Source: Solidesulfovibrio carbinoliphilus subsp. oakridgensis | GTDB lineage: Bacteria > Desulfobacterota > Desulfovibrionia > Desulfovibrionales > Desulfovibrionaceae | NCBI RefSeq assembly: GCF_000177215.2 | Contig: NZ_CM001368.1 | Location: 2,294,001-2,358,000, forward strand | DNA length: 64,000 bases | Direction: 5' to 3' | The notes under the pieces: model-generated | The model's database searches: none | The model's input: the letters and a program-made list of their open reading frames with translations, nothing else | Told to the model about the DNA's origin: nothing | Part shown: positions 1 to 64,000 of the stretch, in pieces | How positions within the stretch are numbered: position 1 is the first letter of the stretch | Layout: each line of letters opens with the position of its first letter | Made by a program: the position numbers and the translations under genes

Positions 1-201
1 CGGATCGTACCGTTCGATGAGGTCGAGCGCCGTGTCGGTCACCCAGTCGTTGCCGCGCGGGTCCCGGTCGCCGGGAAAGGGATGCCGGGCCAGCACGCCC
101 TTGACCATGCCGACCAGGGGCGCGTCGGTCTCGATCTTGTGCCCGGAGCGCAGGTCGACCACCTGCTGCCACTGCCTCGCGTCCAGTATGGCCAGACTCA
201 T
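1..201 (-). CDS. Unidentified protein, 5' part only (runs off window start)
   Basis: The first 67 codons of a minus-strand gene are visible, beginning MSLAILDARQ and still open at the window edge. The start codon overlaps the stop of the upstream radical SAM gene by four bases (ATGA), so the two are almost certainly translationally coupled and this is the last visible member of the receptor/ECF transporter operon. The piece is soluble-looking, with several Asp/Arg residues (for example GDRDPRGNDW) and no membrane segment or signal peptide. I do not recognise the family from this fragment. AmmeMemoRadiSam enzymes often have partners called AmmeMemoRadiSam A or B, but nothing here shows that this is one. 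Confidence 0.7.
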   Translation of the reverse strand, partial: MSLAILDARQWQQVVDLRSGHKIETDAPLVGMVKGVLARHPFPGDRDPRGNDWVTDTALDLIERYDP

Positions 202-1205
202 GCGCGCACCTCCCCGGCGTTCCAGTCCACCCGCGTGCCGAGCAGGGCGATGTGTCCGCCGCACTCCGGACAGACGTCGCCCCGGCAGCGGAACGTGTCC
301 AGCTTGTCCCCGCCGCAGCCCAGGCTGTGGCGGGTGATCACCTCGGCCCCGCAGCCCGGACAGCGGGTGCCGACCCACTCCGAACCGATGAAATTGTGGA
401 AATAGAGGTAGGGCAGGCGGACGCGCAGCTTTTCGAGCCGCTGGTTTATGTCCTCGATATTGGGATAGTCCCGCTGGCTCATCTTGTGGGTCGGCAGCAA
501 CCGGAAGACGTGCCAGGGGATGTTCGGATCGATGTCGGCCAGGATATCGGCCATGGCGTCCAGCTCGTGGTCGTTTTCCCCGTCGATGACCGGGGTAGTC
601 ACCTCGACGTGGCTGACCCGGGACAGCTCGCGGATGTTGCGCACGACCGGAGCGCTGTCGGCAATGCCCAGGCAGTCGCCGCAAAAGGCCGGGTCCAGCC
701 CCTTGAGGCTGACGTTGACGAAGGAGAAGATCTCGCCGAGCCGGGCCGTGGCCGCAGGCGTGGCGTAGCCGTTGGTCAGGCAGCCCATGGGCATCCCGGC
801 CGCCTTGGCCGCCCGGGAGACCCGGGTGAGGGTCGGCAGGGACACCGTGGGTTCGTTGATGGAAAAAACGATGGAGTGGCAGCCCTGCTTGCGGGCCAGG
901 CCGACGAGTTGCTCGGGGCCGATGTCGAGGAGGATGTCGGCCAGGCTGGCCGGGTCCTCCTTGGCCGCGTAGGCGTTGGCGCAGTAGCGGCAGTCCAGGT
1001 TGCAGCCGGCCGTGCCGACCACCATGCACCGGCTGCCCGGGTAGGCGTGGTAAAAAGGGATCGTTTCCACCCGGGACACGGCGTAGGCGCACCACTTGTC
1101 CGGAAACCGCTCGACCAGCCGGCCGCCCTGGTTGGCGTACATGCGGCAAAAGCCGTGCCGCCCCTCTTCGAGACGGCAGTATCGTTCGCAGTAGTCGCAT
1201 TGCAT
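198..1205 (-). CDS. amrS: AmmeMemoRadiSam system radical SAM enzyme
   Basis: A 335-residue radical SAM protein. The N-terminus carries a Cys-rich leader (Cys3, 6, 10, 20) typical of this family. The SAM-cluster motif CNLDCRYC follows with Cys68, 72 and 75, and the C-terminus has a zinc-ribbon-like set of CPxCG/CPECG pairs at about residues 280-330. I chose the ATG at 1205 because AAGGG lies about 7 bases upstream and the family leader starts there; an ATG 17 codons further upstream lacks support. The natural substrate of this family is not established. It ends in an ATGA overlap with the next gene and lies 100 bp downstream of the ECF T component, so it is probably co-transcribed with the importer. 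That may mean the enzyme acts on the imported compound, but this is inference. Confidence 0.88.
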   Translation of the reverse strand: MQCDYCERYCRLEEGRHGFCRMYANQGGRLVERFPDKWCAYAVSRVETIPFYHAYPGSRCMVVGTAGCNLDCRYCANAYAAKEDPASLADILLDIGPEQLVGLARKQGCHSIVFSINEPTVSLPTLTRVSRAAKAAGMPMGCLTNGYATPAATARLGEIFSFVNVSLKGLDPAFCGDCLGIADSAPVVRNIRELSRVSHVEVTTPVIDGENDHELDAMADILADIDPNIPWHVFRLLPTHKMSQRDYPNIEDINQRLEKLRVRLPYLYFHNFIGSEWVGTRCPGCGAEVITRHSLGCGGDKLDTFRCRGDVCPECGGHIALLGTRVDWNAGEVRA

Positions 1206-1305
1206 GTCTGTTCCCTTCCTGCGTTGCGGCGGCGGTCGGTTCGACCACCCCACCACCGCCGGTGTGTCTCCGACGCGCGTCCCAGGCGTCCCGGGCCGCC
1301 GGGCC

Positions 1306-2031
1306 TCAGGCCCCCGGGCCCAGCCACCGCCACACGAAGCCCGACCAGGGCAGGACGGCGACGAGCCAAAAAAAGGCGTCCCCGAAGCAGGCGGGGTTGC
1401 GGACCGCCGCTCCCGGACCGTCCCCGGCCAGACCCCGCAATTCCAGGGACAGGGCCAGTTCCGAGGCCCGGCGCATCTGGGCCAGGAAGACCGGCACGAA
1501 AAGAGGCAGAAACTGCGAGGGCCGCACCAGCCGCCTGGCCTCGAAGCCGCGCGCCCGCTGCACCTCCACCACCCGCAGGCTCATGGCGAACATGGCCGGC
1601 AAAAGGCTCGTCAGGGCCGAGACAAAAAGGACGGCCTTGCCCGGCAGGCCCAGGCTTCGCAGCGACAGCAGCATGTCGGAAAAACTCGTCCACTTGACCA
1701 CCAGCACATCCGCCAGGAGCACGATGATAAGGCGCAAGGAGAAAACCCCGAGCCAGGCCAGGCCAAGCAGCAGGCCCTGGCGCCAGTCCGAGGCTTTCTC
1801 GATGCCGCCGAGGAGAAAGAGGCACAGCAGGGTCGGCAGCCCCAGCACGGACACGCCGAAAATCAGGCTGACGCTGCGGTCCCAGACGCCGGAAGCCAGC
1901 AGCAGGCCGGCCAGGGCGGCGACGATGCCGGCGAGGATGCGCCAATCCTCGCAGACAAACGCGAAGGCGCACAGGGAGATGGCGAACAGGAATTTGCTGA
2001 CGGCGCCGGCGCGGCGCAGGCTACGCAACAC
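1306..2031 (-). CDS. ECF transporter T component (EcfT/CbiQ-like transmembrane protein)
   Basis: About 241 residues with several strongly hydrophobic segments in the N-terminal half (roughly residues 10-110) and a more polar C-terminal coupling region. That region includes a RARGFEARR stretch resembling the Arg-containing coupling helices by which EcfT proteins contact the ATPases. The reading frame is open far upstream, but that part lies over the ATPase gene. I place the start at GTG 2031 (or TTG 2028), where GGAGGG sits 5 (or 8) bases upstream; this makes an 11-base overlap with the ATPase stop. Together with the S component and the fused ATPase it completes an energy-coupling-factor importer in the inner membrane. 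The sequence does not reveal the substrate. Confidence 0.85.
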   Translation of the reverse strand: MLRSLRRAGAVSKFLFAISLCAFAFVCEDWRILAGIVAALAGLLLASGVWDRSVSLIFGVSVLGLPTLLCLFLLGGIEKASDWRQGLLLGLAWLGVFSLRLIIVLLADVLVVKWTSFSDMLLSLRSLGLPGKAVLFVSALTSLLPAMFAMSLRVVEVQRARGFEARRLVRPSQFLPLFVPVFLAQMRRASELALSLELRGLAGDGPGAAVRNPACFGDAFFWLVAVLPWSGFVWRWLGPGA

Positions 2032-3421
2032 GGCGTCCCTCCGGGTTTGGGGCATCGGCCACGATGCGCCCGTTTTCCAGCCGCACGATCCGGGTGGCGG
2101 CCATCGCCGCGAAGGCCTGCTCGTGGGTGGCCACGAGCACGGCCGCGCCCTGGCCGGCCCGGCCGCGCACCGTCTCGGCCATGGCGGCCATGGTGGCGTC
2201 GTCGAGGCCCGTGGTCGGTTCGTCGAGACACAGGACCGCCGGATCGGCCACCAGGACGGCCGCCAGACACAGCCGGCGCTTTTCCCCGAAACTGAGGGTG
2301 AAGGGCGAGCGATCGAGGACCCGGTCCAGCCCCAGCCCGGCCAGCTCCCGGGCCACGCGCCGCGTCCGCGCCGGCTCGGGCACCTCCAGGTTGTCCAGCC
2401 AGTAGCCGCATTCCGCCGCCACGGTATGGGCGAAAATCTGTTCGTCGGGATTCTGGAACATGAGGCCCACGTCGCGGCCGCCGGCCAGCCCCGGGGCCAG
2501 GGCGATCCGGCCGGTCCGGGGCTTGCCGAGCCCCTTGGCCAGCCGCAGCAGGGTGGACTTGCCGGAACCGTTTGGCCCCATGAGGGCCACGACCTCGCCC
2601 GGACCGACGGCCAGATCGATGTCGGCAAGCACCCGGTCGGTTTTGCCGTAGCCGAACGACACGCCGGCAAAGGCCAGCGCGGGCGCACCCGACGCCCGGC
2701 CCGGGGCCAGGGGCCTGGCCGGCGGCAGGGGCTCCCGGACCGGAAACCCCGAGGCCGGCCCGTCGTAGGCGAGCCGGCCCCGGTCGAGGGCCAGATAGCG
2801 GTCGGCGAAGCCGGACAGCCGGGCCAGGTCGTGCTCGATGACCATGACCACCAGCCCCGTCTCCCGGCTCAAGGCATCGAGATGGGCAAAGAGCAGGTCG
2901 GCGGTGGCCGCGTCGAGATAGCTGGTGGGCTCGTCGAGGAGCAGCACCTTGGGCCGTATGGCCAGCATGGACAGGACGGCGGCCAGCTGTTTCTGGCCGA
3001 GGGACAGGGTCCCCAGGGCCGCCTCGGCCCGGCCGGCAAGCCCGTACCGCGCCAATAGCAGGCCCACGGCCTCCCGGCAGGCGCCCGCGGCCAGGCCCCG
3101 GGCCCGCAGGCCAAGGGCCACTTCCTCGCCGACGGTGGCGCAAAAAAGCTGGACCTCCGGGTTTTGGCCGACGATGCCGGCAAAACCCGGAGGCCCGCCG
3201 GCCAGACCGTCCCGGCCGTCCAGGCGAAGCCCGCCCTCGGTGCGGCCGGCCAGGGCCAGCCGGTGGGCGCCGCACAGATGGTAGCCCAGGGTGGACTTGC
3301 CGGCCCCGGACGGCCCGACGATGCCCACCCGCTCGCCCGGGCCGATGGCGAGGCTCACGTCGGCAAGGACCGGCCCGGCCGCGCCGACCGGGGTAAAAGA
3401 CAGCTGGCGGCAGGCGATCAT
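2021..3421 (-). CDS. ECF-type ABC transporter ATPase, two nucleotide-binding domains fused
   Basis: A 466-residue protein with two complete ABC ATPase domains in one chain. Domain 1 (about residues 1-230) has Walker A GPSGAGKS at residues 36-43, the signature LSLGQKQ and a Walker B ending LLLDEPTSYLD. Domain 2 (about 245-466) has GPNGSGKS, the signature LSFGEKRR and LCLDEPTTGLD. ECF importers normally use two separate ATPases (EcfA and EcfA'); a fused version supplies both halves. The start ATG at 3421 overlaps the S-component stop by four bases and the stop overlaps the T-component start, so S, A and T are translationally coupled. Both Walker motifs look intact, so both sites are probably active. 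Confidence 0.92.
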   Translation of the reverse strand: MIACRQLSFTPVGAAGPVLADVSLAIGPGERVGIVGPSGAGKSTLGYHLCGAHRLALAGRTEGGLRLDGRDGLAGGPPGFAGIVGQNPEVQLFCATVGEEVALGLRARGLAAGACREAVGLLLARYGLAGRAEAALGTLSLGQKQLAAVLSMLAIRPKVLLLDEPTSYLDAATADLLFAHLDALSRETGLVVMVIEHDLARLSGFADRYLALDRGRLAYDGPASGFPVREPLPPARPLAPGRASGAPALAFAGVSFGYGKTDRVLADIDLAVGPGEVVALMGPNGSGKSTLLRLAKGLGKPRTGRIALAPGLAGGRDVGLMFQNPDEQIFAHTVAAECGYWLDNLEVPEPARTRRVARELAGLGLDRVLDRSPFTLSFGEKRRLCLAAVLVADPAVLCLDEPTTGLDDATMAAMAETVRGRAGQGAAVLVATHEQAFAAMAATRIVRLENGRIVADAPNPEGRRVA

Positions 3422-3996
3422 GGCAGGCGCAGCATGGCCACGACGTGCAGCCCGGCGATTCGTTTCCAGACGACCAGGGCCAGAAAGACGCCAAAGCCGT
3501 TGATGACCAGGGAGGTGACGAGGGAAATGCCGAACAGGACCTGGGTGGCCGTGGCCCAGGGCACGCCCATGGCCACGCGCACCAGCATGGCCGCGCAGGG
3601 GCCGAGGATGCCGCCGACCAGGATGGCCACGTAGGCCCGGCCCTCGGGCAGCCGGGTCCGCAGCAAGGAGAACAGGCAGTCGAACACGAGGCCCTGGGTC
3701 AGGGCCGGAACCAGTTTCATGAAGCCGGGCTGGCCCCCGGCCGCCGGCATGAGCACGGCGGCCAGGAGTCCCCAGGCCAGTTCGAAAAACAGGAGCGTGC
3801 CGAACCGGTCGAGCATCAGCCGGACCAGGACCATGAGCATGACCGAGACCACCATCTCCAGCCGGGCCACCTCGTGGATGGCCGTCACCTGGAGGGCGGT
3901 CTTGAAGACCAGCCCCCAGCCGAAATCCAGGGCCACGACCGAGGCGAAAAAGACCACCTGGGCCGTGGACAGTTCCCGCAGCCTCAGAACTTGCAC
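3418..3996 (-). CDS. ECF transporter S component (substrate-capture membrane protein), substrate unknown
   Basis: A 192-residue, very hydrophobic protein with about six membrane segments (roughly 14-34, 45-62, 66-88, 95-115, 122-145, 152-178), matching the size and topology of ECF S components. It is the first inner-membrane gene after the TonB-dependent receptor and overlaps that gene's end by 13 bases. It also overlaps the ATPase start through ATGA. The identification rests on topology and position, because S components share little sequence. Pairing with an outer-membrane receptor suggests a scarce, bulky ligand such as a corrinoid, another tetrapyrrole-type cofactor or a metal chelate, but no specificity motif is recognisable. 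Confidence 0.75.
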   Translation of the reverse strand: MQVLRLRELSTAQVVFFASVVALDFGWGLVFKTALQVTAIHEVARLEMVVSVMLMVLVRLMLDRFGTLLFFELAWGLLAAVLMPAAGGQPGFMKLVPALTQGLVFDCLFSLLRTRLPEGRAYVAILVGGILGPCAAMLVRVAMGVPWATATQVLFGISLVTSLVINGFGVFLALVVWKRIAGLHVVAMLRLP

Positions 3997-6074
3997 GTCA
4001 GCTCCAGAAAGAGCATCCGGCCGGGGTTTTCGCCATTGGCATTGCGGGCATCGATATAGCGGTGGTCCAGGATGTTCTGGGCCGACAGGGACAGTTCCAT
4101 GTGGTCGCCGTACTCGAAGAAGTCGAGGGTCCTCCAGATTTTGCCGTTGAGCAAAGCATGGGGTGCTATGGTGGTGTTGCTGGTGTTGATGTCGTCGGAA
4201 TACATCTCGCCGACATACTGCACGGTAAACTTGTTGTTGACGTATCTGTTGAGCCAGGTGAAGCCGGCGTTGGCCGAGTTCTGCGGCGTATAGGAGAGGA
4301 GCTTGCCGACCAGATCCGGCCGGCCCGGGAAATCGGCGATCCGGGAATCGTTGAAGGTGTAGTTGGCGAAAACGGTGAACTTTTTGAGCACCTCGATGTC
4401 CATGAATTTGAACGGATCGTACTCGGCGTTGAGCTCCATGCCCCAGATCTGGACTTCGCCGACGTTTTGCTTCTGGCTTATGCCGCTCGACACGTTGACG
4501 TAGTACTGGAAGTCATGGCCGACCGAGAAATAACCCGACCCCGACAGCTTCAGGTTGTCCAGGGGTTGGTAATCGGTGCCGACTTCGAAGGTGTCGAGGT
4601 TTTCCGGCCCGAGGTCGGGGTTGGAGATCTTGTAGCCGCCCTTCATCTTGCCGGTGCGGTACATGTCGTCGAGCAGCGGGGCCCGGAAGGCATGGGCGTA
4701 GGACAGGTAGGCGCTCAGGTTGTCCATGAAGAAGTACTTGGCCGAAACGCGCGGGCTCCACTGGTCCCAGGTGTGGTCGGAATAGTAGCTGGTGTAGGAG
4801 GTGAGCGAACTGATGTTGGTGTCGTAGTGGCCGTCGTAGGTGGTGGCGTTGTCGTAGCGCAGCCCGGCCAGAAAGATCAGCTTGTCGTCGAAAAAGCGCA
4901 GCTGGTCCTGGACGAAGCCGCCGAAGTTGCGGATCTTGCCGTAATCCGTGGCAAAGGTGATGGTGCCGGTACGGGAATAGTCCGTGCCGTCCATCAGGCC
5001 GTCGTGGTAGTCGAAGCCGACGGTGAAGGTGTTTGGGCCCCACACACGGGAAACGTTGGTCATCAGGCCGTATTCCTGGCGATTGACCTTGGAATCGGTG
5101 CGGCTGTAGGAATCGATGTACTTCTGCACGTCCGACGCATCGGTGATGCTCTCCTGGGTCCGGTCGTAATTGGTGTCGTTGAAGTAGACGTTTAAGAGTC
5201 CCGTCCAGCCTTCGTACCCGAGGTTGAGGCGTCCCTGCCAGGAGCCGGTGTCGTAGCCGCGATGCACGCCGTCGGAGGCGAAGATTTCCTTGCCTTCGCC
5301 GACGGTCTGGTTGTCCTTGGTGTACTGCAGCTCGATGCTGTTGGATTCGTTGAAATCCCAGCCGGCCTTGCCGTTGATGGTCTTTTCCGTGATGAAATTC
5401 TTGACGGTGTAGCGGGTCTGTTCGTCGCTCGGGATGCTCTTGTAGCCGGGCGAATTGTTGGAAAAGGCCGACACCCGACCCCACAGGCCCTTTTTTGCCT
5501 CCGAGGTCCGAAACCCGGCGATGCCGCGCACCTGCCAGTCGTCATAGGTGCCGTACTGGGTGGAGACCCGGCCCTCGGCGATCCGGGTCGGCTTTTGGGT
5601 GATGATGTTGATGACGCCGCCCATGGCGTTATTGCCGTAGACGGAGGCCGCCGGGCCCTTGAGGATCTCGATGCGCTGGACGTCTTCCATGTTGATCCGG
5701 TTCCAGTTGACGTCGCCCATGTCCGAGGAGTTCATGGGCACGCCGTCCAGCAACACCAGCGTGCGCCCCTGCTCGTTGCCAAGCCCCCGCAGGGTGAGGG
5801 TGGATTTGAAGCTGTTGGGGCCGTTGGGCCGTTCCAGGTGGGCCCCGGAAATGTAGGAAATCGCCTCGTCCACGGTCTGCACGGGCATTTCCTTCAAGTC
5901 TTCGCGGCTTATGACCTCGACCCGGCCGGGGATGCTCTTGAGCGGCTCCTCGGTGCGGGTGGCCGTGACCACCATCTCCTCCATCTCATGGTTGGCCGTG
6001 CCGTCCCCCGCGGCCGAAAGCGGCAGCGGCAGGGCCAGAATTCCCAAAACGGCCAAGACAACAATCCCTCGCAT
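3984..6074 (-). CDS. TonB-dependent outer-membrane receptor
   Basis: A 696-residue outer-membrane receptor. A signal peptide covers about residues 1-21 and is followed by a TonB box (EEMVVTATRTEE). A plug domain comes next, with the classic VDEAISYISGA and LLDGVPMNSS stretches and a GPAASVYGNNAMGG segment. The rest is a beta barrel ending in aromatic Phe (LTCKF), as expected for outer-membrane insertion. I chose ATG 6074, which has AAGGGGGG about 4-9 bases upstream and begins the signal peptide. It heads the operon that continues with the ECF S, A and T genes and amrS, and it diverges from a tonB-like gene. So uptake across both membranes is encoded in one locus. The barrel alone does not tell the ligand. 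Confidence 0.93.
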   Translation of the reverse strand: MRGIVVLAVLGILALPLPLSAAGDGTANHEMEEMVVTATRTEEPLKSIPGRVEVISREDLKEMPVQTVDEAISYISGAHLERPNGPNSFKSTLTLRGLGNEQGRTLVLLDGVPMNSSDMGDVNWNRINMEDVQRIEILKGPAASVYGNNAMGGVINIITQKPTRIAEGRVSTQYGTYDDWQVRGIAGFRTSEAKKGLWGRVSAFSNNSPGYKSIPSDEQTRYTVKNFITEKTINGKAGWDFNESNSIELQYTKDNQTVGEGKEIFASDGVHRGYDTGSWQGRLNLGYEGWTGLLNVYFNDTNYDRTQESITDASDVQKYIDSYSRTDSKVNRQEYGLMTNVSRVWGPNTFTVGFDYHDGLMDGTDYSRTGTITFATDYGKIRNFGGFVQDQLRFFDDKLIFLAGLRYDNATTYDGHYDTNISSLTSYTSYYSDHTWDQWSPRVSAKYFFMDNLSAYLSYAHAFRAPLLDDMYRTGKMKGGYKISNPDLGPENLDTFEVGTDYQPLDNLKLSGSGYFSVGHDFQYYVNVSSGISQKQNVGEVQIWGMELNAEYDPFKFMDIEVLKKFTVFANYTFNDSRIADFPGRPDLVGKLLSYTPQNSANAGFTWLNRYVNNKFTVQYVGEMYSDDINTSNTTIAPHALLNGKIWRTLDFFEYGDHMELSLSAQNILDHRYIDARNANGENPGRMLFLELTCKF

Positions 6075-6514
6075 AGTCCCCCCCTTGTGTTGCGACACCA
6101 CATGCTCCGGACACACCGTCCGTCCTCCCCGCCTGTCCGCCTGCCGCCAGGACGGTCCTTCCAACCGGACCCCCGCGCCCCCAGTCCGGCACTGCCGTCG
6201 GCGGGAATCCGGCCTCCCCCTGGGCCAACCGGCCCGGCGACCGAAGCGCCCGGCCCAGGGGGCCGAAGCGCTTCAGGCTGTCACGACAACTTCAAACAGC
6301 ATGGCACTGCATTTCAAGCATCGGCAAAAGCATGACGCACGCAACAAAACAACAAGATGGTTGACGTGGCCGTCTACACAGTCGCATGCTTGACACTGCG
6401 GGCTTAATAGACAAGAATTTTATTTACTGCAATAGATCACGTTTCATGCTTCATCCGTGACCTGCAGTGTGGCAAAAAGTACTATCTCTATTTTTGCAAC
6501 ATTCGTGACACTGG
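6075..6514. promoter_or_regulatory. Divergent intergenic region between receptor operon and tonB, with a strong hairpin
   Basis: A 440-bp gap between two divergent genes. The part nearest tonB (about 6330-6510) is clearly AT-richer than its surroundings and probably holds both promoters. The part that would form the receptor mRNA leader is GC-rich and contains an 11-bp inverted repeat, CCCCCTGGGCC at 6216-6226 and GGCCCAGGGGG at 6252-6262, plus a direct repeat CCGAAGCGC at 6241 and 6263. The leader could be a cis-regulatory RNA. I could not match it to a cobalamin or molybdenum-cofactor riboswitch consensus, and I see no Fur-box-like palindrome. Confidence 0.5.
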
Positions 6515-7597
6515 ATGCATGCCATGCAGCCCAACCCTACGATCCACCGGCCTGTCCCCGGCCCGGCCGGCTTGTGCGGCGTCCCCAAAGCGCCTGGCTC
6601 CCGGCCGGCGTCTGGCCCCCAACCGGCCGCCCGCCGCTTCCTCGGGGCGGCCACCCTCCGGGCTTGCGGCCCGGCCCGGCCGGACCGGCCGGCCGCCGGC
6701 GACCGGTGGTGGCCCTGGCTGCTGGCTTCGGCCGCCCTGCACGGCCTGGCCGCGGCGGCCCTTGTCCTTTGCGCCGTGGTGGCCGGCCCCGCCCCCGAAC
6801 CGCCCCTGGCGGTCATCGGCCATGTCGACCTGGGAGAGCTGGGAGGGCTGGGCGACGGCATTCCGGCCGGCGGGGACGGGCTGGCCGGCGGCCTGGACGG
6901 CGCGGCCCGGGGAACGGCCGAGGCCCTGCCCGCCGCAGCGGCGGCGCCCGACCCGGAAACCGTGGCCCGGGCCGACCCCGGGCCGCCGGCCGAACCGACG
7001 CCCCAGCCCGTGTCCGAGCCTCTGGCCGCGCCCGGGCCGGCTCCCGCCCCCCGGACGCCGCCGTCCAGGCCCCGGGCCGTGCCCAAGGCGCGTCCCAAGC
7101 CCCCGGCCCCCAGGCCGCAACCTCCCGGACCGCCCCCGGCACAGCCGGGGACGGCCGAGGCCGACCATGTTTCGGCCACGGGCACGGGGTCCGGCGCCAG
7201 GGCCGGGGACGGGCCGGGACGGGGGCTTGCGGGCGAGGGTCCGGGCAAGGGACCGACTGCGGGGGCCGGGCCCGGCGGCAGTGGCGAGGGACGGGGCGAC
7301 GGCGGCTTGTCTGTGGGCGAGTTCGGGCGGGGGGACGGGCCGAGGTTCCGGCACCGCTCGCCGCTGCGCTACCCCGACGGCGCCAAGCGGGCCGGACAGG
7401 AGGGGAAGGTGCGCCTGCGGCTCGACATCGATGCCGAGGGCGTCTTGCGCAATGTGTCCGTGGTGGAACACACGGGGCTGGAATTCGTGGAGGAGGCGCT
7501 GCGGGCCATCAAGGCCTCGACGTACTATCCGGCCATGCGCCAGGGCCGGCCCGAGGCCTGCCACGCCCTGCTGACCATCCGGTTCGCCCAGGGCTGA
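6515..7597 (+). CDS. tonB: TonB family energy-transducing protein
   Basis: A 360-residue protein with a cytoplasmic stretch, one membrane segment at about residues 66-91 and a long Pro/Ala/Gly-rich periplasmic spacer (about 92-275). A TonB C-terminal domain follows (about 280-360, LRYPDGAKRAGQEGKV onward). The order matches TonB, which couples proton motive force from ExbBD to outer-membrane receptors. It lies divergent to the TonB-dependent receptor operon and is presumably its partner. No exbB or exbD is adjacent. The start is uncertain: ATGs at 6515 and 6524 both lack a clear ribosome-binding site. The usual YP motif of the domain is present. Confidence 0.85.
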   Translation: MHAMQPNPTIHRPVPGPAGLCGVPKAPGSRPASGPQPAARRFLGAATLRACGPARPDRPAAGDRWWPWLLASAALHGLAAAALVLCAVVAGPAPEPPLAVIGHVDLGELGGLGDGIPAGGDGLAGGLDGAARGTAEALPAAAAAPDPETVARADPGPPAEPTPQPVSEPLAAPGPAPAPRTPPSRPRAVPKARPKPPAPRPQPPGPPPAQPGTAEADHVSATGTGSGARAGDGPGRGLAGEGPGKGPTAGAGPGGSGEGRGDGGLSVGEFGRGDGPRFRHRSPLRYPDGAKRAGQEGKVRLRLDIDAEGVLRNVSVVEHTGLEFVEEALRAIKASTYYPAMRQGRPEACHALLTIRFAQG

Positions 7598-7699
7598 TCA
7601 CAAGCCGCCAAGCGGCCACCGATGCTCGGAAAAAATGGAGAAAAGGGGAATGGCGGACAAATCCCATCCGACAACGATGCCAACAGGCCTGTCCCGCTG

Positions 7700-7740
7700 A
7701 AAAACGAAAAAGGGGCCAGGACGGTTGTCCTAACCCCTTG
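7700..7740 (-). terminator. Rho-independent terminator after tRNA-Thr
   Basis: On the minus strand, arms 7727-7739 and 7710-7722 form a long stem (AAGGGGTTAGGAC against GTCCTGGCCCCTT, two mismatches) with the loop AACC. A T-rich run follows (TTTTTCGTTTTT). It lies directly downstream of tRNA-Thr and probably ends the nadE-tRNA or tRNA transcript. Confidence 0.85.
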
Positions 7741-7745
7741 AAATC

Positions 7746-7821
7746 TGGAGCCAGCGAAGTGACTCGAACACTCGACCTGCTGATTACGAATCAGCTGCTC
7801 TACCAACTGAGCTACGCTGGC
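7746..7821 (-). tRNA. tRNA-Thr (anticodon CGT)
   Basis: A 76-nt cloverleaf. The acceptor stem is GCCAGCG/CGCTGGC, the D arm reads GCTCAGTTGGTAGAGC, the anticodon stem is GCTGA/TCAGC with loop TTCGTAA, and the T loop is GTTCGAGTC. The discriminator is T and CCA is encoded. Anticodon CGT reads the Thr codon ACG. It lies 42 bp downstream of nadE on the same strand. Confidence 0.96.
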
Positions 7822-7863
7822 ACTTGACGTGGCCGATCCAGATACACCGGCGGGGGCTGCCCG

Positions 7864-9627
7864 TCAAGCCCCTTTCGTGCCGGCCGGCGTTGCGGCGCGC
7901 TCGGGCACGTAGCGGTTGACGATGGGCAGGCGCCAGTCCTTGCCAAAGGCCCGGGGCGTGATCTTGGGGCCGGGGGGGCTTTGGCGGCGCTTGTATTCGT
8001 TGCGGTCCACCAGTTTCGTCACCCGGTCGATCACGGCCGGGTCCATGCCCGCCCCGGCCATGGCCGTGGGCGACAGGCTGAGCTCCACATAGGCCTTGAG
8101 GACCGGGTCCAGGACGTCGTATTCCGGCAGGGAGTCCGAATCCTTCTGGTTCGGCCGCAGTTCGGCCGTGGGCGGCTTGACCAGCACCCGCTCGGGAATC
8201 AGATCCGTGCCGGCCTGCTCGTTGCGCCACCGGGAAAGCGCGTAGACCAGGGTCTTGGGCACGTCCTTTATGACCGCGTAGCCGCCGGCCGTGTCGCCGT
8301 AAAGCGTGGAATAGCCGACCCCGACCTCGGACTTGTTGCCCGTGGTCAGGACCAGCCGCCCGAGCTTGTTGGAGAGCGCCATAAGGAGCGTGCCCCGGAT
8401 GCGGGGCTGGAGGTTTTCCTCGGCCACGTCAAAGGGCCGGTCTCCGAAAAGCGGGGCCAGAGCCTCCAGAAAGGCCTTGAAGATGTTTTCGATGGCCACC
8501 ACGTGGAGCGTGATGCCGAGCTTTTCGGCCAGGGCCTCGGCATCCTCCAGGCTGTCGTCGGAGGAAAAGCGCGTCGGCATGGCCACGCCCATGACGTTTT
8601 CCGGACCCAGGGCGTCGGCCGCGATGACGGCGGTCAGGGACGAGTCGATGCCCCCGGAAAGCCCCATGGCCACGGCGGAAAAGCCGGATTTGCGGACGTA
8701 GTCGCGGGTGGCGAGGACGAGCGCCCGGTAGGCCTCTTCCACGCTGCCGCAAAGCGGCGCCACCGGGCAGCCGGGAAGGGGCGGCCGCGCGGGCGCGGCC
8801 AGGGGCGGCAGGTCCACCCGCACCGGGCACGACTCGAGCTGGGGCTCCCATTTGCGGCTTCGCGGGTCAAGGAGCCGCATCCGGGTCGGCGCGCCCGGGT
8901 CCAGGTCGCACACGACCAGATCTTCCTCGAACTGCCGGCCCCGGGCAAGGAGCGTCCCGTCCGGGCCGAAAACGAGGCTGTGGCCGTCGAAGACCAGCTC
9001 GTCCTGGCCGCCGACCAGATTGGCGTAGGCCACGAACGTGCCGTTGTCCGAGGCCCGGGTGGCCAGCATCCGCTCCCGGCCGAGCCCCTTGCCGCCGTGG
9101 TAGGGCGAGGCCGAAATGTTGACCAGAAGCCGGGCCCCGCCGCCATGGGCCTGTTCGGACGGCGGCCCGCCCGGATACCAGATGTCCTCGCAGACGCTGA
9201 CGCCGAAGACGAACCCGTCCCGGTCGTAGACCGCGCTGCCCCGGCCGGCGGCGAAATAGCGGTTCTCGTCGAAGACGCCGTAATTGGGCAGGTAGCGCTT
9301 GGCCGTGAGGCCGGCCGCCCGGCCGTCGTGGGCCACGATGGCGGCGTTTACGAGGTCGCCGTCGAGCCACGGGCAGCCGAAGACGACGGTGAGGCCCGTG
9401 CTCGCCCGGATGATCTCCCCGGCCCGGTCCATGCAGGCGTCCAGGAAATCGGGCTTGATGAGCAGATCCTCGGGCGGATAGCCGGAAACGGCCATCTCGG
9501 GAAAGACAACCATCTCCGCCCCGGCCCGGCGGGCCGATTCGAGGTGGGCCAGGATCTTGGCGGTGTTGCCGTCCACATCCCCGACCGTGGGATTGATCTG
9601 GCAAAGGGCCAGTCGAAACGCGGCCAT
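7864..9627 (-). CDS. nadE: Glutamine-dependent NAD+ synthetase
   Basis: A 587-residue enzyme that amidates nicotinate adenine dinucleotide to NAD+ using glutamine. The N-terminal nitrilase-type glutaminase domain (about 1-260) shows the catalytic triad contexts FPEMAVSGYP (Glu), KRYLPNYG (Lys) and SVCEDIW (Cys). The C-terminal synthetase domain carries the ATP-pyrophosphatase loop GLSGGIDSS near residue 325. The start ATG at 9627 has AGGGAAGGAG upstream. The length fits the two-domain form rather than the ammonia-dependent short form. It is followed by tRNA-Thr on the same strand. Confidence 0.96.
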   Translation of the reverse strand: MAAFRLALCQINPTVGDVDGNTAKILAHLESARRAGAEMVVFPEMAVSGYPPEDLLIKPDFLDACMDRAGEIIRASTGLTVVFGCPWLDGDLVNAAIVAHDGRAAGLTAKRYLPNYGVFDENRYFAAGRGSAVYDRDGFVFGVSVCEDIWYPGGPPSEQAHGGGARLLVNISASPYHGGKGLGRERMLATRASDNGTFVAYANLVGGQDELVFDGHSLVFGPDGTLLARGRQFEEDLVVCDLDPGAPTRMRLLDPRSRKWEPQLESCPVRVDLPPLAAPARPPLPGCPVAPLCGSVEEAYRALVLATRDYVRKSGFSAVAMGLSGGIDSSLTAVIAADALGPENVMGVAMPTRFSSDDSLEDAEALAEKLGITLHVVAIENIFKAFLEALAPLFGDRPFDVAEENLQPRIRGTLLMALSNKLGRLVLTTGNKSEVGVGYSTLYGDTAGGYAVIKDVPKTLVYALSRWRNEQAGTDLIPERVLVKPPTAELRPNQKDSDSLPEYDVLDPVLKAYVELSLSPTAMAGAGMDPAVIDRVTKLVDRNEYKRRQSPPGPKITPRAFGKDWRLPIVNRYVPERAATPAGTKGA

Positions 9628-9741
9628 ATCCGACTCCTTCCCTCTCGGGCAGCAGGCTGCCGCTTGCCTCGTGTCGTGTCCTCGAAGACCGTGCGGCTCT
9701 TTTCAATCCAACACGCGTAGCAAACTGATTTTTTATCCTGA

Positions 9742-9759
9742 AAAATACCGCGGTATTTT
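9742..9759. promoter_or_regulatory. 18-bp perfect palindrome upstream of nadE (possible operator)
   Basis: AAAATACCGCGGTATTTT is a perfect palindrome lying about 115 bp upstream of the nadE start, in an AT-rich patch (ATTTTTTATCCTG precedes it) that could hold a promoter. Such symmetric sites are typical operators for dimeric regulators. Which regulator is unknown; an NAD-metabolism repressor is one guess only. Confidence 0.45.
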
Positions 9760-9888
9760 CTAAGGGCGCGACACTGTCTAGCCCGTCTTGGCCCGGCCGG
9801 CAACCGCACCCGCGACCCGCCCGGCGCGGTGGGGGGCGTCATCGGGCCGGACGGACGGCAAACGAGGGGACAGGAAAAATCGCCGCCC

Positions 9889-9911
9889 ATATTGACAATG
9901 ATTTTCAATAT
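9889..9911 (+). promoter_or_regulatory. Fur-box-like palindrome
   Basis: ATATTGA and TCAATAT form an inverted repeat with a 9-bp spacer. The 19 bases at 9894-9912 match 15 of 19 positions of the classical Fur box (GATAATGATAATCATTATC). It lies about 100 bp upstream of the first of two small genes and nothing else on the plus strand, so those genes are probably iron-repressed. Confidence 0.7.
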
Positions 9912-10011
9912 CGGTAAAAGCCCGGGCAAGGGTCAGCCAGGGCCAACGCCGGTCCCGCGAGGCCGCCGACGGCCGGACCGGGCCTCGGGCTGTCCCAGGG
10001 AGGAACACCCC

Positions 10012-10176
10012 ATGCTGTCGCAGACCTCGATCTCGTCACGCCGCCAGGCCGCCGGTTTCGCCAGAAGCTTTTTCGGTTCGGGACGGACCACGGCCCGGAC
10101 CGCCGCCGTCCGGGAGACGCCGGCCGGCGGCGAGGCCCGGACCGTCGAGCAAAAGGAGCAAAAAGACGCCACCTGA
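10012..10176 (+). CDS. Small basic protein, probably iron-regulated
   Basis: A 54-residue protein starting MLSQTSISSRRQAAG at an ATG with GGAGG 7 bases upstream. It is rich in Ser, Arg and Ala and has a charged C-terminus (EQKEQKDAT), with no membrane segment or Cys. It is the first gene after the Fur-box-like site, and a 13-bp hairpin separates it from the 102-residue gene that follows. Desulfovibrio vulgaris has a Fur-controlled pair of small unknown proteins (genY/genZ). The arrangement is similar, but I cannot confirm homology by eye. Function unknown. Confidence 0.6.
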   Translation: MLSQTSISSRRQAAGFARSFFGSGRTTARTAAVRETPAGGEARTVEQKEQKDAT

Positions 10177-10183
10177 CCGGCCA

Positions 10184-10222
10184 CCGGGAACAGGCGACCG
10201 CCCCGGGGACGCCTGTTCCCGG
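10184..10222 (+). other. Strong intercistronic hairpin
   Basis: A 13-bp perfect inverted repeat (CCGGGAACAGGCG at 10184-10196, CGCCTGTTCCCGG at 10210-10222) with a 13-nt loop lies just after the small gene. It lacks a T tract, so it may stabilise or attenuate the mRNA rather than terminate it. Confidence 0.7.
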
Positions 10223-10296
10223 CCCGGACCGCTGCCGGACCGGGCTGCGGCCCGGCCGCAAAGGGCGCGCCGCCCCGGGGAGAGGGAGTCCCGACC

Positions 10297-10605
10297 ATGA
10301 CCAACATGCGTTTCCCCTTTGGGGACGAATCCCACGTCATCGCCAGCCTGCTGTCGGGCCACCGGTATCGGGCCGTGGCCAACCGGCGCGGCCAGTGCTA
10401 CTACCAGGGCCGAACCTTCTGGCGGGGAATGCCGGTCCACTGCCGCCTGGGGGCCGTCGGCCTCGCCCGCCTGCCGGGCGACCTCTACGAAGCGGTGTGG
10501 GCCGGCTACTACGATCTGCGCGAGCCGGATTCCATGCTCTTCGACGAAATCCACGCCAACATCTTCGCCTTCCTCAAGCGGCACCACCCGTCCCCGCGGC
10601 GGTAA
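10297..10605 (+). CDS. Small protein of unknown function, probably iron-regulated
   Basis: 102 residues, starting MTNMRFPFGDESHVI at an ATG preceded by GAGAGGGAG. The protein is soluble-looking and unusually rich in aromatic residues and Arg/His (HRYRAVANRRGQCYYQGR, YEAVWAGYYDLREPDS). It lies 120 bp after the 54-residue gene, beyond a hairpin, in what looks like a single transcript starting at the Fur-box-like palindrome. It ends convergent to the sensor kinase gene with only 15 bp between. I do not recognise a family. A role in iron limitation is inferred from position only. Confidence 0.75.
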   Translation: MTNMRFPFGDESHVIASLLSGHRYRAVANRRGQCYYQGRTFWRGMPVHCRLGAVGLARLPGDLYEAVWAGYYDLREPDSMLFDEIHANIFAFLKRHHPSPRR

Positions 10606-10617
10606 GGCCGGGGACGG
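10588..10617. terminator. Bidirectional hairpin between convergent genes
   Basis: CCGTCCCCG (10588-10596) pairs with CGGGGACGG (10609-10617). The plus-strand side is followed at 10632 by a CCTTTTTCCC run. The hairpin overlaps the last codons of the small gene and sits 4 bp from the kinase stop. Confidence 0.45.
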
Positions 10618-10620
10618 CGG

Positions 10621-12396
10621 TCACCGGCCTTCCTTTTTCCCCTCCGGCCGGCCGGCCGGCAGTTCCAACGTGAAGGTCGTGCCCGCGGGCGAGGTGACGA
10701 AGCGGATGTCGCCGTGGTGGTCCTCGACGATGCGCTGGCACACGGCCAATCCCAGGCCCGTGCCCGACTCCTTGGTCGTGCAGAACGGATCGAACACCCG
10801 GGCCCGCACGGCCTCGGGGATGCCGCCGCCGGTATCGGCCACGGCCACGGTCACCCGGCCGTCGGCAAGGGCGGTGGCGACCGAAAGCCGGCCGCCGGAA
10901 TCCATGGCCTCGGCCGCGTTTTTCAAAAGGTTCAAAAGCACCTGCTTGATCCGGGCCTCGTCATGGGGCACCGGCGGCAGGTCCGGGTCCAGGCGCTTTT
11001 CCACCACGATGCCCCGCGCCTTGAACGCCTCGGCCATGAGGGCCAGGGATTCGCCCACGGTTTCGTTGAGGTCCCGGGGCTCGATCCGGGGCGGCTGGGG
11101 GCGGGTGAAGTCGCGGACCTCGTTTAAAAGGGATTCCAGGCGCTTGGCTTCGTCCTCGATGATGCCGAGCTTGCCGGCGTCCGTGCCCTCCGGCGGCAGG
11201 TGGCGGCGGACCTGGCTGGCGAAGCCGCCCATCAGCATGAGCGGATTTTTGATCTCGTGGGAGAGCCGGGCCGCGGCCTCGCCGATGGCCGCGAACCGCT
11301 CGGCCCGGATGAGCTTTTCCTGGGCCCCGAGCAGCTCCCGGGCCGTCTTGTCCACCTCGGTCTCAAGGGCCTTGGACCAGCGCAGGGCGAAATGCATGGC
11401 CGTCACGAACCCGGCGAAGACCACCAGCTCGAAGAGTCCGACAATGAGCCACTCCCGGACCATGAGCCAGCCGATCAGCCCCTGGACCTCGTCCTCGGGC
11501 GCGGCCAGGGCCACGGCCCACCGGTTGCCCGGATCGTCGCCCGCGTCCAGGGGCACCGGGCAGAAGGCCACGAACTTTTTGATCTCGCCGAGCCGCCCCC
11601 GGTGCCAGCCCGACACGTACCAGTCCATGCCCCGCTCCCCGGCCATGATCCGGTCCTTGATGAGCCAGGCCAGCCGGGACCAATCGATGTTCGGGTCGCG
11701 TTCCCGCCGCACGGCCAGGGATTCGCGGCCGATGAAATCCGCCTCGTTGTGGTCGAGGAAAACGCCCTGGTCGTCGATCACCCAGGCATAGCCGGTCTGG
11801 CCCGACCGGATGTTGTGGGCATAGCGGGCGGCCACGGCCAGGGCGTCCACCACCAACACCAGCCCGCCGACATTGCCGGCCTCGTCGGCCAGCGGCATGG
11901 TCATGGCCACCAGCCGCCGGCCGGCCAGGGGGCCTTTTTCCTGGACGAAGACCCGGCTGATGGCGATCCGCCCCATCCGTGGCCTGTCGGTGAAGGCCTG
12001 CAGGCAGGCCGGGGTGCAGAACTCCCCGCCGGGCATGGGCGCGCCCGAGGCGTCGTAAAAGACCGGTTCGGCCCGGCCCGGCCGCAGCACCCCCAGGGCG
12101 GCCACGTTCCATTCCGCGAAAATGTTGTAAAAGGCCGGGATGGCCAGCCAGGGCGTGCCGTCTGTGGCCGTCTCCCCGCGCCACAGGAGGGACAGGCCCT
12201 CCAGGCAGGTCCGCAGGAAGGCGAAGTGGCCCGTGATGTCGTCGGCGATCTTCTGGGCCAGGAGCAGCTGCTGGTGGTTGAACTGGTCGGTGACCACGTT
12301 CTCGATGTCGTTTTTGGCCCGATAGCCCATGCCCGCGATGGCGAGCGTCAGGATCACGAACACCAGACAGGCGATGATGCTGTGCTTGCGGGACAT
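10621..12396 (-). CDS. Membrane sensor histidine kinase with periplasmic sensing domain
   Basis: 591 residues. A membrane segment at about 6-26 and another at about 310-335 enclose a periplasmic Cache-like sensory domain of roughly 280 residues. A cytoplasmic linker then leads to a HisKA domain with the phospho-accepting His380 (ARLSHEIKNPL) and a HATPase domain (N box LLKNAAEAM, G boxes DTGGGIPE and GTGLGLAV). The start ATG at 12396 has GGAGGAG upstream. No response regulator gene is adjacent, so it is probably an orphan kinase. The signal sensed is unknown, though Cache domains usually bind small molecules in the periplasm. Confidence 0.92.
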   Translation of the reverse strand: MSRKHSIIACLVFVILTLAIAGMGYRAKNDIENVVTDQFNHQQLLLAQKIADDITGHFAFLRTCLEGLSLLWRGETATDGTPWLAIPAFYNIFAEWNVAALGVLRPGRAEPVFYDASGAPMPGGEFCTPACLQAFTDRPRMGRIAISRVFVQEKGPLAGRRLVAMTMPLADEAGNVGGLVLVVDALAVAARYAHNIRSGQTGYAWVIDDQGVFLDHNEADFIGRESLAVRRERDPNIDWSRLAWLIKDRIMAGERGMDWYVSGWHRGRLGEIKKFVAFCPVPLDAGDDPGNRWAVALAAPEDEVQGLIGWLMVREWLIVGLFELVVFAGFVTAMHFALRWSKALETEVDKTARELLGAQEKLIRAERFAAIGEAAARLSHEIKNPLMLMGGFASQVRRHLPPEGTDAGKLGIIEDEAKRLESLLNEVRDFTRPQPPRIEPRDLNETVGESLALMAEAFKARGIVVEKRLDPDLPPVPHDEARIKQVLLNLLKNAAEAMDSGGRLSVATALADGRVTVAVADTGGGIPEAVRARVFDPFCTTKESGTGLGLAVCQRIVEDHHGDIRFVTSPAGTTFTLELPAGRPEGKKEGR

Positions 12397-12533
12397 CGGA
12401 CTCCTCCAGCCTTTTTCGCAATAGCCGATTTTCCCCAGCCCTGCAATTGGTTACGCAGGCGCTCCCGAGCGGCCTCCCGGCCCGGGGGCGGGAGGCCCTT
12501 GCGCCGGCGGCCCGGGTCGCGCATAAGGCCGGG

Positions 12534-13883
12534 ATGGATATACGTGAAGGAATGGAACTGGAGCTGGCCGTCGACCGGCTGGCTTTCGGCGGCAAGGGCG
12601 TGGCCCGCCAGGACGGGCTGGTGGTTTTCGTGGACCGGGGACTGCCCGGCGCCACGGTGCGGGCCAAGGTGGAACGCGTCAGGAAAGGGTTTGCCGAGGC
12701 CGTGGCCGTGGAGACGCTCTCCCCGTCGCCTGCGGCCGTGGCCCCCGAGTGCCCGCATTTCGGGGTCTGCGGCGGCTGCGACTGGCAGGATCTCGACTAC
12801 GGGGCCCAGCGCTTCTGGAAGCGCGAACAGGTGGCGGAGACCCTGGCCCGTCTGGCCGGCCTGCCGGACGTTCCCGTGGCCGAGACCGTGCCCTCGCCAA
12901 AGACCTACGAATACCGCAACAAGATGGAATTCGCCTTTGCCGGCAAGCTCCACCTGGGGCTCCACGAGCGCCGCCGACCGGGCCGGGTGCTCGACATCGC
13001 CACCTGCCGGCTGATGCCGCCCTGGGTCAGCCAGGTCCTGGCCTTCGTGCGCGACCGGTGCGCCGCCACGGGCCTGGCCGCCTTCGACGCCCGGTCCGGC
13101 AAGGGCGTGTGGCGGCATCTGGTCCTTCGCCAGTCGGCCGCGACCGGTGCCCGCCTGGCGCATCTGATCACCGGCCCGGCCCGGGGGGCCGGCGACGCCG
13201 CCCACCAGATCGGGGAGGCGCTTTTGGCCGCCTTTCCGGAGGTGACCGGCTTCGTCCACTCCGTGCGCCGGGCCCCGGCCGCCATCGCCCAGGGCGAACG
13301 GCAGGTCTTCGCGCTTGGCGTCGACTATCTGGAAGAGCAGGTGGGACCGTCCCGGCTCCACGTTTCGGCCGACGCCTTCGCCCAGACCAACACCGAAGCG
13401 GCCGCCGGGCTCTACGCCCTTGTGGCCGCGGCCGCCGGCTCGGCTCCGGACGGCGTGGCCTGGGACCTCTACTGTGGCTGCGGCGGCATCACCCTGGCCC
13501 TGGCCCCGCACTTCGGCACGGTCTTCGGCCTCGAATCCGACAAGCGGGCCGTGGCCGACGCCGTAAAATCGGCCGAGCTCTCGAACGTGGCCAACTGCAT
13601 CTTCAAGGCCGGCGACGCGGCCACGGCCCTGTCCGATCTGGCCGCCACCCACCCGGCCGTGGTGGTCCTCGATCCGCCCCGCTCGGGCGCGGCCCCGGAG
13701 GTTCTTTCCGCCCTCCTGGACGCCGCCCCGAAAAAGATCGTCTACGTCTCGTGCAATCCCGGCACCCTGGCCCGGGACCTCAAGATCCTCGGCGACCTCT
13801 ACGCCGTCACCCGGGTCACGCCCGTGGACATGTTCCCCCAGACCGCCCACATCGAAGCCGTGGCGGAACTGGAGCGGCGCTAG
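12534..13883 (+). CDS. rlmD: 23S rRNA (uracil-5-)-methyltransferase, RumA/RlmD type
   Basis: 449 residues. The N-terminus (about 4-60) is a TRAM RNA-binding domain (GMELELAVDRLAFGGKG). Iron-sulfur cysteines Cys73, Cys79 and Cys82 (CPHFGVCGGC) follow. The C-terminal SAM-dependent methyltransferase fold has DLYCGCGGITLALA, DPPRSG and the catalytic-Cys motif SCNPGTLARD. The family makes 5-methyluridine in 23S rRNA; which U is modified (RlmC, RlmD or RlmCD type) cannot be told here. I chose ATG 12534 because the TRAM domain begins there; the open frame extends 29 codons upstream without a good ribosome-binding site. Confidence 0.9.
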   Translation: MDIREGMELELAVDRLAFGGKGVARQDGLVVFVDRGLPGATVRAKVERVRKGFAEAVAVETLSPSPAAVAPECPHFGVCGGCDWQDLDYGAQRFWKREQVAETLARLAGLPDVPVAETVPSPKTYEYRNKMEFAFAGKLHLGLHERRRPGRVLDIATCRLMPPWVSQVLAFVRDRCAATGLAAFDARSGKGVWRHLVLRQSAATGARLAHLITGPARGAGDAAHQIGEALLAAFPEVTGFVHSVRRAPAAIAQGERQVFALGVDYLEEQVGPSRLHVSADAFAQTNTEAAAGLYALVAAAAGSAPDGVAWDLYCGCGGITLALAPHFGTVFGLESDKRAVADAVKSAELSNVANCIFKAGDAATALSDLAATHPAVVVLDPPRSGAAPEVLSALLDAAPKKIVYVSCNPGTLARDLKILGDLYAVTRVTPVDMFPQTAHIEAVAELERR

Positions 13884-13930
13884 CACCACTCGCCTTCGGA
13901 TGGCACCTTCGGCCACCCCCTTCCCCGCCA

Positions 13931-13976
13931 GGGAGGGTCCGGGAGGGGCTTAGCCCCTCCCGGCCGCCGGAGGCAT
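13931..13976. repeat. Palindromic GC element, copy A (overlaps end of hcpR)
   Basis: The core GGGAGGGGC-TTA-GCCCCTCCC (13941-13961) is followed by the shared tail GGCCGCCGGAGGCAT. The minus-strand reading of the centre, TAA, is the hcpR stop codon, and the tail encodes the last residues of HcpR. Confidence 0.85.
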
Positions 13977-14714
13977 CCCCCCTCCTCCCGCCCCCACTCC
14001 TGCTCCCGCCCCTGCTCCCGCCCCTGCTCCCGCTCCTGCTCCCGCTCCGCCGCCGGCCTGCCGCTCCAGCCCGGCCGGGTCCAGGATCTCGACGGTGTTG
14101 CCCGACAGGTGGATGAGTCCCTCGTCGGAAAAGCGCCTGAGCACCCGGGACAGGGTCTCGGGGATGGTGCCGAGGTAGGCGGCCAGCTGGCCCTTGGGCA
14201 GCCCCAGGGACAGGAGGCGCTTCTTGCTCTCGGCGGCCAGGAGCAGCAGATGGGCGGCCAGCCGGGCCGGCACTTCCCGAAGGCTCAGGTCCTCGAGCTT
14301 TTTGACCAGCTGGCGCAGGCGCACGGCGAGAAGCCCGAGCATGTTCATGGCCAGGTCCGGGTCCTCGGCCAGGAGCCGGCGAAACCGCTCCCTGGGGAAG
14401 AAAAGGTAGTCCCCGTCCTCCAGGGCCTGGGCGCTGGCCGGGTAGACGCCGCCGGAAAAGACGGCCACCTCGGCGAAGACCTCGCCCGGGCCGAAAACGT
14501 GCAGGATATGCTCCTTGCCGGCCAGAGACGTCTGGTAGATGCGGACCTTGCCCGAGGCCACGGAGAAAAACCCGAGGGCCTTGTCGCCGGAAAAAAAGAT
14601 GTCCTGGCCTTTGGCGTAGGAACGCACCTCGGCAATGCCGGCCAGGGCGGCCAGTTCCTTGGGGCCGAGTCCGGCGAAAAGGCCGATGCCGGCCACGGCT
14701 TGGGTCTTGTCCAT
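13950..14714 (-). CDS. hcpR: Crp/Fnr-family regulator, HcpR type
   Basis: 254 residues. A cyclic-nucleotide-binding-like effector domain (about 8-125) is followed by a helix-turn-helix (about 165-205, KGQLAAYLGTIPETLSRVLR). The start ATG at 14714 has a weak GACGGA upstream. The assignment to HcpR is by context. It sits divergent from redox genes, and palindromes matching the published HcpR signal (TTTGAC-like halves around a short spacer) lie 15 bp upstream of its own start and upstream of hcp. HcpR controls hybrid-cluster protein and ferredoxin genes under nitrosative stress in Desulfovibrio. Oddly, the protein ends in a (GA)n tail of about 20 residues encoded by a GC-rich tandem repeat, then in GGMPPAAGRG encoded by a palindromic repeat element that also provides the stop. 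Confidence 0.85.
   Translation of the reverse strand: MDKTQAVAGIGLFAGLGPKELAALAGIAEVRSYAKGQDIFFSGDKALGFFSVASGKVRIYQTSLAGKEHILHVFGPGEVFAEVAVFSGGVYPASAQALEDGDYLFFPRERFRRLLAEDPDLAMNMLGLLAVRLRQLVKKLEDLSLREVPARLAAHLLLLAAESKKRLLSLGLPKGQLAAYLGTIPETLSRVLRRFSDEGLIHLSGNTVEILDPAGLERQAGGGAGAGAGAGAGAGAGAGVGAGGGGMPPAAGRG
13982..14054. repeat. Tandem GCTCCCGC/CCTGCTCCCG repeats encoding Gly-Ala tail
   Basis: Repeated 12-mers of the type CCTGCTCCCGCC fill this stretch. Read on the minus strand they encode alternating Gly-Ala at the HcpR C-terminus. The stretch directly abuts palindromic element A, so the tail looks like a recently acquired, slippage-prone extension. Confidence 0.75.
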
Positions 14715-14727
14715 TTTTTCCGTCCCG

Positions 14728-14745
14728 ATTTGACTTGGGTCAAGG
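14728..14745. promoter_or_regulatory. HcpR-type operator between hcpR and the ferredoxin operon
   Basis: TTGAC-TTGG-GTCAA (14730-14743) is a perfect palindrome in both half-sites. It matches the known HcpR signal and is nearly identical to the site before hcp. Lying 15 bp upstream of hcpR and about 80 bp upstream of the divergent ferredoxin gene, it could serve both autoregulation and activation. Confidence 0.8.
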
Positions 14746-14822
14746 CCATGCGGCACGTCCCCGGAGAGGCTGAGCCACGTCGGGCCCTGCCCGGCCCAAC
14801 GCCGCGTATCCGAGGAGGCACC

Positions 14823-15455
14823 ATGCCGACCCGCCCGTATGTACTGGAAACCTGCCGGGGCGTGAAGCCGTCCGGCTGTCCCCAGGCCCTGGCCCTGCCC
14901 GAGCCGTTCGTGGCCGGGCTCGCCGCCCTGGCCGAAGCCGCGCCCGTGCCGCCGGGCCTGGCCCGGCTCGGCCGGGAGATCAAGCACCATGAGGTCTTCC
15001 GCCTGGCCCTTTGCGCCTGCCCCAACGGCTGCGCCCGGCCCCAGGTGGCGGACCTCGGCCTTGTGGCCGCCGTCCGGCCGGTGGTCGCCCCGGAAGCCTG
15101 CACCGGCTGCGGGGCCTGCGCCGACGCCTGTCCGGACGCGGCCGTGACCATCGCCGACGGCGTGGCCGCCATCGACCGGGACCGGTGCCTCGGCTGCGGC
15201 AAGTGCGGCCAGGCCTGCCCGGCCGGGGCCATCGCCTGCTCCGCGCCCGCCTTGCGGGTCATGGTCGGCGGCCGGCTCGGCCGGCGGCCGCGTCTCGGCC
15301 TGGAGCCGGCCGGCCGCTTCACGCCGGAAGGAGCGCTCGCCCTGGCCGGCCGGTGCCTTACGGCCTACGGGCAGGCGGCCCGGCCGGGGCTGCGCTTCGG
15401 CGACATCGCCTTTCCGGACGGCCTGCCGGGTTTTCCGGCCTGGATGCGGCCATGA
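14823..15455 (+). CDS. Small siroheme-reductase-like 4Fe-4S protein (ferredoxin fused to nitrite/sulfite reductase motif)
   Basis: 210 residues with ATG at 14823 after GAGGAGGCACC. The N-terminal third resembles the cluster-binding region of sulfite and nitrite reductases: Cys11 and Cys19, then CACPNGCARPQVADLG (Cys64, 66, 70), which recalls the GCPNxCxKxxxxDxG segment. A two-cluster ferredoxin follows (Cys93, 96, 99, 103 and Cys122, 125, 128, 132), as in AsrC and DsrA/B. It is far shorter than a full sulfite reductase and lacks most of the catalytic fold, so it may be an electron carrier or sensor rather than an enzyme. An HcpR-type operator lies upstream. It overlaps the next membrane gene by ATGA. 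Confidence 0.8.
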   Translation: MPTRPYVLETCRGVKPSGCPQALALPEPFVAGLAALAEAAPVPPGLARLGREIKHHEVFRLALCACPNGCARPQVADLGLVAAVRPVVAPEACTGCGACADACPDAAVTIADGVAAIDRDRCLGCGKCGQACPAGAIACSAPALRVMVGGRLGRRPRLGLEPAGRFTPEGALALAGRCLTAYGQAARPGLRFGDIAFPDGLPGFPAWMRP

Positions 15456-16771
15456 CCCTCGCCATCCCCCTCCTCCAGGTCCTCGGCCTGTTCCTGTTCG
15501 CGGCCCACGCCCTGCGCTCGGGCAATCTCGGCCTGGCCGCCGCCACCCTGGCCCTTGGCGGGCTGGTGGCCGCCCGGCCGCGCCTGTGGCCGTTCGGGCC
15601 GGCCGTGCTCGGGCCGGCGCTCCTTTTCATGGCCCTTGGCTTCGCGGACGCGGGCCGGGACATGGTCCTGTTCCGGCTGGCGGCCGGCCTGCCGTACCTC
15701 CGGCTGGCCGCCATCATGGCCGGGGTGGTGGCCGTGTGCGCGGCCGGGGGCCTCTTGGCCTTTGCCCGCCGGGTCCGGGCCCGCCACGGCCTGCACGGGC
15801 CGCACGCCTTTGCCCAGGGCGCGGCCTTCTGGCTGACGGCCGGGCTGCTCGCCGTGGCCCGGGCCAAGGCCCCATTCCCGGTCCTTCTGGTCGACCGTTT
15901 TTGGCCGGGCTGGGGCCCGCTTGAAATCCTGGCCCTGGCCCTCTACGCCGCCTGGCTGACCGGCAGGCTGCTGGCCGCGCCACGGACCGGCCCTTTGCGC
16001 TCCCGGTACTGGGCCGCCTTTTCCCTGGTCTTTTTCGGCCAGCTTCTGCTCGGCCTGGCCGGGTTCGGCCGGTTTCTCATGACTGGCGCCCTCCATCTGC
16101 CCGTGCCGGCCCTGATCGTGGCCGGGCCGATCTACCGGGGCGGCGGCCTTTTCATGCCGATCCTGTATCTTTCCACCGTGCTCCTGGTCGGCCCGGGCTG
16201 GTGCTCGCATCTGTGCTACCTCGGCGCGGCCGACGACGCCTGCGCCCGGCTCGGCCGCAAGGTGCCAAGGCGTCTGCCCGGCCGGCGGATCTGGTGGCGG
16301 GCCGCCACCCTGGCCCTGACCGTGGGGCTGGCCGTCCTTTTGCGGGCCATGGGCGTGGAAACGGGCGACGCTGTCTGGGCGGCGGCGGCCTTCGGCCTGG
16401 TGGGCCTCGGCGTCATGGCCTTCGTGTCGCGCCCGGCCGGCGTGATGGTCCACTGCGCGACCTACTGCCCCATCGGGCTGGTCGGCAACATCCTCGGCAA
16501 GGCGAGCCCCTGGCGGGTCCGCATCGGTCCGGGCTGCGACGGCTGCGGCCGATGCTCCCGGGCCTGCCGCTACCTGGCCCTCTCGCCCCAGGACCTGGCC
16601 AAGGGCCGGCCCGGCCTCTCCTGCACCCTTTGCGGCGACTGCGTCGGGGCCTGCCCGGGGGGCCGCATCGGCTTCCATTTCCCGGGCCTGTCGCCCGCGG
16701 CGGCCCGCACCGCCTTTTTCACCCTGGTCATCGCCCTGCACGCCGTCTTTCTGGGCGTGGCCCGCATCTAG
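15452..16771 (+). CDS. NapH/NosR-like membrane polyferredoxin
   Basis: 439 residues with about nine or ten hydrophobic segments. Cys motifs face one side: WCSHLCYLG and HCATYCPIGL, similar to the CxxxCP motifs of NapH and NosR. The C-terminus has two 4Fe-4S sites (CDGCGRCSRACRY and CTLCGDCVGACPGG) before a last membrane helix. Proteins of this type pass electrons from the quinone pool or across the membrane. The start ATG at 15452 overlaps the upstream ferredoxin stop (ATGA); the frame is open further upstream but only over that gene. Together the pair looks like an HcpR-controlled electron-transfer unit, possibly for nitric oxide or hydroxylamine detoxification, which is inference. Confidence 0.87.
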   Translation: MTLAIPLLQVLGLFLFAAHALRSGNLGLAAATLALGGLVAARPRLWPFGPAVLGPALLFMALGFADAGRDMVLFRLAAGLPYLRLAAIMAGVVAVCAAGGLLAFARRVRARHGLHGPHAFAQGAAFWLTAGLLAVARAKAPFPVLLVDRFWPGWGPLEILALALYAAWLTGRLLAAPRTGPLRSRYWAAFSLVFFGQLLLGLAGFGRFLMTGALHLPVPALIVAGPIYRGGGLFMPILYLSTVLLVGPGWCSHLCYLGAADDACARLGRKVPRRLPGRRIWWRAATLALTVGLAVLLRAMGVETGDAVWAAAAFGLVGLGVMAFVSRPAGVMVHCATYCPIGLVGNILGKASPWRVRIGPGCDGCGRCSRACRYLALSPQDLAKGRPGLSCTLCGDCVGACPGGRIGFHFPGLSPAAARTAFFTLVIALHAVFLGVARI

Positions 16772-16809
16772 CCGTCCCGGGCTCCACGCCGCCCCGTCCG
16801 ACAACGCCT

Positions 16810-16835
16810 CCGGCCAGGGGAAAGCCCCTGGCCGG
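16810..16835. terminator. Hairpin after the polyferredoxin operon
   Basis: Perfect 11-bp stem CCGGCCAGGGG/CCCCTGGCCGG with loop AAAG, 38 bp after the stop. No T run follows. It is preceded by GCCTC and resembles a diverged copy of the palindromic element. Confidence 0.5.
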
Positions 16836-17177
16836 CCGGGGGCCGGCTCCGCTCCCGCCCCACGGCCGCAAACCATCAAAACGCTCACCCGCGCCGGCCT
16901 GCCCGTCCGAGACACCCTTTCCTTCTCTCGATGCGCCGACGCGTCTGCGCCCTTTCATCGGCCCATGCGTTCCGGGCCCCCATCCTTCGGACGCCGGCCT
17001 TGACCTTTTGGCCTCCTTGCGGTTTATTGTGACAACCTCTCAAAAAGCCTGCCTTTGAGAGACTGTCCTTTTTCGTTTGGGGACGATCGATCGCGACAGG
17101 CGATAGCGGATTCAATTTTCCGTTTTTCCGTCGTCCTGTGGAGACGGGCGCGGGGAGGAGCGAAAAAAAATCGCGTT

Positions 17178-17193
17178 TTTGACTTAGGTCAAA
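17178..17193 (+). promoter_or_regulatory. HcpR-type operator upstream of hcp
   Basis: TTTGACTTAGGTCAAA is a near-perfect palindrome (TTTGAC/GTCAAA, 4-bp spacer TTAG) 79 bp upstream of the hcp start. It matches the described HcpR signal and the copy at 14728-14745. The position is compatible with activation. Confidence 0.85.
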
Positions 17194-17271
17194 CCGCCTT
17201 TGCCCCGGCCCGCGTAGACCTCGAATCACGGAAACGGCCACTCGAACCGAAACCCAAACGGAGGACGACAT

Positions 17272-18888
17272 ATGTTTTGCTACCAGTGTGAACAGACGGC
17301 CAAAGGCACGGGATGCGACAAGATGGGCGTGTGCGGCAAACAGCCCGACGTCTCCGACCTGCAGGACCTGGTCGTCTACGCCCTGACCGGGCTCGGCCAG
17401 GCCGCCGTGGCCGCCAAGGCCGAAGGCAAGGCCGTGCCCCTCGACACCGGCCGCTTTTTCGCCAAGGCCCTTTTTTCCACCCTGACCAACGTCAACTTCG
17501 ATCCGGCCGACTTCAAGCCCCTGATCGAGGAAACCGTGGCCCGGCGCGAAGCCCTGGCCAAGGTGCTGGCCGCCAGCCTGCCCGAAGGCCCGGCCACCTT
17601 CCGCCCGGCCCTGGACCTGGCCGGACTGACCCGGCAGGGCGCGGAGCATGGGCTTAAAAACATCCCCGAGACCAACCCGGACATCCTCTCGCTCAAGCAC
17701 ACCCTCATTTTCGGCCTCAAGGGCGTCGCCGCCTACGCCGACCACGCCGCCATCCTCGGCCAGGAAGACCCGGCCGTGTACGAATTCCTCTACCAGGGCC
17801 TGGCCGACACCTTCACCACGGACAAGGATCTCGGCGCCTGGGTGGCGCTGGTCCTCAAGTGCGGCGAAGTGAACCTGCGGACCATGGAGCTTCTCGACGC
17901 GGCCAACACCGGGGCCTACGGCCATCCGGTCCCGACCGAGGTGCCGCTCGGCGCCAAGGCCGGCAAGGCCATCCTGGTCTCGGGGCACGACCTCAAGGAC
18001 CTCAAGGCCCTGCTCGAACAGACCGCCGGCCTTGGCATCAACATCTACACCCACGGCGAGATGCTGCCGGCCCACGGCTACCCGGAACTCAAAAAGCACC
18101 CGCACTTCTACGGCCACTACGGCACGGCCTGGCAGAACCAGCACAAGGAATTCGCGGCCTTCCCCGGCGCCATCCTCATGACCACCAACTGCATCCAGCG
18201 GCCGGCCGACAGCTACCTGGGCAACATTTTCACCACCGGCCTTGTCGGCTGGCCCGGCGCGACCCACGTCAAAAACGGCGAATTCGGCCCGGTGATCGAA
18301 AAAGCCAAGGCCATGCCCGGCTTCGCGGCCGACACCGACCAGGGCACGGTCATGACCGGCTTTGCCCGAAACGCCATTATGAGCGTGGCCGGCACGGTCA
18401 TCGACGCGGTCAAGGCCGGCAAGATCAAGCACTTCTTCCTGGTCGCCGGCTGCGACGGAGCCAAGCCCGGCCGCAACTACTACACCGAGTTCGTGGAAAA
18501 GGCCCCGGCCGACACCATCGTGCTGACGCTGGCCTGCGGCAAGTTCCGCTTCTTCGACAAGAAGCTCGGCGACATCGGCGGCATTCCCCGGCTGCTCGAC
18601 ATGGGCCAGTGCAACGACGCCTATTCGGCCATCCAGGTGGCCGTGGCCCTGGCCAAGGCCTTCGAGTGCGGGGTCAACGACCTGCCCTTGTCCATGATCC
18701 TCTCCTGGTACGAGCAGAAGGCCGTGGCCATCCTCCTGACCCTGCTCCACCTCGGCATCAAGAACATGCGCCTCGGACCCACGCTCCCGGCCTTCCTGAC
18801 GCCAAACGTCCTCAACTACCTGGTCGCCAACTACGACATCAAGCCCATCAGCACGCCCGAAGAGGACCTCAAAGCCATCCTCGGCTAG
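17272..18888 (+). CDS. hcp: Hybrid cluster protein (hydroxylamine reductase / NO-stress protein)
   Basis: 538 residues. The N-terminal cubane ligands Cys3, Cys6, Cys15 and Cys21 (MFCYQCEQTAKGTGC, MGVC) are the spacing typical of the class found in strict anaerobes. The C-terminal half carries the hybrid Fe-S-O cluster ligands, with conserved stretches such as GHDLKD, NCIQ, VAGCDGAKPGRNYY, LACGKFRF and SWYEQKAV. The protein reduces hydroxylamine in vitro and is linked to NO detoxification. The start ATG has CGGAGGACGACAT upstream. It is the first gene of hcp-frdX-cupin, with an HcpR-type operator upstream. Confidence 0.97.
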   Translation: MFCYQCEQTAKGTGCDKMGVCGKQPDVSDLQDLVVYALTGLGQAAVAAKAEGKAVPLDTGRFFAKALFSTLTNVNFDPADFKPLIEETVARREALAKVLAASLPEGPATFRPALDLAGLTRQGAEHGLKNIPETNPDILSLKHTLIFGLKGVAAYADHAAILGQEDPAVYEFLYQGLADTFTTDKDLGAWVALVLKCGEVNLRTMELLDAANTGAYGHPVPTEVPLGAKAGKAILVSGHDLKDLKALLEQTAGLGINIYTHGEMLPAHGYPELKKHPHFYGHYGTAWQNQHKEFAAFPGAILMTTNCIQRPADSYLGNIFTTGLVGWPGATHVKNGEFGPVIEKAKAMPGFAADTDQGTVMTGFARNAIMSVAGTVIDAVKAGKIKHFFLVAGCDGAKPGRNYYTEFVEKAPADTIVLTLACGKFRFFDKKLGDIGGIPRLLDMGQCNDAYSAIQVAVALAKAFECGVNDLPLSMILSWYEQKAVAILLTLLHLGIKNMRLGPTLPAFLTPNVLNYLVANYDIKPISTPEEDLKAILG

Positions 18889-18906
18889 GCGGCGCAAGGA
18901 TCACGC

Positions 18907-18933
18907 GCGGCCCGGCCGGCAAGGCCGGGCCGC
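18907..18933 (+). other. Intercistronic hairpin between hcp and frdX
   Basis: GCGGCCCGGCC (18907-18917) and GGCCGGGCCGC (18923-18933) form an 11-bp stem with a GGCAA loop just before the frdX ribosome-binding site. It may adjust the hcp to frdX expression ratio or stabilise the hcp message. Confidence 0.7.
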
Positions 18934-18950
18934 ACAAGGAAAGAGACGCC

Positions 18951-19769
18951 ATGAAACGCAAGATCATCGAAATAGACGAATCGCTCTGCAACGGCTGCGG
19001 CCAGTGCGTCACGGGTTGCGCCGAAGGGGCCCTCGAAATCCAGGACGGGGTGGCCAAGATCGTGGCCGACCATTTCTGCGACGGGCTCGGGGCCTGCATC
19101 GGCCACTGCCCGACCGGGGCCCTGCAGATCATCGAACGCGACGCCCCGGAATTCGACGAGGCGGCCGTGGAAGAGCGGCTGGCGGAACTGAAGCAGCAGG
19201 AAAAGGGATGCAGGCCCGGCGGCTGCCCGGGCAGCGCGGCCATGTCCCTGCTTGCGCCCCAGGCGTCCCCGGACTCCGGCGCCCCCCAGGCGGCCAACCC
19301 GCCGCTCACGCCCTGCCAGCAGGCCAACCTGCCCGGCATCCAGGCGCCGGCGGCCGGCTCGGCCCTGTCCTCCTGGCCGATCAAGCTGCGGCTCGTGCCG
19401 CCCAATGCCCCGTTTTTAAACGGCGCCCGCCTGCTTCTCACATCCGACTGCGTGCCGCCGGCCTTCCCGGCCTTTCACTCGGCCTTTCTGCCCGGCCGGG
19501 TGGCCCTGCTCGGCTGCCCCAAATTCGACGACGTGGACAGTTACCTGGAAAAGCTGACCGCCATCCTGAACGCCAACGACATCAAGGACGTGACGGTCCT
19601 GCAGATGGAAGTGCCCTGCTGCGCCGGCATGTCGCGCCTGGCCGCCCGGGCCGTGGCCCTGTCCGGCAAGGACGTGCCCGTGACCCAGGTCGTCGTCGGC
19701 CGGATGGGGGACGTCAAAAGCGTGGACGTGATCGATACGCGAAAGATCCCCTTCGGCATGGCCAGGTAA
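18951..19769 (+). CDS. frdX: Ferredoxin-type partner of hybrid cluster protein
   Basis: 272 residues beginning MKRKIIEIDESLCNGCG at an ATG after AAGGAAAGAGACGCC. The first cluster uses Cys13, 16, 19 and 23. The second has an unusual spacing, Cys43, Cys49 and Cys53 (CDGLGACIGHCPTG), so it may bind a 3Fe or modified 4Fe cluster. The middle (about 75-130) is a Cys/Pro/Ala-rich linker with CRPGGCPGS. A C-terminal domain (about 140-272) contains LGCPKFDD and VPCCAGMSR, a Cys-pair motif of this family. The protein is known as a neighbour of hcp in Desulfovibrio and Clostridia and probably donates electrons to Hcp. Confidence 0.88.
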   Translation: MKRKIIEIDESLCNGCGQCVTGCAEGALEIQDGVAKIVADHFCDGLGACIGHCPTGALQIIERDAPEFDEAAVEERLAELKQQEKGCRPGGCPGSAAMSLLAPQASPDSGAPQAANPPLTPCQQANLPGIQAPAAGSALSSWPIKLRLVPPNAPFLNGARLLLTSDCVPPAFPAFHSAFLPGRVALLGCPKFDDVDSYLEKLTAILNANDIKDVTVLQMEVPCCAGMSRLAARAVALSGKDVPVTQVVVGRMGDVKSVDVIDTRKIPFGMAR

Positions 19770-19867
19770 CGGCCCAGGCAGCGACGCCCGCGTTGCTCCC
19801 GCCCCCCCGCCGCCGGCGCGGTCCCTGGCCCGGCCGGCGAAACGATGCAACCGCAAGGTGGTACCAC

Positions 19868-20185
19868 ATGAAAAAGCTCAATATCTTCGAGGAAGGCCCG
19901 TTTAAGGATTCCGGCTACGGCATGCTCTGGGTCCACGACTCGGCCAACTTCCGCATCGTCAACTTCAACTTCCGGGCCGGCCAAACCCTGCCGGTCCATG
20001 CCCACGAGGTGGACGGCGAGCTGTCCATCGTGGTGCTCGAAGGCGAGGGGGAATTCCTCGGCGCGGAGGGAGCCTCCCAGCCGGCCAAGGCCGGCGACGT
20101 GCTGGTCTGCCCCATTGCCACGCCCCACGGCCTCAAGGCCACGACCGAGATGCGGGTGCTTGTGACCCTCGCCCCGCCGGCCTGA
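19868..20185 (+). CDS. Cupin-domain protein
   Basis: 105 residues forming a single small beta-barrel cupin. The metal-site motif reads PVHAHEVDGELSIVVLEGEG (two His and a Glu), with the second box containing PIATPHGLKA. The start ATG has AAGGTGGT upstream. It lies 98 bp after frdX on the same strand and ends before a large palindrome, so it is probably the last gene of the hcp operon. Small cupins often bind metals or act as sensors; no substrate can be told. Confidence 0.85.
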   Translation: MKKLNIFEEGPFKDSGYGMLWVHDSANFRIVNFNFRAGQTLPVHAHEVDGELSIVVLEGEGEFLGAEGASQPAKAGDVLVCPIATPHGLKATTEMRVLVTLAPPA

Positions 20186-20235
20186 TGCGCCAACGGCCCG
20201 ACATGGGCCTCGTGTCCCACGGCCCGGGCCTTGGC

Positions 20236-20273
20236 GCGGCCGCGCGAGACGCCCGGGCGTCTCGCGCGGCCGC
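20236..20273. terminator. 38-bp perfect palindrome ending the hcp operon
   Basis: The 19 bases at 20236-20254 are exactly reverse-complementary to 20255-20273 with no spacer (half-site GCGGCCGCGCGAGACGCCC). It lies 50 bp after the cupin stop. As RNA it would form a very stable hairpin and probably ends transcription, although no T run follows. Confidence 0.6.
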
Positions 20274-20696
20274 CGGCCCGGTCCCGCCTCTGGCGGCCGG
20301 ATTGACGGGGCGGGCCCTCCCGGGCCGCCGTTCCGTCCGGCCTCGGCTTCCCGGCCGGACTGGCGGACGGCCACGGGTCCCTCTAAAAAATTCTCTCCCG
20401 GCCAAGCAATTCCAGCCGGTTGCAAAAAGCCTGCCTCTTGCCAGAAATGTGATTATGTGAAAAAAAGCGCAAGAACGGCCCGACGCGGAAAGGGCCGTTT
20501 CGAGACGATGCCCGGACGAGGCGTGGCGAGGCCTCCAAACGGCGTGCAACGCCAACCACACGCCGCTTGGACCGTTCGCCCCAGCCAGAGCCAACAGCGG
20601 ACGCGAACCCGCCGGCCTCCTTGACGGACCCCAAGCCATAAGGACTTTGACGAACCGGCCTCGCCACGCCCCGTCCCGGCACCGTGCCATGCCAAA
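20274..20696. other. Intergenic region without a convincing gene
   Basis: 423 bp. It contains a 14-bp copy of CAAAAAGCCTGCCT (20423-20436) also found upstream of hcp (17041-17054), and an AT-rich patch (20445-20465). No frame shows protein-like composition on either strand. Confidence 0.5.
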
Positions 20697-20727
20697 CGCC
20701 CCGGCCCGTTCCACACGGGCCGGGGCG
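20697..20727 (-). terminator. Hairpin downstream of the DUF1501 gene
   Basis: CGCCCCGGCCCGT (20697-20709) pairs perfectly with ACGGGCCGGGGCG (20715-20727) with a 5-nt loop. It lies 45 bp beyond the DUF1501 stop and could end that minus-strand transcript. Confidence 0.6.
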
Positions 20728-20772
20728 TCTTGGTTCCGCCGTCCTGTCTTTAGCCGCCGGGCGCGTCCCCGC

Positions 20773-22047
20773 CTACCCCAGCACGGGCGGCGGCGCGGAG
20801 GCCGGCGAAAACCCCGGGAAAATCTCCCCGACCCGCGCCTCCGGCAGGCCCAGGTGCCTGACGGCAAGGCGGGCCGCCACATCCCGCCAGTCCGTGGCCA
20901 CGGCGATGTCCCGGCCGCCGGCCAGGCGGTGGGCGGCCAGGCCGGGCCAGTCGCCGTGGACCAGGCCGCCCGCCACCGGCCCGCCAAGGACCAGCATGGT
21001 CCCGCCCTGGCCGTTGTCCGTGCCGCCAAAGCCGTTCTCCCGGGCGCTGCGCCCGAATTCCCCAAGGGCCACGACCACCGTGTCCTCGAAGGCCCTGCCG
21101 AGGCCCACGGCCAGATTGGCCAGCCCCTGGGCCGCGTCGCCCAGGCGGTCGGCCAGATAGCCCGTGGCCCCGCCCTGGCCGGAATGGGTGTCGAAGCCGC
21201 CCACGGCCACGAAAGCCAGGGCCGCGTCCCGGCGTTTGGCCAGCTCCCGGCCGAACCGCTCGGCAAAATCCGGAAAGGCCGGCGCGGGGATGGCCCCGGC
21301 CGCCGCCCGGCGCGACTCCTCGAGCAGCCTGGCCAGCAGGTCCTGCCTGGCCTCCCGGCCGGCCATGAAGGACCTGGCCAGCGGTTCCTTGCCGGCAAAA
21401 AGCCGGGCCTCGGCTTCGAAAAGCGTCTGGTCCTCGACCGGAAGGCCGGGCAGGGACGGCCCCCGGCCCGGGGCGATCATGTTGTAGTGGGGCGCTCCGG
21501 CATAGGCCTCGCTCTGGCTGGCCACCAGCATCTGGCCGCCCCCGCCGCCAAGGGCCAGGGACAGCCGGCCGAGCCAGCCGCCGCGGCCGCCCTTGGCCGC
21601 CCCGGCCCCGCCCCGGGCAAAGGCCGCCATGGCCCCGGCGTGGACGGCCGGGACGCCGGCCAAGCCGCAGGCCGGGATCACGGCCAGGTTCTTTTTGGCG
21701 TAATACGGCGCCAGGGCGGCCATGGCCGGGTGGAGGACAAAACCCCGGCCGAGGTCCGGGCCGCCGCAGTCCCGGGCCAGGCCCGTGGTCGGGCGCAGGT
21801 AGCGGTAGAGCGGATCGCCCGTTGGCGCGGCCACGGACAGGCCGTCCGGCCCGCCTTGGAGGAGCACCACCACGAGCTGCTTGCCTGCCCGCCAGGAGGG
21901 CTTTCCCGCCTCGCCGGCCTTGCCCGGCGTCCTGGCTTCCGGGCCCTTGCCGCCCCGGCCGCGGCGCGCCGCCAAGGCCCCGGCCGGCCCCAGCAGGCCG
22001 GCCAGCCCCAGCCCGGCCAGGAATTCCAACACCTCCCGTCGTCGCAC
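20773..22047 (-). CDS. DUF1501 secreted protein (sulfatase-like fold)
   Basis: 424 residues. The N-terminus MRRREVLEFLAGLGLAGLLG looks like a twin-arginine-type or Sec export signal. The body shows typical DUF1501 stretches: VVLLQGGPDGLSV, HPAMAALAPYY, FDTHSGQG near residue 290, VVALGEFGRSARENG and DNGQGGTMLVLGG. DUF1501 proteins are structurally related to the alkaline phosphatase/sulfatase superfamily, but their reaction is not established. It follows the DUF1800 gene on the same strand with about 205 bp between, including a palindromic element. This DUF1800-DUF1501 pairing is common in bacteria, so they probably act together outside the cytoplasm. Confidence 0.87.
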   Translation of the reverse strand: MRRREVLEFLAGLGLAGLLGPAGALAARRGRGGKGPEARTPGKAGEAGKPSWRAGKQLVVVLLQGGPDGLSVAAPTGDPLYRYLRPTTGLARDCGGPDLGRGFVLHPAMAALAPYYAKKNLAVIPACGLAGVPAVHAGAMAAFARGGAGAAKGGRGGWLGRLSLALGGGGGQMLVASQSEAYAGAPHYNMIAPGRGPSLPGLPVEDQTLFEAEARLFAGKEPLARSFMAGREARQDLLARLLEESRRAAAGAIPAPAFPDFAERFGRELAKRRDAALAFVAVGGFDTHSGQGGATGYLADRLGDAAQGLANLAVGLGRAFEDTVVVALGEFGRSARENGFGGTDNGQGGTMLVLGGPVAGGLVHGDWPGLAAHRLAGGRDIAVATDWRDVAARLAVRHLGLPEARVGEIFPGFSPASAPPPVLG

Positions 22048-22092
22048 CCGCGCACCTCGTCAAAATTCGGTCGTGGTTGATGCCTTCGGCGA

Positions 22093-22113
22093 CCAAAGGG
22101 CGCCGCCCTTTGG
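22093..22113. repeat. Short GC hairpin next to element B
   Basis: CCAAAGGGCG-C-CGCCCTTTGG is a perfect stem with a single central base, in the DUF1800-DUF1501 gap. Similar second hairpins accompany elements G, H and J, suggesting a compound element. Confidence 0.55.
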
Positions 22114-22186
22114 AAACCCCTACGAGAAGAAATACGTCCTTCCTGCCAGCCGGCTCCAATGATCGGCCACCCCCCTTCTTCCCATT

Positions 22187-22229
22187 CGGGGGGTCCGGGG
22201 GGGATGATCCCCCCCGGCCGCCGGAGGCC
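22187..22229. repeat. Palindromic GC element, copy B
   Basis: Core CCGGGGGGGAT-G-ATCCCCCCCGG (22195-22217), flanked by CGGGGGGT and the GGCCGCCGGAGGC tail. Its first 42 bases are identical to copies D and F. It lies 23 bp past the DUF1800 stop. Confidence 0.9.
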
Positions 22230-22252
22230 TCTTCCTCTTCTCCCCTCTCCTC

Positions 22253-23761
22253 CTAATATCGCATAAAATCCGGCGATCCCAAAATCACGGCCGGGCCGGC
22301 GGCGGCGGCGCGGGCGGCGGCCTGGCGGGTGGTTTCCGAGAGGCCGGGGCCGAGGGTTGCGGCCAGGGCGGCTTCGGAAGTCTTGCCCGGGGCGAGGCCG
22401 AGGCCCGGGATGCGGCCGGTAGCCAGGTCGCCGGCAAAGGAGACGCGCCGGACCAGGCCGTCGGGCTTTTGCCAGCCGGCGGTGGTGACGGGATAGCCTT
22501 CCGGGCCATCGGCCTCGTAGAGCGGCTGGCCGAGGCCGGCCAGGGCACCGGCCAGGGCCGTGGCGTCGTCGGGTACGGCGCCCAGGGCGCGCACGGCCGA
22601 CACGGCCTGGCGCAGGGGCGATTTGAGGCGCGCGCCCAGGTATTTGGGATCGAAAAATTCCGGGCTGTCGAAAAGCGCCCGCAAGGTTTCGCGGATGTCG
22701 CCGCCGGACTTGGCGAAGACGCCGGCCAGCCGGGCGACCAGGGGGGCCGGCGGCTCGTCGGCCAGGAAATAGGCGACCAGCCGGCGGCAGACGGTCTGGG
22801 CCGTGGCCGGGTGTTCGGCGAGCACGCGCAGGGCCTCGACGCCCTCGGCCAGTCCCGAGCCCTTGATGGTGTGGCCGAGAAACACCTTGTCGGCCGGGTC
22901 GTGCAGGCCCACGTCGAAATAGAAGCCGCCGGTGTCGGACGCGCCTCGGGCCGCGCCCACACGCCAGCCGGTCAGGATGCGGGCCAGGGCCAGGGTGTCG
23001 GCCGGTTTCTGCGGTCCGCCCGGGCCGAGGGTCTGGTGGGCCAGGAGGATGGCGGCGTAGGTCGGGTCGATGGCTTCCTTGACGGGTCCGCCGCCGTCGC
23101 GGTGGACCACGTTTTTCCAGTTGTCGCGGGCGATGAGCATGGCCGGGTGCATGGCCGTGGCGGCGAGCAGGTCGAGGAACCGGCCCATGGCGTGGGGCCG
23201 GATGGCCTCGCGCTCGAACGACCCGACCCACAGGTGGGCCAGGCCTTTCTTGGCGCCCAGGCTGAAAAAGTCGCTCCAAAAGGCGACCATGAGTTCGTAG
23301 AGCTGGCGTTTGGACAGGATGGCCCGGGTCAGCCGGGCCCGGGCCGCTTCCAGGGCGGCCAGGCCGGCCCGGTCGAAGGTGCGGCGCATGGCCTCGGGTC
23401 CGGCCGGGGAGCCGGAGGCCGCGCCCGGACCGTATTCGCGAAAAAGGGCCACCGTGTCCATGGCTTCGGTGGGGAGCCGGGCCAGGGCCTCGGCCAGGGC
23501 CGGGGGCTCGTCCAGGCGGTCGGGGTCGAGCTGGCCGGCGATGAAGGCGGGTACGCCCATCCCGGCCACCCGGGCCAGATCGCCCGGGGCCGGACCATAG
23601 GTCAGCCTGTTGACGGCGTGGAGCACCCTGGCGGGCGCGGCCGGATCGTCGGCCCGGGACGGGGAGGCGACGGCCAGAAACGCGAAGAAGGCCAGCAGCC
23701 CAAGCAAGCCGCCGACCATCCGGAGCGGGGAAAAAGCATACCTGCGCGGCAAGGGGGCCAT
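22253..23761 (-). CDS. DUF1800 secreted protein
   Basis: 502 residues. The N-terminal signal peptide or anchor lies at about 13-37 (LLGLLAFFAFLAVASPSRAD). The rest has the DUF1800 hallmarks: AVNRLTYGPAPGDLARVAGMG near the N-terminus, MVAFWSDFF, HAMGRFLDLLAATAMHPAML, ARILTGWRV and a C-terminal SPEFFDPKY. The reaction is unknown. It is the first gene of the pair with the DUF1501 gene on the same strand. The start ATG at 23761 has no strong ribosome-binding site, but the signal peptide placement supports it. Confidence 0.87.
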   Translation of the reverse strand: MAPLPRRYAFSPLRMVGGLLGLLAFFAFLAVASPSRADDPAAPARVLHAVNRLTYGPAPGDLARVAGMGVPAFIAGQLDPDRLDEPPALAEALARLPTEAMDTVALFREYGPGAASGSPAGPEAMRRTFDRAGLAALEAARARLTRAILSKRQLYELMVAFWSDFFSLGAKKGLAHLWVGSFEREAIRPHAMGRFLDLLAATAMHPAMLIARDNWKNVVHRDGGGPVKEAIDPTYAAILLAHQTLGPGGPQKPADTLALARILTGWRVGAARGASDTGGFYFDVGLHDPADKVFLGHTIKGSGLAEGVEALRVLAEHPATAQTVCRRLVAYFLADEPPAPLVARLAGVFAKSGGDIRETLRALFDSPEFFDPKYLGARLKSPLRQAVSAVRALGAVPDDATALAGALAGLGQPLYEADGPEGYPVTTAGWQKPDGLVRRVSFAGDLATGRIPGLGLAPGKTSEAALAATLGPGLSETTRQAAARAAAAGPAVILGSPDFMRY

Positions 23762-23872
23762 AGCGGCAATGTGCGCGGCCGCTTGCCAAATGTCAATTCC
23801 GCCAAGGCTGGCCGGACGTGGTGCGCTTCGGGCAACGGTGTGCTAGGACAGGGAAAACAGCAGGAGGCAGGC

Positions 23873-24040
23873 ATGGAAGTCTATACGCGGCAGACCATCG
23901 TCAAGTACGGGGTGGGATTCGGTTCGTCACTGGCCATGGCGGTTTCGTTTTCGCTCAACAAATCCATCTTCTGGGCCATCCTCCACGGCATCCTGGGCTG
24001 GCTCTACGTCTTTTACGCCTGGATCTTCAAATCGTACTAG
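23873..24040 (+). CDS. Small membrane protein, two hydrophobic segments
   Basis: 55 residues beginning MEVYTRQTIVKYG at an ATG with a strong AGGAGG 5 bases upstream. Two hydrophobic stretches (about 15-28 and 31-50) are separated by a short polar SLNKS loop, and the protein ends WIFKSY. It has no recognised motif and stands alone between the DUF1800 gene (divergent) and cobS (convergent). The strong ribosome-binding site and the membrane-like composition make it a likely real gene. Function unknown. Confidence 0.8.
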   Translation: MEVYTRQTIVKYGVGFGSSLAMAVSFSLNKSIFWAILHGILGWLYVFYAWIFKSY

Positions 24041-24216
24041 GCGGCAGGATCCGGGCGAAGTCGCCGGTTGCGGCCGGCAGGCCGTGGACGTGCCGGGCGC
24101 AGGAGAGCCAGGCCCGCGCGTCCCGGCCGTCGGCCATGACGGTGTCGGCAAGGCCGCGCCGTACGCAACCCTATCCCAATACGCGCCAGACATACCCCTC
24201 CTTCCCTTCCCCCGTT

Positions 24217-24250
24217 GAGGCGGGTCCGGAGGGGATCATCCCCTCCCCAG
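24217..24250. repeat. Palindromic GC element, copy C (overlaps end of cobS)
   Basis: Core CCGGAGGGGAT-C-ATCCCCTCC (24226-24246). The minus-strand TGA at its centre is the cobS stop codon and the arm encodes the final residues LGRG. Confidence 0.85.
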
Positions 24251-24973
24251 CCACAACCCGCCGGCCAGGGCGGCCAGCTCGCCGGCCACGATGGCCGCGC
24301 CCAGGAAATCGCCGTTGATGCCGCCGTTTTTCCGGGCCAGCCGGGCCAGGTTGTAGAGGATCACGCCCAGCAAAAGACATCCCCAGGCGAGCGGACCGAT
24401 CCCGGCCCAGGCGATGCCGCAGAAGGCGGCCACGGCCACGGCGATGGCCGTGTTGCGGCCGGTCGCCCCGGGCAGGCACATCGCCCCCAGCCCCGGCCGG
24501 GCCAGATCGCGGCAGAAGCGCATGAGGACCACCGCCCCGGTCCGGCCGAGGACCGGAGCAAAGGCCAGCACCCAGACCCGGCCGACGCCGAGCAGTTCCG
24601 CGCCGAGACAGACCTGCCCGAGCAGGGCCACCACCAGGGCCATGCCGCCAAAGGCCCCGATGCGGCTGTCCTTCATGATGGCGAAAAACCGGTCCCCGGA
24701 GGCGAGGCTGCCCCAGGCGTCGGCCACGTCCGCGAACCCGTCCAGGTGCAGGCCCCGGGTCAGGGCCAGATTGGCCACGGCATAGACAAAGGCCCCGGCC
24801 AGGGGGTGGCCGCCGAAAAGCCCAAGGGCCAGGGGCAGGGCCAGCACCAGGCCGAGCGTGGCCCCGACTACCGGAAAAAGCGGCACGCAGGCGGCCATGT
24901 CCGGGTCGCGCACCGCCGGCCCCAGGCGCGTCAAAAAGCCAAGCGCGGCCAGATACTGGCGAACGATCCCCAC
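24236..24973 (-). CDS. cobS: Adenosylcobinamide-GDP ribazoletransferase (cobalamin synthase)
   Basis: About 245 residues, nearly all hydrophobic. It joins alpha-ribazole to adenosylcobinamide-GDP at the inner membrane in the last part of cobalamin synthesis. The family signature is clear: LTRGLHLDGFADVADAW, then a DRFFAIMKDSRIGAFG stretch, the metal-binding Asp-rich region and a later GRNTA. I place the start at GTG 24973, which has GGGGAGG 6 bases upstream and a 1-nt gap from the upstream stop; an ATG at 24997 overlaps that gene and lacks a site. The C-terminus runs into palindromic element C, which supplies the stop. Confidence 0.93.
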   Translation of the reverse strand: MGIVRQYLAALGFLTRLGPAVRDPDMAACVPLFPVVGATLGLVLALPLALGLFGGHPLAGAFVYAVANLALTRGLHLDGFADVADAWGSLASGDRFFAIMKDSRIGAFGGMALVVALLGQVCLGAELLGVGRVWVLAFAPVLGRTGAVVLMRFCRDLARPGLGAMCLPGATGRNTAIAVAVAAFCGIAWAGIGPLAWGCLLLGVILYNLARLARKNGGINGDFLGAAIVAGELAALAGGLWLGRG

Positions 24974-24974
24974 C

Positions 24975-25769
24975 CTATGCCTCCCCGTTCCACACAAGCG
25001 TCACGGCGTCGCCCGCCTTGAGCCCGAGTTTCGCCGCCGCCGAACCGCCGGCCACGGCCAGTTCCAGATACCCCTGGCTGCCGCCCAGGAGGCCGACCGC
25101 CCCCGCCGCCAACTCCCCGTACGTCGCCACCGGCACCAGCGGCACGGCCCGGGGCGCAACCAGCGCCGGCGCGTCCGGCAACCGGCCGTAGCTCCCGACG
25201 TCCAGGTTCAAGACCACATTGCCGAACCGGTCCACGGACAGGACGCACCCCTCCACCGTGTCCCCGTTCCGCTGGGGCCACAGCCCCTCCAGGCGCACCG
25301 GATCGGCCCCGGTCCAGACCGAAGCCACGGCCCGGGCCTCCTCGCCCATGGCCAGCCGGGCGGCCAGCGGGGCGAACACATCGCGCCCGTGGAACGTGGC
25401 ACTGGCCGACACCACGCGCGGCGTGGCGTCGTAGAGCCGGCAGCCGCTCTCGCTCCCGCAGACCAGCGTCAGCAGGCCATTGTCCGGCGCCAGCACCCAC
25501 CGGCTGCCGACTTCCGCCAGCACCACCCGCCGGTCCGTGCCCACGCCCGGGTCCACCACCGCCACCGCCACCGCGCCCGGCGGCAGCCACGGCACGGTCG
25601 CGGCCAGGAAGAACGCGGCCTGGGCCAGGTTTTGCGGCGCCACGTCGTGGCTGATGTCGAGGAGAGCCACGCCCGGCGCGGCGGACAGCAGCACGGACTT
25701 CATCTGGCCGACGTACGGGTCGGACAGGCCGAAGTCGGTCAAAAGGGCTATGAGGGGTGCCTGTCGCAT
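24975..25769 (-). CDS. SAM hydroxide adenosyltransferase (DUF62 family)
   Basis: 264 residues. The N-terminus LIALLTDFGLSDPYVGQMK and the later stretches LLDISHDV, VVDPGVGT, ATFHGRDVFAP and SVDRFGNVVLNL are characteristic of the family that includes fluorinase and chlorinase. Most members, including those without the halogenase insertion loop, split S-adenosylmethionine with water to adenosine and methionine. No halogenase-type loop is apparent, so hydrolysis is the likely activity. It is directly followed by cobS with a 1-nt gap, so the two are co-translated; the reason for the pairing is not obvious. The start ATG at 25769 has no clear ribosome-binding site. Confidence 0.9.
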   Translation of the reverse strand: MRQAPLIALLTDFGLSDPYVGQMKSVLLSAAPGVALLDISHDVAPQNLAQAAFFLAATVPWLPPGAVAVAVVDPGVGTDRRVVLAEVGSRWVLAPDNGLLTLVCGSESGCRLYDATPRVVSASATFHGRDVFAPLAARLAMGEEARAVASVWTGADPVRLEGLWPQRNGDTVEGCVLSVDRFGNVVLNLDVGSYGRLPDAPALVAPRAVPLVPVATYGELAAGAVGLLGGSQGYLELAVAGGSAAAKLGLKAGDAVTLVWNGEA

Positions 25770-25844
25770 GGTGTTGGAGCACGGTGGAAGAGGTGTCGAA
25801 ACCCTGTAATTCTTGAAATGTGTTCAAGTGCTCGGGGCTCTTCC

Positions 25845-25869
25845 TTAACAGTCTGGAACGTAAAATCCC
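25845..25869. repeat. Short dispersed motif (GGGATTTTACGTTCCAGACTG type), copy 1
   Basis: Read on the minus strand it begins GGGATTTTACGTTCCAGAC. A similar stretch occurs at 29488-29512, and both lie within 200 bp of a palindromic GC element. It may be a promoter-linked or mobile-element remnant. Confidence 0.4.
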
Positions 25870-25906
25870 GCGAAAAACCGCAAATGATCAACCCCGCTCC
25901 CCTTTT

Positions 25907-25950
25907 CGGGGGGTCCGGGGGGGATGATCCCCCCCGGCCGCCGGAGGCAT
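25907..25950. repeat. Palindromic GC element, copy D
   Basis: Identical over 44 bases to copy F (29680-29723) and to nearly all of copy B. It lies between the rex stop (25978) and the start of the SAM hydroxide adenosyltransferase gene. Confidence 0.9.
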
Positions 25951-25977
25951 CTTCTGCCTCCTCCGTCTCCCTCCCGG

Positions 25978-26649
25978 CTATTCGTCGTCGCCGGGCTGGT
26001 CGAAGGAGGGGCGGTCCTGGTTGCGGTCGATGGTAATGGAGAAGGCGACGGAATAGAAGTGGTGGAAGAAGTCGACGTATTCGACGTAGACGTCGTTTGG
26101 CACGGTGAGCATGGCCGGGGAGTAGTTGATGATGCCTTTGACGCCGGCTTCGATGAGGAAGTTGGCGGCGCGCTGGGCCCGGTTGACGGGCGTGGTGATG
26201 AGTCCGATCTCGATGCCGAGTTCCTTGACCGCGTCCTTGAGGCGGCGGGTGCAGACGACTTCGAGGCCGGAGACTTCCTCGCCGATCTTGAACGGGTCGC
26301 AGTCGAAGGCGCCGACGATGTCGAAGCCCCGGAACTTGAAGTCCTGGTGGCGCAGGAGGGCCTTGCCCAGGTTGCCGACGCCGACGAGGGCGCATTTCCA
26401 GACCCGGTCGACGCCGAGCGAGTGCTTGATGGAGTAGATGAGGTCCTGGACGTGGTAGCCGACGCCCCGGACGCCGAACTCACCGAAATAGGCCAGATCT
26501 TTTCTGATCTGGGAGGGATTGACGCTGCAGGCGCGGGCGAGGAGCTCGGACGAGACGACTTGCGAGCCTTCGCGTTTGAGCGTTTCCAGCACTTGCACAT
26601 ACATGGCCAGGCGTTTGATCGTGGCCTTTGGGATGTGTTCGCTTTTCAA
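25978..26649 (-). CDS. rex: Redox-sensing transcriptional repressor Rex
   Basis: 223 residues. An N-terminal winged helix (about 1-75, with ACSVNPSQIRKDLAYFGEFG) is followed by a Rossmann NAD(H)-binding domain starting ALVGVGNLGKALL and a C-terminal domain-swapped helix. Rex releases DNA when NADH is high and controls energy genes in Desulfovibrio. The start ATG at 26649 begins MKSEHIPKATIKR. It lies downstream of atpE on the same strand, beyond a strong terminator. A Rex-like site occurs before the atpZIBE operon, so Rex probably controls its neighbours. Confidence 0.96.
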   Translation of the reverse strand: MKSEHIPKATIKRLAMYVQVLETLKREGSQVVSSELLARACSVNPSQIRKDLAYFGEFGVRGVGYHVQDLIYSIKHSLGVDRVWKCALVGVGNLGKALLRHQDFKFRGFDIVGAFDCDPFKIGEEVSGLEVVCTRRLKDAVKELGIEIGLITTPVNRAQRAANFLIEAGVKGIINYSPAMLTVPNDVYVEYVDFFHHFYSVAFSITIDRNQDRPSFDQPGDDE

Positions 26650-26685
26650 GGCGGCATCCTTTGGTGCGTGCTGGGGAGCGGGTTG

Positions 26686-26722
26686 AAAAAAAAAGGAGGC
26701 CGGGGTCCCCGGCCTCCTTTTC
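26686..26722 (-). terminator. Rho-independent terminator after atpE
   Basis: The minus strand reads AAAGGAGGCCGGGG, loop ACC, CCCGGCCTCCTTT and a run of T. It ends the atpZIBE operon before rex. Confidence 0.92.
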
Positions 26723-26734
26723 CGGGTTGTCTAA

Positions 26735-27100
<366 letters not shown>

Positions 27101-27137
27101 TTAATGTTAACGGTCCGAAGGACCATTTCCCCCGATT

Positions 27138-27854
27138 CTAGTGCGCGTGTTCGAGCGAGCCCTTGAGGTAGATCATGGCCAGCATGAAGAACACGAAGGC
27201 CTGGATGCAGTCGGCGAGCGAGAAGAGGAAGTACATCGGGAAGGTGCCGACCACCGGAGCCAGGGCAAAAAGGAGCACAAGGACGATTTCCTCACCGCGC
27301 ACGTTGCCGAACAGACGCAGCGTGAGCGACAGCGGACGGGCCAGGTGCGAGATGATTTCGATGGGCAGCATGAGTGGCACCAGCCACCAGAACGGTCCCA
27401 TGAAGTGCTTGATGTACCCGGCGCCCCACATCTTGATGCCCCAGAAATTGTAGTAGGCGAACACGGTCAGCGCCATGGCGGCGTTGGTGTTCACGTTGTT
27501 GGTCGGGGAATCGAGGCCCGGGACCAGGCCGATCAGGTTGGCGGTGATGATGAAAAGGAACAGCCCGCACAAAAACGGGAAGACCTTGCGGCCCTTCTCG
27601 CCGATGTTCTCGACGACGAAGGACTCGAGGCCACCGACCACGACTTCGAAGAAATTCTGGAATCCGGTCGGCACCATCGCCAGCTTGCGGGTGGCCAGCA
27701 TGCCCAGGATGATGAGCAAAATCATGGCGAACCAGGCGTAGATGACGTTGGTGTCGATGACCTGGGCGTGGAAGACGTCGTTGAGCTTGTAGAGCCCGAC
27801 ACTCTTCGCAGCCTCGTCGACGAGCAGAATCGGATGCGGCAACCCACCAGCCAT
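27138..27854 (-). CDS. atpB: ATP synthase F0 subunit a
   Basis: 238 residues with five or six membrane segments. The essential Arg is in the conserved stretch ARPLSLTLRLFGNV (about residue 175), and NLIGLVPGL is also typical. The start ATG at 27854 has GGAGG upstream and lies 3 bp after the atpI stop. It forms the proton half-channels with subunit c. The F1 genes are not in this window, so F0 a and c are encoded apart from them, as in Desulfovibrio. Confidence 0.96.
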   Translation of the reverse strand: MAGGLPHPILLVDEAAKSVGLYKLNDVFHAQVIDTNVIYAWFAMILLIILGMLATRKLAMVPTGFQNFFEVVVGGLESFVVENIGEKGRKVFPFLCGLFLFIITANLIGLVPGLDSPTNNVNTNAAMALTVFAYYNFWGIKMWGAGYIKHFMGPFWWLVPLMLPIEIISHLARPLSLTLRLFGNVRGEEIVLVLLFALAPVVGTFPMYFLFSLADCIQAFVFFMLAMIYLKGSLEHAH

Positions 27855-27857
27855 GTC

Positions 27858-28319
27858 CTATGCCTCCTTTCCCGTAAGCGTTTGGTGCGTCTTGGAGCCG
27901 GCGTGGCGCCAGACACCCCAGACGAGGAAGTTAACCACCACCGTGGAAATGCCGGCCAGAAGCGGCAACGGCAAAGCCCCGAACCATGCGATGCAGGCAA
28001 AAAGCGCCACGCCCGAGACGGTCAGCCGCAGGTAGAACCTGGCCAGCACCGCCATGACGGCCTCACGCTTGTCCACATACCCCGTTATCCGCTGCCCGAA
28101 CCGGGCCAGGGAACAAAAATTGGCCGTCACGATGACGGTTCCCGCCGCCAACGACCAAGCCGCCACCGACACCCCGGACAGGGGCAGGGTCACGGCCAGC
28201 ACCAGGGCGGTCAGGACGAGCTGGTTGCGGACCAGGCCGCGCACTTCGGGGTGGATATACCCCCGGCGCAACAGCCACCGATCCAACCGGTCCCTAAGAT
28301 TTTTCATCATCACCGCCAT
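27858..28319 (-). CDS. atpI: ATP synthase subunit I-like membrane protein
   Basis: About 153 residues with four hydrophobic segments and a basic C-terminus, in the position of AtpI between the small AtpZ-like protein and subunit a. AtpI-like proteins assist c-ring assembly or act in Mg/ion handling. The start is uncertain: ATG 28319 overlaps the atpZ stop by 26 bases, and ATGs at 28310 and 28307 are alternatives. Identification rests on topology and gene order more than on motifs. Confidence 0.75.
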   Translation of the reverse strand: MAVMMKNLRDRLDRWLLRRGYIHPEVRGLVRNQLVLTALVLAVTLPLSGVSVAAWSLAAGTVIVTANFCSLARFGQRITGYVDKREAVMAVLARFYLRLTVSGVALFACIAWFGALPLPLLAGISTVVVNFLVWGVWRHAGSKTHQTLTGKEA

Positions 28320-28569
28320 CGTCGTCCTGGTGCGAAGCGTCGGCCTTCTGGATTTTTTTCACTTCAACCATCACGTTCTTGAACCCGGCCACGATGCCGA
28401 GGACCAGAAACGTCAACAAAAGCCATGGCTTGGTGTCCAACCACCGGTCCAGCCACCAGCCGATGAAAAGGCCCACAAAGGTGGCGGACACCAGATTGAG
28501 CCCCACCACCGAAGCCGAGGCAATGGACTCGCGAACACTCTTGTCCTTGATCAGCCTGCGAAACACCAT
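28294..28569 (-). CDS. atpZ: AtpZ-like small membrane protein
   Basis: 91 residues. Two membrane helices (about 17-36 and 44-66) carry the AtpZ/AtpI-family pattern GLNLVSATFVGLFIGWWLDRWL...LLLTFLVLGIVAGFKN, followed by a Lys/Asp-rich tail (DDDGGDDEKS). I chose ATG 28569 with GGGAGG 3 bases upstream; the frame is open 36 codons further upstream without support. It is first in the atpZIBE operon. AtpZ proteins are linked to divalent cation handling during F0 assembly. Confidence 0.85.
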   Translation of the reverse strand: MVFRRLIKDKSVRESIASASVVGLNLVSATFVGLFIGWWLDRWLDTKPWLLLTFLVLGIVAGFKNVMVEVKKIQKADASHQDDDGGDDEKS

Positions 28570-28628
28570 GCCCTCCCGGCGTACGGCGGGGTCGGGTCCC
28601 CGTGGTCCCGGCCCGGAAGAGCCATTGC

Positions 28629-28646
28629 TCGTGCACAAGTTCACAA
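28629..28646 (-). promoter_or_regulatory. Rex-like operator upstream of atpZIBE
   Basis: The plus strand reads TCGTG-N8-CACAA; Rex sites follow TTGTG-N8-CACAA, so only one base differs. It lies about 60 bp upstream of atpZ, a position consistent with repression. Rex is encoded 2 kb downstream and is known to control ATP synthase genes in Desulfovibrio. Confidence 0.6.
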
Positions 28647-28884
28647 GTCGCGAAGGCCTAGCACGGCCGTTTGCCAAAAGTCAACGGCGACCTTCCGATT
28701 TCCGCGAATTCCACCCGCCGGCCGGCGCTCTCCGGCCCGGCCGCTTTCCTACAACCCCGCGCCGACGCCGGCAAGCCGTCCCGCGTTTTTAGTTTCCACT
28801 TTTTGACGGTTCTTCCATGACAAACGCCGCTTCTTCCTGTAAGGATGGGGATAGCGGAAAATCGTACCGCCAAGGAGGGAATCA

Positions 28885-29331
28885 ATGAAGCGTCCCCTGT
28901 TTTCGCTTGTGGTCCTGTGCCTGACCCTGATGGCCGCCACCGCCGCCCTGGCCCAGACCCAGATGTATTGCGTCAAACCCGACGGCATGCCCGTCGCCGC
29001 CATCGTCCTGCCCTACGGCGACAGCCATGATCCGAGCGTGGTCTGCAACGCCGTCGTTCCCCAGTGCTACCTGACCTGCGGCGCGGTGCTGCACGTCCAG
29101 TACGGCGGCATGACCACCCCGCCGCCCAACCTGCCCACCATCGCCGTCACCCCGCAGATGCTCCAGAACATCGGCAATCCCGCCCCCGAAACGCCGGCCA
29201 TGTGCAACAGCCAGTACCAACAGTGCGTGGCCCAGTGTCGCGGCGACCGGGCCTGCATCGCCTCCTGCCAGTCCACCCGCTCGGGCTGCGGCACCGCCAA
29301 CAGCGCGCGCCAGCGGGTCCCGCACCAGTAA
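28885..29331 (+). CDS. Secreted Cys-rich protein of unknown function
   Basis: 148 residues with a clear signal peptide (about 1-23, LFSLVVLCLTLMAATAALA). The mature part has about ten Cys residues, several in pairs spaced for disulfides (QCYLTC, CVAQCRGDRACIASC), and a Pro-rich middle. The start ATG follows CCAAGGAGGGAATCA. No family is recognised. It is divergent from atpZ and is followed by a long structured, repeat-filled region. Confidence 0.8.
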   Translation: MKRPLFSLVVLCLTLMAATAALAQTQMYCVKPDGMPVAAIVLPYGDSHDPSVVCNAVVPQCYLTCGAVLHVQYGGMTTPPPNLPTIAVTPQMLQNIGNPAPETPAMCNSQYQQCVAQCRGDRACIASCQSTRSGCGTANSARQRVPHQ

Positions 29332-29340
29332 ATAAGGAAA

Positions 29341-29390
29341 GATGCCTCCGGCGGCCGGGAGGGGATTTTCCACCCCCTCCCGGACCCTCC
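29341..29390. repeat. Palindromic GC element, copy E (reverse orientation)
   Basis: Starts GATGCCTCCGGCGGCC and has the core CCGGGAGGGG with CCCCTCCCGG around a TTTTCCAC-type loop (imperfect centre). It lies 10 bp after the stop of the Cys-rich secreted protein. Confidence 0.85.
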
Positions 29391-29487
29391 CCAACGGGAT
29401 GGACGGATGGGCGGACCGCGAAGGCGGACCGTCTATCCGTCTTTCTCCTTGGGGTGGATGACGATGGTCCGTAATGGCGAAACTCTT

Positions 29488-29512
29488 CTAAAAGTCTTGT
29501 ACGTAAAATTCC
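29488..29512. repeat. Short dispersed motif, copy 2
   Basis: On the minus strand GGAATTTTACGTACAAGAC corresponds to copy 1 (GGGATTTTACGTTCCAGAC at 25845-25869). It lies between elements E and F. Confidence 0.4.
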
Positions 29513-29546
29513 TTTAAACTCGCCCCGTCCCCGGGGCGACGGGCCT

Positions 29547-29617
29547 GTGTGGCCGGAATCGGGTTGACGTGCTGGCCGGCTTTGCGGCCAGTGTCGCCAA
29601 CCCGATTCCGGCCGCAC
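29547..29617. repeat. Large nested hairpin between convergent genes
   Basis: A 20-bp stem (arms 29547-29566 and 29598-29617; GGCCGGAATCGGGTTG against CAACCCGATTCCGGCC plus four flanking pairs, one G-T) contains an inner hairpin (CTGGCCG/CGGCCAG). It is probably a bidirectional terminator or an unnamed structured element. A smaller hairpin CGCCCC-GTCCCC-GGGGCG lies at 29521-29538. Confidence 0.8.
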
Positions 29618-29679
29618 CGACACACACCCGCCCAAGGCCACCACCCCACCCGCTTCCCCCAACTCCCGTCCACCCCGTT

Positions 29680-29723
29680 CGGGGGGTCCGGGGGGGATGA
29701 TCCCCCCCGGCCGCCGGAGGCAT
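29680..29723. repeat. Palindromic GC element, copy F
   Basis: Same 44 bases as copy D: CGGGGGGT, core CCGGGGGGGAT-G-ATCCCCCCCGG and tail GGCCGCCGGAGGCAT. It lies about 60 bp downstream of the MFS gene stop. Confidence 0.9.
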
Positions 29724-29761
29724 CTTCCTCTTCTCTCCCTTCTCTCTCCTCTCCCGCCTCC

Positions 29762-29794
29762 GCCGGCGCCTATGCCGGCGCCTATGCCGGCGCC
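29762..29794. repeat. 12-bp tandem repeat at the end of the MFS gene
   Basis: GCCGGCGCCTAT is repeated 2.75 times. Read on the minus strand each unit is ATAGGCGCCGGC, and the first complete one supplies the TAG stop after KAPA. Changes in repeat number would not alter the protein, because the first stop ends it. Confidence 0.85.
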
Positions 29795-30981
29795 TTCTCA
29801 GGCGTGCGGATCAGCTGGGTGAAGGCCAGGGAGACGACGCCGAGGCCGACGCCGATAAAAAACGGAATCTTGTAATCGACCATCCAGAGCACGCCGCCGA
29901 GCACGGGCACGACGACCGCCGCGATGTGGTTGATGGTGAATCCCATGGCCATGCCCGAGGCCACGTCTTCGGGGGCGGCGATCTTCTGGTAGTAGGTGCG
30001 CACGCCGACGGAGAAGTTGAAGATGAGGAAGTCGAGGACGTACATGATGCCGGCTGTGATGTGGGAGTCGGTGTAGGCGTAGGTGAGAAAGACCAGGATC
30101 ATGCCGCCGTATTCGATGGAGAGGAGTTGGCGTTCGCCGAAGTGGTTGATGGCCCGGCCGATCATGGGATTGAGGAAATAGTTGATGGCGTTGTTGATGA
30201 CGAAAAGGATGGTGATGGACTGGATGGAGTAGTCGAATTTTTTGACGAGGAGATAGACGGCGAAGACGATGAAGATCTGCCGGCGGGAGCCCTCGAGGAA
30301 GGTCAGGAGATAGTAGAGCCAGTACTTGCGGCGCAGGTACATCTTTTTTTTCTGGGGCGGGACGTTGGTCTCGCAGGGCTTCTTGAAAAGCCCCCAGACG
30401 CCGACGGCGGCCACGACCGCGCCGGTGGCGGCGAACATGCCGGTGTAGCCCATGGCGTCGGCCAGGAAGTAGATGACCACGCCGACGGCGATGTTGGCGA
30501 GCGCCCCGACGGCCCGGATGCGCGACAGCACGACCGGGGCCTCGAAGGTGTTGAAGTGCTGCAGCGTCAGGGACTGGTTCAGCGGCTCGTAGTAGTGAAA
30601 GCCCGTGGACATGACCAGCGTGGTCAGGGTCAGGCCCCAGAAGCTCGGGAAATAGCCGGTAAGGCACAGGCCGAGGCCGAGGAGGAGGACGGCCAGGGAG
30701 GCGGCCCGCTGTTCGGAGAAGACCAGCAGCACGTAGACCACGAGCATGGACAGAAAGCCCGGCACCTCGCGGATGGACTGGACGAAGCCGATCTGGTCGG
30801 CCCCGAGATGGGCGGCTTCGACGGCGAAGTTGTTGATGAGCGTCTGCCAGGCCTGCAGGCCGGCCGTGGAGGCGATGGTCGAGACGAGGAGGAAAAGCAG
30901 GATGTCGGCCCGGCCCGAGGCGCGCAGGGCCGTGCGGGTGAGGGCGTATTCCGGCCGGTCCGGATTGTCGCAGTGCTTCAC
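29782..30981 (-). CDS. Major facilitator superfamily transporter
   Basis: 399 residues with about 12 membrane segments. The loop between helices 6 and 7 has the polar ETNVPPQKKKMYLRRKY stretch and a KKF segment follows. The start is GTG at 30981 and overlaps the asnB stop (GTGA), so it is co-translated with the asparagine synthetase. No substrate motif is evident. Given the amidotransferase and glycosyltransferase upstream, it may export or import a sugar or peptide intermediate, but this is inference. Confidence 0.82.
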   Translation of the reverse strand: MKHCDNPDRPEYALTRTALRASGRADILLFLLVSTIASTAGLQAWQTLINNFAVEAAHLGADQIGFVQSIREVPGFLSMLVVYVLLVFSEQRAASLAVLLLGLGLCLTGYFPSFWGLTLTTLVMSTGFHYYEPLNQSLTLQHFNTFEAPVVLSRIRAVGALANIAVGVVIYFLADAMGYTGMFAATGAVVAAVGVWGLFKKPCETNVPPQKKKMYLRRKYWLYYLLTFLEGSRRQIFIVFAVYLLVKKFDYSIQSITILFVINNAINYFLNPMIGRAINHFGERQLLSIEYGGMILVFLTYAYTDSHITAGIMYVLDFLIFNFSVGVRTYYQKIAAPEDVASGMAMGFTINHIAAVVVPVLGGVLWMVDYKIPFFIGVGLGVVSLAFTQLIRTPEKAPA

Positions 30982-32888
30982 GGGATGATGTCCGGTTTGT
31001 GGTGGTCGAGCCAGAGCTGGAGGACGAGCAGGGTCCAGAGCTTCTTGCGGTGGTCGGCCGCGCCGCCGACGTGTTCGGCCACCAGCCGCCCCACTTCCTT
31101 GGGATCGAAGAGGCCCTGCTCGCGCAGGTGCTTCTCGCCCAAAAGCGCGTCGACCTGGGGCCGAAGCTGCCCGCGCAGCCAGGAGGCGACGGGGATGAGA
31201 AACCCGCGCTTGCCCCGGCCGAGGATCTCCTTGGGAAGCAGGCCGGCCACGGCTTTTTTAAGCAGGTATTTCCGCTTGGCGCCGCGCAGCTTGTAGCGCG
31301 ACGGCAGGCGGCAGATGAATTCGGCCACGTCGCGGTCGAGGAAGGGAGCGCGCACTTCGAGGGAGTGCATCATGGAGCAGCGGTCCACCTTCACCAGGAT
31401 GTAATCGAGCATGTACTGGCGGGCGAAGGCGTAGCCGACTCGGGCCAACGGATCTGCGGCCGGGTAGGCCTCGAAGAGGTCCCGGGTGGGGGCGAAGAGA
31501 TTTTCCGGGGCCAGCAGCCCCGGGGCGGGATGCCGCCAGAGAGGCGCCTGGGCCTCGGCGGTAAAGGCCGAAAGCCAGGTCTGGACGCGCAGCCACGGGG
31601 GGGCGGCGGCCCCGGCCAGGAAGGTGTCGGCCACGAAGCGTGGATTGATGTAGCCGGCCGAGTGCGGCAGGAGCCCGGCCAGGGGCTCGATGACCCGGCG
31701 GCGCAGAAAGGGCGGCAATCTGTCGTAGCCGGCGGCTAGGTTGAAGGCGGGAAAGTATTCGTAGCCGTAAAAAAGCTCGTCCGGGCCGTCGCCGCCCAGG
31801 GCGACGGTGACGTTTTCCCGGGTCACCTGGGAGAGAAGATAGGTCGGCACGATGGACGGGTCGGCCATGGGCTCGTCGAAGCGGGCCACGATTTCGGGCA
31901 GAAGCGACCCGCAGGCGTCGGCCGAGAGAATCCGCTCGTGGTGGTCCGTGGCAAAGCGCGAGGCCACCAGCCTCGCGTAGCGCGACTCGTCGTAGGAGGC
32001 TTCGGAAAACCCGATGCTGAACGTCTTTATGCGCGAGACCATGCCGGCGGTCAGGGCGGCCACGGTGGAGGAGTCGATGCCGCCGGAGAGAAAGACGCCA
32101 AGGGGCACGTCGGCCACCAGCCGGCGCTTGACGGCCTGGGCCAGAAGCAGGCGCAGCCGGTCGCACAGTTCCTCCTCGGAGGCCTCGGGCTCGGGACCGG
32201 GCAGCGGCATGTCCCAGTAGGCGGCGGTGGTGAGCCGGCCGTCGCGGAAAAGAAGCGAGTGCCCGGGTTTGAGCTTGTAGACGTCCCGGTAGATGGTCTC
32301 GGGCGTGGGCACGTATTCGTAGGCCGCGAATCGCATGAGCGCTGAGACGGGCGTTTGCAGGCGCAGGAAGGGAAGCTGGCGCAGGGAGGACAGTTCCGAG
32401 GCAAAGGCCAGGACGCCATCCTGCAGCGTATAATAGAACGGCTTCTTGCCGAACCGGTCCCTGGCGGCGAACAGGGTGTGGGTGGCCTTGTCCCACAGGG
32501 CGAAGGCGAACATGCCTTCCAGATCGTCGAGGCCGGCCGGGCCGTCGAGGAGCCAGGCGGCCAGGATGGCCTCGGTGTCGGAATTGGTCCGGAACTTGAA
32601 CCCCCGGGCGGCGTAGCGGGCCTTGAGCTCGCGGTAGTTGTAGATCTCGCCGTTGAAGGTGACGACCACCCGGCCGGTCGGGTCCTCCATGGGCTGGGAA
32701 CCGGCGGCCAGGTCGATGATGGAGAGCCTGCGGTGACCGAGGGCGGCCGGCCCTTCGAGGACCAGGCCCTCGCCGTCCGGGCCCCGGTGGGCAAGCGTGC
32801 CGGTCATGGCGGCCAGCCAGCCCAGGCGCGTGGACTCGGGCGGAAGCGGCGCGTGACCGGGCCAGACGAAGCCGGCGATGCCGCACAT
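30978..32888 (-). CDS. asnB: Asparagine synthetase (glutamine-hydrolysing)
   Basis: 636 residues. The N-terminal glutaminase domain begins MCGIAGFV with catalytic Cys2 and contains HRGPDGEG and FNGEIYNYRELK. The C-terminal synthetase domain has the ATP-pyrophosphatase loop LSGGIDSSTVAA. The family makes asparagine from aspartate and glutamine; relatives in surface-polysaccharide clusters amidate sugars. Its neighbours here, a GT4 glycosyltransferase upstream and an MFS carrier downstream, favour the second role. Start ATG at 32888; 68 bp follow the GT4 stop. Confidence 0.92.
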   Translation of the reverse strand: MCGIAGFVWPGHAPLPPESTRLGWLAAMTGTLAHRGPDGEGLVLEGPAALGHRRLSIIDLAAGSQPMEDPTGRVVVTFNGEIYNYRELKARYAARGFKFRTNSDTEAILAAWLLDGPAGLDDLEGMFAFALWDKATHTLFAARDRFGKKPFYYTLQDGVLAFASELSSLRQLPFLRLQTPVSALMRFAAYEYVPTPETIYRDVYKLKPGHSLLFRDGRLTTAAYWDMPLPGPEPEASEEELCDRLRLLLAQAVKRRLVADVPLGVFLSGGIDSSTVAALTAGMVSRIKTFSIGFSEASYDESRYARLVASRFATDHHERILSADACGSLLPEIVARFDEPMADPSIVPTYLLSQVTRENVTVALGGDGPDELFYGYEYFPAFNLAAGYDRLPPFLRRRVIEPLAGLLPHSAGYINPRFVADTFLAGAAAPPWLRVQTWLSAFTAEAQAPLWRHPAPGLLAPENLFAPTRDLFEAYPAADPLARVGYAFARQYMLDYILVKVDRCSMMHSLEVRAPFLDRDVAEFICRLPSRYKLRGAKRKYLLKKAVAGLLPKEILGRGKRGFLIPVASWLRGQLRPQVDALLGEKHLREQGLFDPKEVGRLVAEHVGGAADHRKKLWTLLVLQLWLDHHKPDIIP

Positions 32889-32956
32889 GCTAGGGCCGCC
32901 TCCCGGGAAGTCCCGGAGCAGCGTCTGGGCGCGGAAACATTTTCGGGAATCCCATG

Positions 32957-34195
32957 TCAGCCCTGCCTGCGTCCGGGCATGGCCGCGAAGAAATCGAGAA
33001 TGGCCCGGGTGTTGGTTTCGGGATCGAACATGGCGGCCACCCGGTCCCGCCCGGCCGCGGCCAGGGCCAGGGCGCGGCCGCGGTCCGCGGCCAGGTCCAT
33101 GATGGCGTCGGCCAGGGCTTCGGGGTTGCGCTGGGGCACCAGCCGGCCGGTCACGCCGTCCTCGACGACCTCGGGAATGCCGCTGACGGCGGTCGCCACC
33201 ACGGGCAGCCGGTGGGCCAGCGCCTCCATGATGACGTTGGGGATGCCGTCGCGGTCGCCCGAGGCGTGGATCACGCTTGGCATGACGAAGATGTCGCTGG
33301 CGGCGTAGAGTTCGCCCATGCGGTCGTGGCTGACGAATCCCGGCAGAAAGACCCGGGCCCGCAGGCCGTGGACGCGCAACCGGCGGCGGATGACGGCCGT
33401 GGGCCAGGGCATGCCGGCCCCGACCAGGGTCAGCTGGAAGGGAAAGCCCCGGCGGGAGAGAAGGGCGCAGGCGTCGAGCAGAACGTCAAACCCCTTGGTG
33501 CGGCAGAACCGGCCCACGGCCAAAAGCCGGTAGGGCGGCTCCATGTGGACCGGGGACTCCGTTTTGCCGGAAAGGGTCAGGCTGTTGTAGATCTGGCGGA
33601 TCTTGCCGGCCGCCTCCGGGACCAGTCCCGAGAGGTAGCCGATGTTGGCCTTGTTGTTGGTGTGGATGGCGGCGGCGGCCCGCATCTTCTCGGCCAGGGC
33701 CCCGTCCGCGGGGTAGATGTCGCCGGCCCGGGCGGAAAAGGAAAAAGGGATGCCGGACAACGTGGAGGCCACCCAGGCGGCCGTGGCCGGGCCGTTGGCC
33801 CAGCCGGCGTGGATATGCTGGATGCCCCGCTCCAGAAACCGCCGGGCCAGGCTGAAGCCGGCGCACATGGCCCACAGGTTTTCGCCCGCCACCTCCAGAC
33901 AACTCCAGCGCCGCCAGGGGATGGTGGCCAGGAGGCGCGCGGTGACGACCGGCCGCCGGACCGCCCACCAGGCCATGTCGGCCAGGATGGCCGGGACCTT
34001 GGCCAGGCCGAGCCGGCTGACGGTGGGTGCGACGTGCCGCATCTGGGCCGACAGGTTCCTGTCGACCGCGCCGTAGAGGGCGTAGACGGAAAACGGCATG
34101 CCCGCGGCCTTGGCGTTTTCCACTTCCCGAAAGATGAAGGTTTCGGAAGGCAGCGGATACCACAGCAGGATATAAGCAGTTTTTGGAAGACTCAA
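32957..34195 (-). CDS. Glycosyltransferase, family 4
   Basis: 412 residues with a GT-B fold. The N-terminus YILLWYPLPSETFIFREVE is typical of GT4 enzymes. The C-terminal domain has the nucleotide-sugar motif with ETPNVIMEAL-type residues (GIPNVIMEALAHRLPVVAT) and a Gly-rich loop (LLAVGRFCRTKGFDVLLDA). The only in-frame start near the N-terminus is a TTG at 34195, with a weak AGGGCGAG upstream. It transfers a sugar from an NDP-sugar, probably in cell-surface polysaccharide synthesis. It heads the GT4-asnB-MFS operon and is divergent from cheV. Confidence 0.9.
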   Translation of the reverse strand: MSLPKTAYILLWYPLPSETFIFREVENAKAAGMPFSVYALYGAVDRNLSAQMRHVAPTVSRLGLAKVPAILADMAWWAVRRPVVTARLLATIPWRRWSCLEVAGENLWAMCAGFSLARRFLERGIQHIHAGWANGPATAAWVASTLSGIPFSFSARAGDIYPADGALAEKMRAAAAIHTNNKANIGYLSGLVPEAAGKIRQIYNSLTLSGKTESPVHMEPPYRLLAVGRFCRTKGFDVLLDACALLSRRGFPFQLTLVGAGMPWPTAVIRRRLRVHGLRARVFLPGFVSHDRMGELYAASDIFVMPSVIHASGDRDGIPNVIMEALAHRLPVVATAVSGIPEVVEDGVTGRLVPQRNPEALADAIMDLAADRGRALALAAAGRDRVAAMFDPETNTRAILDFFAAMPGRRQG

Positions 34196-34427
34196 AATTT
34201 TGGCTCGCCCTGTCCGAGGCTTGGCGTTTGGGAATGACGCCGGCTATGTAGTCCAGGGAGCCGGGGCCTGTAAAGCCGTGGGCGGTTTGCCGGCCAAACG
34301 GCTTGCACAGGAGGCGGCTTGCGGCTAAGCATACGGTTGGGGCCTGCCGCGTCCGGAGGTCGCCGCCCACGACAGGGGATGGCTTCGCTATATCGCGGCA
34401 CCAACGGCAACGGCATCGAGGATGGCC

Positions 34428-35387
34428 ATGGCGCAAACCAATATTCTGCTAGAGACTGGGACCAACGAGCTTGAGATCATCGAATTCTACATCGATGAGG
34501 CGACCGAGCCGGGGGTCAAGCCGTACCGGGCCCACTACGGCGTCAACGTGGCCAAGGTGCTGGAAATCATCCGCCTGCCCAAGGTGACGGGCATGCCGCA
34601 GACGCCGCATCCCTGCGTGATCGGCACGTTCAACCTGCGCTCCCGGGTCATTCCGCTCATCGACCTCAGCATGTGGCTCGGCAAGCCCATGGCCCGCGAC
34701 GAGAACACCAAGGTCATCGTCTCGGAATTCAACAAGGTCATCAACGCCTTCATGGTGTCCGGCGTCACCCGCATCCATCGCCTGAGCTGGTCCGAGGTCG
34801 AGCCGCCGTCCGGATTCGTGGCCTCGTTCGCGGCCAACAATTTCACGGGCGTGGTCAAGTTCCCGGACCACATCGTCCTGCTCCTCGACATGGAGCAGAT
34901 CATCTGGGACTTAAACCCGGCCCTGGCCATGCGGACCGAGCGGGAACACGCGGCCGCCATCCCCGCGCCCGACCGGTCGGCCTACAAGACGCTGGTGGTC
35001 GACGACTCCAATTCCATCCGCCGGCTGATCGCCTCCTACCTGGAAAAAGACGGGTTCGAAGTCCTCCAGGACATCAACGGGCAAAACGCCTGGGACCGGC
35101 TCCAGGCCTGGAAAGGCGAGGCGGCCCGGGGCGAGCGGCCCCTGGCCGAGAACGTCAACCTGGTGGTCACGGACATCGAGATGCCCTCCATGGACGGGCA
35201 TACCCTGTGCAAGAACATCAAGGACGATCCGATCCTCAAAAGCCTGCCCGTGGTCCTTTTCTCCTCGCTCATAAACGACCAGCTCTACCACAAGGGATTG
35301 TCGGTCGGGGCCGACGACCAGGTGACCAAGCCCGAGGTCGGCACCCTGGCCGAGCGGGCCCGCAAACTGATCGAGGACCACCGCTAG
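34428..35387 (+). CDS. cheV: Chemotaxis protein CheV (CheW plus receiver)
   Basis: 319 residues. A CheW-like coupling domain (about 15-165) is followed by a response-regulator receiver with TLVVDDSNSIRRLI, the phospho-acceptor Asp in VVTDIEMPSMDG and the conserved Lys in VTKP. It links chemoreceptors to CheA and is modulated by phosphorylation. I chose ATG 34428, placing GAGG about 6 bases upstream; ATG 34422 is also possible. It stands alone, followed by a PilZ-like gene on the same strand. Confidence 0.93.
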   Translation: MAQTNILLETGTNELEIIEFYIDEATEPGVKPYRAHYGVNVAKVLEIIRLPKVTGMPQTPHPCVIGTFNLRSRVIPLIDLSMWLGKPMARDENTKVIVSEFNKVINAFMVSGVTRIHRLSWSEVEPPSGFVASFAANNFTGVVKFPDHIVLLLDMEQIIWDLNPALAMRTEREHAAAIPAPDRSAYKTLVVDDSNSIRRLIASYLEKDGFEVLQDINGQNAWDRLQAWKGEAARGERPLAENVNLVVTDIEMPSMDGHTLCKNIKDDPILKSLPVVLFSSLINDQLYHKGLSVGADDQVTKPEVGTLAERARKLIEDHR

Positions 35388-35417
35388 CCGGTCCCCGAAA
35401 GGCCGGGGCTTTTTTCC

Positions 35418-36122
35418 ATGCGGATGTTGCTCATTGTCCGCGAAGGCCGGGCCAGGGACCGTTTCATCGAGGAACTGAACCTGCTCGGCACCGACTGCGA
35501 CGTGGCCTCCACCACCGGGGAACTGCTCGCGGCCACGCGCCACGGCCACTACAACGGGGTGCTTTTCGACGTGCCGACCATCGTGCGGGCCAGGGACTGC
35601 GACAAAAAGCTGCTGCAGGGCCTGGCCGAGATCTATCCGTCGGCGCGCCTCAAGCACGATCCGCACACCGACGCCATCTACGCCCTCGGCACCCACGCCG
35701 GCCCCGGGTCCCTGGACGGCCTCTCGGTCTTCGTGGCCGCCTGCCGGGATTTTCTGCCCCGCAGCCTGCGCCGGGGGGAGCGGATCGGGGTCCACCTGCC
35801 GGCCGTCCTGTGGCGCGCGCCCCCGGACGGCACGGCCGCCGGCGAACGGACCTCCACCGTCAACGTCTCCTGGCTCGGCTGCTTTCTGTTCACGGTATCG
35901 GACTGGACCAAGGGCGAGGCGGCCTGGGTGGAGTTTCCGGGCGTCCTGGCGGATCCGTTGCGCACCCGGGTGGCCTGGCACGAGCCGTGGGGCCGGGGAC
36001 GGGCCATGCCCGGCGTGGGGCTGGCTTTTTGCGACATGCCCGAGGCCCTTGGCGCGGAACTCAGGCGTCTTGGTTGCAAGCCCGTCGATTTCGAGGTTGC
36101 TTCCGCGGCAAAAGGGCCTTAG
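35418..36122 (+). CDS. Protein with receiver-like N-terminus and PilZ-like C-terminus, possible flagellar/c-di-GMP regulator
   Basis: 234 residues. The first ~90 residues (MRMLLIVREGRARDRFIEELN, then VLFDVPTIV) look like a degenerate receiver lacking the conserved Asp. The second half (about 110-225) has features of a PilZ domain, such as LRRGERIGVHLPAVLW, NVSWLGCFLF and a GVGLAF-type end, but a full RxxxR/DxSxxG signature is only partly recognisable. It is 30 bp after cheV, so a motility role is likely. The start is weakly supported. Confidence 0.6.
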   Translation: MRMLLIVREGRARDRFIEELNLLGTDCDVASTTGELLAATRHGHYNGVLFDVPTIVRARDCDKKLLQGLAEIYPSARLKHDPHTDAIYALGTHAGPGSLDGLSVFVAACRDFLPRSLRRGERIGVHLPAVLWRAPPDGTAAGERTSTVNVSWLGCFLFTVSDWTKGEAAWVEFPGVLADPLRTRVAWHEPWGRGRAMPGVGLAFCDMPEALGAELRRLGCKPVDFEVASAAKGP

Positions 36123-36135
36123 GAAGCGCTTTCGC

Positions 36136-36225
36136 GGAGGGATGGCCGAGCGGTTTAAGGCGGTGGTCTTGAAAACCACTGGCGGGGCAACCCGTCCGGG
36201 GGTTCAAATCCCTCTCCCTCCGCCA
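36136..36225 (+). tRNA. tRNA-Ser (anticodon TGA)
   Basis: A 90-nt type-II tRNA with acceptor GGAGGGA/TCCCTCC, a long variable arm (CGGGGCAACCCGTCCG), anticodon loop CTTGAAA (anticodon TGA, reads TCA and TCN), T loop GTTCAAATC and an encoded CCA. Confidence 0.95.
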
Positions 36226-36278
36226 GTTTTCGGGCCAGGATTCCCACTCCTCCTGGCTCCGGAGGTACGTCCCGACCC

Positions 36279-37343
36279 ATGGCCCGCATCCTTTACGGCG
36301 TGCACGGCACCCAGCACGGCCACGCCATCCGCGCCCTGATCCTGGCCCGCCATCTGGCCGGGCTCGGCCACGAGTTCCTGTTCGTTTCCAGCGAAGAGGG
36401 GGCCGGGCTTCTTTCGCGCGAGTTCCGGGTGGAGCGGTTCGAAAACCCGGGCACCCGGTACAAAAACCAGCGCCTGGATACCCCGGCCACGCTCATGCTC
36501 GCAGCCCGGACCCTGGCCCGGCGCGGCTCGGAGCTGGCCCGGCTCAAGAAGCTGATCGAGGACTTCAAACCCGACGCCGCCATTTCGGACTACGAATACT
36601 TCGTGCCCATCGCGGCCAGGCGGGCCGGCATCCCCTGCCTGTCCATCGACCACCAGCACGTCATCTCCTGCTGCGACCACGACCTGCCGCTCACCCTGCT
36701 GCCGGGCTACTGCGGCATCCGGACCTCGATCCGGTTTCTTTTTTCGGCCTGCACCGACTATCTGGCCATCTCGTTCTTCAAGCCCCCGGTCAAAGCCGGG
36801 GCCCACGCCCGGGTGGCCCCGGCCATCCTGCGCCAAAGCGTCCTTGACCGGACCCCGACCGAGGGGAGCCACATCCTGGTCTACCAGAGCTGCGGCATCT
36901 GCGACGCCTTTGCGCCGTACCTGCGGACCATGGACCGGGAGTTCCGGGTCTACGGGTATAAAATGGACAAGGTCGACGGCAACCTGACCTTCCGGAACTA
37001 CTCCGAGGAGGGGTTCCTGGACGACCTGGCCTCGGCCGCCTACGTCCTGTGCGGCGGCAGCCACAACCTCATGAGCGAGGCCCTTTTCTACGGCAAGCCG
37101 GTCCTGTCCTTTCCGGTGGCCGGGGCCTTCGAGCAGCAACTGAACGCCCTGTATCTCGAACGCCTGGGCTATGGCCGGGCGGCGGACATGGCCCATTTGT
37201 CGCCGTCCCTGCTGCCGGATTTCGAACGCGATCTGCCGGCCATGCGCGGGCGCATCGCCACCGGCGACTTCTGCGGCAACGACGCGGTCTTCGCCCTGGT
37301 CGAGGCCTTCTTGCGCGACGGCGCGTTGCCCGGAAGGTCCTAG
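36279..37343 (+). CDS. Glycosyltransferase, MJ1255/VC2487 type
   Basis: 354 residues with a GT-B/MurG-like fold. The N-terminal Gly-rich GVHGTQHGHAIRALILARHL is the characteristic start, and the C-terminal donor site reads LCGGSHNLMSEALFYGKPVLSFP. Several Cys (CCDHD, CGICDAF) are notable. It transfers a sugar or similar group to an acceptor, probably for the cell envelope. It stands alone behind tRNA-Ser and is followed by a hairpin. The start ATG follows GGAGGTACGTCCCGACCC. Confidence 0.82.
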   Translation: MARILYGVHGTQHGHAIRALILARHLAGLGHEFLFVSSEEGAGLLSREFRVERFENPGTRYKNQRLDTPATLMLAARTLARRGSELARLKKLIEDFKPDAAISDYEYFVPIAARRAGIPCLSIDHQHVISCCDHDLPLTLLPGYCGIRTSIRFLFSACTDYLAISFFKPPVKAGAHARVAPAILRQSVLDRTPTEGSHILVYQSCGICDAFAPYLRTMDREFRVYGYKMDKVDGNLTFRNYSEEGFLDDLASAAYVLCGGSHNLMSEALFYGKPVLSFPVAGAFEQQLNALYLERLGYGRAADMAHLSPSLLPDFERDLPAMRGRIATGDFCGNDAVFALVEAFLRDGALPGRS

Positions 37344-37393
37344 GCCGCTTGCCCTTTCCTGTCCGGTGCGGCGGTTATCGCGGGCAGGCTACC

Positions 37394-37416
37394 CATGCCC
37401 CGCCCTCGGGGGCATG
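37394..37416 (+). terminator. Hairpin after the glycosyltransferase gene
   Basis: CATGCCCC (37394-37401) pairs with GGGGCATG (37409-37416). There is no T run, so termination is only likely. Confidence 0.5.
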
Positions 37417-37433
37417 GACCGCGCCGGCCGTTC

Positions 37434-37460
37434 TTGACCATAAGGCAGAACTGCCATACT
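37434..37460 (+). promoter_or_regulatory. Promoter with palindromic operator before the toxin-antitoxin pair
   Basis: TTGACC (37434-37439) and CATACT (37455-37460) form a plausible -35/-10 with a 15-bp spacer. The spacer contains the palindrome GGCAG-AA-CTGCC (37444-37455), overlapping the -10, as expected for autorepression by an Xre-type antitoxin. Confidence 0.5.
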
Positions 37461-37492
37461 TGACAGACGGGGCCACGGCGACGGGAACCGAC

Positions 37493-37840
37493 ATGAAAAT
37501 CCTGTACTGGGTGGGCGATGCCAAGGAAAATCTTCGGGAATTTCGCGGGACGGTGCAGGATGAAGCCGGGACGACACTCCGCAAGATCCAGTACGGACAA
37601 ACACCGGTCAGCGCCTGCCCCCTCAACAACTTGGCCAAGGGCGTGACCGGAGTTTATGAGCTCAAGATCGACCACGACAAGGAAACCTACCGCGTCGTGT
37701 ATGTGGCCAAACTGGCCAAAGGCGTCTACGTACTCCACGCTTTCCTGAAAAAATCCAAGAGTGGCATAGGCATTCCGCCCAAGGACAAGGACATCATTCT
37801 GCGGCGCTACAAGATGGCCCGCCAGCACGACGGGGCCTAA
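37493..37840 (+). CDS. RelE/HigB-type toxin (phage-derived Gp49-like)
   Basis: 115 residues. The core matches the Gp49-like/HigB family: KGVTGVYELKIDHDKETYRVVYVAKLAKGVYVLHAFLKKS followed by a Lys/Arg-rich helix. The conserved Arg/Lys residues fit RelE-like ribosome-dependent mRNA cleavage. It lies 11 bp upstream of an Xre-type antitoxin gene on the same strand, in the toxin-first order of HigBA-type modules. Confidence 0.87.
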   Translation: MKILYWVGDAKENLREFRGTVQDEAGTTLRKIQYGQTPVSACPLNNLAKGVTGVYELKIDHDKETYRVVYVAKLAKGVYVLHAFLKKSKSGIGIPPKDKDIILRRYKMARQHDGA

Positions 37841-37851
37841 CCGGGGCAACC

Positions 37852-38184
37852 ATGGAAGAAAAAATCATTGAAGGATCTGACAATGTCTTTGCCGACCTGG
37901 GTCTGCCCGATCCCGAAGAGCGGGCCTACAAGGCCGACCTCATCATGGTGCTGGAAAGCATCATCAAACGCCGCGGCCTGACCCAGGTGGAGACCGCCAG
38001 GCTGTGCGGGACGGACCAGGGAACGCTGTCGAAAGTCCTCCGGGGCCGGGTGGGTCTGGTGTCCACGGACCGTCTGCTCCGCTGGATCGGATGCCTGGGC
38101 GGTTCCGTGCGCATCACCGTGGACGAAACCCCGGACCATGTGCCCGGGCCTGTGTCCGTCTGTTTTCTGCCGGCTTGCCCCTGA
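37852..38184 (+). CDS. Xre/HigA-type antitoxin
   Basis: 110 residues. The helix-turn-helix (about 40-80: QVETARLCGTDQGTLSKVLRGR) is followed by a region typical of the HigA2-like family (LLRWIGCLGGSVRITVDE). It probably binds the toxin and the palindrome upstream of the pair. It is 11 bp after the toxin gene and ends about 70 bp before the BMP operon. Confidence 0.87.
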   Translation: MEEKIIEGSDNVFADLGLPDPEERAYKADLIMVLESIIKRRGLTQVETARLCGTDQGTLSKVLRGRVGLVSTDRLLRWIGCLGGSVRITVDETPDHVPGPVSVCFLPACP

Positions 38185-38253
38185 GGCCGGACTGGCGTAT
38201 TGCGTCCGCTTTTTTTACGGTGCCCCATCCAATACCCTCCCAAGGAGATCGCC

Positions 38254-39432
38254 ATGCGCCGCGTTTCGATCCTGGCGGCAGCCGCCGCCCTGGTGTGCTG
38301 TCTGGCCGTCCCGGCCCTGGCCGCGGACAAGCCCCTGACCTTCGGGCTCCTGCTCGTCGGCCCCTACAACGACAAAGGCTACAGCCAGGCCCAGTACGAG
38401 GGCGGCAAGTACGTCGAAGAGCACCTCGCCGGCTCGAAGATGCTCTACCTCGACAAGGTCAATCCGTCCGACCGGCCCGGGTTCACCATTCCCCAGCTCG
38501 TGGACGACCTGGCGGCCAAGGGCGCGACCCTCATCGTCGCCGGGTCCGACGACATGAAAGACGGTATCCGCGAGGCCGCCGAGCAGCACCCGGACCTGAC
38601 CTTCATCCACATTTCCGGCGACGACGTGCTGACCGGCAAGGCTCCGAAAAACCTCGGCAACGTCTTTTCGCGCATGGAATACGCCAAGATGATGGCCGGC
38701 TTTTCGGCCGCCATGACCACCAAAACCGGCAAGATCGGCTTCCTTGGGCCGCTCATTAACGACGAGACCCGCCGGCTGGCCGACGCCGCCTACCTCGGGG
38801 CCCGCCACGCCTGGGTGAACGTGCGCGGCAAGAAGGCCGAGGACCTGTCGTTCAAGGTCAACTGGATCGGCTTCTGGTTCAACATCCCGGGTGTGACCTC
38901 CGATCCGGGCCAGGTGGCCGGTTCGTTTTACGACCAGGGCTACGATGTGATCATTTCCGGCATCGACACCCCCGAGGCCCTGACCGTGGCCGGCAGCCGC
39001 AAAAAGGCCGGCGCCGACGTCTACGCCCTGCCCTACGACTACAAGGAAGCCTGCCAGGGCGCGCCCGACGCCTGCCTCGGCGTCCCCTACTTCAACTGGG
39101 GTCCGCCGCTGCTCTCCATCGCCAAGGCCGTGACGGCCGGCACCTACAAGCCGGCCTTCGACTGGCTGGCCCCGGATTTCACCGCCTTAAACGACCCGGA
39201 CAAGAGCCCGGTCGGCTTCATCGCCGGCCAGGCCCTGTCGGCCGAGGCCAAAAAGGCGCTCGACCAGTTCGTGGCCGACCTCGGCTCGGGCAAGGCCAAC
39301 CTCTACGCCGGGCCGCTGGAATACCAGGACGGCACGGTCTTCGTGAAAGCCGGCCAGACGGCCACGGACAAGGACATCTGGTTCGCCCCGCAGCTTTTGC
39401 GCGGCATGGAAGGAGCCAGCGCCTCCAAATAG
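38254..39432 (+). CDS. BMP-family ABC importer substrate-binding protein (nucleoside-type)
   Basis: 392 residues. The signal peptide covers about 1-23 (ILAAAAALVCCLAVPALAAD). The mature protein follows the basic membrane protein (BMP) family pattern: LLVGPYNDKGYSQAQYEGGKYVEEHL, ATLIVAGSDD and GKIGFLG. BMP proteins usually bind purine nucleosides. The Cys near residue 16 could be either part of the signal or a lipobox, but the signal-peptidase I form (ALA-AD) fits better. It is the first gene of a four-gene importer with AAGGAG upstream. Confidence 0.9.
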   Translation: MRRVSILAAAAALVCCLAVPALAADKPLTFGLLLVGPYNDKGYSQAQYEGGKYVEEHLAGSKMLYLDKVNPSDRPGFTIPQLVDDLAAKGATLIVAGSDDMKDGIREAAEQHPDLTFIHISGDDVLTGKAPKNLGNVFSRMEYAKMMAGFSAAMTTKTGKIGFLGPLINDETRRLADAAYLGARHAWVNVRGKKAEDLSFKVNWIGFWFNIPGVTSDPGQVAGSFYDQGYDVIISGIDTPEALTVAGSRKKAGADVYALPYDYKEACQGAPDACLGVPYFNWGPPLLSIAKAVTAGTYKPAFDWLAPDFTALNDPDKSPVGFIAGQALSAEAKKALDQFVADLGSGKANLYAGPLEYQDGTVFVKAGQTATDKDIWFAPQLLRGMEGASASK

Positions 39433-39457
39433 GAGGACGCTGCCCAAGGAAACGCCC

Positions 39458-40957
39458 GTGGACGTCGTCCTCTCCCGCATCGTCAAGCGCTTCGGCGCCC
39501 TTACCGCCAACGACGACGTCACCGTCACGCTGGCCGCCGGCCGCATCCACGGCATCCTCGGCGAGAACGGGGCCGGCAAGTCCACGCTCATGCGGGTCCT
39601 GTGCGGCGTGCTGGCCCCGGACGCGGGCACCATCACCGTCGACGGCCGCGACTACGGCCGGCTGTCCCCGGAGACGGCCGGCCGGCTCGGCATCGGCATG
39701 CTGACCCAGGACCCTCTCGATTTCCCGCCGCTGACCGTCTGGGAGAACTTCTCGCTGGGCGGCGGGCCGGTGGTGCCCCGCAGCCAGGCCAGGGAGCGGC
39801 TGGCCGAGGCCTGCGCCCGCATGGGCTTTTGCCTGCTGCCCGATGCCACCGTCTCCAGCCTGACCGTGGCCGAGCGCCAGCAGCTGGAGCTGGCCCGGCT
39901 GTTCGACCGCGATGTCCGCCTGCTTATCCTCGACGAGCCGACCACCGGCATCTCCCCGGCCCAGAAAGAGGCCCTGTTCGACGTGCTGCGCCGGTTCGTG
40001 GCCGATGGCGACCGGATCGTGGCCCTGGTCACCCACAAGCTGACCGAGGCCCGGGAGCTGTGCGACAAGGTCTATGTCCTGCGCCAGGGCCGCCTGGCCG
40101 GCGCCTTCGACGCGCCGCTCGATCCCCCGGCCCTCCTCTCCACCATGTTCGGGGCCGAGACCGCCGCCCTGGCCGCGGCCGCGCCTCCGCCCGCCCCGGC
40201 CGTCCAGACCGGGGACGCGCCCCTGGTCCGCCTTTCCGACGTGGTCTTCGCCGACGAAAAGACCGTGCTCGACAGCCTGTCGCTGACCGTGCGGCCGGGC
40301 GAGATCGTGGGCCTGGCCGGCATCTCGGGCGGCGGCCAGGAGGCCTTTTTGCGCGGCCTGGCCGGCATCGCCCCGGCCATCGCCGGCCGCCTGGAAGTGG
40401 GCGGAGAGCCACTCACCGGCCGGCCCCACGAGCGGTTCCTGGCCGCCGGCATCCACTACCTGCCGGCCGCCCGGCTGGAGGAAGGGCTTTTCGGCGGCCT
40501 TTCCCTCCTGGACCACGTCCGGCTGGCCTTCCCGGACCGCCGCCGCGAGGCCGCGGCCATCTTCCGCGACCGGTGCGTCGGGCGCTTCCGCCTGACCGAC
40601 ACGCCAAACGCCCCGGCCGCCTCGCTGTCCGGCGGCAACCAGCAGCGCCTGCTCCTGTCGCTGATCCCCGACGCCACCCGGCTCCTTCTGGCCGACAACC
40701 CGACCCGGGGGCTCGACGCCGCCTCCATCGCCCAGATATGGGACCATTTCCGCGACCGGGCCGCGGCCGGGGCGGCGGTGGTTTTTTTCTCCGAGGACCT
40801 GGACGAACTCTTGGCCCATGCCGGCCGGGTCATCGTCTTCTACAACCGGGCCGTGGCCGCCGAACTGGCCGCCGGACCCTTCGACGCCGGGGCCGTCGGC
40901 GACCTCATGACCGGCCGGTCCGTCCCGGCGCCGTCACCGTCCGTGGAGGCCGCATGA
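39458..40957 (+). CDS. Nucleoside-type ABC importer ATPase, two domains
   Basis: 499 residues with two ABC domains, as usual for sugar/nucleoside importers of this class. Domain 1 has GENGAGKST, the family signature region and LLILDEPTTGI. Domain 2 has a degenerate P-loop (LAGISGGGQE), as seen in many such ATPases, and the signature LSGGNQQRLLL. The start is GTG 39458 with AAGGA 7 bases upstream. It lies 25 bp after the binding-protein gene and overlaps the first permease gene through ATGA. Confidence 0.92.
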   Translation: MDVVLSRIVKRFGALTANDDVTVTLAAGRIHGILGENGAGKSTLMRVLCGVLAPDAGTITVDGRDYGRLSPETAGRLGIGMLTQDPLDFPPLTVWENFSLGGGPVVPRSQARERLAEACARMGFCLLPDATVSSLTVAERQQLELARLFDRDVRLLILDEPTTGISPAQKEALFDVLRRFVADGDRIVALVTHKLTEARELCDKVYVLRQGRLAGAFDAPLDPPALLSTMFGAETAALAAAAPPPAPAVQTGDAPLVRLSDVVFADEKTVLDSLSLTVRPGEIVGLAGISGGGQEAFLRGLAGIAPAIAGRLEVGGEPLTGRPHERFLAAGIHYLPAARLEEGLFGGLSLLDHVRLAFPDRRREAAAIFRDRCVGRFRLTDTPNAPAASLSGGNQQRLLLSLIPDATRLLLADNPTRGLDAASIAQIWDHFRDRAAAGAAVVFFSEDLDELLAHAGRVIVFYNRAVAAELAAGPFDAGAVGDLMTGRSVPAPSPSVEAA

Positions 40958-41994
40958 CCGGCCGCACCGCCCGGCTCGCCCGGGCCGCCTTCTCCCTGGC
41001 CCTGGCCCTGGCCGCCACCCTGGCCATCGTCTTTGCCGCCGGGGCCCCGCCGGTCCGGACGCTGGCCGTCATGGCCGAGGGCGGGCTCGGCTCGTTTGCC
41101 GTCATCCTGCGCACGCTCTCCGCCTTCTCCCCGCTGCTTCTGTGCGGCGCGGCCCTGTGCATCACCTTTGCCGCCAACCTCTGGAACATCGGCGTGGAAG
41201 GCCAGATCACCATGGGCGCGGTCTTCTGCCTGTGGCTCCTGCGCGCCTTCGATCCGGCCGGCATGGTGCCGCCGGACCTGGTCCTCGGCCTGTCCCTGGC
41301 CGCCGCCGCGTTTGGCGGCATGGCCTGGGCCCTCCTGTCCGGGGTGCTTAGGACCCACGGCCGGGTCCACGAGATCTTTTCCGGCCTGGGCCTCAATTTC
41401 GTGGCCATGGGGGTCAGCCTGTGGCTGATCCTCGGGCCCTGGAAGCGGCCCGGCATGGCCTCCATGAGCGGCACCGAGCCGCTCCCCGCCGCCTTCTGGC
41501 TGCCGCTTTGGGGCGGGCGTCCCATGAGCCTGTGGGGACTCATCCTGGCCGTGGCCGGGTTCGCCTTGGCGGCCTGGCTGCTCAACCGCACCTTTTTCGG
41601 CCTGGCCCTTGCGGCCGTGCGCCAAAACGCCATGGCCGCCGAGCGACTGGGCCTTCGCCCCAGGCGCCGGATGCTGGCGGCCATGGCCATCGGCGGCGGG
41701 CTGGCCGGGCTGTCCGGCGGCGTCCTGGTCACCGGCCTCTACCACCGCCTCATTCCGTCCATTTCCGGCAACTACGGCTACACGGCCATCCTGGCCGTGC
41801 TGCTCGCCTCGGGCAGCCTGCGTTTTCTGCCGCTCGCCTGCCTCTTTTTCGCGGTCCTGACCGTCGGCTCCATCCAGCTGCCCTTGACCCTGTCCCTGGA
41901 CTCGTCCCTGGCCGGGGTCATCCAGGGGGTCATGGTCCTGACCCTGTTCGCGGCCCGCGCCCTGTGGCCGGCGGGCCCAAGGAAGGGCGCATGA
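40954..41994 (+). CDS. Nucleoside-type ABC importer permease 1
   Basis: 346 residues with about ten hydrophobic helices. The conserved NIGVEGQITMGA region is typical of BMP-type permeases of the YufP kind. The start ATG at 40954 overlaps the ATPase stop (ATGA). It ends in ATGA overlap with permease 2. Together with the binding protein and ATPase it forms one importer, most likely for nucleosides or their bases. Confidence 0.92.
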   Translation: MTGRTARLARAAFSLALALAATLAIVFAAGAPPVRTLAVMAEGGLGSFAVILRTLSAFSPLLLCGAALCITFAANLWNIGVEGQITMGAVFCLWLLRAFDPAGMVPPDLVLGLSLAAAAFGGMAWALLSGVLRTHGRVHEIFSGLGLNFVAMGVSLWLILGPWKRPGMASMSGTEPLPAAFWLPLWGGRPMSLWGLILAVAGFALAAWLLNRTFFGLALAAVRQNAMAAERLGLRPRRRMLAAMAIGGGLAGLSGGVLVTGLYHRLIPSISGNYGYTAILAVLLASGSLRFLPLACLFFAVLTVGSIQLPLTLSLDSSLAGVIQGVMVLTLFAARALWPAGPRKGA

Positions 41995-42974
41995 CCTTCG
42001 ACTACGCCACCGCCCTCGTCGCGGCCGTGCTCTTCGCCGCCGCCCCGCTTATTCTGGCAGCGCTTGGCGAAACGATTTCGGAGCGCGGCGGGGTGATCAA
42101 CCTGTCCCTGGACGGGACCATCCTCTTCGCGGCCATGGCCGCCTTTGCCGTGGCCCGGATGTCCGGCAACCCCTGGCTGGGCCTTCTGGCCGGAGCCGGG
42201 GCCGGGGCGGCCATCGCCGCGGTCCTGGCCGTTTTCGGCGGGCTGTGGGGCGCTTCCGAGCTGGCGGTCGGCTTCGTGCTGACCCTTTTCTGCCGGGAGC
42301 TGGCCTATTTCGTCGGCTACGCCCAGGCCCGACAGCCCGGGCCGGACCTCGGCACCCTGGCCGTGCCGGGCCTGTCCGACATCCCGCTCCTTGGCCCGGG
42401 GATCTTCCACCAGAGCCCGGTGGTGCTCGGGAGCCTGGCGGCCGTGGCCGTGGTCTGGTTTTTCCTCATGCGCACGCGGCCGGGGCTTATGGTCCGGGCC
42501 GTTGGCGAATCGCCGGCGGCGGCCCGGGCCCGGGGACTGGCCGTCGGCCGGGTGCGGTTTCTGTGCTGTCTGGCCGGCGGGGCCATGGCCGGCCTGGCCG
42601 GTGGCTTTTATTCCCTGGCCGTCAAGCCCGGCTGGGGCCATCCCCAAGGCTGCGAGGGCGCGGGCTGGATTGCGCTCGCCATCGTCATCTTCGGCGGCTG
42701 GAAACCGGTCCGGGTGGCCCTTGGGGCCCTCTTCTTCGCGGCCATCCAGGTGGCCGGCATCGCGCTCCAGGACGCCCTGCCCGGGCTTTCGGGCACGCTG
42801 TTCCAGATCGCGCCCTTCCCGGTCATGATTCTGACGCTCCTCGTGGTCAACCTGCGCCGCTCGGCCGCCTTCCGCGAGGCGGCCCGGCGCGTGCCGCTCC
42901 TTGGCCGGTTCGTGCCCCGCACGGCCGGCGGCGCGCCCGGAGCCATCGCCGGGGCCCTGGACCGCGGCTTCTAG
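41991..42974 (+). CDS. Nucleoside-type ABC importer permease 2
   Basis: 327 residues with about ten hydrophobic segments. GGVINLSLDGTILFAA near the N-terminus is the standard second-permease signature of BMP-type importers (YufQ-like), followed by a conserved ESPAAARARGLAVGRVR cytoplasmic loop. The start overlaps the upstream permease stop (ATGA). It ends the importer operon; a weak GGTCGGC/GCCGACC hairpin lies at 43014-43032. Confidence 0.92.
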   Translation: MTFDYATALVAAVLFAAAPLILAALGETISERGGVINLSLDGTILFAAMAAFAVARMSGNPWLGLLAGAGAGAAIAAVLAVFGGLWGASELAVGFVLTLFCRELAYFVGYAQARQPGPDLGTLAVPGLSDIPLLGPGIFHQSPVVLGSLAAVAVVWFFLMRTRPGLMVRAVGESPAAARARGLAVGRVRFLCCLAGGAMAGLAGGFYSLAVKPGWGHPQGCEGAGWIALAIVIFGGWKPVRVALGALFFAAIQVAGIALQDALPGLSGTLFQIAPFPVMILTLLVVNLRRSAAFREAARRVPLLGRFVPRTAGGAPGAIAGALDRGF

Positions 42975-43131
42975 GCGGCCCAAACGGGTCCGCCATGCGT
43001 CCGGCAGGCCTCCGGTCGGCTTGGGGCCGACCTTCCCGGCCCGCCCGGTTGCCACGACGCGCCATTTGCGGTAACGCATCGCCACGTCGCGACCAAAGCG
43101 GCGAAACTCCTGCTACAGGGACCGGAGAGCC

Positions 43132-45135
43132 ATGAGAAAACGACCGCTTACCCCGGAAACGTATTATCGCCTGCCCTGGAATCTGGCCGACAATGCCATT
43201 ACGTGGCTGGAGCCGACCACCAAGTGCAATCTGTACTGCGAGGGGTGCTACCGCGAGAACGATCCCGACGGGCACAGGCCGCTCGCCGACGTCATCCGGG
43301 AACTGGAAACGGTCAAGAAGCTTCGGCGCACCGATGGCATCTCCATCGCCGGCGGCGAGCCGCTCATCTATCCCGACATCGTGCCCCTGGTCCGCTACAT
43401 CGCCTCCAAGGGCTGGAAACCCATCATCAATTCCAACGGACAGGCGCTCACCCCGGAACTGGTGCGCGAACTGGCCGCCGCCGGCCTTATCGGCTTCACC
43501 ATGCACGTGGACTCGCACCAGAAGCGGCCCGGGTGGAAGGGAGCCAGCGAAAAGGACCTGTGCGAACTGCGCCTGCGCCTGGCCGAGATGATCCACGAGC
43601 ACGGCGGCGGCAGGGTCTCCTGCGCCTTTAACGCCACCATCTACCGCGACACGCTGGCCGACATCCCCATGCTCACCCGATGGGCCCACGAGCACATCGA
43701 CCTGGTCCAGACCATGGTCTACATCCTCTTCCGCTCGGCCCGCAAACAGAACAATTTCGACGTGTTCGTCCACGGCAAGCCCGTTGACGTCGGCGACCTC
43801 GTCTACCAGCTCGACCACCAGGAGGGCCACCAGGACCTGGTCTCCCAGGAGATCGCCGACGCCATCCGGCTGGCCTATCCCGAGCACGAGCCCTGCGCCT
43901 ACCTAAACGGCACCGAGGACCCCCTGTCCATGAAGTGGCTGCTGACCCTTCGGGCCGGCACGAAAGACGAGATCCTCGGCTACTGCGACGCCAAGCTGGC
44001 CGAGTGGATGCAGGTCTTCCACCACCTCTTTTTCGGCACCTACCTGGCCTACACCCGACCCTGCTGGACGACCTGGCTCCAGAAAATGGCCTTCCTGGCC
44101 CCCTTCAACGCCAGCCTCAGGAAGATCTTCGGCCGGCTGCTCATGCGTCCGAAGCTCTGGAACAAGCCGGTCCACATCCAGTCGATCATGGTCATCCAGC
44201 CCTGCGACCTCTTTGCCGACGGCCGCCAGAACATGTGCGACGGCTGCCCGGACGCCATCCTGCACGACGGCAAGATGGTCTGGAGCTGCCGGGTGGACGA
44301 GCTGGAAAAGTTCGGCGCGTTCATCCAGTGCGCCCCGCGCGGCGCCTGCTGCGGCGGCCAACCGGCTGCCCAGGCGGAACCGGCGCCGCAACCGGAACCG
44401 GCCGCCATGGCCGCTCCCGAACCCATTGCCGCACCGCAACCGGCCCCCGAGCCCGCGCCTGCGCCCGAGCCCCTGCCCGAGCCGGCGCCGCAGCCGGAAC
44501 CCAAGCCGGCCCCCGCTCCGGAACCGGCGGCCGTGGCCGCCCCGGAACCCGAGCCCACGCCGGAACCCGTAGCCGCATCGGAGCCAGTGGCCGCGCCGGA
44601 GCCTGCGGCCGAACCCGAGCCGGCTGCCGAGCCTGCCGTCGCCTCCGCGCCGCAGCCGGCTCCTGAACCGACTGTCGAGCCCCGGCTGGAGCCCGAACCG
44701 GCACCCGGGCCCGCGCCGCAACCCGAGCCCGTGGTCGAGCCGACGCCGGAACCGGAACCCAAGCCGGCCCCGGAACCGGAACCCGCCCCGGAACCGGAAC
44801 CCGCCCCGCAGCCGGAGCCCGAACCGGCTCCCGAGCCGGCCGCGGTGCCCGCGACGCGCCGGGAAACCGCTCCCGCCACCCGGGGCATGACCGAACCGGC
44901 CGTCAAGGTCGACCTGCCGCCGGCCGTGGCCGCGCCAAAGGCCGCGCCCAGGCCGGAACCGACGCCCGAACCGGCAAAAGCCGCGCCCGAACCGGCCCCG
45001 GCCCCTGAAGCGCCGGCCAAGCCGGCCAAGGCCCCCAAAGCCGCCAAGGCCGCCCAAACGGCCGACAAGCAGCCAAAGGCCGCCCCGGCCAAGAAAAGCG
45101 GCAAGACCGCCAAGAAGAAATCCAAGGCCCGTTAG
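43132..45135 (+). CDS. Radical SAM protein with long Pro-Glu-Ala and Lys-rich C-terminal tail
   Basis: 667 residues. The first ~405 form a radical SAM enzyme: SAM-cluster motif CNLYCEGCY (about 31-39), GGEPLIYPD and a C-terminal Cys set ([25 protein letters not shown]) suggesting an extra cluster. From about residue 408 to 570 the protein becomes a low-complexity PEPxP/AEPAPEP repeat, then a Lys/Ala-rich end ([24 protein letters not shown]). The tail is acidic and then basic, and looks like a flexible spacer with a nucleic-acid- or membrane-surface-binding end. The substrate is unknown. Its strong ribosome-binding site (GGACCGGAGAGCC) supports ATG 43132. A flippase follows 50 bp downstream. 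Confidence 0.85.
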
Positions 45136-45145
45136 CCCTTTCCGT

Positions 45146-45175
45146 CCCTCCCGGCCGCCCGCGCGGCCGGGAGGG
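45146..45175 (+). other. Perfect hairpin covering the flippase ribosome-binding site
   Basis: CCCTCCCGGCCGC (45146-45158) pairs perfectly with GCGGCCGGGAGGG (45163-45175), loop CCGC. The 3' arm contains the Shine-Dalgarno sequence (GGAGGGGG) of the flippase gene that starts at 45186, so folding would block its translation. It may also act as an attenuator. Confidence 0.75.
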
Positions 45176-45185
45176 GGAATCCCAC

Positions 45186-46649
45186 ATGCCCCAAGACTCG
45201 CAAACCCTCCCCCGCAAGGGCGCTCGTCCGTCCTATGGCATCCTGTCGAAATTCGTCCACCTGGCCGGGGCCCAATGGATCCATGACGGCCTGCACACCT
45301 TTTTCCTGATCTATCTGGCCCGGCTTTCCACCAGCGACTACGGCGAATTCATGGTGGCCTTCGGCCTGGCCTCCATCATCCTTTTTCTCGGCGAATTCGG
45401 CCTCAACCAGCCGCTGGTCGCCTCGCTCAGCAAAAAGTACAGCCACAAGGGCGACATCCTGGCCCAGTACACGATGCTCAAAAGCATCCTGCTGGTGACG
45501 GGCTGGCTCGGCGTGGTGGTCTTCATCTTCTGGCAGGGCTACACGCCGGGGCTCAAGAACCTGGTCATGGTCATCTCGGCCGGCGTCGGCCTCGAAGCCA
45601 TCGCCAGCTCCTTTTTCATCGCCATCCGGGTCGAGGGCAGGCAGGACCTGGAGGGCCGCATCCGCGTCGTGTCCGGCGTCTTCGGCTACGGCTACGCCAT
45701 CGCCCTGCTCAGCCTCGGGGCCGCGCCGCACTGGATCGCGCTCTTCAAGCTCATCGAGAACGTCTGCAACATCACCGGCGGCGTCTGGATGGCCCTCAAA
45801 ACGACCGAATTCTCCGGTCTGGCCCTCAAGCGCAAATCCCTGGCCCGGACCTGGGCCACGGCCAAGAACGGGACCGTGTTCGTGCTCATGGCCCTGGCCG
45901 CCATCCTCTACAACAAGGCCAACCTCTACTTCCTGCAAAGCCAGGGCGGCCCGACCAAGGTGGCCCAGTACAGCGTCACCTGGGAGCTGGTGGACGGCAT
46001 CTCCATCCTGGTGTCGAACCTGCTTTTGAGCAGCATCCTCTACCCGCTCTTCGTGCGGCTGTGGAAAAACGACAAGCGGGAGTTCAACCGGCTGGCCAGC
46101 AACTCGGTGCGGTGGCTGATCGGGGCATCGCTGCCCATCATGTTCGTGCTCTTCGTCGAATCCGACCGGCTGATCGGCCTCATCTACGGCGGGGCCTACT
46201 TCGACGCCATGTGGATGCAGAAATGGCTGGTCGGCACCATCCTCTGCGGCTTCGTCCACAACCTGGCCGCCTACCTCATGATGAGCCAGGGCAAGCAGCG
46301 GATGCTGCTTTTCATCTACATGGGCGGCCTGGCCCTGAACCTGACACTGTGCGCCACGCTCATCCCGGCCAGCCCGCTCCTCGGCACCTGCCTGGCCATG
46401 CTCATCACCAAGGCGGCCGTGGCCGTGACCACCACCACCTATTGCCAGATGACCATGCGCATCATCGACCTCAAATCCCTGTGGCGCATCCTGGTGGCCA
46501 GCCTGTGCGCGGCCGGGCTCTACGCCGCCACCTACCGAATCGGCATCCGGGAAATCCCCGAGATCCTGGCCCTCGTGCCCTTCGGCTTCCTGGCCTACCG
46601 CTGGAAGCAGGAACTGAAGGCCCAACGGGTCCAGATGGGGTTGACGTAA
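45186..46649 (+). CDS. Polysaccharide flippase (Wzx/MATE-like)
   Basis: 487 residues with about 12 to 14 hydrophobic helices. The N-terminal LAGAQWIHDGLHTFFLIYLARLSTSDYGEF is typical of polysaccharide-export flippases that move lipid-linked oligosaccharides across the inner membrane. The start ATG at 45186 has GGAGGGGG about 8 bases upstream, inside a hairpin arm. It follows the radical SAM gene by 50 bp and is followed by a small secreted protein and, convergent, a GT2 gene. Confidence 0.87.
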   Translation: MPQDSQTLPRKGARPSYGILSKFVHLAGAQWIHDGLHTFFLIYLARLSTSDYGEFMVAFGLASIILFLGEFGLNQPLVASLSKKYSHKGDILAQYTMLKSILLVTGWLGVVVFIFWQGYTPGLKNLVMVISAGVGLEAIASSFFIAIRVEGRQDLEGRIRVVSGVFGYGYAIALLSLGAAPHWIALFKLIENVCNITGGVWMALKTTEFSGLALKRKSLARTWATAKNGTVFVLMALAAILYNKANLYFLQSQGGPTKVAQYSVTWELVDGISILVSNLLLSSILYPLFVRLWKNDKREFNRLASNSVRWLIGASLPIMFVLFVESDRLIGLIYGGAYFDAMWMQKWLVGTILCGFVHNLAAYLMMSQGKQRMLLFIYMGGLALNLTLCATLIPASPLLGTCLAMLITKAAVAVTTTTYCQMTMRIIDLKSLWRILVASLCAAGLYAATYRIGIREIPEILALVPFGFLAYRWKQELKAQRVQMGLT

Positions 46650-46718
46650 GCCGCGCTTCGCCTCCCCCGCTTGTTTCTTCGCCCTCTTGTGTTATGGCTA
46701 ACCTATAGGGAGGTTGTC

Positions 46719-47090
46719 ATGCACGATATACTGAAAAGGATCTGCGTCGCGTTCCTTGTCGCGGGCCTGCTTCCCGTATCCGCCGCGCTGGCCAAAAAGG
46801 ACTCCGGGCCGCCGTCCCAGGGCCGGTCCGGGCCGCCGGCGGGATCGTCCCAAGGGGCCGGGCCGCCCTACGGCCCACCCTCCTACGCGGGTCCCAAAAC
46901 CGCGGTCCCCGGCCAGGCGCCCTACGGCCCGCCCTCCTACGCGGGCCCCAAAACCACGGTCCCTGGCCAGGGCACGAAAACGGTCCCGCCTGGCTGGCAG
47001 AAAAAGAAAAACGGCCAGGGCAAGGCCAAAAAGCACGGTCCGCCCGACCATGCCCCGGCCTGGGGCTCCCGCGGCCACCAGGATCAGTAA
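46719..47090 (+). CDS. Small secreted Pro/Gly/Lys-rich repeat protein
   Basis: 123 residues. The signal peptide is at about 1-26 (CVAFLVAGLLPVSAALA-KK). The mature part contains two copies of PYGPPSYAGPKTxVPGQ (nucleotide-level direct repeat) in a Pro/Gly/Lys-rich, probably disordered chain. The start ATG follows AGGGAGGTTGTC. No enzymatic motif is seen. It lies 69 bp after the flippase and ends at a bidirectional terminator. It may be a periplasmic or surface-associated structural protein. Confidence 0.75.
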   Translation: MHDILKRICVAFLVAGLLPVSAALAKKDSGPPSQGRSGPPAGSSQGAGPPYGPPSYAGPKTAVPGQAPYGPPSYAGPKTTVPGQGTKTVPPGWQKKKNGQGKAKKHGPPDHAPAWGSRGHQDQ

Positions 47091-47093
47091 ACG

Positions 47094-47130
47094 AAACGGC
47101 CGCCGCCCCGTGAAGGGGCGACGGCCGTTT
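47094..47130. terminator. Bidirectional terminator between convergent genes
   Basis: AAACGGCCG and CGCCCC pair with GGGGCG and CGGCCGTTT around a short GTGAA loop. It lies between the secreted repeat protein (+) and the GT2 gene (-), with A and T runs at both ends. Confidence 0.85.
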
Positions 47131-47170
47131 GAAGAATTGCCGAGACTCCGCGACCGGAGTGTCGCCCGAT

Positions 47171-48325
47171 TTACCGGATGATCCTCCGGACCACGCCGTT
47201 CCAGCCGACCTTGTAGTCGATGCCGCGCCAGGACATGGTGTTGGTGGTAAACGTCCGGCCAAAGCACCAGCCGAGCATCAAAAAGGTGGCCGCGTAGCCC
47301 CGGAGCCAGGGGAGCAGGCCGACGGGCCTGGGGGACAGGGTCCGGAAGGCCAGGCCGAGCCCCAGGAAGGCGGCCAGATAGGCCAGCGTCCCCAGGGCAG
47401 CGCCGCCCGGGACCAGACAGGCGAGCCAGCCAAGGACCGTCAGGGCCGCCAGGACCGGCGGCGCGGACAGGATGAAGACGGCCAGGATCGACACCAGCCA
47501 GTCAAGCGGAATGCAGAACTTCAAATAGAGGAGCTGGCGGGTCAGCCACAGGTCCCACCGGGCCAGGGACACCGCGCGCAGGGGCGTGTCCAGGCAGGCG
47601 GCGGCCACCGGCCAGGCGGCCACCCCGGACCGGCGCAGGTGCGGGCCCATGGAAAAGTCGTCCACGATGTTCCTGGCCCAGACCCGGGCCAGACCGAACC
47701 GCTCGAAGGCGGCCCGGGAAATGGCCATGGCCCCGCCCCAGGGCTGGGTGATGGCGGCCAAGGGCTGCATGAGGTGGAGCGCCAGACAGGTGTTGGTCAT
47801 GCCGATGGTGCCCATGGCCCCGTCCTCGGGCACGATCCGGTGGAAGCCGCTGGTCATGGGCGCGTCGCCCCGGATGATCGGCGCGGCCAGATTGGTCAGG
47901 AAGTGGCGGTCGGCCACGTGGCTCGAATCGGAAAAGACGAAAATCTCGGCCGTGGACGCGGCCCGGATGCCGGCCAGGATGTTGTGGTTTTTCTGGCCGC
48001 ACAGCTCGGCCCGCCCGGCCACCGCCAAAAGGACACGCGGGTCGTCGCCGGCCACGCCGGCCACCAGGGCCCGGGCCGGGTCGGCGGCGTCGGCCGTCAC
48101 GAAGACCACCGTGAAATCGGGATAATCCTGGTCGAGAAGCGAGGCCACGGCCTCGCGCATGCCCGGATGGTCGCCCGTGACCGGCACGATGAGCGCCAGG
48201 CGCGGACAGGCTTCCGGCATGGGTTCCGGACCGTCGCCGCCCAGCACGTGGCGCCGGCCGAGGAGGAAAAGAGCGGAAAGCATCACCAACTGCGCGGCCA
48301 TGGCCGCGAAAACAAAATAGCCCAC
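47171..48325 (-). CDS. Glycosyltransferase family 2, ceramide-glucosyltransferase-like, membrane-anchored
   Basis: 384 residues. An N-terminal hydrophobic anchor (about 2-22) is followed by a GT-A domain with the LIVPVTGDHPG start, the DxD-like DSSHVAD motif and GGAMAISRAAFERFG, then a (D/E)D region at NIVDDFSMG. The C-terminal part has three or four membrane helices. Enzymes of this kind (HpnI/ceramide glucosyltransferase-like) attach sugars to lipids at the inner membrane. The start is GTG 48325 with CAAGGAG upstream. It is preceded, 20 bp away, by a small secreted protein gene and ends at the bidirectional terminator. Confidence 0.85.
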   Translation of the reverse strand: MGYFVFAAMAAQLVMLSALFLLGRRHVLGGDGPEPMPEACPRLALIVPVTGDHPGMREAVASLLDQDYPDFTVVFVTADAADPARALVAGVAGDDPRVLLAVAGRAELCGQKNHNILAGIRAASTAEIFVFSDSSHVADRHFLTNLAAPIIRGDAPMTSGFHRIVPEDGAMGTIGMTNTCLALHLMQPLAAITQPWGGAMAISRAAFERFGLARVWARNIVDDFSMGPHLRRSGVAAWPVAAACLDTPLRAVSLARWDLWLTRQLLYLKFCIPLDWLVSILAVFILSAPPVLAALTVLGWLACLVPGGAALGTLAYLAAFLGLGLAFRTLSPRPVGLLPWLRGYAATFLMLGWCFGRTFTTNTMSWRGIDYKVGWNGVVRRIIR

Positions 48326-48345
48326 GCCAACTCCTTGGAGAAAAA

Positions 48346-48771
48346 TCAGCCCGGCTGCCGGGCCGGGCCGGCCGTCCCACCGGCCGGCGGACAGGCTCCG
48401 GCCGGCGGCAGGGGCACCTTGGTGGCCGAGAGGTCGAGTCTGCTGCCACCCTTGGTGGTCAGCACGCCGCTTATGGCGTCGCCTTTGGCGTCGCCCTCGA
48501 ACACGTGGCCGCTGCCGTGCAGCATGTAGATGTGGCCGCCAAAGATGGCGCCCACCAGATGGTAGACGTTGGTCTCCCCGGTCAGGGCGTGGACCACCAC
48601 CTCGGCTCTGACCGTGTGGTCAGGGTCCTGCTCGACATGGGCCTGCACGTCCGAGCCGTAAAACGACCCGCGCCAGAGCCCGGAGATATCGGGCTCGCCG
48701 GCCAGCGCCGCCACCGCCGGCGCGGCCAGGGCCAGCCACACGACAAGCAGGGATTGCACCAATACGAACAT
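48346..48771 (-). CDS. Small secreted protein of unknown function
   Basis: 141 residues beginning MFVLVQSLLVVWLALAAPAVAALAG, a clear signal peptide. The mature part reads PDISGLWRGSFYGSDVQAHVEQDPD and continues as a small beta-rich domain (VVHALTGETNVYHLVGAIFGG, FEGDAKGDAISGVLTTKGG), which resembles lipocalin-like or SGW-starting periplasmic domains. The start ATG at 48771 has AAGGA about 9 bases upstream. The frame continues upstream into palindromic element G, which would add an ATG-initiated Pro-rich leader, but the signal peptide supports the internal start. It is 20 bp from the GT2 gene on the same strand. Confidence 0.8.
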   Translation of the reverse strand: MFVLVQSLLVVWLALAAPAVAALAGEPDISGLWRGSFYGSDVQAHVEQDPDHTVRAEVVVHALTGETNVYHLVGAIFGGHIYMLHGSGHVFEGDAKGDAISGVLTTKGGSRLDLSATKVPLPPAGACPPAGGTAGPARQPG

Positions 48772-48802
48772 CGCGACTGTCCTTAAGCCGAGGGGGGAGG
48801 AA

Positions 48803-48880
48803 GATGCCTCCGGCGGCCAGGGGCGCCGCCCCTGGACCCTGCCGGGGGGGATCATCCCCCCCGGACCCCCTGGGCGGGGG
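48803..48880. repeat. Palindromic GC element, copy G (compound)
   Basis: GATGCCTCCGGCGG is followed by the hairpin CCAGGGGCG-C-CGCCCCTGG (48817-48835) and the core CCGGGGGGGAT-C-ATCCCCCCCGG. It lies directly upstream of the small secreted protein gene and beside copy H. Confidence 0.9.
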
Positions 48881-48920
48881 TATTATCGATGGTCCATGGC
48901 ACCGTCACCCGCCGTCTCGT

Positions 48921-48973
48921 CGGGGGGGACCGGGGGGAATCATTCCCCCCGGCGGGGTTCGGGGCAGCGCCCC
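48921..48973. repeat. Palindromic GC element, copy H (overlaps end of a GT4 gene)
   Basis: The core CCGGGGGGAAT-C-ATTCCCCCCGG (48930-48952) is followed by GGGGC-AGC-GCCCC. Read on the minus strand, the TGA at the core centre is the stop codon of the GT4 gene and the arms encode its last residues (RCPEPRRGE). Confidence 0.9.
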
Positions 48974-50088
48974 GATTCTTCGCATCCCCGCTCCAACACC
49001 CGTTCGAAGACGGCTTCGTGGCGGCGGACCATCGTTTCCATGGAAAACCGTTCCACGGCCCGCTGCCGGGCCGTTTCGCCGAAGCTGCGACGCAGGGCCT
49101 CGTCGCCAAGGACCCGGGCCAGGTTCTCGCCGAGAGCCTGCGGATTGCGCGGCGGACACAAAAGGCCCGTGCGCTCCGGCTCGACCACGTCCGGGATGCC
49201 GCCCACGGCCGTGGCCGCCACGGGAATGCCCATGCTCATGGCCTCCAGGATGACGTTCGGCAGCCCCTCGCGCACCGACGAGAGGACCACCGCCGAGGCC
49301 TGCTGGAAAAAGGGCCTGGGGTCGGCAGCCGGGGGAAACGTCCGGATGTTGCCCCGGACCGGGCTTCTGGCGGCCAGGGTGCGGACCCGGGTCCGCAACG
49401 GTCCGTCGCCCATGAGCCACAACTCGGCCCTCGGCCGGCGGGCGACCGTGTACTCGAAGCCCCGGATGAGCGTCTCGTGGTCCTTGTCCTCGCAAAACCG
49501 GGCCGGGCACAGGACCACCTCGCGCACCGGGCGCAGCTCGTCCGGCGGCGGCAGGAAATGGTCCGTGTCCACGCCGTTGGCGATGCAGGTGATCTTGTCC
49601 TGCGGCCGGCCCATTTTGACAAGGGCCTTGGCCAGGGGTTCGGCGTTGACGATGTGGTGGGCGGCCAGGCCCTTCAGAAACCGTTCGTGCTGGCGCTTGA
49701 TGGCCCCGCCGCCCCGGCAGGTGCCGATGACGGCCGTGATCCCGCGCAGGCGGCCGAAGACCCGGCCCCAGATGTTCGGCACGGCGGTCAGCGGCATCAG
49801 GATGTCCGGCCGCTCGGCAGCCAGGCGCTTCCACAGGGCGGCAAGCCCCAGCACCCCGACTTTCGGATAGGGCGAAAGCCAGACGAGCGGAATGCCGGCC
49901 AGTTCGGCCTTGGGCGCGAAATCCCGGACATCGGTCAGCATCCAGAATTCCGGGGCGAACCGGCTGCGGTCGAGGCGCGCCGCCAGCTCCAGGGCCTGGC
50001 GCTGGGTGCCGCCGAAAGCCAGGTCCTGAAGCAACATGACTACCCGGGCGGGCCGGGCAGGCCGCGCGGGCGAAGTCGGCCCGGGCAT
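48940..50088 (-). CDS. Glycosyltransferase, family 4
   Basis: 382 residues with a GT-B fold: an N-terminal VVMLLQDLAFGGTQRQALELAARL, the C-terminal donor site with GLPNVILEAMSMGIPVAATAVGG, and a VLCPARFCEDKDHETLIRG strand. It transfers sugars during surface polysaccharide synthesis. The start ATG at 50088 overlaps the upstream radical SAM stop (ATGA), so the two are co-translated. The C-terminus extends into palindromic element H, which supplies the last nine or so residues and the stop. Confidence 0.9.
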   Translation of the reverse strand: MPGPTSPARPARPARVVMLLQDLAFGGTQRQALELAARLDRSRFAPEFWMLTDVRDFAPKAELAGIPLVWLSPYPKVGVLGLAALWKRLAAERPDILMPLTAVPNIWGRVFGRLRGITAVIGTCRGGGAIKRQHERFLKGLAAHHIVNAEPLAKALVKMGRPQDKITCIANGVDTDHFLPPPDELRPVREVVLCPARFCEDKDHETLIRGFEYTVARRPRAELWLMGDGPLRTRVRTLAARSPVRGNIRTFPPAADPRPFFQQASAVVLSSVREGLPNVILEAMSMGIPVAATAVGGIPDVVEPERTGLLCPPRNPQALGENLARVLGDEALRRSFGETARQRAVERFSMETMVRRHEAVFERVLERGCEESGRCPEPRRGE

Positions 50089-51302
50089 CAATACCCCATC
50101 AGTCCGCAACAGCGGGTACACGAGGGCATGAGCCCCTCGGTGTGGAGGCTCGCCCGGAAGCGGCGGTAGGACTCGGAGTTCCACAGCTCGGTGATGGTGT
50201 GGTCGCGGACGTTGCCGACGATGTAATCGTGGTAGTCGCGGCACGGCGACATGTCGCCGTTGGAATCGAGCTCCACCGCCTGGTAGATGGAGATGCACTG
50301 GTTGAAGCCGAAGGTCGACTCGTGGTTGGTGTAGTATTCCTTGAGGTTCGGCACGCCGGTGATGTTCGGGATGATGTTGACGGCCGGGTTGCCGAAACCC
50401 TTGGACCGGCGCTGCACCTCGAGGAGCTGGGTGTTTAACGTCTCGTGGTCCTTGATGGTCCAATCCCCGACCCAGCCCCAATGGAGCTTGGGCTTGAAAC
50501 CGAAGCGCCGGGAGAAGTCCTCGTCGTGGGCCGTGGCGCTTTTCTCGTCGATCCACCAGGACAGGTAGTAGACGAAAAGATCCACCCGGTCCTTGTAAGC
50601 CTCGTAGATGTCGACCAGATGGTGGACGTTGGCGCTCGAAATGGTGACCAGGGCCGCGACCAAGGGCAGGTTGGTCTTGTGGGCCTTCTTGGCTTCCTTG
50701 ATGGCAGCGAGCGACTCCTGGACGACCTTGTAGTTGTCCCCGCCGCCGGCCGAGGGACGGGCCGCGTTGTGGGTCTCGGCCGAATGGCCGTCGATGGAGA
50801 CCTGGAGCAGGAACATGGGGGCCGCGGCCAGCCGGTCGGCGGCCGCGAGCAGGCCCGTGGCGTTGGTGGCGATGGAGGTCGGCATCTTGAGTTCCGTCGC
50901 CCGCTCGATGATGTCGAGCCAGCCCTTGTACATGGTCGGCTCGCCGCCCCAGAGGTAGACCGAGGGCCGGTGGCCGTTTCGGGCCAGGTCCTCGAGGAGG
51001 GCCAGGTAGCGCTCCGGAGAAATTTCCTGCTTTTTGAGGTCCTTCAAATTCTGGCCGTGCAGAAAGCCCTGGTCGCCCCACTGGCCGCAGGTGTGGCAGC
51101 GCAGGTTGCACATGTCGGTGATGCGGATCGACAGCTGGCGGATGCTGCGGGCCTGCCCGGTCTCGGCCCGGGGATTGAGGGCGGAAAAAAGGAACTTTTC
51201 CTTTTCCAGGGCGATCAGACGGCCGGCGATCCAGGGGTGCCCGGCCACCTTGACGGATTGTTTGAGAATGGTGCCAAGCGCGACGCTGCTGCGTTTGCTC
51301 AT
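50088..51302 (-). CDS. Radical SAM/SPASM-type protein
   Basis: 404 residues. SAM-cluster motif CNLRCHTCGQWG (about 67-78) and GGEPTMYKGW are followed by a C-terminal Cys set (SPCRDYHDYIVG, CTRCCG) like those binding auxiliary clusters in SPASM or Twitch domains. Such enzymes modify peptides or sugars. Overlap with the downstream GT4 gene suggests joint action on a surface glycan or lipid. The start ATG at 51302 has GGAGGCTTC just upstream. No obvious precursor peptide gene lies next to it, although a 238-bp gap precedes it. Confidence 0.88.
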   Translation of the reverse strand: MSKRSSVALGTILKQSVKVAGHPWIAGRLIALEKEKFLFSALNPRAETGQARSIRQLSIRITDMCNLRCHTCGQWGDQGFLHGQNLKDLKKQEISPERYLALLEDLARNGHRPSVYLWGGEPTMYKGWLDIIERATELKMPTSIATNATGLLAAADRLAAAPMFLLQVSIDGHSAETHNAARPSAGGGDNYKVVQESLAAIKEAKKAHKTNLPLVAALVTISSANVHHLVDIYEAYKDRVDLFVYYLSWWIDEKSATAHDEDFSRRFGFKPKLHWGWVGDWTIKDHETLNTQLLEVQRRSKGFGNPAVNIIPNITGVPNLKEYYTNHESTFGFNQCISIYQAVELDSNGDMSPCRDYHDYIVGNVRDHTITELWNSESYRRFRASLHTEGLMPSCTRCCGLMGY

Positions 51303-51540
51303 GAAGCCTCCAGTGCCGTGACGGCGAATGTCGCCTTACGCCGAAAAGGCGCTTGGTTCAAGCATTGAGGCCCTGGTAGTAGGCACGGCGGCCGGGCTTG
51401 TAAAGGGGCGGGGTGGCCTGGCCGGCCGGGCCGGGCGGGCCGGCGGCCCCTTTTCCCGGCGGCCGGGCAAAGCTCCCCTTGCCGGGCGCAAGGGTCAGGC
51501 ATACATTGCAATTGCGGCGAAACCCCAGCGAGGCATTCCT

Positions 51541-51984
51541 ATGGCGCCCCAAGTGAAAACCATTCTCCTGGCCGTGGACTTCTCCGAAGCGGCGCAGTAC
51601 CTGGCCGAGTACGCGTCGATTTTCGCCAAGGGCCTCGGGGCCCGGCTCCTGGTCCTCTACGTTTCCCCCAGCATGAACCGCTACGCCAGCCTCTACGTGC
51701 CGGCCGCCAACATCCAGTCCCTGGTCGAGCAGATCCTCGAGGGGGCCAACCGGGTCATGGGCGAATTCATGCTCGGCCGGTTCGTCGGCGTGGCGGCCGA
51801 GGGCCGGGTGGAATACGGCTATGCCCCGGAAAAGATCCTGGAGGCGGCCGGCAGCTGCGGGGCCGACATGATCATCATGGGCACCCATGGCCGGCGGGGG
51901 GTGGAGCGGATCCCCTTCGGCTCGGTGGCGGAAAAGGTGGTCAAGACGTCGAAAATCCCGGTCCTGACCATCCGCCCGGCCTGA
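51541..51984 (+). CDS. Universal stress protein, UspA family
   Basis: 147 residues. TILLAVDFSEAAQYLAEYA at the start and the ATP-binding signature MGTHGRRGVERIPFGSVAEKVVKTSKIPVLTIRP (here shortened) near the end match UspA proteins that bind ATP. The start ATG follows GCGAGGCATTCCT. It is divergent to the radical SAM gene and precedes cheW by 88 bp. Confidence 0.93.
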   Translation: MAPQVKTILLAVDFSEAAQYLAEYASIFAKGLGARLLVLYVSPSMNRYASLYVPAANIQSLVEQILEGANRVMGEFMLGRFVGVAAEGRVEYGYAPEKILEAAGSCGADMIIMGTHGRRGVERIPFGSVAEKVVKTSKIPVLTIRPA

Positions 51985-52072
51985 GGAGGCGCGGCCGGGG
52001 CGCCGGAAGCATTGCCGGAAACGGCCGGGTCGGGTAGGGTCGCCCGAGTTCCACCCACAACCCGGGGCAACC

Positions 52073-52570
52073 ATGGCCAATGCCGCCACGCGACAATACC
52101 TGACCTTGAGCCTTGGCGGCGAACGGTTCGCCCTGGAATCGCTGGTCGTGTCCGAAGTGCTCGACGTGCCGGCCGTGACCTGGGTGCCGCTGGCCCCGGG
52201 ACACCTTCGCGGCGTGGTCAACCTGCGGGGCAACGCGGCCACCGTGGTCGACGTCTGCCGCAAGCTCGGCCTGCCCGAAACGGCCTCCCGCGTCCCGTCG
52301 TGCCTGGTCATCGTGGAGCGGAACTACGAGGGCGAGACCTTTCCCGTGGCCGCGCTGGCCGACGCCGTGCACGAGGTGGTGGAGATCCGGGACGAGGACA
52401 TCGCCCCGCCGCCGGACATGGGGCTGGCCGTGCCGGCCGTCTTCGTCCTGGGGCTGGCCCGCCTGGGCGACGGCTTCGTCATGATCCTCGACGTGGACCG
52501 GCTTTTTTCCCTGGAAGAGCTGGCCGCCCGCCGGCCCCGGGCCGACGGGGCCCCCCGCCGCCTGCTCTGA
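52073..52570 (+). CDS. cheW: Chemotaxis coupling protein CheW
   Basis: 165 residues forming one CheW domain: RQYLTLSLGGERFALE, then the core GVVNLRGNAATVVDV and a C-terminal end. It links chemoreceptors to CheA. No other che gene is adjacent except cheV 17 kb away. It ends 9 bp from the lytic transglycosylase stop, which is convergent. Confidence 0.9.
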   Translation: MANAATRQYLTLSLGGERFALESLVVSEVLDVPAVTWVPLAPGHLRGVVNLRGNAATVVDVCRKLGLPETASRVPSCLVIVERNYEGETFPVAALADAVHEVVEIRDEDIAPPPDMGLAVPAVFVLGLARLGDGFVMILDVDRLFSLEELAARRPRADGAPRRLL

Positions 52571-52579
52571 CCCCCGCCC

Positions 52580-54952
52580 TCACCTGCCGTAGAGCCGGCC
52601 GTACATCATGGCGTTGGCCGTGATGCGCCGCACGTAGTCGCGCGTCTCGGTGTAGGGAATGAGCTCCGTGAAAAGCTCCTCGCCAAGGGGCGCCAGGTGG
52701 CGCACCCAGATGGCGGCCCGGTTCTCGCCGGCGTTGTAGCCGGCCAGGGCGGCCGCCAGGCTCCCGGCCCGACCCAGGCGTTCGCGGAAAAAGGCCACAC
52801 CCAGCCGGATGTTGACCATCGGATTGAAAAGATCCTGGCGTTCCGCCCGGATGCCGATCTTTTTCCCCACCGTGCGGGCCGTTTCCGGCATGAGCTGCAT
52901 GAGCCCGACCGCGCCCGCCCCGGACACCACCAGGGGATCGAAAAAACTCTCCTGCCGGATCAGCGAATAGACCGTGTCAGGACGGATGTCCGACCCGGCC
53001 AGGGCCGCCTCCACCTGGGGCGCGTAGGCTCGGGGATAAAGGGCCTGGCGCAGCGGGGCCAGGTCCTCGGCCGTGCCGCGCAAGAGGCACCCGCCAAAGG
53101 TCCGCCAGGCCGTCTGGCTGACCGCCCCCCGCCGGCCCATGGCGGCCGCGGCCTCGATGTGGGCCATGGCCAGGTCGGCCCGGGCCGGCTCGGCCCGGGC
53201 GGCGAATTCCAGCTCCATCTCGGCCAGGGCCGGCAGTCCGGCGCCGGAGAGGGTCCGGGCCTTGTCCAGGGCGGCCTCGGCCGTGGCCGAGGGCTCCTCG
53301 ATGCGGCCCGGGCAGCGCGGCGCGCTTGTGACCGGCGAGGCGGCCACGGCCTGCTCCGACAGCCCGAGCCCGGCCAGGGCGGCCCGGGCCCGGCCGCCGT
53401 AGTAGGTGTTGGGACGCCGGGAAAGGGCTTCGAGCCAGACGGCGGTGGCCTCGCTTGGCCGCCCCAGGACGAGCAGGGCCCGGCCGCGCCAGTAGCGGGC
53501 CCCGTCGGCCCAGTCGTCGCCCGGGAACCGGCGGATGAACGCGGCCATGTCCTCGGCCGCGCCCTCCATGTCCCCGACCACGTAGCGCAGGACCGCGGCC
53601 AGGGACGCGCCCTGGGCGGCCAGATCGGCCGGCACGGCCAGACCGCGCAACTGCCCGGCGGCGGCCAGGGCGTCGGCGAAACGGCCGCGCTCGGCGAGCA
53701 GCAGGGCCAGATGCCGGGCCGCGGCCTCGCGCAGGGGATCGTCTCGGACGGGAGCGGCCAGGACCTGGCGGAGCAGGGCCTCCATGCGGTCGATATCCTC
53801 CGGCTCGAAGGACCGCCACAGACAGCGGGCCTCGTGGTAGCGGGCCCAGCCGGAAAGCGACGCAGCCGGATCGGCCGCGGCCACCCGGCCGAAGGCCTCG
53901 GCCGCCGCCTTGAACCGCCGCAGCCGGTAAAGCGCCTTGCCCCGGACATATGCCGCCCGTAACGCCTGCCCGGCGTCAAACCCCCGCGTATTGTCCAAAA
54001 GCGTGAGCGCGTCCTCGGGCCCGGCCTTCTCGGCCATCTTCTCGGCCCGCATGAGCACATTCCCCGGCGCATCCGGGTCATAGCACATCCCGGCCGTCCC
54101 CACCCCGGCCCCTTCCCCCCTTTCGGGGGGTCCGGGGGGGATGATCCCCCCCGGCGGGTCCAGGGCAGCGCCCTGGCCGCCGGAGGCATCCGGGGCCACG
54201 CCCTGGCCGCCGGAGGCATTCTTCCAGGCATTGTTCCCGCATATCGTCCTCGCCAGGGCGTTGCCGGCCACGGCGGAGCGGGAGGCCGGCCAGGTCAGCG
54301 ACAGATGGCGCAGGAAATCCGCCGCCTTGCGGTCCTGGCCGAGGCCGTCGGCGGCCACGGCGGCCCGCAGCCAGACCTCGGGGGCCAGCGTCGGGTCGGC
54401 CTCGGTGAGCCAGGATTCGGCCAGGGCCAGGGCGGCCCCGTGATCGCCGCGCCGGGCCGCGCTCTCAAGGGCCAGATAGAGGGCGTCCCGGCCGAGAAAC
54501 GATCCGGCCGGAGTGGCGGCGAGCGCGGCCAGGGCTGCGCCGGCTCCGGCCGGGTCGTCGGCCAGATAGAGGCCAAGGCCCCGGTAGTAGGCGGCCACGT
54601 CGGCGAGCGTCCCGGCCTGGGCGGCCGAGGCGGCCAGCCGGGCGGCGCCTTCCGCATGCCGCCCGGCCAGGACCTCGGTTGCGCCCAGGGCCACCTCGGC
54701 CGCACCCGGCCGGCCGGGTCCCCTTGGCCCGGCCGGGGTCCTGGCCGTTTCCGGGCCCGAGGCGGCCAGCCTGGCCGACCGGGGGAGCGGGATGTCGCCG
54801 GGTTTGCGCGGCGGCTCCCAGGCCGCGGCCTGGCCGGCCGGGCAGGACCCTGGAAGCGTCAGGCCGCCGAGGGCCAGGACCAGGAGCAGGACCAGGCCGG
54901 ACACAACCAAACCAAATCGATCGGAGAAACGCTTTATTCCCGCCCTGGTCAT
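52580..54952 (-). CDS. Lytic transglycosylase (Slt70-like) with in-frame palindromic-element insert
   Basis: 790 residues. A short N-terminal membrane anchor or signal (about 12-35) is followed by a long alpha-helical, Ala-rich superhelical region and a C-terminal SLT domain (about 640-790). The catalytic Glu lies in YSLIRQESFFDP, followed by GAVGLMQLMPETA and AALAGYNAGENRA. It cleaves peptidoglycan between MurNAc and GlcNAc. Oddly, residues about 245-277 (ASGGQG, SGGQGAALDPPGGIIPPGPP-type) are encoded by palindromic GC element I and have the same Gly/Pro-rich composition as other copies; the superhelix is otherwise continuous on both sides. It ends convergent to cheW. Confidence 0.9.
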   Translation of the reverse strand: MTRAGIKRFSDRFGLVVSGLVLLLVLALGGLTLPGSCPAGQAAAWEPPRKPGDIPLPRSARLAASGPETARTPAGPRGPGRPGAAEVALGATEVLAGRHAEGAARLAASAAQAGTLADVAAYYRGLGLYLADDPAGAGAALAALAATPAGSFLGRDALYLALESAARRGDHGAALALAESWLTEADPTLAPEVWLRAAVAADGLGQDRKAADFLRHLSLTWPASRSAVAGNALARTICGNNAWKNASGGQGVAPDASGGQGAALDPPGGIIPPGPPERGEGAGVGTAGMCYDPDAPGNVLMRAEKMAEKAGPEDALTLLDNTRGFDAGQALRAAYVRGKALYRLRRFKAAAEAFGRVAAADPAASLSGWARYHEARCLWRSFEPEDIDRMEALLRQVLAAPVRDDPLREAAARHLALLLAERGRFADALAAAGQLRGLAVPADLAAQGASLAAVLRYVVGDMEGAAEDMAAFIRRFPGDDWADGARYWRGRALLVLGRPSEATAVWLEALSRRPNTYYGGRARAALAGLGLSEQAVAASPVTSAPRCPGRIEEPSATAEAALDKARTLSGAGLPALAEMELEFAARAEPARADLAMAHIEAAAAMGRRGAVSQTAWRTFGGCLLRGTAEDLAPLRQALYPRAYAPQVEAALAGSDIRPDTVYSLIRQESFFDPLVVSGAGAVGLMQLMPETARTVGKKIGIRAERQDLFNPMVNIRLGVAFFRERLGRAGSLAAALAGYNAGENRAAIWVRHLAPLGEELFTELIPYTETRDYVRRITANAMMYGRLYGR
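54124..54219. repeat. Palindromic GC element, copy I (in frame inside the transglycosylase gene)
   Basis: The full element (54124-54189; CGGGGGGT, core CCGGGGGGGAT-G-ATCCCCCCCGG, an inner hairpin CCAGGGC-AGC-GCCCTGG and the tail GGCCGCCGGAGGCAT) is followed by a partial second copy (to 54219). Both lie within the transglycosylase coding sequence without breaking the frame. Confidence 0.9.
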
Positions 54953-55140
54953 GGCGTAATTCCCTACCTTGTCATGCGAGAAACGGCTAGTTTACTAGAT
55001 GTGTGAAAGAAACAGAACCCTTGACTTCACGTGAAAATCGTGACTAACAAGCACGAGTTTACACGGTCCGCTTGCGTCATCAGGGCGTCGCGATCCTGGA
55101 CGCGAGCCCTGCGCGTCTTCCACCCGTCAAGGAGGTCGGT

Positions 55141-56409
55141 ATGTCCTTCGCGCAGTCCTGGGATTTCACGCCGGGCGCCCGCGTCGTTCTCGACGATCTG
55201 CGAAAGTGCTCGCGTGAATACGAGTGGCTGGAGGAACCTTACGTCTCGCCCGACGGCGAGACCGTGGCGATGGTCGCCGCTTTGCCGGACGCCGAATTTT
55301 CCCTGGCGGTCAACGGTGAAGTTTGGGAACAAACCTTTGACAAAATCTGGTATCCCCGCTTTTCGCCGGACGGCCGGCTGACAGCCCTGGTCCAGTCGGC
55401 CGGGGAATGGACCATGGCCGTGGACGGCGAACCCTGGGAAGACCAGTACGGCTACATCTGGGGCACGCTTTTCTCCAAGGCCGGGGACGTGATCGCCGCC
55501 CCCATCCAGGTGGACGGCAAGTACGGCCTGGTTTCCAATGGCGTAGCCTGGGAAACCCTCTATGACAATGCCAACCAGGTCGTCCTGTCGGCCGACGGCA
55601 GCGCCACCGCCGCCGTGGTCCAGGTCAAGCCCCTGGCCCAGGCCGACATCGAGACCTTCCAGCAGGGCATCTTCAGCGTGGCGGTCAATGGCGTCGCCTG
55701 GGACTCCATCTTCGTCAACTGCTGGAATCCCGCCTTCGACCCGGCCGGCAAGCACGTGGCCACCACCATCCGCCGCACCCTCTACGACTACTCCATCGCC
55801 GTGGACGGCAAGGCCTGGACAGGCGCCTACGCCTGCGCCTGGGCCCCGGTCTTCCATCCGGCCACCGGACAGGTGGCCGCGCCCGTGCGCAAGGCCGGAG
55901 CCTGGGGCATGGCCGTGGACGACGTCATGGCCTGGGAGCCCCGGTTCACCCAGATCTGGCATCAGGCCTACAGCCCGGACGGCGCAATCCTCGCCGCCAT
56001 CGTGGCCCCGAAATTCGGCGAATTCACCGTGGCCATCGGCGGCCAGCCCTGGGACATCACCTTCCCAGTGGTCACCGATCTGGTCGTCAGCCCCCAGGGC
56101 GGCCGGGTGGCGGCGCTGTCGAGCGAGAACAACGCCAATTTCGCGGTCATCTGCGACGGCAAGGTCTGGAACGGCCGCTACGACATGGCCTGGCCGCCGG
56201 TCTTCAGCCCCGACGGGAAGCATCTGGCCGTGACCGTGCGCCAAGGCGGCAAGTACACGGTGCTGTGCGACGGCAAGGCCTACGCCCAGAGCTTTGACCG
56301 GTGCTTTGACCCGGCCTTTTCCCCGGACGGGACCCACGTCCTCATCCGGGGCATCGCCGACGGCAAGGTCTATCGGATCGTGGCCCCGGTTACCGCCTTC
56401 ACCGGCTAG
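55141..56409 (+). CDS. tmcD: Tmc complex subunit D, Trp-rich repeat protein
   Basis: 422 residues beginning MSFAQSWDFTPGARVVLDD. Repeats of about 45 residues with VNGVAWDSIF/VDGKAWTGAY and PVFHPATG/PVFSPDGK-type strands look like a beta-propeller with tryptophan in each blade. The start has AAGGAGG upstream. It is the first gene of tmcDCBA; TmcD has no known cofactor. The order is reversed relative to the usual tmcABCD naming but the gene set matches that described in Desulfovibrio. No signal peptide is visible, so it probably acts on the cytoplasmic side. Confidence 0.9.
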   Translation: MSFAQSWDFTPGARVVLDDLRKCSREYEWLEEPYVSPDGETVAMVAALPDAEFSLAVNGEVWEQTFDKIWYPRFSPDGRLTALVQSAGEWTMAVDGEPWEDQYGYIWGTLFSKAGDVIAAPIQVDGKYGLVSNGVAWETLYDNANQVVLSADGSATAAVVQVKPLAQADIETFQQGIFSVAVNGVAWDSIFVNCWNPAFDPAGKHVATTIRRTLYDYSIAVDGKAWTGAYACAWAPVFHPATGQVAAPVRKAGAWGMAVDDVMAWEPRFTQIWHQAYSPDGAILAAIVAPKFGEFTVAIGGQPWDITFPVVTDLVVSPQGGRVAALSSENNANFAVICDGKVWNGRYDMAWPPVFSPDGKHLAVTVRQGGKYTVLCDGKAYAQSFDRCFDPAFSPDGTHVLIRGIADGKVYRIVAPVTAFTG

Positions 56410-56418
56410 GAGGGAGAC

Positions 56419-57078
56419 ATGCACGCGCTTTACGATCTCGCCGTCGGCCCCCTGGCCTGGCTCGCCTTCGGCGTCTTTATCGTCTGTTCCGTCTACCGGC
56501 TTTTGGCCATGCGGGCCCTGGCCTTCCGCAAGGAAAAGGCCTTCGTGGCCTACATCAGCTGGCCCCACGCCATCAAGTCCCTGACCCACTGGTTCACCCC
56601 CTTCGGGGCCCTGGGCTGGAAGGAAAACCCGGGCGTCACCGTGGCCACGTTTCTTTTCCACGTGTGCCTGTTTCTGGTGCCCCTTTTCCTCATGGGCCAC
56701 ATCGTGCTCTTCGACACCTTCCGGGGCTGGTCCTGGCCGGCCCTGCCGGGGGCCCTGGCCGACGGCCTGTCCATCCTGGTCGTCCTCATCTGCGCCTACT
56801 TCCTGTGGCGGCGCATAAGCGTCCCGGAAGTCCGCTTCGTCACGAGCACCCAGGACTGGGTGGTGGTGTCCCTCGTGGGCCTGACCTTCCTGACGGGCGT
56901 TTTGGCCTATCATCGCATCGGCGACAACCTGGTTCTCACCACCCTGCACATCCTGTGCGGCGAGGCCATGCTGGTCGCCATCCCGTTCACGAGGCTCTCG
57001 CACATGTTGTTCGCGGTCTTTTCCCGCGGCTACATCGCCTCGGAATTCGGGTCCGTCAGACACGCCAAGGACTGGTAG
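56419..57078 (+). CDS. tmcC: Tmc complex subunit C, membrane cytochrome b-type protein
   Basis: 219 residues with about five hydrophobic segments and several His residues (HALYDL, WPHAIKSLTHW, LFHVCLFL, HIVLFD, YHRIG, LHILCG) placed for b-type haem. It is the quinone- or membrane-embedded part of the Tmc complex. It lies 9 bp downstream of tmcD, with AGGAGGGAGAC upstream. Confidence 0.92.
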   Translation: MHALYDLAVGPLAWLAFGVFIVCSVYRLLAMRALAFRKEKAFVAYISWPHAIKSLTHWFTPFGALGWKENPGVTVATFLFHVCLFLVPLFLMGHIVLFDTFRGWSWPALPGALADGLSILVVLICAYFLWRRISVPEVRFVTSTQDWVVVSLVGLTFLTGVLAYHRIGDNLVLTTLHILCGEAMLVAIPFTRLSHMLFAVFSRGYIASEFGSVRHAKDW

Positions 57079-57093
57079 CCACCGGAGGACGCC

Positions 57094-58413
57094 ATGAGCA
57101 CCATTGCCGATCGCCTCATCGAGGACACGGGCCTCAGGCGCGGAGTTTCCCGCCTGACCCCGGAGAAGATAGAAAAGGTATTCAAGGAACTGATCGCCGG
57201 CGAATGCGGCGCACGGCTCAAAACCTACGTCGAGACCTGCGTGCGCTGCGGCATGTGCGCCAAGGCCTGCCACTACTACATGTCGCACAAGGACCCGAGC
57301 TACACCCCCGTGGCCAAGGTCAGCCAGACCATGTGGAAGCTTCTGGCCGCCGGCGGCCGGGTCGACCCGGAGCTCATCTACCAGTGCGCCCAGATCGCCT
57401 ACACCGAGTGCAACCTCTGCCGCCGCTGCATCCACTACTGTCCGCTGGGCATCGACACCGGCTACATCATGAGCGTGGTGCGGCGTCTTTGCCACAAGCT
57501 CGGCTGCACCCCGCAGTACATCCAGGACACCGCCCACAGCCACTCGGCCACCATGAACCAGATGTGGGTGAAAGACGACGAGTGGCCGGACACCCTGCAA
57601 TGGCAGGAGGAAGAGGCCCGCGAGGAATTTCCCGGGCTTCGCATTCCGCTCGATGTCGAGGGCGCGGACTTCATGTACTCGGTCATCGCCCCGGAACCCA
57701 AGTTCCGCACCCAGCTCATCTACCAGGCGGCCGCCATCTTCAACGCCGCCGGCCTGTCCTGGACCATGCCGGCCACGCCCGGCTGGGACAATTCCAACAT
57801 GGCCATGTTCTCCGGCGACGCCGAGATCATGTCCCGGATCGAACGCGCCCACTACGAGACGGCCCAGCGCCTGCGCGTCAAGCGCATCGTCATGGGCGAG
57901 TGCGGCCACGCCTTCCGGGCCGTCTACGACGTGGCCAACCGCTGGCTCGGCTGGAAATGGACGCCCGTGCCCATGGTCCACTCGGTGGAGTTCTTCTGGG
58001 AGCTGATCCAGGAAGGCCGCATCAAGCTGACCCGCAAGTACGCCGATCCCGTCACCATCCACGACCCCTGCAACATCATCCGGGGACGGGGCCTGACCGA
58101 AAAACTGCGCGACGTGGTCCACTTCCTGTGCGACAACGTCGTGGAAATGCACCCCAACCGGGAGCACAACTACTGTTGTTGCGCCGGCGGCGGCGTCATC
58201 AACTGCGGGCCTCCGTTTAAAAACGTCCGCATCGTCGGCAACTCCATCAAGGCCGAGCAGCTGAAGGCCACGGGCGTGCACACCCTGGTCGCTCCCTGCC
58301 ACAACTGCCACGGCGGCCTGGAAGACATCATCAGCAAGTTCGACCTTGGCATGCACACCAAGTTCCTTGGCGACCTCATCTATGAGCTCATGGAGAAGCC
58401 CGAGGCCGAGTAA
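57094..58413 (+). CDS. tmcB: Tmc complex subunit B, Fe-S/CCG protein
   Basis: 439 residues. The N-terminal ferredoxin part has CVRCGMCAKACHYYM and CNLCRRCIHYCPLGID, a two-cluster arrangement. The C-terminal half contains two CCG-like domains: HDPCNIIRGRG with NYCCCAGGGVINCG, and a later APCHNCHGGLED. These resemble HdrD/DsrK-type catalytic regions that bind a noncubane Fe-S cluster. It is likely the catalytic, cytoplasmic subunit. It follows tmcC by 15 bp. Confidence 0.94.
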   Translation: MSTIADRLIEDTGLRRGVSRLTPEKIEKVFKELIAGECGARLKTYVETCVRCGMCAKACHYYMSHKDPSYTPVAKVSQTMWKLLAAGGRVDPELIYQCAQIAYTECNLCRRCIHYCPLGIDTGYIMSVVRRLCHKLGCTPQYIQDTAHSHSATMNQMWVKDDEWPDTLQWQEEEAREEFPGLRIPLDVEGADFMYSVIAPEPKFRTQLIYQAAAIFNAAGLSWTMPATPGWDNSNMAMFSGDAEIMSRIERAHYETAQRLRVKRIVMGECGHAFRAVYDVANRWLGWKWTPVPMVHSVEFFWELIQEGRIKLTRKYADPVTIHDPCNIIRGRGLTEKLRDVVHFLCDNVVEMHPNREHNYCCCAGGGVINCGPPFKNVRIVGNSIKAEQLKATGVHTLVAPCHNCHGGLEDIISKFDLGMHTKFLGDLIYELMEKPEAE

Positions 58414-58437
58414 CCCCGGCGCGCAGGAGAAACCGCT

Positions 58438-58827
58438 ATGAAAAGACGCTCGAAAACGTCCCTGCTCCTGGCCCTGCTCGCCGCCGCGTTCCTGGCGGTT
58501 CCGGCGCTCGGCCAACAGGACATGACCACGGTTCCGGCCGAGGGCTTTGCGGCCAAGACGCGCCAGCCCGCGCGTTTCGCCCATGACGCCCACAACGAAA
58601 AGGCCGGCCTTTCCGACTGCACGACCTGCCACCACGGGGAAAAGGACGGCAAAAAGGACCCCACGGCCGATACCTCCGGCGTGCCCTGCTCCGACTGCCA
58701 TACCGCCGCCGCCAAGTCCGGCCGCACCCCGCTCATGCGGGCCTACCACAAGCAGTGCATGGGCTGCCACCTGGCCCAGAAAAAAGGCCCCGTCACCTGC
58801 GGCGACTGCCACGAGCCGGTGAAATAG
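58438..58827 (+). CDS. tmcA: Type II tetraheme cytochrome c3
   Basis: 129 residues. The signal peptide covers about 1-25 ([17 protein letters not shown]). Four CxxCH haem motifs (CTTCH, CSDCH, CMGCH, CGDCH) and additional His axial ligands (HDAHNE, AYHKQ) follow. The protein is periplasmic and passes electrons from periplasmic hydrogenases or cytochromes to the Tmc membrane complex. It lies 24 bp after tmcB with CAGGAG upstream. Confidence 0.96.
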
Positions 58828-58837
58828 GGGGAAAAAC

Positions 58838-58899
58838 CGGGGCTCTGCCCCGGACCCCGCCGGGGGGAATCATTCCCCCCGGACCCCCCGAAAGGGGGC
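58838..58899. repeat. Palindromic GC element, copy J (compound)
   Basis: CCGGGGC-TCT-GCCCCGG is followed by CGGACCCCG and the core CCGGGGGGAAT-C-ATTCCCCCCGG, then GGACCCCCCG. It lies 10 bp after the tmcA stop. Confidence 0.9.
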
Positions 58900-58938
58900 G
58901 CGGGACGACGCAGCCCCGCGCCAACACGATCCTTGCAG

Positions 58939-58968
58939 GCGCGGCCGGGAAACCGGCCGCGCTTTTTT
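58939..58968 (+). terminator. Rho-independent terminator of the tmc operon
   Basis: GCGCGGCCGG-GAAA-CCGGCCGCGC is followed by a run of six T. It lies after tmcA and element J, 50 bp before the next gene. Confidence 0.9.
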
Positions 58969-59017
58969 ATCTTCTGGAACGGGTCTTGCTTCGCTGCCGG
59001 CAACACAAGGAGCCCCC

Positions 59018-59923
59018 ATGCGCCATTGTCCGGTCCGGGTCCTGGCCCTGCTGTGTCTTGCGGGCCTCCTGGCCGCCGCCCCGACGCCGGTCCAAGCCCA
59101 GGAGGACCGGGCCGGCCCGCCCGTTGCCGCGCCCGTTTCGCCCCCCCTGGCCCCGGTTTCTCCCGCACCCGGCGCCGACGGATCCGGGGCCGTGCGGCGT
59201 CAGGTTTCCGACGCAAGGGCCTTCTCCACCACCTCCACCTGCTTCTACGGCCCCCAGATGGACCAGGGACAGGCCAAACGGCTGTGCGCCGACCAGACCC
59301 GGGCCAAGCTCCTGGACGCGGCCGCCGGAATCCTGGCTCCCGAGCCGGCCGTGGCCGCGGCCCGGCTCTCGCCGGGAGACGTGCGGGCCTTTGTCGACAG
59401 CCTGCTGCGGGTGGCCGTGGCCGACGAGGAGGTACGGCCGGCGGCCGACGGCCTGGCCGTGCGCTTGACCCTTCGGGCCGAGGCCCCGGCCGACACCCTG
59501 GCCGAACGGCTGGCCGCCTTTGCCGCCAACCCCGAACTGCGCGCCGCCGCCCTGGCCGAGACCGCCGCCCGGGACAGGCGCGCGGCCGAGGCCCGGCTGG
59601 CCGCCGTCCCTTTTGGCGCGGACCGGGAGTTCCGGGCCCGGGAAATCCGGGAAGGGATGCGCGAGGACGCGGCCTTTGCCGCCCGGCAGGTGGTGCCGGG
59701 CATGTCCATGGCCGGGGTCAAGGAACTCCTCGGCAATCCGCCGGCCATGAAGCAGGCGGTCATCGGGCCGGAGTCCTACGTCTGCGCCGGGTACGGCCGC
59801 GTCTGGGTCGTCTTCCGGGACGGGCTGGTCTCCTGCCTGCGCACCCGGCTCGATTATGTGGCCCGGTACGGCACCGACTGCCACTGCGCCGGAAACTACG
59901 CCACCATCCTCAAAAACGACTGA
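59018..59923 (+). CDS. Secreted protein, BamE/SmpA-like C-terminus
   Basis: 301 residues. The signal peptide covers about 1-28 (LALLCLAGLLAAAPTPVQAQ). A Pro/Ala-rich stretch is followed by a Cys-containing segment (STTSTCFYGPQMDQGQAKRLCADQ) and an Ala-rich helical middle. The C-terminus (about 225-300: VPGMSMAGVKELLGNPP, VCAGYGRVWVVFRDGLVSCLRTR) resembles the small-protein A/BamE fold. Function unknown; possibly envelope assembly. It lies alone after the tmc terminator. Confidence 0.7.
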   Translation: MRHCPVRVLALLCLAGLLAAAPTPVQAQEDRAGPPVAAPVSPPLAPVSPAPGADGSGAVRRQVSDARAFSTTSTCFYGPQMDQGQAKRLCADQTRAKLLDAAAGILAPEPAVAAARLSPGDVRAFVDSLLRVAVADEEVRPAADGLAVRLTLRAEAPADTLAERLAAFAANPELRAAALAETAARDRRAAEARLAAVPFGADREFRAREIREGMREDAAFAARQVVPGMSMAGVKELLGNPPAMKQAVIGPESYVCAGYGRVWVVFRDGLVSCLRTRLDYVARYGTDCHCAGNYATILKND

Positions 59924-60023
59924 GCCGGGTCCGTCTTGACAGGTGCCCCGCGCGGCAGATAGATAAACCGTGCCGTAAAGCTCCCCCCCTCGACATTTCC
60001 CTTCACCATCAGCCGGAGGAATT

Positions 60024-60437
60024 ATGAGGGCTCTCATAGTTGACGACGATTTTTACAGCCGCAGCTTTCTCGAATACATTCTGCACCCCTATGCCCGGTG
60101 CGATGTGGCAGTCAACGGCGAGGACGCGGTCATGGTGTTCAAAAAGGCCCTGGAGGCCGGGGAACCCTACGCCCTTGTCTTCATGGACCTGCTTATGCCC
60201 GTCATCGACGGTCCCCGGGCCCTGAACGAAATCCGGGAGATCGAAAAAGACTTCGGCCTGGACCACGACGGACGCTGCAAAATCGTCATCACCTCGGTCC
60301 TCGAAGACGGCGAGGAAACGCACAACGCCATGTACCTCGGCGGCGCGACCTCGTTTCTGCAAAAGCCTGTCGACGAAAAGTCCATTCTGGCCGAGTTGAC
60401 GCGACTGGGCTGCATCACGCCCGAAGCGGAACGCTGA
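60024..60437 (+). CDS. Single-domain response regulator
   Basis: 137 residues: only a receiver domain, with acidic Asp8/Asp9 (LIVDDDFYSR), the phospho-acceptor Asp in LVFMDLLMPVIDG and the conserved Lys in LQKPV. The start ATG has GGAGGAATT upstream. No output domain, so it acts by protein-protein contact (CheY-like or as an adaptor). No kinase gene is adjacent. It is followed by a strong terminator. Confidence 0.92.
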   Translation: MRALIVDDDFYSRSFLEYILHPYARCDVAVNGEDAVMVFKKALEAGEPYALVFMDLLMPVIDGPRALNEIREIEKDFGLDHDGRCKIVITSVLEDGEETHNAMYLGGATSFLQKPVDEKSILAELTRLGCITPEAER

Positions 60438-60438
60438 G

Positions 60439-60475
60439 GCGGGCGGCCCGGCCGCCCGCCTTTTCCTTTTTTTAA
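60439..60475 (+). terminator. Rho-independent terminator after the response regulator
   Basis: GGCGGGCGGC-CCG-GCCGCCCGCC followed by TTTTCCTTTTTTT. Confidence 0.92.
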
Positions 60476-60520
60476 CGTCTCCCGCCTTCCCGCCGCCCGG
60501 CACATGCCGTATGCTGCGGC

Positions 60521-61735
60521 ATGCGCAAACGCCTGATCCTGGCCGGCGGCGGCCACGCCCACCTGCACACGCTTTCGCGGCTCGACCTTTTCCACGCCGC
60601 CGGCATCGACGTTACCTGCGTCGCCCCCACCCCCCACCTCGCCTACTCCGGCATGGGCCCGGGCATGCTCTCGGGCCGCTACGCCCCGTCCGACCTGCGC
60701 TTCGATATCGAGGCGATGGCGGGGAGGCGAGGGGAAAAGATGCTTCCGGCGGCCGGGGGGGATCATCCCCCCCGGCCCCCCCGGGCGGGGAAAGACGGGG
60801 CGGACGGCGAGGGGACGCTGTCGGGATTCATTCGGGGGGCGGTGGTCCGGGTGGTGCCGGAGGAGAGGCGGCTGGTGCTGGAGGACGGGCGGGAGCTTAC
60901 CTACGACGCCGTGAGCTTTGGCCTGGGCAGCCGGGTGGTGGTGCCGTTTCCGGTGGAGACCAGTCCCCGAACGGCCGTTTTTCCGGTGAAACCCATCGAG
61001 AACCTGCTGGCCGCCCGGCGGCACATCGAGTCCCTGGCCGAGGCCGGACCGGTGCGGGTGCTGGTGGCCGGCGGCGGCCCGTCCGGGTTCGAGGTGGCGG
61101 CCAATGTCCTCGGGCTTTTTGCCAGCTGCGGCGTGAAAAAGCCGCTGGTGGCCGTGGCCGTCGGGCGCGGGCTCTTGTGCGGCTGGCCGCGCCGGGCCCG
61201 CCGGGCGGCCATACGGTCGCTGCGGCGCCGGGGAGCCCGGATCGTCTGCGGCCGGGTGGTGCGGCTGGCCGGCGGCCGGGCCCAACTGGCCAGCGGGGCC
61301 CACGAATCCTGCGACGTGCTGCTGGTGGCCACCGGCACCCGGCCGCCGGAACTCTTCTCCCGCTGCGGCCTGGCCCTGTCCCCGGACGGGGGACTGACCG
61401 TCAACGCCTTCCTGCAAAGCCCGATGCACCCGGAGATCTTCGGCGGCGGCGACTGCGTCCAGTTCGGCCCCCGGGAACTGCCCCGGGCCGGGGTCTACGC
61501 CGTGCGCCAGGGGCCGATCCTGTGCGCCAACCTGCTGGCCTATCTGACCGGCGGCAAACTCCTGCCCTTTCGCCAGACCGGCACCAACTTCCTGGCGCTT
61601 TTAAACTGCGGCGACGGCCGGGCCATTTTGCGCAAAGGCCCCTTCGTCTTCGAAGGGGCCTGGTGCATGGCCCTCAAGGATTGGATCGACCGGGGTTTCA
61701 TACAGTCGTTTCCGCCCCGGCGTCCTCCGGCCTGA
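60521..61735 (+). CDS. NDH-2-like FAD-dependent pyridine-nucleotide oxidoreductase with in-frame repeat insert
   Basis: 404 residues. The FAD-binding N-terminus is LILAGGGHAHLHTL. A second dinucleotide fold follows at about residue 183 (VRVLVAGGGPSGFEVAANV), with VATGTRPPEL and a GGGDCVQF late motif. Enzymes of this family oxidise NADH or act on selenide or sulfide; the family cannot be narrowed here. Residues about 74-90 (LPAAGGDHPPRPPRAG) are encoded by palindromic GC element K and interrupt the fold between the first FAD strand region and FIRGAVVRV. The 3' end overlaps the convergent PEP-synthase-like gene by 38 bases. Confidence 0.85.
   Translation: MRKRLILAGGGHAHLHTLSRLDLFHAAGIDVTCVAPTPHLAYSGMGPGMLSGRYAPSDLRFDIEAMAGRRGEKMLPAAGGDHPPRPPRAGKDGADGEGTLSGFIRGAVVRVVPEERRLVLEDGRELTYDAVSFGLGSRVVVPFPVETSPRTAVFPVKPIENLLAARRHIESLAEAGPVRVLVAGGGPSGFEVAANVLGLFASCGVKKPLVAVAVGRGLLCGWPRRARRAAIRSLRRRGARIVCGRVVRLAGGRAQLASGAHESCDVLLVATGTRPPELFSRCGLALSPDGGLTVNAFLQSPMHPEIFGGGDCVQFGPRELPRAGVYAVRQGPILCANLLAYLTGGKLLPFRQTGTNFLALLNCGDGRAILRKGPFVFEGAWCMALKDWIDRGFIQSFPPRRPPA
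60739..60790. repeat. Palindromic GC element, copy K (in frame inside the flavoprotein gene)
   Basis: GATGCTTCCGGCGGCC, core CCGGGGGGGAT-C-ATCCCCCCCGG, GCCCCCCCGG. It is translated as a Pro/Gly-rich insert without breaking the frame. Confidence 0.9.
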
Positions 61736-64000
61736 CCGGACAGGCCGGCCGCTCCCGCGCCGGCCGGCCGACCACCGTCACCAGATCGTCCAGGAGCTTC
61801 TGCTTGTAGCTTTGCACCAGCGGCTCGTTGTGCATGATCATGTCGAGCTGCCGCGTGTGCATGAGCATGTAGCCGATGACGGTCAGCGCCCGCAGCATCT
61901 CGGGCTCGGCTCCGCCGCTTGCGCGCGCGAAGGAGGCGTCCTCGTTCACTTCGACCGTAAAACCATGGATCTCCAGGATCTCGGCCACGAACTCGGCCCG
62001 CCGCCGGCGGCGGGAGAATTCCGCCGCCCCGCCCTTGAACTGGAAGCTGACGTAATTCTCCTGGGGCCGGTCGCCGACGAGGGCCTCGACCGTGCAGAAA
62101 TGGAACCCGAACCGCGAACTCAGGCACAGGTAGTTGCGCGAGACCATGAAGTAGTTGCGCTCGGCAAAAGACGAGTGCGAGGCCGCCTCCAGGTGCGGAT
62201 TGGTCGAGGCCTGGGCGATGATCGACATGAGCCCCCGGCCGTCCACCGGCGGCGGCCCCTGCCAGGGGATGGCGACGATGCCGTCCCAGAGGGCCCCGAC
62301 CGGGATGGAGCAGATCTCTTCGAGTTGCACGTACTTGCCCGGCACGTCGTGGGTGAAGCCGTCGTCGAGGTTGATAAACCACCACTTCATGGCCGTGCCC
62401 TTGTACTTGAGCTGCTTGGCCGCCCGCTTGGAGAAGTGGAAGTCCTGGCCGAAGGCGAACATCTCGGTCACGGACTTCTCGTGGCAAAAGCGGGTGATGT
62501 CGTGGAGCGTGCGGCAGTTTTCCGGGGCGAACTCCGGTATGTTGGGGTCGAGGAGATAAAGCGGCGTGATGCGATCCATGACCCGGCGCAGGATGGCGTG
62601 CATCGGGGTCTGGCGTTCCGGGGCCGGGGCCTGCCGGGCGGCCGCCTCGGCCAGGAGCTCCTGGAGGCGGCCCGGGTAGACGGCCCGGCCGTCGGCGTCC
62701 ACCGTGACCTCGGCGCCCGGGGCGAGCAGGCTGGCCGCCCCGGCCAGGCCCATGAGCGCCGGCACCCGGAACTCCCGGGCCACGTTGGCCAGATGGCCGG
62801 CCGCACCGCCCTTTTCCGTGACAATGGCCGCGGCCATGTGGATGACCGAGGCGAAGCGCGGCGGCGCCTCGATGCCGACCAGGACCCCGCCCCGGGGAAA
62901 CCGCAGCAGGTCGGCCTCCCGCCGGACCACGAACACCGGGCCGCTGCCCACGCCCGGGCTGGCCGTGACCCCGCCGGCGGCGAGCGGCACGCCGGAGGCC
63001 CGGCGGTCGGCGGCGGCCGCCTCGGACGCCGGCAACTGGGCCAGTTCCCGGCACTGGAGGAACTGGACCCTGCCCGAGGCGTCGATGGCCCACTCCACGT
63101 CCACCGGACCGTCGTACATGGCCTCCAGCGCCACGGCCGCCCGGCCGAGCTCCAGGGCCTGCCCGTCGCTGATGCTCGGCTCGAAGGCCCTCTCCGTCAG
63201 TGTGTCCATGCGGCACACACCCTCGCCAGGCCCGCAGACGTAGATCTCGTCCTTCGCCCGGATATGGCGCTCGACCAGGGTCGGCGGCTCGCCCCGGCGG
63301 ACCACGAACTCGTCCGTGGCCACGGACCCGTCCACCACCGATTTGGGCAGGCCGAACGCGCTGTGGATGTGCACGGCGTCGTCGCGGATATCGAGCGGAT
63401 TTCGCGAATAGATGACCCCGCCGGCCACGGCGTCCACCATGGCCATGACCCCGACGCACATGGCCACGTCCTCGTCGGGGATACCGCGGTTGAGCCGGTA
63501 GGTCATGGCCTGCGGGCTGTATTTGCTGGCCAGGATCTCCTTGTAGGACTCCAGGATGTCGTCCGGGCCAACGTTCAATTTGGAGGAAAACTGGCCGGCG
63601 AAGGTCTGGCCCTCCTCGTCCTCGCCCAGGGCCGAACTGCGAAGCGACACCGGCACCGGCCGGCCGAAATGGGCGCAAAGCTCCCGGTAGGCCCCGAGGA
63701 TGGCGGCGGCCACGTCGTCCGGCACCCGGGCATTGGTGATCTCGTGGCGGATCTGGGAACTGAGGATAAGCAGGTTGCGCTGGTCGTCGGGACCGGCCGA
63801 CTGGAGCAGGCGGTAGATCTCGTCTTTCAGGTCGTTTTCCTCGATCACCCGGCGGTAGGCCCGGGCCGTGACCGCGAATCCGGGCGGCACGGGGAGCCCG
63901 GTGCGGCGCACGATCTCGCCAAGGCCCGCCATCTTGCCGCCCACCTGGTCGGCCTGGGCCCGGCCGGCTTTTTCCAGGGGGATGACCAGCTCCGTGGCCG
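61698..64000 (-). CDS. PEP-synthase/PPDK-like phosphotransfer protein (5' end beyond window)
   Basis: More than 767 residues are visible; the frame is open to the window edge (ATELVIPLEKAGRAQADQVGGKMAGLGEIV), so the start lies outside. It begins with an ATP-grasp-like PPDK N-terminal domain (GGKMAGLGEIVRRTGLPVPPGFAV, PVSLRSSALGED, the Arg- and Glu-rich nucleotide site). A PEP-utilizing mobile domain follows, with the phospho-His region TEKGGAAGHLANVAREF. The remaining ~300 residues do not look like the usual PEP-binding barrel, so the protein may use a different acceptor or act as a regulator. It is convergent with the flavoprotein gene and overlaps it by 38 bases. Confidence 0.8.
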   Translation of the reverse strand, partial: ATELVIPLEKAGRAQADQVGGKMAGLGEIVRRTGLPVPPGFAVTARAYRRVIEENDLKDEIYRLLQSAGPDDQRNLLILSSQIRHEITNARVPDDVAAAILGAYRELCAHFGRPVPVSLRSSALGEDEEGQTFAGQFSSKLNVGPDDILESYKEILASKYSPQAMTYRLNRGIPDEDVAMCVGVMAMVDAVAGGVIYSRNPLDIRDDAVHIHSAFGLPKSVVDGSVATDEFVVRRGEPPTLVERHIRAKDEIYVCGPGEGVCRMDTLTERAFEPSISDGQALELGRAAVALEAMYDGPVDVEWAIDASGRVQFLQCRELAQLPASEAAAADRRASGVPLAAGGVTASPGVGSGPVFVVRREADLLRFPRGGVLVGIEAPPRFASVIHMAAAIVTEKGGAAGHLANVAREFRVPALMGLAGAASLLAPGAEVTVDADGRAVYPGRLQELLAEAAARQAPAPERQTPMHAILRRVMDRITPLYLLDPNIPEFAPENCRTLHDITRFCHEKSVTEMFAFGQDFHFSKRAAKQLKYKGTAMKWWFINLDDGFTHDVPGKYVQLEEICSIPVGALWDGIVAIPWQGPPPVDGRGLMSIIAQASTNPHLEAASHSSFAERNYFMVSRNYLCLSSRFGFHFCTVEALVGDRPQENYVSFQFKGGAAEFSRRRRRAEFVAEILEIHGFTVEVNEDASFARASGGAEPEMLRALTVIGYMLMHTRQLDMIMHNEPLVQSYKQKLLDDLVTVVGRPARERPACPVRPEDAGAETTV

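Follow-up and report, generated by a model that had tools for sequence, protein, structure and literature searches.

Copies of a GC-rich repeat with three hairpins lie in frame within two enzyme genes of a sulfate-reducing bacterium. Judged by their orthologues, these two stretches, copy I in a lytic transglycosylase and copy K in a flavoprotein, are insertions of repeat DNA, and they probably add a floppy Gly/Pro-rich stretch to the enzymes. The repeat also occupies two further genes, cobB and a pspF-like regulator, and related species carry it at matching positions. We give a probability of about 0.8 to the whole account, in which a REP-like repeat has rare in-gene copies that would be translated in loops and linkers under a reading-frame filter.

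Insertions in two enzyme genes

The window, the whole 64,000-nucleotide stretch analysed, contains both genes and an intergenic copy between them, which lies downstream of a gene with haem-binding CXXCH motifs (Table 1). Both reading frames are open through the element, as the sequence-only reading had claimed, and its approximate limits proved accurate: copy I (54115-54220, minus strand), given as residues about 245-277, was placed at residues 246-279 (ASGGQGVAPDASGGQGAALDPPGGIIPPGPPERG), and copy K, given as about 74-90, at residues 75-91 (LPAAGGDHPPRPPRAGK). Copy I is composed of one main element and an incomplete repetition of its 5′ module. The main element runs from the 5′ module GATGCCTCCGGCGGCC through hairpin 1 and the core palindrome GGGGGGGATCATCCCCCCC (54134-54152) to hairpin 3, CCCCCCGAAAGGGGGG (54115-54130); the partial second copy is missing from the orthologous inserts in G040, G049 and G050. 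Copy K is outside the 149 covariance-model matches listed and was found by its core.

Table 1. Features of the window that bear on copies I and K
Feature	Position	Strand	Basis
SLT-domain lytic transglycosylase gene, 790 aa, host of copy I	52580..54952	-	PF01464, E 6e-26, residues 650-751
Copy I, main element	54115..54190	-	Covariance model, 94.6 bits, genome 2348109-2348194 (window 54109-54194); alignment A1
Partial second 5′ module and hairpin 1, tandem to copy I	54191..54220	-	Sequence
Intergenic copy between the transglycosylase and flavoprotein genes	58838..58905	+	Covariance-model match, 82.5 bits, genome 2352819-2352905
Pyr_redox_2 flavoprotein gene, 404 aa, host of copy K	60521..61735	+	PF07992, E 1e-21; TIGR03169-related
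Insert relative to orthologues without it, 87 nt = 29 residues (about 73-101)	60737..60823	+	Orthologue alignment
Copy K, short form without hairpin 1	60739..60790	+	Sequence, alignment A1; located via core

Among the 12 genus genomes with a readable transglycosylase gene, the insert is present in four and absent from eight. Between the source genome (G000) and G049, the element is 97% identical (68/70) and the flanks 77% (525/680). G041 and G048 are nested in the insert-bearing clade, yet their transglycosylases have no insert, so that it was either lost there or inserted more than once. These nearest insert-free sites are too diverged for judging target-site duplication.

The flavoprotein matches TIGR03169 with an E-value of 5e-64, below the family cut-off, and the match restarts at residue 103. 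The 29 residues are absent from seven of 14 genus genomes and from ten of the 11 other-genus genomes in which both halves could be aligned, G038 being ambiguous. At the insert site, the ten other-genus genes have 0-12 nt, every time a multiple of three, while the G041 and G048 flavoproteins contain a stretch not recognisable as the repeat. A stretch shared by orthologues throughout the family, which the sequence-only reading had named as contradicting its interpretation, is seen for neither insert: at least half of the readable genus genomes lack it, and the orthologue alignment which that reading had proposed finds the inserts absent from readable other-genus orthologues, one ambiguous case excepted. 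Its expectation that the fold should be continuous at these places was not borne out, the flavoprotein insert falling at a gap in the TIGR03169 match and the cobB and pspF copies between domains. In both enzymes, the insert may occupy a loop. A single-sequence structure prediction of the flavoprotein (mean pLDDT 39) was set aside.

The repeat family and its genomic placement

In the source genome of 4.22 Mb, the 13-base core GGGRATSATYCCC has 236 occurrences and its reversed control pattern none, which places the repeat far beyond chance. A covariance model, with 150 candidates scored, finds at least 149 matches of 60-113 bp. No terminal inverted repeats are evident by eye in the A1 consensus. 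Evolution of an element open in all frames is not supported, with 4.34 open frames per copy against 4.81 in shuffled copies.

In Rfam, the window gave two tRNAs only and six loci gave no match. We found no account of the repeat in the Desulfovibrio/Solidesulfovibrio literature, searched for the most part in open-access papers. With a single copy as query, phages yielded no repeat match and plasmids one record, a Pseudoroseomonas plasmid with a copy between convergent genes. Alphaproteobacteria with the same repeat layout point to a putative wide REP-like family, absent from Rfam and from the literature searched.

This hairpin-forming repeat normally sits directly 3′ of genes. The genes around 179 examined copies are tandem in 109 cases, convergent in 61, divergent in five and unclear in four; for 3000 control points, the figures are 1887, 691, 331 and 91, and divergent gaps are depleted of copies (Fisher p 9e-5). 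Only four of the 179 lie inside a gene that codes on both sides in one frame, by codon statistics and an ORF-based test, in a survey that covered 179 of at least 236 copies and whose codon model may miss genes. They are those in the lytic transglycosylase, the flavoprotein, cobB and the pspF-like regulator. A stricter coding test with fixed 300-base flanks returned one in-frame case and missed copies I and K; the ORF-based test was used.

Copies in cobB and pspF

In cobB, the insert separates the CbiA domain from the GATase_3 domain, and in the pspF-like regulator it sits between the AAA lid of the ATPase and the DNA-binding HTH_8 domain. Within the genus, some form of the repeat is present in 13/13 readable cobB and 14/14 readable pspF genes, and the copies vary by species in size and number. 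In the pspF genes of G040, G043, G049 and G050, the element is reduced to its 5′ module and hairpin 1, and in cobB the frame of the element changes between species (GGDDPP versus GGMIPPGG).

Other-genus pspF linkers have a different sequence and a similar length, and the covariance model detects the element in none of 18 such loci; given the similar length, the repeat may have replaced the pspF linker rather than lengthened it. Many pspF linkers in the family are Pro-rich and the fetched DNA has 68% G+C, so the stretches could in principle be plain Gly/Pro-rich linkers whose likeness to the repeat is one of composition. We regard this as highly improbable, since the copies contain near-exact core palindromes and the 5′ module, and those inside genes score up to 98 bits, with no match in the 18 outgroup pspF loci. 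These scores refute the reading for most copies, and it is possible for the G041 and G048 flavoprotein stretch.

For cobB, a search within the genus gave no insert-free gene among readable genomes. A profile match in which 454 residues cover 418 positions is no proof of an empty site, and a paralogous cobB was rejected as one, since its linker, about 35 residues long, has an unrelated sequence. A PDB search with cobB retrieved two distant amidotransferases only.

The cobB and pspF copies might have been retained for a function, such as an mRNA hairpin that slows the ribosome at a domain border or a useful linker length. Their position at domain borders agrees with this, as does their occurrence in all readable genus genes despite remodelling, and the in-gene pspF hairpin has compensatory changes, with both sides altered in two of 11 pairs. 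However, according to the accessible part of the literature, template switching can yield paired changes without selection; other-genus pspF linkers are similarly long without the element, four pspF genes have lost the core, and in G041 and G048 the transglycosylase has no insert and the flavoprotein insert is unrecognisable. Retention for function appears unlikely. Also improbable is a broader proposal in which the two domain borders would be standing landing places genus-wide: copies would arrive, double, be replaced and even change frame there, with some form present in every readable genome, so that the repeat would steadily rewrite linkers and may serve as an mRNA hairpin pacing two-domain folding.

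The reading-frame filter

By open frame, 32 of the 34 readable insert-bearing orthologues of the four genes keep the frame: transglycosylase 4/4, flavoprotein 3/3 (leaving out G049, in which the gene is broken by contig ends), cobB 12/13 and pspF 13/14. The linker is a multiple of three in 12/13 readable genomes for cobB and 13/14 for pspF. Counted as distinct gene-length pairs, 24 of 26 in these two genes are multiples of three, with a chance of 5e-10 if independent. The lengths of covariance-model matches are not as such multiples of three (42/149), so the in-gene pattern reflects selection and is not intrinsic to the element.

The exceptions are the G046 cobB, with a 194-nt linker containing a stop, and the G047 pspF, out of frame with Ns; both are draft errors or real breaks. 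That stop would fit a reading in which the host genes are broken and no translation crosses the insert, which we find barely credible against the frame kept in nearly all orthologues, the coding statistics retained in the flanks and a protein identity of genus orthologues of mostly 59-77%.

A single insertion followed by point changes fails to explain the data, because the frame of the element differs among species in cobB and also in the flavoprotein. With the repeat in every readable genus cobB and pspF, lengths almost always multiples of three, and size, number and frame varying, the in-gene copies have the look of old inserts that are translated and whose remodelling has been filtered for reading frame.

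Proposed history of the insertions

In the mechanism that we favour, this GC-rich multi-hairpin repeat of the genus would multiply in the genome and persist chiefly between tandem or convergent genes, near gene ends. Few copies would land in genes, and the survivors of today would be those of frame-keeping length in loops or inter-domain linkers. They would be translated as a flexible Gly/Pro/Ser-rich stretch, probably tolerated by the protein rather than beneficial to it. Subsequently, hairpin modules would be lost or gained, second copies added, hairpin arms homogenised, perhaps by template switching or gene conversion, and some copies would decay; almost only frame-keeping changes would be retained.

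Comparison with known systems

The best-known hosts of translated palindromic repeats are Rickettsia and Wolbachia, which have small genomes. Rickettsia palindromic elements are likewise hairpin-forming repeats, both intergenic and in frame in unrelated conserved genes. As described in the accessible portions of the sources, however, nearly half of them are inside ORFs (PMC10969869), against the four of 179 copies examined here, and they measure 105-146 bp with terminal inverted repeats (PMC2229807, PMC10969869), whereas model matches to the present GC-rich hairpins span 60-113 bp, with no such repeats evident; the host phylum also differs.

The GTAG/CGTC REPs, in the available part of their survey, are also mostly between unidirectional or convergent genes, 3′ of coding regions, and some are in genes, where they encode 20-30 residues and the proteins hit may be modular (PMC3733652). 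'Desulfovibrio' is absent from the main text of that survey. These REPs have a GTAG or CGTC tag at one end and, for the GTAG kind, a RAYT gene in the genome; for the present repeat, with its three-hairpin layout, neither was found. Read by eye, neither strand of the A1 majority consensus contains either tetranucleotide, and the RAYT profile (Y1_Tnp, PF01797) has no match in G000 while being positive in five of 14 control genomes, so that mobilisation by a RAYT from its own genome is not supported. The enterobacterial ERIC and RU elements, again from partial sources, are small open-frame repeats fused in frame to genes as well, but they are MITE-like, 103-168 bp long and found in other hosts, ERIC having a target duplication and TA at its ends (PMC2759123, PMC2229807).

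The repeat thus appears to behave like Rickettsia palindromic elements, compared by description, and like intragenic REPs, and by the features tested would belong to neither. Of the likeness to Rickettsia that the sequence-only reading had drawn, the behaviour stands; membership does not, given the share in genes, the hairpin layout and the host. Across up to 14 genus genomes, orthologues with and without the repeat can be seen together with remodelling that keeps the frame and with probable decay, and the system allows tests of how a selfish or structural repeat turns into a protein linker. The outcome familiar from Rickettsia and Wolbachia now apparently recurs in a bacterium with GC-rich DNA and a genome of 4.2 Mb.

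Architecture and abundance of the repeat

The window spans positions 2294001-2358000 of contig C1 in the source genome, G000. A majority consensus was drawn from 14 aligned copies of the repeat, of which 13 come from G000 and one from its congener G050. In order, it comprises the 5' module GATGCCTCCGGCGGCC, hairpin 1 (AGGGCnCTGCCCT) with GGACCCGCC after it, the core palindrome GGGGGGGATCATCCCCCCC with GGACC after it, and, as a small hairpin, CCCCCCGAAAGGGGG. Hairpin 1 is missing from a short form. A covariance model built from the alignment found at least 149 matches in the 4,221,670 bases (three contigs) of the source genome, 150 of 12,041 first-look candidates having been scored; the core 13-mer is present 236 times, the reversed control pattern not once. 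At gathering thresholds, Rfam returned two tRNAs and nothing else for the whole window, leaving the repeat unmatched, and a search of six repeat loci gave no matches.

Plus-then-minus pairs recur among the model matches and resemble REP dimers; the window copies at 48844 and 48932, which are close neighbours, face in opposite directions. The 98-kb second contig, which also holds a copy, is possibly a plasmid and a potential carrier of the repeat between strains.

A codon model, with 188 long ORFs as its training set, served to call the genes neighbouring 179 copies (the 149 model matches and 30 extra cores in the DNA around them, of a genome total of at least 236). Tandem neighbours flank 109 of these copies, convergent ones 61 and divergent ones 5, with 4 unclear; for 3000 non-coding points drawn at random from this DNA the figures are 1887, 691, 331 and 91. 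Divergent neighbours are rarer at the copies (divergent versus rest, Fisher p 9e-5). Where orientation was known in tandem cases (105), 68 copies were sense and 37 antisense (p 0.003). From these statistics, the repeat belongs mainly to gene ends, as REPs do in the available portion of PMC3733652. The RAYT transposase domain, Y1_Tnp, was not found in the G000 genome.

Copies within genes

An ORF-based test, demanding coding statistics on both sides of a copy within one open frame, left four copies whose two flanks each scored 0.40 bits per codon or more. Three more rows at 0.01 to 0.12 bits per codon, one of them the strand opposite the transglycosylase, were left uncounted.

Repeat copies within genes of the source genome, and further copies in the window and on the second contig
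Copy	Gene	Position	Flanking domains (residues)	Family match	Repeat relative to gene
In-gene 1 (copy I)	lytic transglycosylase				sense
In-gene 2 (copy K)	flavoprotein				sense
In-gene 3	cobyrinic acid a,c-diamide synthase (cobB)	residues about 236-273	CbiA 14-199; GATase_3 275-468	NF002204, above cut-off	antisense
In-gene 4	pspF-like sigma-54 activator	residues about 330-362	AAA_lid_14 243-315; HTH_8 378-409	TIGR02974, just below cut-off	antisense
Window copy		22197
Window copy		25917
Window copy		29361
Window copy		29690
Window copy		48844
Window copy		48932
Second-contig copy (L250)		G000:C2:59864-59945

Because the reading frame is kept, the in-gene repeats would be translated, as the sequence-only reading had proposed for the two enzymes; the added peptide would be rich in Gly, Pro, Ala, Ser and Arg and, to judge from this composition, is probably disordered. 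In the repeat at large, the model-match length is generally no multiple of three (it is one in 42 of 149 cases), and the open frames per copy (4.34 of 6, versus 4.81 in shuffles and 4.43 in random genome pieces) are not enriched. Coding ability therefore looks like a by-product of G+C richness.

Inserts in the flavoprotein and the transglycosylase

The best solved relatives of the flavoprotein are NADH dehydrogenase-like proteins. Searching 39 family genomes gave 11 from other genera with both halves aligned. In ten (G002, G009, G010, G014, G021, G027, G031, G032, G036 and G037) the match ends at residue 69-72 and restarts at 101-106, and the 0-12 nt that separate the two pieces are in every case divisible by three; G038, with pieces ending at 71 and restarting at 152 and 219 nt between, was left out of the insert-free count. 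Among the 14 genomes of the genus, the repeat is carried by G000, G040, G049 and G050 and is missing from seven (G025, G039, G042, G043, G044, G045, G046), G047 being unreadable. About 19 residues in G041 and G048, not recognized by the model, are perhaps a decayed copy. The model scores G050 and part of G049, where contig ends fall inside the repeat (L073, L081), and not G040, which was assigned by eye through its 5' module and hairpin 1.

The transglycosylase insert is carried in frame by G000, G040, G049 and G050, and is absent from G025, G039, G041, G042, G043, G045, G046 and G048 (G044 and G047 not readable) and from G005 and G031, the two other-genus genomes in which both halves could be aligned. 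Of these inserts, the model scores those of G040 and G049; the shortened G050 copy is unscored and was assigned by eye. A tree built from the four proteins minus their linkers, with G044 excluded because of its low coverage, places G000 as sister to a clade that unites insert-bearing G040, G049 and G050 with insert-free G041 and G048, which requires a minimum of one loss or one repeated insertion. In the three species sharing one form, the element is better conserved than its flanks (identity 97% versus 77% for G000-G049, 93% versus 74% for G000-G040, 94% versus 86% for G049-G040); the G050 copy has another form, only 50% identical to each of them.

Persistence and remodelling in cobB and pspF

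Inspection by eye places the repeat, in one form or another, between the domains in all 14 pspF genes and in all 13 readable cobB genes of the genus (G044 unreadable). Linker length ranges from 81 to 255 nt in cobB and from 102 to 225 nt in pspF. Two copies stand side by side in four of the pspF linkers (G039, G042, G025, G044; L371, L367, L370, L373), and those of G040, G043, G049, G050 and, with Ns, G047 contain no more of the repeat than hairpin 1 and the 5' module. The frame is kept in 12 of 13 cobB and 13 of 14 pspF genes, the exceptions being G046 cobB, whose 194-nt linker contains a stop, and G047 pspF, which has Ns; G047 cobB also has Ns, its length still divisible by three. With every gene-length pair entered a single time, 24 of 26 are divisible by three; the probability of this by chance would be 5e-10 for independent lengths, a condition that related genomes do not satisfy. 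Of the loci submitted to the model, 10 of 12 for cobB (all but G047 and G050) and 11 of 13 for pspF (all but G047 and G048) have their in-gene copies confirmed. In 18 pspF loci from other genera it found no repeat; the linkers there, 33-88 residues long, differ from the repeat in sequence.

Some in-gene repeats are interrupted, or contain a long C run, in the draft assemblies, as in the G049 flavoprotein (L073/L081) and in G050 cobB (L356), where the long C run may be an assembly fault; gene predictions at these three loci may therefore be wrong.

Across 11 genomes (10 distinct rows), the pspF hairpin has 11 pairs, 2 changed on both sides and 8 invariant, and 99% of cells pair. Its covariation score is reached by 0 of 500 shuffles and is lower for slid structures, relatedness inflating such scores; the number of changed pairs is reached by 39 of 500. 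Selection on the hairpin is possible. According to published abstracts, paired changes of this kind can arise when the template is switched between hairpin arms, and we read the changes as mutation bias combined with a reading-frame filter.

Distribution and relation to known systems

The same repeat is present in the Solidesulfovibrio records of S. magneticus and S. aerotolerans. An exact-pattern search of public genomes for the 5' module and hairpin 1 gave at least 120 stretches; the 80 matches listed belong, by title, to Desulfovibrionaceae, Sandaracinobacter, Sandaracinobacteroides, Acetobacteraceae and a few others, some being MAGs that may be mislabelled. The model matched 24 of 25 of these loci at E up to 0.001, all preselected by the exact pattern and one match being cut off where its locus ends; L121 alone gave no match. 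The Alphaproteobacteria loci inspected share the layout of G000, with different core hairpin letters, and perhaps point to a cross-phylum repeat or RNA family. L177, L111, L148, L128, L132 and L151, from Sandaracinobacteroides, Sandaracinobacter, Acetobacteraceae and a Rhodospirillales MAG, have the 5' module, hairpin 1 and GGACCC as in G000, then a core hairpin with other letters.

As far as the available portions of the sources go, Rickettsia palindromic elements (PMC2229807, PMC10969869) and intragenic REPs (PMC3733652) do the same as the G000 repeat. To these, the present analysis adds a different repeat family, together with a genus-wide record of its in-frame persistence and remodelling.
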